From Lachnospiraceae bacterium (lineage in GTDB: Bacteria; Bacillota_A; Clostridia; Lachnospirales; Lachnospiraceae): DNA of 6,430 bases. The notes beneath the pieces were generated by a model. It was not told the origin of the DNA and made no database searches. It saw only the letters and a list, made by a program, of their open reading frames with translations. Shown here one piece after another: positions 1-6,430 of this stretch. Position 1 is the stretch's first letter. Each line of letters opens with the position of its first letter. The translations under genes and the position numbers were made by a program. Where the stretch lies: contig JAFXWR010000125.1 of the NCBI GenBank assembly GCA_017542725.1, positions 1-6,430 of the forward strand, given 5' to 3'.

Positions 1-60
1 ATGATACTCTTTGTATACTAATTTACTAAATTTTTTTATAAACACCAAAGTCTTGATAAT
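1..60. other. Short non-coding stretch downstream of the leftward kinase-like gene
   Basis: This AT-rich stretch follows the stop codon of the leftward 360-residue gene. It has T-runs and short A/T tracts but no convincing hairpin terminator and no coding potential visible at this length. The 3' end of the leftward transcript probably lies here or just beyond the window edge. Confidence 0.5.
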
Positions 61-1143
61 TTAACTCATTTGATAACTATCTGGTTTATTAGATTTTTCA
101 GATTCTTTTAGTAGTGACTTTATTTCAGCTTGCATTTCATCTACGAATGCTCTTTTTGTTGCTTCCTCTACTGTTTCACTAAGCCAATCAGAATCATCTC
201 TGACACGTGATAAGTCCACTTTTTTGGGGGGGATATATTCTATATTCTCTAATAAAACACGACTGGGTCTGCAATTCCATATTTCCTTTTCCCCATTCTT
301 AATGAGCCTAACATTTCTATCTATTTCTTCTTTACGCATCTTTTCTAAGCCTTCAACATATTTTTTCATTCCTTCAGGATCGTTTGTGGGGACTTCTTTT
401 TCAATCCATGGTTTATAAGCTTGGTATTCAGGAATTACTTTATAAGCAGCCTTTTTTAGATTTTCTACCATTTGTTGACGGACTTTTTGAGTCGCTGATT
501 TTGGTAAGGTATCCATTAATGTAGCCATTGCGAACCCCATAACCAAAGTGCTTGTTTCCCATGGGCATAAGTTATTAGTTAAATTTTTATGATACAAATA
601 ATCAATATGAGTAAACCCACCATTCTTAGGGTCAGCATCATAAAATACATTTTTATGTTTAGGTTCAAGTCCAATATCAGCTTTTAGTAATTCAGAAGTT
701 GCGTACACCATGTCTTTGATGTGTTCGTAAGGTACACCATTTACGATATGCTGATCCGTCCCTAAATACTGAATCTCTGGGTAGTTTGCTAAATCTGCTA
801 TAGCCTCGTCTTCAACAGAGTTCATATCTCTATATTCAGTACATGGCTTCCCTTTTGCTTTTTCTTCTAACACCCAACAAATAGATTTATCTCCCTCAAT
901 TTCATCTTGTGTTTCCAAAATCCTACAAATGCAAGGGACTCCTTCATCAGCTAGTGCATCAATTTTTTCTTTCACTATTTTGATGTCACTTCTTGCTGTA
1001 CCATATTGAGCATAGTTTTTGTATTTTACTAAAACTACGTTATCTTCATCAAAAATATAACAAGGGCTACCCCCAACACTTTTATTTTCTAGTTCCCCTG
1101 ATTTAACTTTTTCTATATATTTCTCTATATCGTATTTTTTCAT
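61..1143 (-). CDS. Protein-kinase-fold-like protein of unknown function (360 aa)
   Basis: The start is ATG at 1143 with AGGAG at 1152-1156, eight bases upstream, and the stop is TAA. No signal peptide or membrane segment is visible, so it is probably cytosolic. The N-terminal half has the outline of a protein-kinase or aminoglycoside-phosphotransferase-like fold. A glycine-containing strand pair (GGSPCYIF, residues 24-31) leads to VLVK, whose K40 could be the ATP-contacting lysine. A hinge-like stretch LEEKAKGKPC lies at 92-101. A catalytic-loop-like GLEPKHKN (158-165) is followed by GFTHIDY (176-182), whose D181 would be the metal-binding aspartate. If this alignment holds, E160 stands where the catalytic aspartate normally is. 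The C-terminal 150 residues are charged and probably helical. The substrate is unknown. A terminator-like hairpin separates it from the upstream membrane-protein gene and no promoter of its own is obvious, so it may rely on read-through. The gene is surely real; the kinase-like assignment comes from motif order alone. Confidence 0.85.
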   Translation of the reverse strand: MKKYDIEKYIEKVKSGELENKSVGGSPCYIFDEDNVVLVKYKNYAQYGTARSDIKIVKEKIDALADEGVPCICRILETQDEIEGDKSICWVLEEKAKGKPCTEYRDMNSVEDEAIADLANYPEIQYLGTDQHIVNGVPYEHIKDMVYATSELLKADIGLEPKHKNVFYDADPKNGGFTHIDYLYHKNLTNNLCPWETSTLVMGFAMATLMDTLPKSATQKVRQQMVENLKKAAYKVIPEYQAYKPWIEKEVPTNDPEGMKKYVEGLEKMRKEEIDRNVRLIKNGEKEIWNCRPSRVLLENIEYIPPKKVDLSRVRDDSDWLSETVEEATKRAFVDEMQAEIKSLLKESEKSNKPDSYQMS

Positions 1144-1151
1144 AATTCGCG

Positions 1152-1156
1152 CTCCT
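1152..1156 (-). promoter_or_regulatory. Ribosome binding site of the kinase-like gene
   Basis: AGGAG on the minus strand lies eight bases before the ATG at 1143 and supports that start. Confidence 0.7.
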
Positions 1157-1171
1157 ACTTCTTCTCAAATT

Positions 1172-1193
1172 AAAAAGAGCTAACGCTCTTTTT
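1172..1193 (-). terminator. Symmetric hairpin terminator between the two leftward genes
   Basis: A perfect 9-bp stem (AAAAAGAGC at 1172-1180 with GCTCTTTTT at 1185-1193) closes a TAAC loop in plus-strand terms. The A and T runs flank the GC core on both strands, so it could stop transcription in either direction. On the minus strand it sits 16 bases after the stop of the membrane-protein gene and 28 bases before the start of the kinase-like gene, so it either ends the first transcript or attenuates the second. Confidence 0.75.
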
Positions 1194-1208
1194 GGGTGCT
1201 TTTTATTG

Positions 1209-1448
1209 TTAAGCACAGACGGTTGGTTTTTTGAATATAATTGTGCAAATTAAATCAATAAGCCAACAAATGGCACTAAATAAGATCCACAATATGCCGA
1301 CAACAATCATAAGCACATCACCTTTTTGACCACCTTTTACCAAACGATATACGGCGTATACCAAGTTTAGTACTGGCAAGCATAAAATAATTTTAGCCCA
1401 AAATGGTAGGTCATCCATAGCGCTAACAAAACCATTTTTCTCAGCCAT
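1209..1448 (-). CDS. Small two-helix membrane protein (79 aa)
   Basis: The start is ATG at 1448 with AAGGAGG (1456-1462) seven bases upstream, and a strong promoter lies just before it. Two hydrophobic segments are visible, at about residues 15-36 and 43-72, joined by a short basic loop (RLVKGGQKGD). This predicts a helical hairpin in the cytoplasmic membrane, with no cleavable signal peptide. The DLPFWAKIILCLPVLN start of the first helix recalls a small membrane-protein family I associate with gut Clostridia, but I know of no function. It has its own promoter and is followed by a terminator, so it is probably a single-gene transcript with possible read-through into the kinase-like gene. Confidence 0.85.
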   Translation of the reverse strand: MAEKNGFVSAMDDLPFWAKIILCLPVLNLVYAVYRLVKGGQKGDVLMIVVGILWILFSAICWLIDLICTIIFKKPTVCA

Positions 1449-1455
1449 AAATTTT

Positions 1456-1462
1456 CCTCCTT
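1456..1462 (-). promoter_or_regulatory. Ribosome binding site of the small membrane protein
   Basis: AAGGAGG on the minus strand lies seven bases before the ATG at 1448. It fixes this start and argues against a longer overlapping reading frame further upstream. Confidence 0.85.
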
Positions 1463-1477
1463 GAAAATTATAACTTC

Positions 1478-1506
1478 ATTATAAAACAATTTTTTCCAAA
1501 TGTCGA
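1478..1506 (-). promoter_or_regulatory. Sigma-A-type promoter of the small membrane-protein gene
   Basis: On the minus strand, TCGACA (1501-1506) is followed after exactly 17 bases by a perfect TATAAT (1478-1483). Transcription would start near 1471, giving a short leader of about 22 bases that contains the ribosome binding site. Dense A/T tracts upstream (about 1515-1550) could act as an UP element. Confidence 0.8.
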
Positions 1507-1597
1507 ATAAAAATGCTAAAAATTTATAAAAATTTTTGAAAAATTTTTTTGCCAAGTATTGTTATGTTATTTTTTTTCATAACTTTGATAAAACTGG

Positions 1598-1627
1598 TTG
1601 ACAATATGGTTTTAAATATGCTATACT
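1598..1627 (+). promoter_or_regulatory. Sigma-A-type promoter of tRNA-Ser
   Basis: A perfect TTGACA (1598-1603) and TATACT (1622-1627) are separated by 18 bases. The predicted start is near 1634, leaving a leader of about 80 bases before the mature tRNA. It diverges from the membrane-protein promoter, and the two share an A/T-rich region between about 1507 and 1597. Confidence 0.8.
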
Positions 1628-1638
1628 GTCTAAGCAGT

Positions 1639-1690
1639 GATGCGATATTTTAGTGCGTTAGCAGAGCATTAATTAATCATGTATTGCATC
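1639..1690 (+). other. Hairpin in the leader of the tRNA-Ser transcript
   Basis: GATGCGATAT (1639-1648) can pair over ten positions, two of them G-U, with GTATTGCATC (1681-1690), enclosing 32 bases. No T-run follows, so this is not a terminator. It lies between the promoter and the tRNA and would form in the precursor RNA. It may guide 5' processing or protect the leader; this is inferred from pairing only. Confidence 0.5.
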
Positions 1691-1697
1691 CTTGGTA

Positions 1698-1709
1698 AAT
1701 TGATCAATT
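1698..1709. repeat. 12-bp perfect palindrome just before the tRNA
   Basis: AATTGATCAATT is its own reverse complement and lies six bases before the first base of the tRNA. Such a short AT-rich palindrome can arise by chance. It could also be a protein-binding site or a small structure near the 5' processing point. Confidence 0.4.
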
Positions 1710-1715
1710 CAGCTT

Positions 1716-1806
1716 GGAGAGGTACTCAAGTGGCTGAAGAGACGTCCCTGCTAAGGACGCAGTACGGGAAACCGTAGCGAGGGTTCAAATCCCTCCCTCT
1801 CCGCCA
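1716..1806 (+). tRNA. tRNA-Ser, anticodon GCT (reads AGC/AGT)
   Basis: A complete class II cloverleaf is visible. The acceptor GGAGAGG (1716-1722) pairs with CCTCTCC (1796-1802), followed by discriminator G1803 and an encoded CCA. The anticodon stem CGTCC/GGACG closes the loop CTGCTAA, with GCT at 1750-1752. A long variable arm TACGG-GAAA-CCGTA, typical of serine tRNAs, precedes the T arm GAGGG-TTCAAAT-CCCTC. No stem is damaged, so the gene looks functional. It has its own promoter and terminator. tRNA 3' ends are common integration targets, and the accessory-type operon begins about 340 bases downstream. Confidence 0.97.
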
Positions 1807-1810
1807 TTCG

Positions 1811-1843
1811 AAACTGATAAGAACACCTTGTCAGTTTTTTTTT
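1811..1843 (+). terminator. Intrinsic terminator of tRNA-Ser
   Basis: AACTGATAAG (1812-1821) pairs with CTTGTCAGTT (1827-1836) with one G-U pair around a five-base loop, and the T-run extends nine bases to 1843. It begins five bases after the CCA end and defines the end of the tRNA precursor. Confidence 0.9.
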
Positions 1844-1877
1844 ATGTTATTTATATAGAAAATATCCTTATTCATCT

Positions 1878-1905
1878 TTGCTTTTTGTTGTGTCTGTTGT
1901 ATCAT
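1878..1905 (+). promoter_or_regulatory. Weak promoter-like pair upstream of the long hairpin
   Basis: TTGCTT (1878-1883) and TATCAT (1900-1905) are spaced by 16 bases. If active, it would make an RNA of about 115 bases ending at the hairpin terminator near 2026, with no reading frame inside. The match is only moderate and such pairs are frequent in AT-rich DNA. Confidence 0.2.
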
Positions 1906-1960
1906 AGTTTTCGTATTTATCAACGGAAAAAATTATCGCTTAAACAATTAAATATATTTT

Positions 1961-2022
1961 AAAAAGACTAGGTTTTAAATGTAAATCAATTAAATGGTTT
2001 ATGTTTAACCTGGTCTTTTTTT
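1961..2022. terminator. Long bidirectional hairpin terminator
   Basis: The outer 14-bp stem pairs 1961-1974 with 2007-2020 (one G-U pair). After a two-base bulge, nine further pairs (1977-1985 with 1998-2006, two of them G-U) close a 12-base loop. A-runs on one side and T-runs on the other let it act as a terminator in both directions. No gene ends within 100 bases on either side, which is unusual. It may insulate the rightward operon from tRNA transcription or end a small RNA. Confidence 0.7.
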
Positions 2023-2051
2023 ATTTTAAAGTCAATATTTTTTTCTTATCG

Positions 2052-2082
2052 TTGACAAATACTTGAAGATACCCAATTAAAA
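2052..2082 (+). promoter_or_regulatory. Candidate promoter of the rightward operon
   Basis: A perfect TTGACA (2052-2057) has no good partner. The best -10 candidates are AATTAA (2075-2080, spacing 17) and TTAAAA (2077-2082, spacing 19), each matching only three of six consensus bases. This is the only promoter-like signal near the start of the operon. The poor -10 may mean low activity or need for an activator. Confidence 0.4.
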
Positions 2083-2084
2083 GA

Positions 2085-2127
2085 TTTTTGCCAAACTATG
2101 CTACTTTGCCACTGCCAAAAAGGCAAA
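2085..2127 (+). repeat. TGCCA repeats and inverted repeat before the operon
   Basis: TGCCA occurs at about 2089, 2107 and 2113. TTTGCC (2105-2110) is mirrored by GGCAAA (2122-2127), and a smaller alternative pairing TGCC/GGCA around AAAAA is possible. The cluster sits between the promoter candidate and the ribosome binding site, where an operator or leader hairpin would be expected. The repeats are short, so this is suggestive only. Confidence 0.35.
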
Positions 2128-2134
2128 TCTAAAT

Positions 2135-2141
2135 AAGGAGG
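2135..2141 (+). promoter_or_regulatory. Ribosome binding site of the first operon gene
   Basis: AAGGAGG lies nine bases before the ATG at 2151, a near-ideal Shine-Dalgarno sequence supporting this start. Confidence 0.85.
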
Positions 2142-2150
2142 TTATAAAAT

Positions 2151-2408
2151 ATGACAAAAGAAGAAATTGAGTTTAAAAAATACTATTTAAAAGAATTTAG
2201 TTTCTTTGATGGCGAATGTGATATTACATTCAACATTGTTGCTATCAACTTTGATAAAAAGGTTATAGAAGTTGCTGTTACAAATCGTGGAAAGATAAGC
2301 GTTATTGAATACGACTTATGCCAAGATAAAAACGGCAACTTTTATTTCATTTATGGAGTTGATAGAAATGAAATCGCTATTGACGATTTTGAAAAAATTG
2401 AAGATTAA
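2151..2408 (+). CDS. Small conserved-looking mobile-element protein, unknown function (85 aa)
   Basis: This is the first gene of the rightward operon. The product is a soluble acidic protein with alternating hydrophobic and polar stretches (DITFNIVAI at 24-32, VIEVAVTNRGKISVIEYDL at 38-56, NFYFIYGV at 63-70), which points to a mainly beta-strand fold. No catalytic motif, metal site, signal peptide or membrane segment is visible. The VAVTNRGKIS and DLxxDKNGxFYFxYG patterns resemble, from memory, short proteins carried by mobile elements of gut Firmicutes, but I know no function. The stop codon overlaps the ribosome binding site of the next gene, so the two are probably co-transcribed and translationally linked. 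Confidence 0.85.
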   Translation: MTKEEIEFKKYYLKEFSFFDGECDITFNIVAINFDKKVIEVAVTNRGKISVIEYDLCQDKNGNFYFIYGVDRNEIAIDDFEKIED

Positions 2409-2420
2409 GGAGTTATACAA

Positions 2421-2681
2421 ATGAAACAGATTTTTAAAAATGTAGTGTTTGATGAAATTAAAAACACATTAGAAAAATTTACAAACAAGAGTTTATATCA
2501 ATGCCCTAATTGCGATTGCATAAATGAATGGGATGATACAAATTACAATCCAGAAGAAAGCACTTACACTTGCCCTAAATGTAGGCACACTTTTGATGAA
2601 AATGATTTACAAGAAGTTACTTTATTAGATTACATCACAGATTTATTTATCACATATAAAGGAGAAAAAGAAAATGACTAA
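2421..2681 (+). CDS. Zinc-ribbon protein, unknown function (86 aa)
   Basis: AAGGAG (2407-2412) precedes the ATG by eight bases. Two cysteine pairs, CPNC at residues 28-31 and CPKC at 51-54, separated by 19 residues, form a classic zinc-ribbon pattern; an extra C33 lies next to the first pair. A short helical segment precedes the ribbon (about 8-22) and an acidic-to-hydrophobic helix follows (about 61-80). Such ribbons bind nucleic acid or mediate protein contacts, but nothing here identifies the partner. Its last eight bases overlap the start of the next gene, consistent with translational coupling. Confidence 0.85.
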   Translation: MKQIFKNVVFDEIKNTLEKFTNKSLYQCPNCDCINEWDDTNYNPEESTYTCPKCRHTFDENDLQEVTLLDYITDLFITYKGEKEND

Positions 2682-3615
2682 ATACGAAATAAATGAACAA
2701 ATTGCAAAATCTGCAAAAGAATTAAATAGTTTTGACGACTATAAAGCCAATTCAGCAACAAACGAATACAACAGTTATTTAAACGACTTTGAACAAAATG
2801 TAAATGAACTTATGGCTAAACATCCAGAAAATTTAAACGAAGAAGCATTACAACTTATTGAGTATTATAAAGATAAGTATTCAAAGAAACTTGCATTTGC
2901 TATCAATAAATCAAATAGCATTGAAGCTATGATGCCAAGCATTATGATTTCTGGTGGTGGAAATTTCAATTTTAGAAAGAAAGAAAAACAAAATCGAGCA
3001 AGAGAAAACTTTTGGAATGAATATGGAAACTTATTTAATGAAGATAATTATTACTATAACAAAATAAGAAATATCATTCTGAATAAAGTTATTTACTCTG
3101 ATGATGCTATGGTTATTGAAAAGTTAGAAGCAAAAATAGACAACCTAAAAGAATTACAAAGCAAAATGAAAGAAGTTAATGCTTATTATAAAAAGAATAA
3201 AACTTTAAAAGGTTGTGAACTTTTGACCGAAGATGAAGCAATAAAGATTATGAACAATATACAATACCATTCTTGGTATCCTGTTCCATTTGCACCATTT
3301 GAACTAACTAATAATAACCAAAATATCCACCGACTTGAAGATCGGCTTGAAAGTTTGAAAAAATTAAAACAAAGAGCAAGCGAAGAAAACGAAAATAAAT
3401 ATATTCAAGTTGATGGTTTGCAAGTTGTTGAAGATGCAACAGATATGAGAATACGACTTATATTTAATGAGATACCTAATGAAAAAGTTAGAGAGTTAAT
3501 AAAACATTGGGGCTTTAAATGGTCGCCTAAAAATAGTGCTTGGCAACGACAACTAACAAGAAATGGAATATATGCTACAAATAAAGTTTTAGAACAATTA
3601 AAGGAGATGAACTAA
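2674..3615 (+). CDS. Conserved-looking mobile-element protein of unknown function (313 aa)
   Basis: AAGGAG (2659-2664) lies nine bases before the ATG, which overlaps the end of the zinc-ribbon gene. The N-terminal third is helical and charged. A distinctive central block reads PSIMISGGGNF followed by RKKEKQN (residues 88-107). A coiled-coil-like region (about 145-175) leads to the block VNAYYKKNKTLKGC (168-181). The C-terminal module (about 245-310) has strand-rich LIFNEIPNEKVRELI, then WGFKWSPKNSAWQRQLT (279-295), rich in aromatic and basic residues. The ISGGxNF, KxHKT/KxNKT and FxWxPxxxAWQRQLT motifs recall a family I associate with conjugative elements of Firmicutes, some members of which are parts of larger multidomain proteins. 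No enzymatic signature is clear. The basic aromatic C-terminus could contact nucleic acid, but this is inference. Confidence 0.9.
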   Translation: MTKYEINEQIAKSAKELNSFDDYKANSATNEYNSYLNDFEQNVNELMAKHPENLNEEALQLIEYYKDKYSKKLAFAINKSNSIEAMMPSIMISGGGNFNFRKKEKQNRARENFWNEYGNLFNEDNYYYNKIRNIILNKVIYSDDAMVIEKLEAKIDNLKELQSKMKEVNAYYKKNKTLKGCELLTEDEAIKIMNNIQYHSWYPVPFAPFELTNNNQNIHRLEDRLESLKKLKQRASEENENKYIQVDGLQVVEDATDMRIRLIFNEIPNEKVRELIKHWGFKWSPKNSAWQRQLTRNGIYATNKVLEQLKEMN

Positions 3616-3616
3616 T

Positions 3617-4210
3617 ATGGGACAATATTATAGTATTTTAACAAAAAGAAATAACAAATTTACAACTTATAGCAGGTCTTTCTATCTATCAAATGGAAAA
3701 ACTGAATATGAACCTGCAAAATTAACTGAACACAGTTGGATAAACAATCATACAATGAGTTGCTTTTCTAACATAATTTTAAGAAAACCAACAAAAGTTG
3801 CTTGGGTTGGAGATTATGCTGACCAATATGAAGAAAGCGAAACAGTTAACAATCTAACATATAGTGAAATACTTGAATTACATAATCAAGCTTGGGAAAA
3901 AGAAAGTAAAATAATGACTTTTAGACCACTATTAGTAAAGTATTTAATTTTAGTTAATTGGGACAAAAAAGAATATGTAATTATGTATGAATATATTGAA
4001 AAATCAACAACCAAAGATGGATGGTGCTTACACCCATTATCATTACTTACTGCATTAGGAAATGGCTTTGGTGGTGGTGATTATCGAGGTATAAACCAAG
4101 ACAAAGTTGGAATTTGGTGCTTTGATACAATATCATTTGAAAGTTATGATGTTGAAGAAAAATTAAAAGAACAAAACTTTACTAAATTAGATATAGAATT
4201 TAAGGAGTAA
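3617..4210 (+). CDS. MGQYY-family protein of unknown function (197 aa)
   Basis: AAGGAG (3601-3606) lies ten bases before the ATG, which follows the previous stop by one base. The protein starts MGQYY and contains EHSW (38-41), VAWVGDYAD (61-69), and HPLSLLTALGNGFGGGDYRG (139-158), then VGIWCFD (164-170). This ordered set of motifs recalls a family I know from plasmids, phages and integrative elements of Firmicutes, without an assigned function. The glycine-rich GNGFGGGDYRG loop and conserved H, D and W residues would fit a binding or catalytic pocket, yet no known enzyme class matches. No membrane segment or signal peptide is seen. It is tightly packed in the operon. Confidence 0.9.
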   Translation: MGQYYSILTKRNNKFTTYSRSFYLSNGKTEYEPAKLTEHSWINNHTMSCFSNIILRKPTKVAWVGDYADQYEESETVNNLTYSEILELHNQAWEKESKIMTFRPLLVKYLILVNWDKKEYVIMYEYIEKSTTKDGWCLHPLSLLTALGNGFGGGDYRGINQDKVGIWCFDTISFESYDVEEKLKEQNFTKLDIEFKE

Positions 4211-4215
4211 AACTT

Positions 4216-4449
4216 ATGAGAAATATTAAAGAAATTAAACCAATACTTACTGCACTATATTGCATCAACTTTATAAACGAGAAAAAAGATGAAGATATTG
4301 ACAAGATTATTAAATATGCTTTTGCAAGAATTTTAGATAGTAATACAAACCTTTTAACACTTGCTTGTGCTGGAAGAACAAAAAAAGATGTAATGAAAGA
4401 AATAAACCAATTTTTAAGTGAAGATACATTATATAAAGGTGGTGAATAA
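4216..4449 (+). CDS. Small helical protein of unknown function (77 aa)
   Basis: AAGGAG (4202-4207) overlaps the region just before the previous stop and lies eight bases ahead of the ATG at 4216. The product is predicted to be almost entirely helical and soluble, with a hydrophobic middle (LLTLACAG, about 46-53) and charged ends. I do not recognise it and see no motif that suggests a function. It ends in KGGE, and its last bases contain the ribosome binding site of the next gene, so translation of the two is likely coupled. Confidence 0.75.
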   Translation: MRNIKEIKPILTALYCINFINEKKDEDIDKIIKYAFARILDSNTNLLTLACAGRTKKDVMKEINQFLSEDTLYKGGE

Positions 4450-4450
4450 A

Positions 4451-4813
4451 ATGGCTAAAATAGAAGATTTAAAAAAGTATTTAAACTATGAATTTTCATC
4501 TGGCTGTTATACTGGTGAAGATTACAAAGAATTTGAAAGAAAATATATTAGTTATCTAAAAACAATATGTAAAGAAAATGGCTGGAAATTCGTGAGAGCA
4601 TTAAAAAATCACTACGAATTTTCGGCTTTTTTAGAAGTTAATTATCATTTCATTTATGTAAGTATTAGTGATGTTAGATTCTTTCAAAATGAATGGTATA
4701 ACAACATTTTGATTAGAACTGCAAAATCAGATATTGATTACACTGGTGGTTCTAATCATTACACCGACTTACCTAGTATAACAACAAATATATTAAATCT
4801 TGCAAGGAGTTAA
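4451..4813 (+). CDS. Conserved-looking mobile-element protein of unknown function (120 aa)
   Basis: The ATG at 4451 is preferred over an in-frame GTG at 4418, because AAAGGTGG (4436-4443) lies seven bases upstream and the longer form would overlap the previous gene by 32 bases. The protein has a helical N-terminus (GEDYKEFERKYISYLK, 22-37), a strand region, then SISDVRFF (71-78) and ILIRTAKSDIDYTGGSN (86-102). SISDVRFF and LIRTAKxxxDYTGGSN recall a family I have seen in accessory elements of gut Firmicutes; no function is known to me. No signal or membrane segment is visible. The next gene starts two bases after its stop. Confidence 0.85.
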   Translation: MAKIEDLKKYLNYEFSSGCYTGEDYKEFERKYISYLKTICKENGWKFVRALKNHYEFSAFLEVNYHFIYVSISDVRFFQNEWYNNILIRTAKSDIDYTGGSNHYTDLPSITTNILNLARS

Positions 4814-4814
4814 A

Positions 4815-5066
4815 ATGGTTATAGATAACAAATATGGCTATAAAGTATGCTATGAAGAACAAGAAAAAAATAAATTAAAAGTTCATTTAGTTACAAACAG
4901 TTTTGACTTGGCTATATGGGAAATAAATAACTATTTAAGAAATCCACAAAGAGATAGAAAAGATAATCATTTGTTAATAAAACCTATATGGCATTTATTT
5001 GAAGTCAAAACAAGTAAAGAATACAATAAGTTATGGAAAGGTTGTCCATTTAAGGACGACCTTTAA
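4815..5066 (+). CDS. Small conserved-looking mobile-element protein, unknown function (83 aa)
   Basis: The ATG at 4815 has AAGGAG (4804-4809) five bases upstream. An in-frame TTG at 4800 gives only five extra residues, has no such signal and is rejected. The sequence GYKVCYEEQEKNKLKVHLVTNS, then a DLAIWEINNYLRNP segment and a closing LWKGCPFKDDL, recalls a short family carried by integrative elements, again without function. Two cysteines (C12 and C77) are too far from others to make an obvious metal site. Its last codons form one arm of a stable RNA hairpin that also covers the stop codon. Confidence 0.85.
   Translation: MVIDNKYGYKVCYEEQEKNKLKVHLVTNSFDLAIWEINNYLRNPQRDRKDNHLLIKPIWHLFEVKTSKEYNKLWKGCPFKDDL
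5037..5064 (+). other. Hairpin covering the 3' end of the 83-residue gene
   Basis: AAAGGTTGTCC (5037-5047) pairs with GGACGACCTTT (5054-5064), eleven positions with one G-U, around the loop ATTTAA. An AT-rich stretch follows without a clean T-run, so full termination is doubtful. It could slow transcription, protect upstream RNA ends, or uncouple translation before the larger fusion gene, whose ribosome binding site begins 14 bases later. Confidence 0.5.
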
Positions 5067-5089
5067 TAATTTATTACAAGGAGAATAAA

Positions 5090-5968
5090 ATGTATAAATT
5101 AAATTTAGAAACCAAAACAAAAGAACAAGAACTAATCAAAGAATACTTGCAAAATAATGTTAGTGAAATAATTGCCGACAAAATAAATAATGGCATAAAA
5201 ATCACAAAAGACAATAAAACATTTGTAAACAAAAAAGATTTAGATGGTTTTATGCGTTTTGCAACTAATGAAACAAAAAAACAAGCTGAAAAAGGTGCAA
5301 CCTCTGCCTGTATTGAAGATAAAGTTGTATTTGGTTGGGCTATGCACTACTTTGAAGAAGATAGCATTGAAGGAAAACTATACAATGAAGATGGAACTGA
5401 ATATAAACCTGTTATAACAACTACACCTAAACCTACAACACCAATCAAAACTGAAACTAAAAAAGAAGCAACTAAACAAGCAACATTGTTTGACTTTATG
5501 GTTAATGATAATAAACAAGAAAACAATGAAAAAGATGAAGAAAATGACGAAGAAGTTTGTGATTGTGAAGAAGAAATTGAAGAACAAAAATCAAATATTC
5601 CCGACTATTACAACGAATATCACGAATGCGAATTGTCATATCCAAACATTGTAGTTTTGACCAAACTTGGTGATTTCTATGAAGCTATGAACGAAAATGC
5701 TGAAAGAATTGCAAATGTTTTAGATTTAGTGCTTACATCAAAAGATGTTGGACTTGATAGCAAAGTTAAACTTGCAGGTTTTCCATATCATGTAAAAGAT
5801 GATTATTGTAATAGATTAAATGAGAAATATGACATTATGATACTTGAAAATGGAACACAAAGTTTTATCAAGAAAAAACAAACTGAATTAGAACAAATAA
5901 ATACAATAGATAAATACACTTTAAAAACTATTGCTACACTACTTGATGGCAAAGTTGTATTAAAATAA
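5090..5968 (+). CDS. PcfK/AcrIIA9-like domain fused to a MutS domain I-like module (292 aa)
   Basis: AAGGAG (5078-5083) lies six bases before the ATG. Residues 1-107 resemble the PcfK family, which includes the Cas9 inhibitor AcrIIA9: a helical start, a GATSACIEDKVVFGWAMHYF block (69-88) and a DSIEGKLYNEDGTEYKP tail. A Pro/Thr-rich linker leads to QATLFDFM (130-137), which resembles the beta-clamp-binding consensus QLSLF and the QxSLFDF tail I recall in PcfK-like proteins. A strongly acidic linker covers about 141-166. Residues 172-255 match the pattern of MutS domain I: a YxEY start, GDFYEAM (194-200), LDLVLTSKD (211-219), LAGFPYHVKDDYCNRL (228-243) and IMILEN (249-254). The GDFYE motif keeps the Phe-X-Glu that probes mismatches in MutS. 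The MutS ATPase and clamp domains are absent. The short remainder is helical. The role is unknown; DNA-structure binding at replication or transfer intermediates is an inference. The gene directly precedes a PcfJ-like gene. Confidence 0.85.
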   Translation: MYKLNLETKTKEQELIKEYLQNNVSEIIADKINNGIKITKDNKTFVNKKDLDGFMRFATNETKKQAEKGATSACIEDKVVFGWAMHYFEEDSIEGKLYNEDGTEYKPVITTTPKPTTPIKTETKKEATKQATLFDFMVNDNKQENNEKDEENDEEVCDCEEEIEEQKSNIPDYYNEYHECELSYPNIVVLTKLGDFYEAMNENAERIANVLDLVLTSKDVGLDSKVKLAGFPYHVKDDYCNRLNEKYDIMILENGTQSFIKKKQTELEQINTIDKYTLKTIATLLDGKVVLK

Positions 5969-5978
5969 GGAGGTGAAA

Positions 5979-6430
5979 ATGATTACAGAAAGAGATGTTA
6001 AAGATATACCAAAGTATATGATTAAAAAGATAAAAGAAAAAGACAAAAAAGATTATCCAAATGGCGATAACAACAGAAGATTTTACGCATATCTAACAAA
6101 ATACAATGGTGAACTTGTCAAAGTTACGGTTGCTGTCAAAAATAGATATGGAAAATGGTATTGTAAACAAGTTGCTATTCACGGTATCCACTCAAAAAAT
6201 TGTTTAATAAAAGATATTGTATTCTATCAAATAAGTGGTTATATAGTTGGTTGGTTTAGCGAAGGACTTACCAAAGAACCTAAATATTGGGAAAGCGATA
6301 ATTGGGATTGGAATGACGACAAATATTTTGATCCTTACGCTCCTGTAATAAATCCAGAATACGCACTAAAATTTAAAGAATACAAATATAGTCAGGTAGA
6401 TAAATACCCTTACTGCGATATATTAAAATA
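5979..6430 (+). CDS. PcfJ-like protein, N-terminal part, cut by the window end
   Basis: AAGGAGG (5967-5973) overlaps the previous stop and lies five bases before the ATG at 5979. The frame stays open for 150 codons to the window edge, so the gene is incomplete at its 3' end; the last two bases are TA and fit either a tyrosine or a stop codon. The product begins with a basic helical segment (about 1-25). A strand-rich region follows, with VTVAVKNRYGKWYCKQVAIH (49-68), ISGYIVGWFSEGL (85-97), KYFDPYAPVINPEYALKFKEY (115-135, motif core NPEYALKF) and KYSQVDKYPYCDI. The RYGKWYxKQV, GYxVGWxxEG and FxPxAxVxNxEYxxKFxEYKYS patterns recall the N-terminal part of PcfJ-like proteins, and the pairing with a PcfK-like gene supports that. 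PcfJ is encoded in conjugation regions such as that of pCF10, and its biochemical role is not established. Confidence 0.75.
   Translation, partial: MITERDVKDIPKYMIKKIKEKDKKDYPNGDNNRRFYAYLTKYNGELVKVTVAVKNRYGKWYCKQVAIHGIHSKNCLIKDIVFYQISGYIVGWFSEGLTKEPKYWESDNWDWNDDKYFDPYAPVINPEYALKFKEYKYSQVDKYPYCDILK

Follow-up and report, generated by a model that had tools for sequence, protein, structure and literature searches.

A gene in the window, by which we mean the whole 6,430-nucleotide stretch of Lachnospiraceae DNA analysed here (on contig C12 of a 1.36 Mb genome that is 96.8% complete), raises the question of what the mismatch-binding domain of MutS does in a protein that contains no other part of MutS. 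The gene (5090..5968, plus strand) encodes 292 residues, in which a PcfK-like domain is joined to MutS domain I (MutS-I).

A PcfK-like domain joined to MutS domain I

The PcfK-like N-terminal domain covers residues 1-108 (5090..5413, plus strand, as for all parts of the gene) and is followed by a disordered linker of net charge -10 (residues 109-167; 5414..5590; pLDDT below 50). MutS domain I, recognized by family profile and fold match, occupies residues 168-264 (5591..5881), and the protein ends in a C-terminal tail (residues 274-292; 5909..5965) that resembles the tail of several relatives without MutS-I. A preliminary description of this DNA had proposed such a fusion in one 292-residue protein, and both its naming and its boundaries proved right. 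It had also called for structural comparison of the two parts and for a survey of their co-occurrence. The MutS-I part has the fold of MutS domain I. Predicted alone (residues 1-112), the N-terminal domain gave a pLDDT of 91.9 and a pTM of 0.83. The PcfK profile (PF14058) scored the window protein at 26.2 bits in hmmscan and 27.5 bits in the genome search, against a cut-off of 27 that was passed by all five PcfK-type relatives scanned; a PDB fold search with this domain returned no match at E <= 0.001.

Pfam and NCBIfam scans of the 292 residues revealed MutS domain I as the sole MutS part. The protein is like MutS in its domain I fold, its Phe-X-Glu motif and a clamp-type pentapeptide, which in many MutS proteins lies near the C-terminus, but it lacks the connector, lever, clamp and ATPase domains and is not a MutS. 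Nor did the scans show ArdC-N, a metallopeptidase or other polyvalent effector domains in it; only MutS_I and PcfK rose above noise.

We found that the putative reading residues of MutS-I are well kept. The F196-Y-E198 motif (5675..5683) aligns with F36-x-E38 in E. coli, where the Phe-X-Glu motif of MutS contacts the mismatch (PMC5074593). It was present in all 121 close sequences and in 66 of 67 PcfK-type proteins, the sole exception being L084, which has lost the Phe and reads GDLFE; it was also present in all 11 rows from the giant proteins described below, which represent 10 distinct proteins, and in each of the 44 host MutS rows. The domain is acidic (net charge -5), as is domain I of host MutS (mean -4.7). 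The preliminary description had suggested recognition of heteroduplex or transfer intermediates, and because the motif is kept, such recognition stays plausible. Since both the mismatch-binding and the clamp domains of MutS contact DNA (PMC5074593), domain I alone may bind weakly.

Estimates of dN/dS were 0.08-0.28 in 39 of the 40 pairs listed (57 computed) and 1.99 in one near-identical pair with a dS of 0.005; for MutS-I alone they ranged from 0 to 0.46 among the pairs listed. These data show purifying selection on the family. A chance open reading frame or a fusion made by assembly is ruled out by the large family and by dN/dS values mostly between 0.08 and 0.28.

A conserved peptide in the linker

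The preliminary description had overlooked a motif in the linker, the optional nature of MutS-I and a PcfJ partner. The linker motif, Q130-A-T-L-F134 followed by D135 (5477..5491, plus strand), was located by conservation and is a putative binding motif for the beta sliding clamp (DnaN). Across 121 aligned close sequences, Q130 and F134 never varied and D135 was kept in 119, with the rest of the disordered linker variable. A strict pattern, Qx[STDN][LFMI][FW], was found in 64 of 67 distinct proteins with MutS-I (the window's own included) and in all 26 complete proteins without it; the exceptions read QAALF (one protein) and EPTLF (two). Among three proteins without MutS-I that are cut by contig ends, and were set aside, the motif was present in one, and L080 reads PPLSMF.

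When each linker was shuffled 200 times, the pattern was expected in 0.28 of 76 linkers with MutS-I and in 0.31 of 27 without, compared with 72 and 26 observed; these counts were made before duplicate removal and, since family members are not independent, the figures overstate the case and are not probabilities. The pattern did not occur inside any of 93 PcfK domains or 67 MutS-I domains, or in any of 71 PcfJ proteins, and it was found in 24 of 933 neighbouring open reading frames of at least 100 residues.

The linker peptides of the family include QLSLF, QMSLF, QMSMF and QQSFF, and a 123-residue PcfK protein without MutS-I (L134) has QLNLFDLLG at its C-terminal end. Previous reports gave the beta-clamp peptide consensus as QL[S/D]LF or QxxLF (PMC12309361), later refined to Q-aliphatic-x-[L/M][F/L], with internal motifs such as QADMF also known (PMC11139829). 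QATLF conforms to Qxx[L/M][F/L] and lies in an accessible stretch of the protein. Its Ala at position 2 departs from the refined consensus, a departure shared by the known internal motif QADMF, and the same residue weakens clamp binding in E. coli peptides (PMC11139829). Clamp peptides of MutS itself are QMSLL in E. coli and QLSFF in B. subtilis (PMC8034640); in the same order, 10 of 20 host MutS proteins have one in their C-terminal 150 residues if L is accepted at position 5. Use of a QLxLF-type peptide to reach the host clamp has also been reported for other mobile-element proteins, namely beta-clamp-binding IS transposases, which have no MutS domain (PMC4549789). Together, the linker pattern fits a beta-clamp peptide, and binding to DnaN would be its expected activity. 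In the open-licence PMC literature, outside which much of the field lies, we found no publication that describes a PcfK-MutS fusion or a clamp motif, whether in PcfK proteins or in mobile MutS-I proteins.

PcfJ neighbours, relatives and giant proteins

The gene belongs to a same-strand run that starts 3' of a tRNA-Ser (GCU) gene (1716..1806, plus strand; 12761-12851 on the minus strand of L004). Between the two lie small genes on the plus strand at 2151-2408, 2421-2681, 2674-3615, 3617-4210, 4216-4449, 4451-4813 and 4815-5066 (span 2151..5066). The 313-residue product of 2674-3615 matches phrog_19458, a phage family labelled primase (1.1e-64), with no Pfam family over cut-off. Directly downstream begins a PcfJ-like gene (5973..6430, plus strand; PF14284, E 1.6e-30), which is cut by the window end; its longest frame, from 5973, encodes 441 residues, and an ATG lies at 5979. 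Beyond the window, the PcfJ-like gene is followed by a 106-residue gene and then by an 85-residue gene with DUF6809. Elsewhere on the contig, outside the window, a 296-residue N6 DNA methylase frame and a type I specificity subunit lie beside the element (L004 3070-5044), and towards the contig end, past the element genes, are genes for an rRNA adenine dimethylase-like protein and for an ABC-type ATPase with two ABC domains (L004 372-1283 and 1430-2914).

PcfK and PcfJ are known from pCF10-type elements. The window protein and its neighbour resemble the PcfK (PF14058) and PcfJ (PF14284) families in the N-terminal domain and in the adjoining PcfJ-like gene, and differ in the added MutS domain I and in a Pfam score at the cut-off. 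To see how general this arrangement is, we can turn to 165 stretches from named genomes, in which the best 80 of 128 relatives were kept as loci. The neighbourhood comparison covered 80 loci, our own and 79 of these (L069, which yielded no focus gene in a simple gene call, was dropped). In every one of the 70 loci whose contig continues, a PcfJ gene followed directly on the same strand, and in the remaining 10 the contig ends less than 200 bases from the focus gene. The family of the 106-residue gene (L004 6936-7256 and relatives) stood at position +2 or +3 in 59 of the 80 loci, and the PcfK, PcfJ and 106-residue genes look like a conserved triad. Among the 80 loci we also found neighbour clusters of ArdA type (29), Rep (ORF2/G2P) type (14), tyrosine integrases (7) and serine recombinases (7), each named from one scanned representative. 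The mobile-element setting envisaged in the preliminary description fits these observations, with the gene run 3' of the tRNA, the adjoining PcfJ, and ArdA, integrase, recombinase and Rep-type genes near some relatives. A further family, seen in 5 of the 80 loci, is represented by a 702-residue membrane-like protein (L058 14180-16285, minus strand) that by eye has a Walker-A-like GSMGKKKTT and gave no Pfam match. We found no described function for PcfK- or PcfJ-like proteins in the open-licence PMC literature.

The relatives come mostly from Clostridia metagenome-assembled genomes, with single bins named Gastranaerophilales, Elusimicrobiaceae, Treponema and others, and a fusion unique to the Lachnospiraceae genome of the window is ruled out by these relatives (best 80 of 128). 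One full-length relative (L175) lies in MT835493, an unannotated and unverified 57 kb faecal record labelled 'Bacteriophage sp.'. The first loci held 57 frames with MutS-I and 27 without. After exact duplicates were removed, a wider set of 96 proteins comprised 67 with MutS-I (our own included), 26 complete ones without it and the 3 cut by contig ends; the pairing of PcfK with MutS-I is also visible in precomputed Pfam annotation. The N-terminal domain and the linker motif persist in relatives without MutS-I, which often also end in a similar tail. What stays constant is the PcfK core with its clamp-like peptide and PcfJ neighbour; MutS-I is optional. Parsimony on an N-terminal domain tree counts 13 changes between presence and absence of MutS-I, of which strongly supported branches force only one.

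A clamp-type motif also accompanied MutS-I in a second architecture. Eleven of 14 long MutS-I proteins without PcfK that we examined carry the strict motif; the giants with it fall in the ranges L147-L155 and L196-L198. These giants reach 4,197 residues, and in ten of them the motif lies about 76-121 residues after MutS-I; L153 likewise has it after MutS-I. Three whole frames were read, one having a single motif match in 3,738 residues and two having one extra, distant match. Helicase, DUF3849 and other domains were found in the two giants scanned. The strict motif was missing from L135 (ArdC-N, metallopeptidase), from L199 (LPD1 and LPD3, with a frame open at both contig ends) and from L200 (methylase), which has the looser QMEMF and QYPLF before MutS-I. 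The motif thus accompanies most, but not all, mobile MutS-I proteins.

In a tree of 122 MutS-I domains (96 columns; L153, L199 and L200 left out), a branch with support 100/98 divided the 45 host MutS rows, taken from among the best-scoring of the same order only, from all mobile rows. On this separation we reject a recent fragment of host mutS. The PcfK-type and giant rows were placed together and not cleanly separated, with many forks lacking resolution; most giants share the clamp-like motif too. The polyvalent proteins of Iyer et al. 2017 (PMC5512222) are likewise mobile-element products, from Firmicutes and Bacteroidetes, in which MutS domain I occurs outside MutS, but they are large and multidomain, about 80% having ArdC-N, whereas the window protein has 292 residues, PcfK and no ArdC-N match. 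Mobile MutS-I is thus already published; the accessible text of PMC5512222 has no occurrence of PcfK, PcfJ, DnaN or clamp, and in the open-licence PMC literature we found no text on the PcfK pairing or on the clamp motif.

Possible roles on the mobile element

Given a constant PcfK core, peptide and PcfJ neighbour with an optional MutS-I, the protein can be read as a clamp-docking adaptor with a distortion-finding module, a reading of which we are about half convinced. The PcfK-like core would work with the PcfJ-like protein encoded next door, a contact suggested by their conserved pairing. QATLF, in the flexible linker, would dock the protein on the host beta sliding clamp, and MutS domain I, judging from its fold and motif, may insert its Phe-x-Glu close to the clamp, where DNA is unpaired, mismatched or kinked. 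The purpose of such docking, we infer, would be to hold the PcfK/PcfJ machinery on new element DNA during replication or second-strand synthesis, to the benefit of the element. As relatives without MutS-I keep the peptide, clamp docking would be the core activity, to which MutS-I adds specificity. The protein would act as a MutS reduced to a reader and a clamp tether; since the ATPase, connector, lever and clamp domains are absent, it could mark or shield a site, but the known signalling route to MutL would be closed to it. Iyer et al. proposed that, once the element has entered and is replicating, mobile MutS-I binds to its short single-stranded stretches (PMC5512222). Their proposal agrees with the adaptor reading, and the clamp peptide would add where and how the protein is held.

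The same combination of a reader and a clamp peptide without ATPase could instead occupy mismatches or the clamp and keep host MutS and MutL off incoming or recombining element DNA, which is close to the competition with host mismatch repair raised in the preliminary description. The kept F-x-E (66/67) and the same kind of clamp peptide in half of the host MutS examined are in line with such a decoy. However, there is little for it to act on in the window's own host, in which searches over the cut-off found neither MutS_V (PF00488) nor MutL_C (PF08676) nor a second MutS_I, apart from one match of only 13 bits, unless the genes are missing from the assembly, and relatives without MutS-I have the same locus and partner. 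Among 200 genomes of the order, 17 were carriers (A1 profile, E < 1e-40, match from residue 1 or 2), the protein having MutS-I in 15 and apparently lacking it in two (G186 and G177). PF00488 was found in 191 of the 200 and in all 16 carriers other than our own, a tally that is an upper bound for host MutS as PF00488 also counts MutS2. These 16 genomes would leave the decoy targets elsewhere, and they rule out the protein as a stand-in for a missing MutS. On balance we regard the decoy as unlikely. We give slightly less credence to the idea that the Qx[ST][LF]FD peptide docks PcfJ or another element protein in place of the clamp, MutS-I being a binding module unlinked to replication. The PcfJ companion is indeed as constant (70/70) as the motif, but the variation of the peptide (position 2 free, mostly S or T at 3, L, M, F or I at 4, F at 5) is of the clamp-peptide type, and the peptide recurs in 11 of the 14 other mobile MutS-I proteins.

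An anti-CRISPR role, in which the PcfK/AcrIIA9-like core blocks Cas9 and MutS-I and the linker only position it on DNA, appears quite improbable. AcrIIA9 is reported to carry the Pfam PcfK domain (PMC6739104), and 29 of 80 loci have an ArdA-type cluster, identified from one scanned representative, in the neighbourhood. The likeness to AcrIIA9 is that of a shared Pfam family, and the accessible main text of PMC6739867 does not mention AcrIIA9. Against this role, our own genome gave no Cas9 match, and Cas9 was found in 5 of 17 carriers compared with 33 of 183 other genomes of the same order (Fisher p 0.33), by which an association with Cas9 is rejected. Of the anti-CRISPR link drawn in the preliminary description, the shared Pfam family stands and nothing more. 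Finally, MutS-I might be a structural remnant of a captured mutS fragment that does no DNA reading. Loss of the Phe in L084 and absence of the whole domain from 26 complete relatives would suit such a remnant, but retention of F-x-E in all the other 66 of 67, the low dN/dS of MutS-I and the position of the 45 host MutS rows apart in the tree, by which MutS-I is no fresh fragment, make it very improbable.

Returning to the adaptor reading, a broader form of it, which we put forward tentatively and hold to be possible and short of probable, is that mobile elements joined MutS-I to a clamp tether in at least two architectures, the PcfK type and the giants, producing ATPase-less 'mini-MutS' readers that, riding on the host clamp, would patrol new DNA of the element. 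PcfK proteins as a family would then be clamp-docking adaptors for PcfJ, and AcrIIA9-type proteins would fall in a replication setting. Mobile elements of gut bacteria commonly encode PcfK- and PcfJ-like proteins, and a reported anti-CRISPR is among those with a PcfK domain; the conserved clamp-type peptide offers a concrete and cheap handle on the role of PcfK. If MutS-I works without the rest of MutS, the reading of mismatches or distortions would be uncoupled from ATP signalling, and an element would gain a means of marking or concealing its own DNA at the replication fork of the host.
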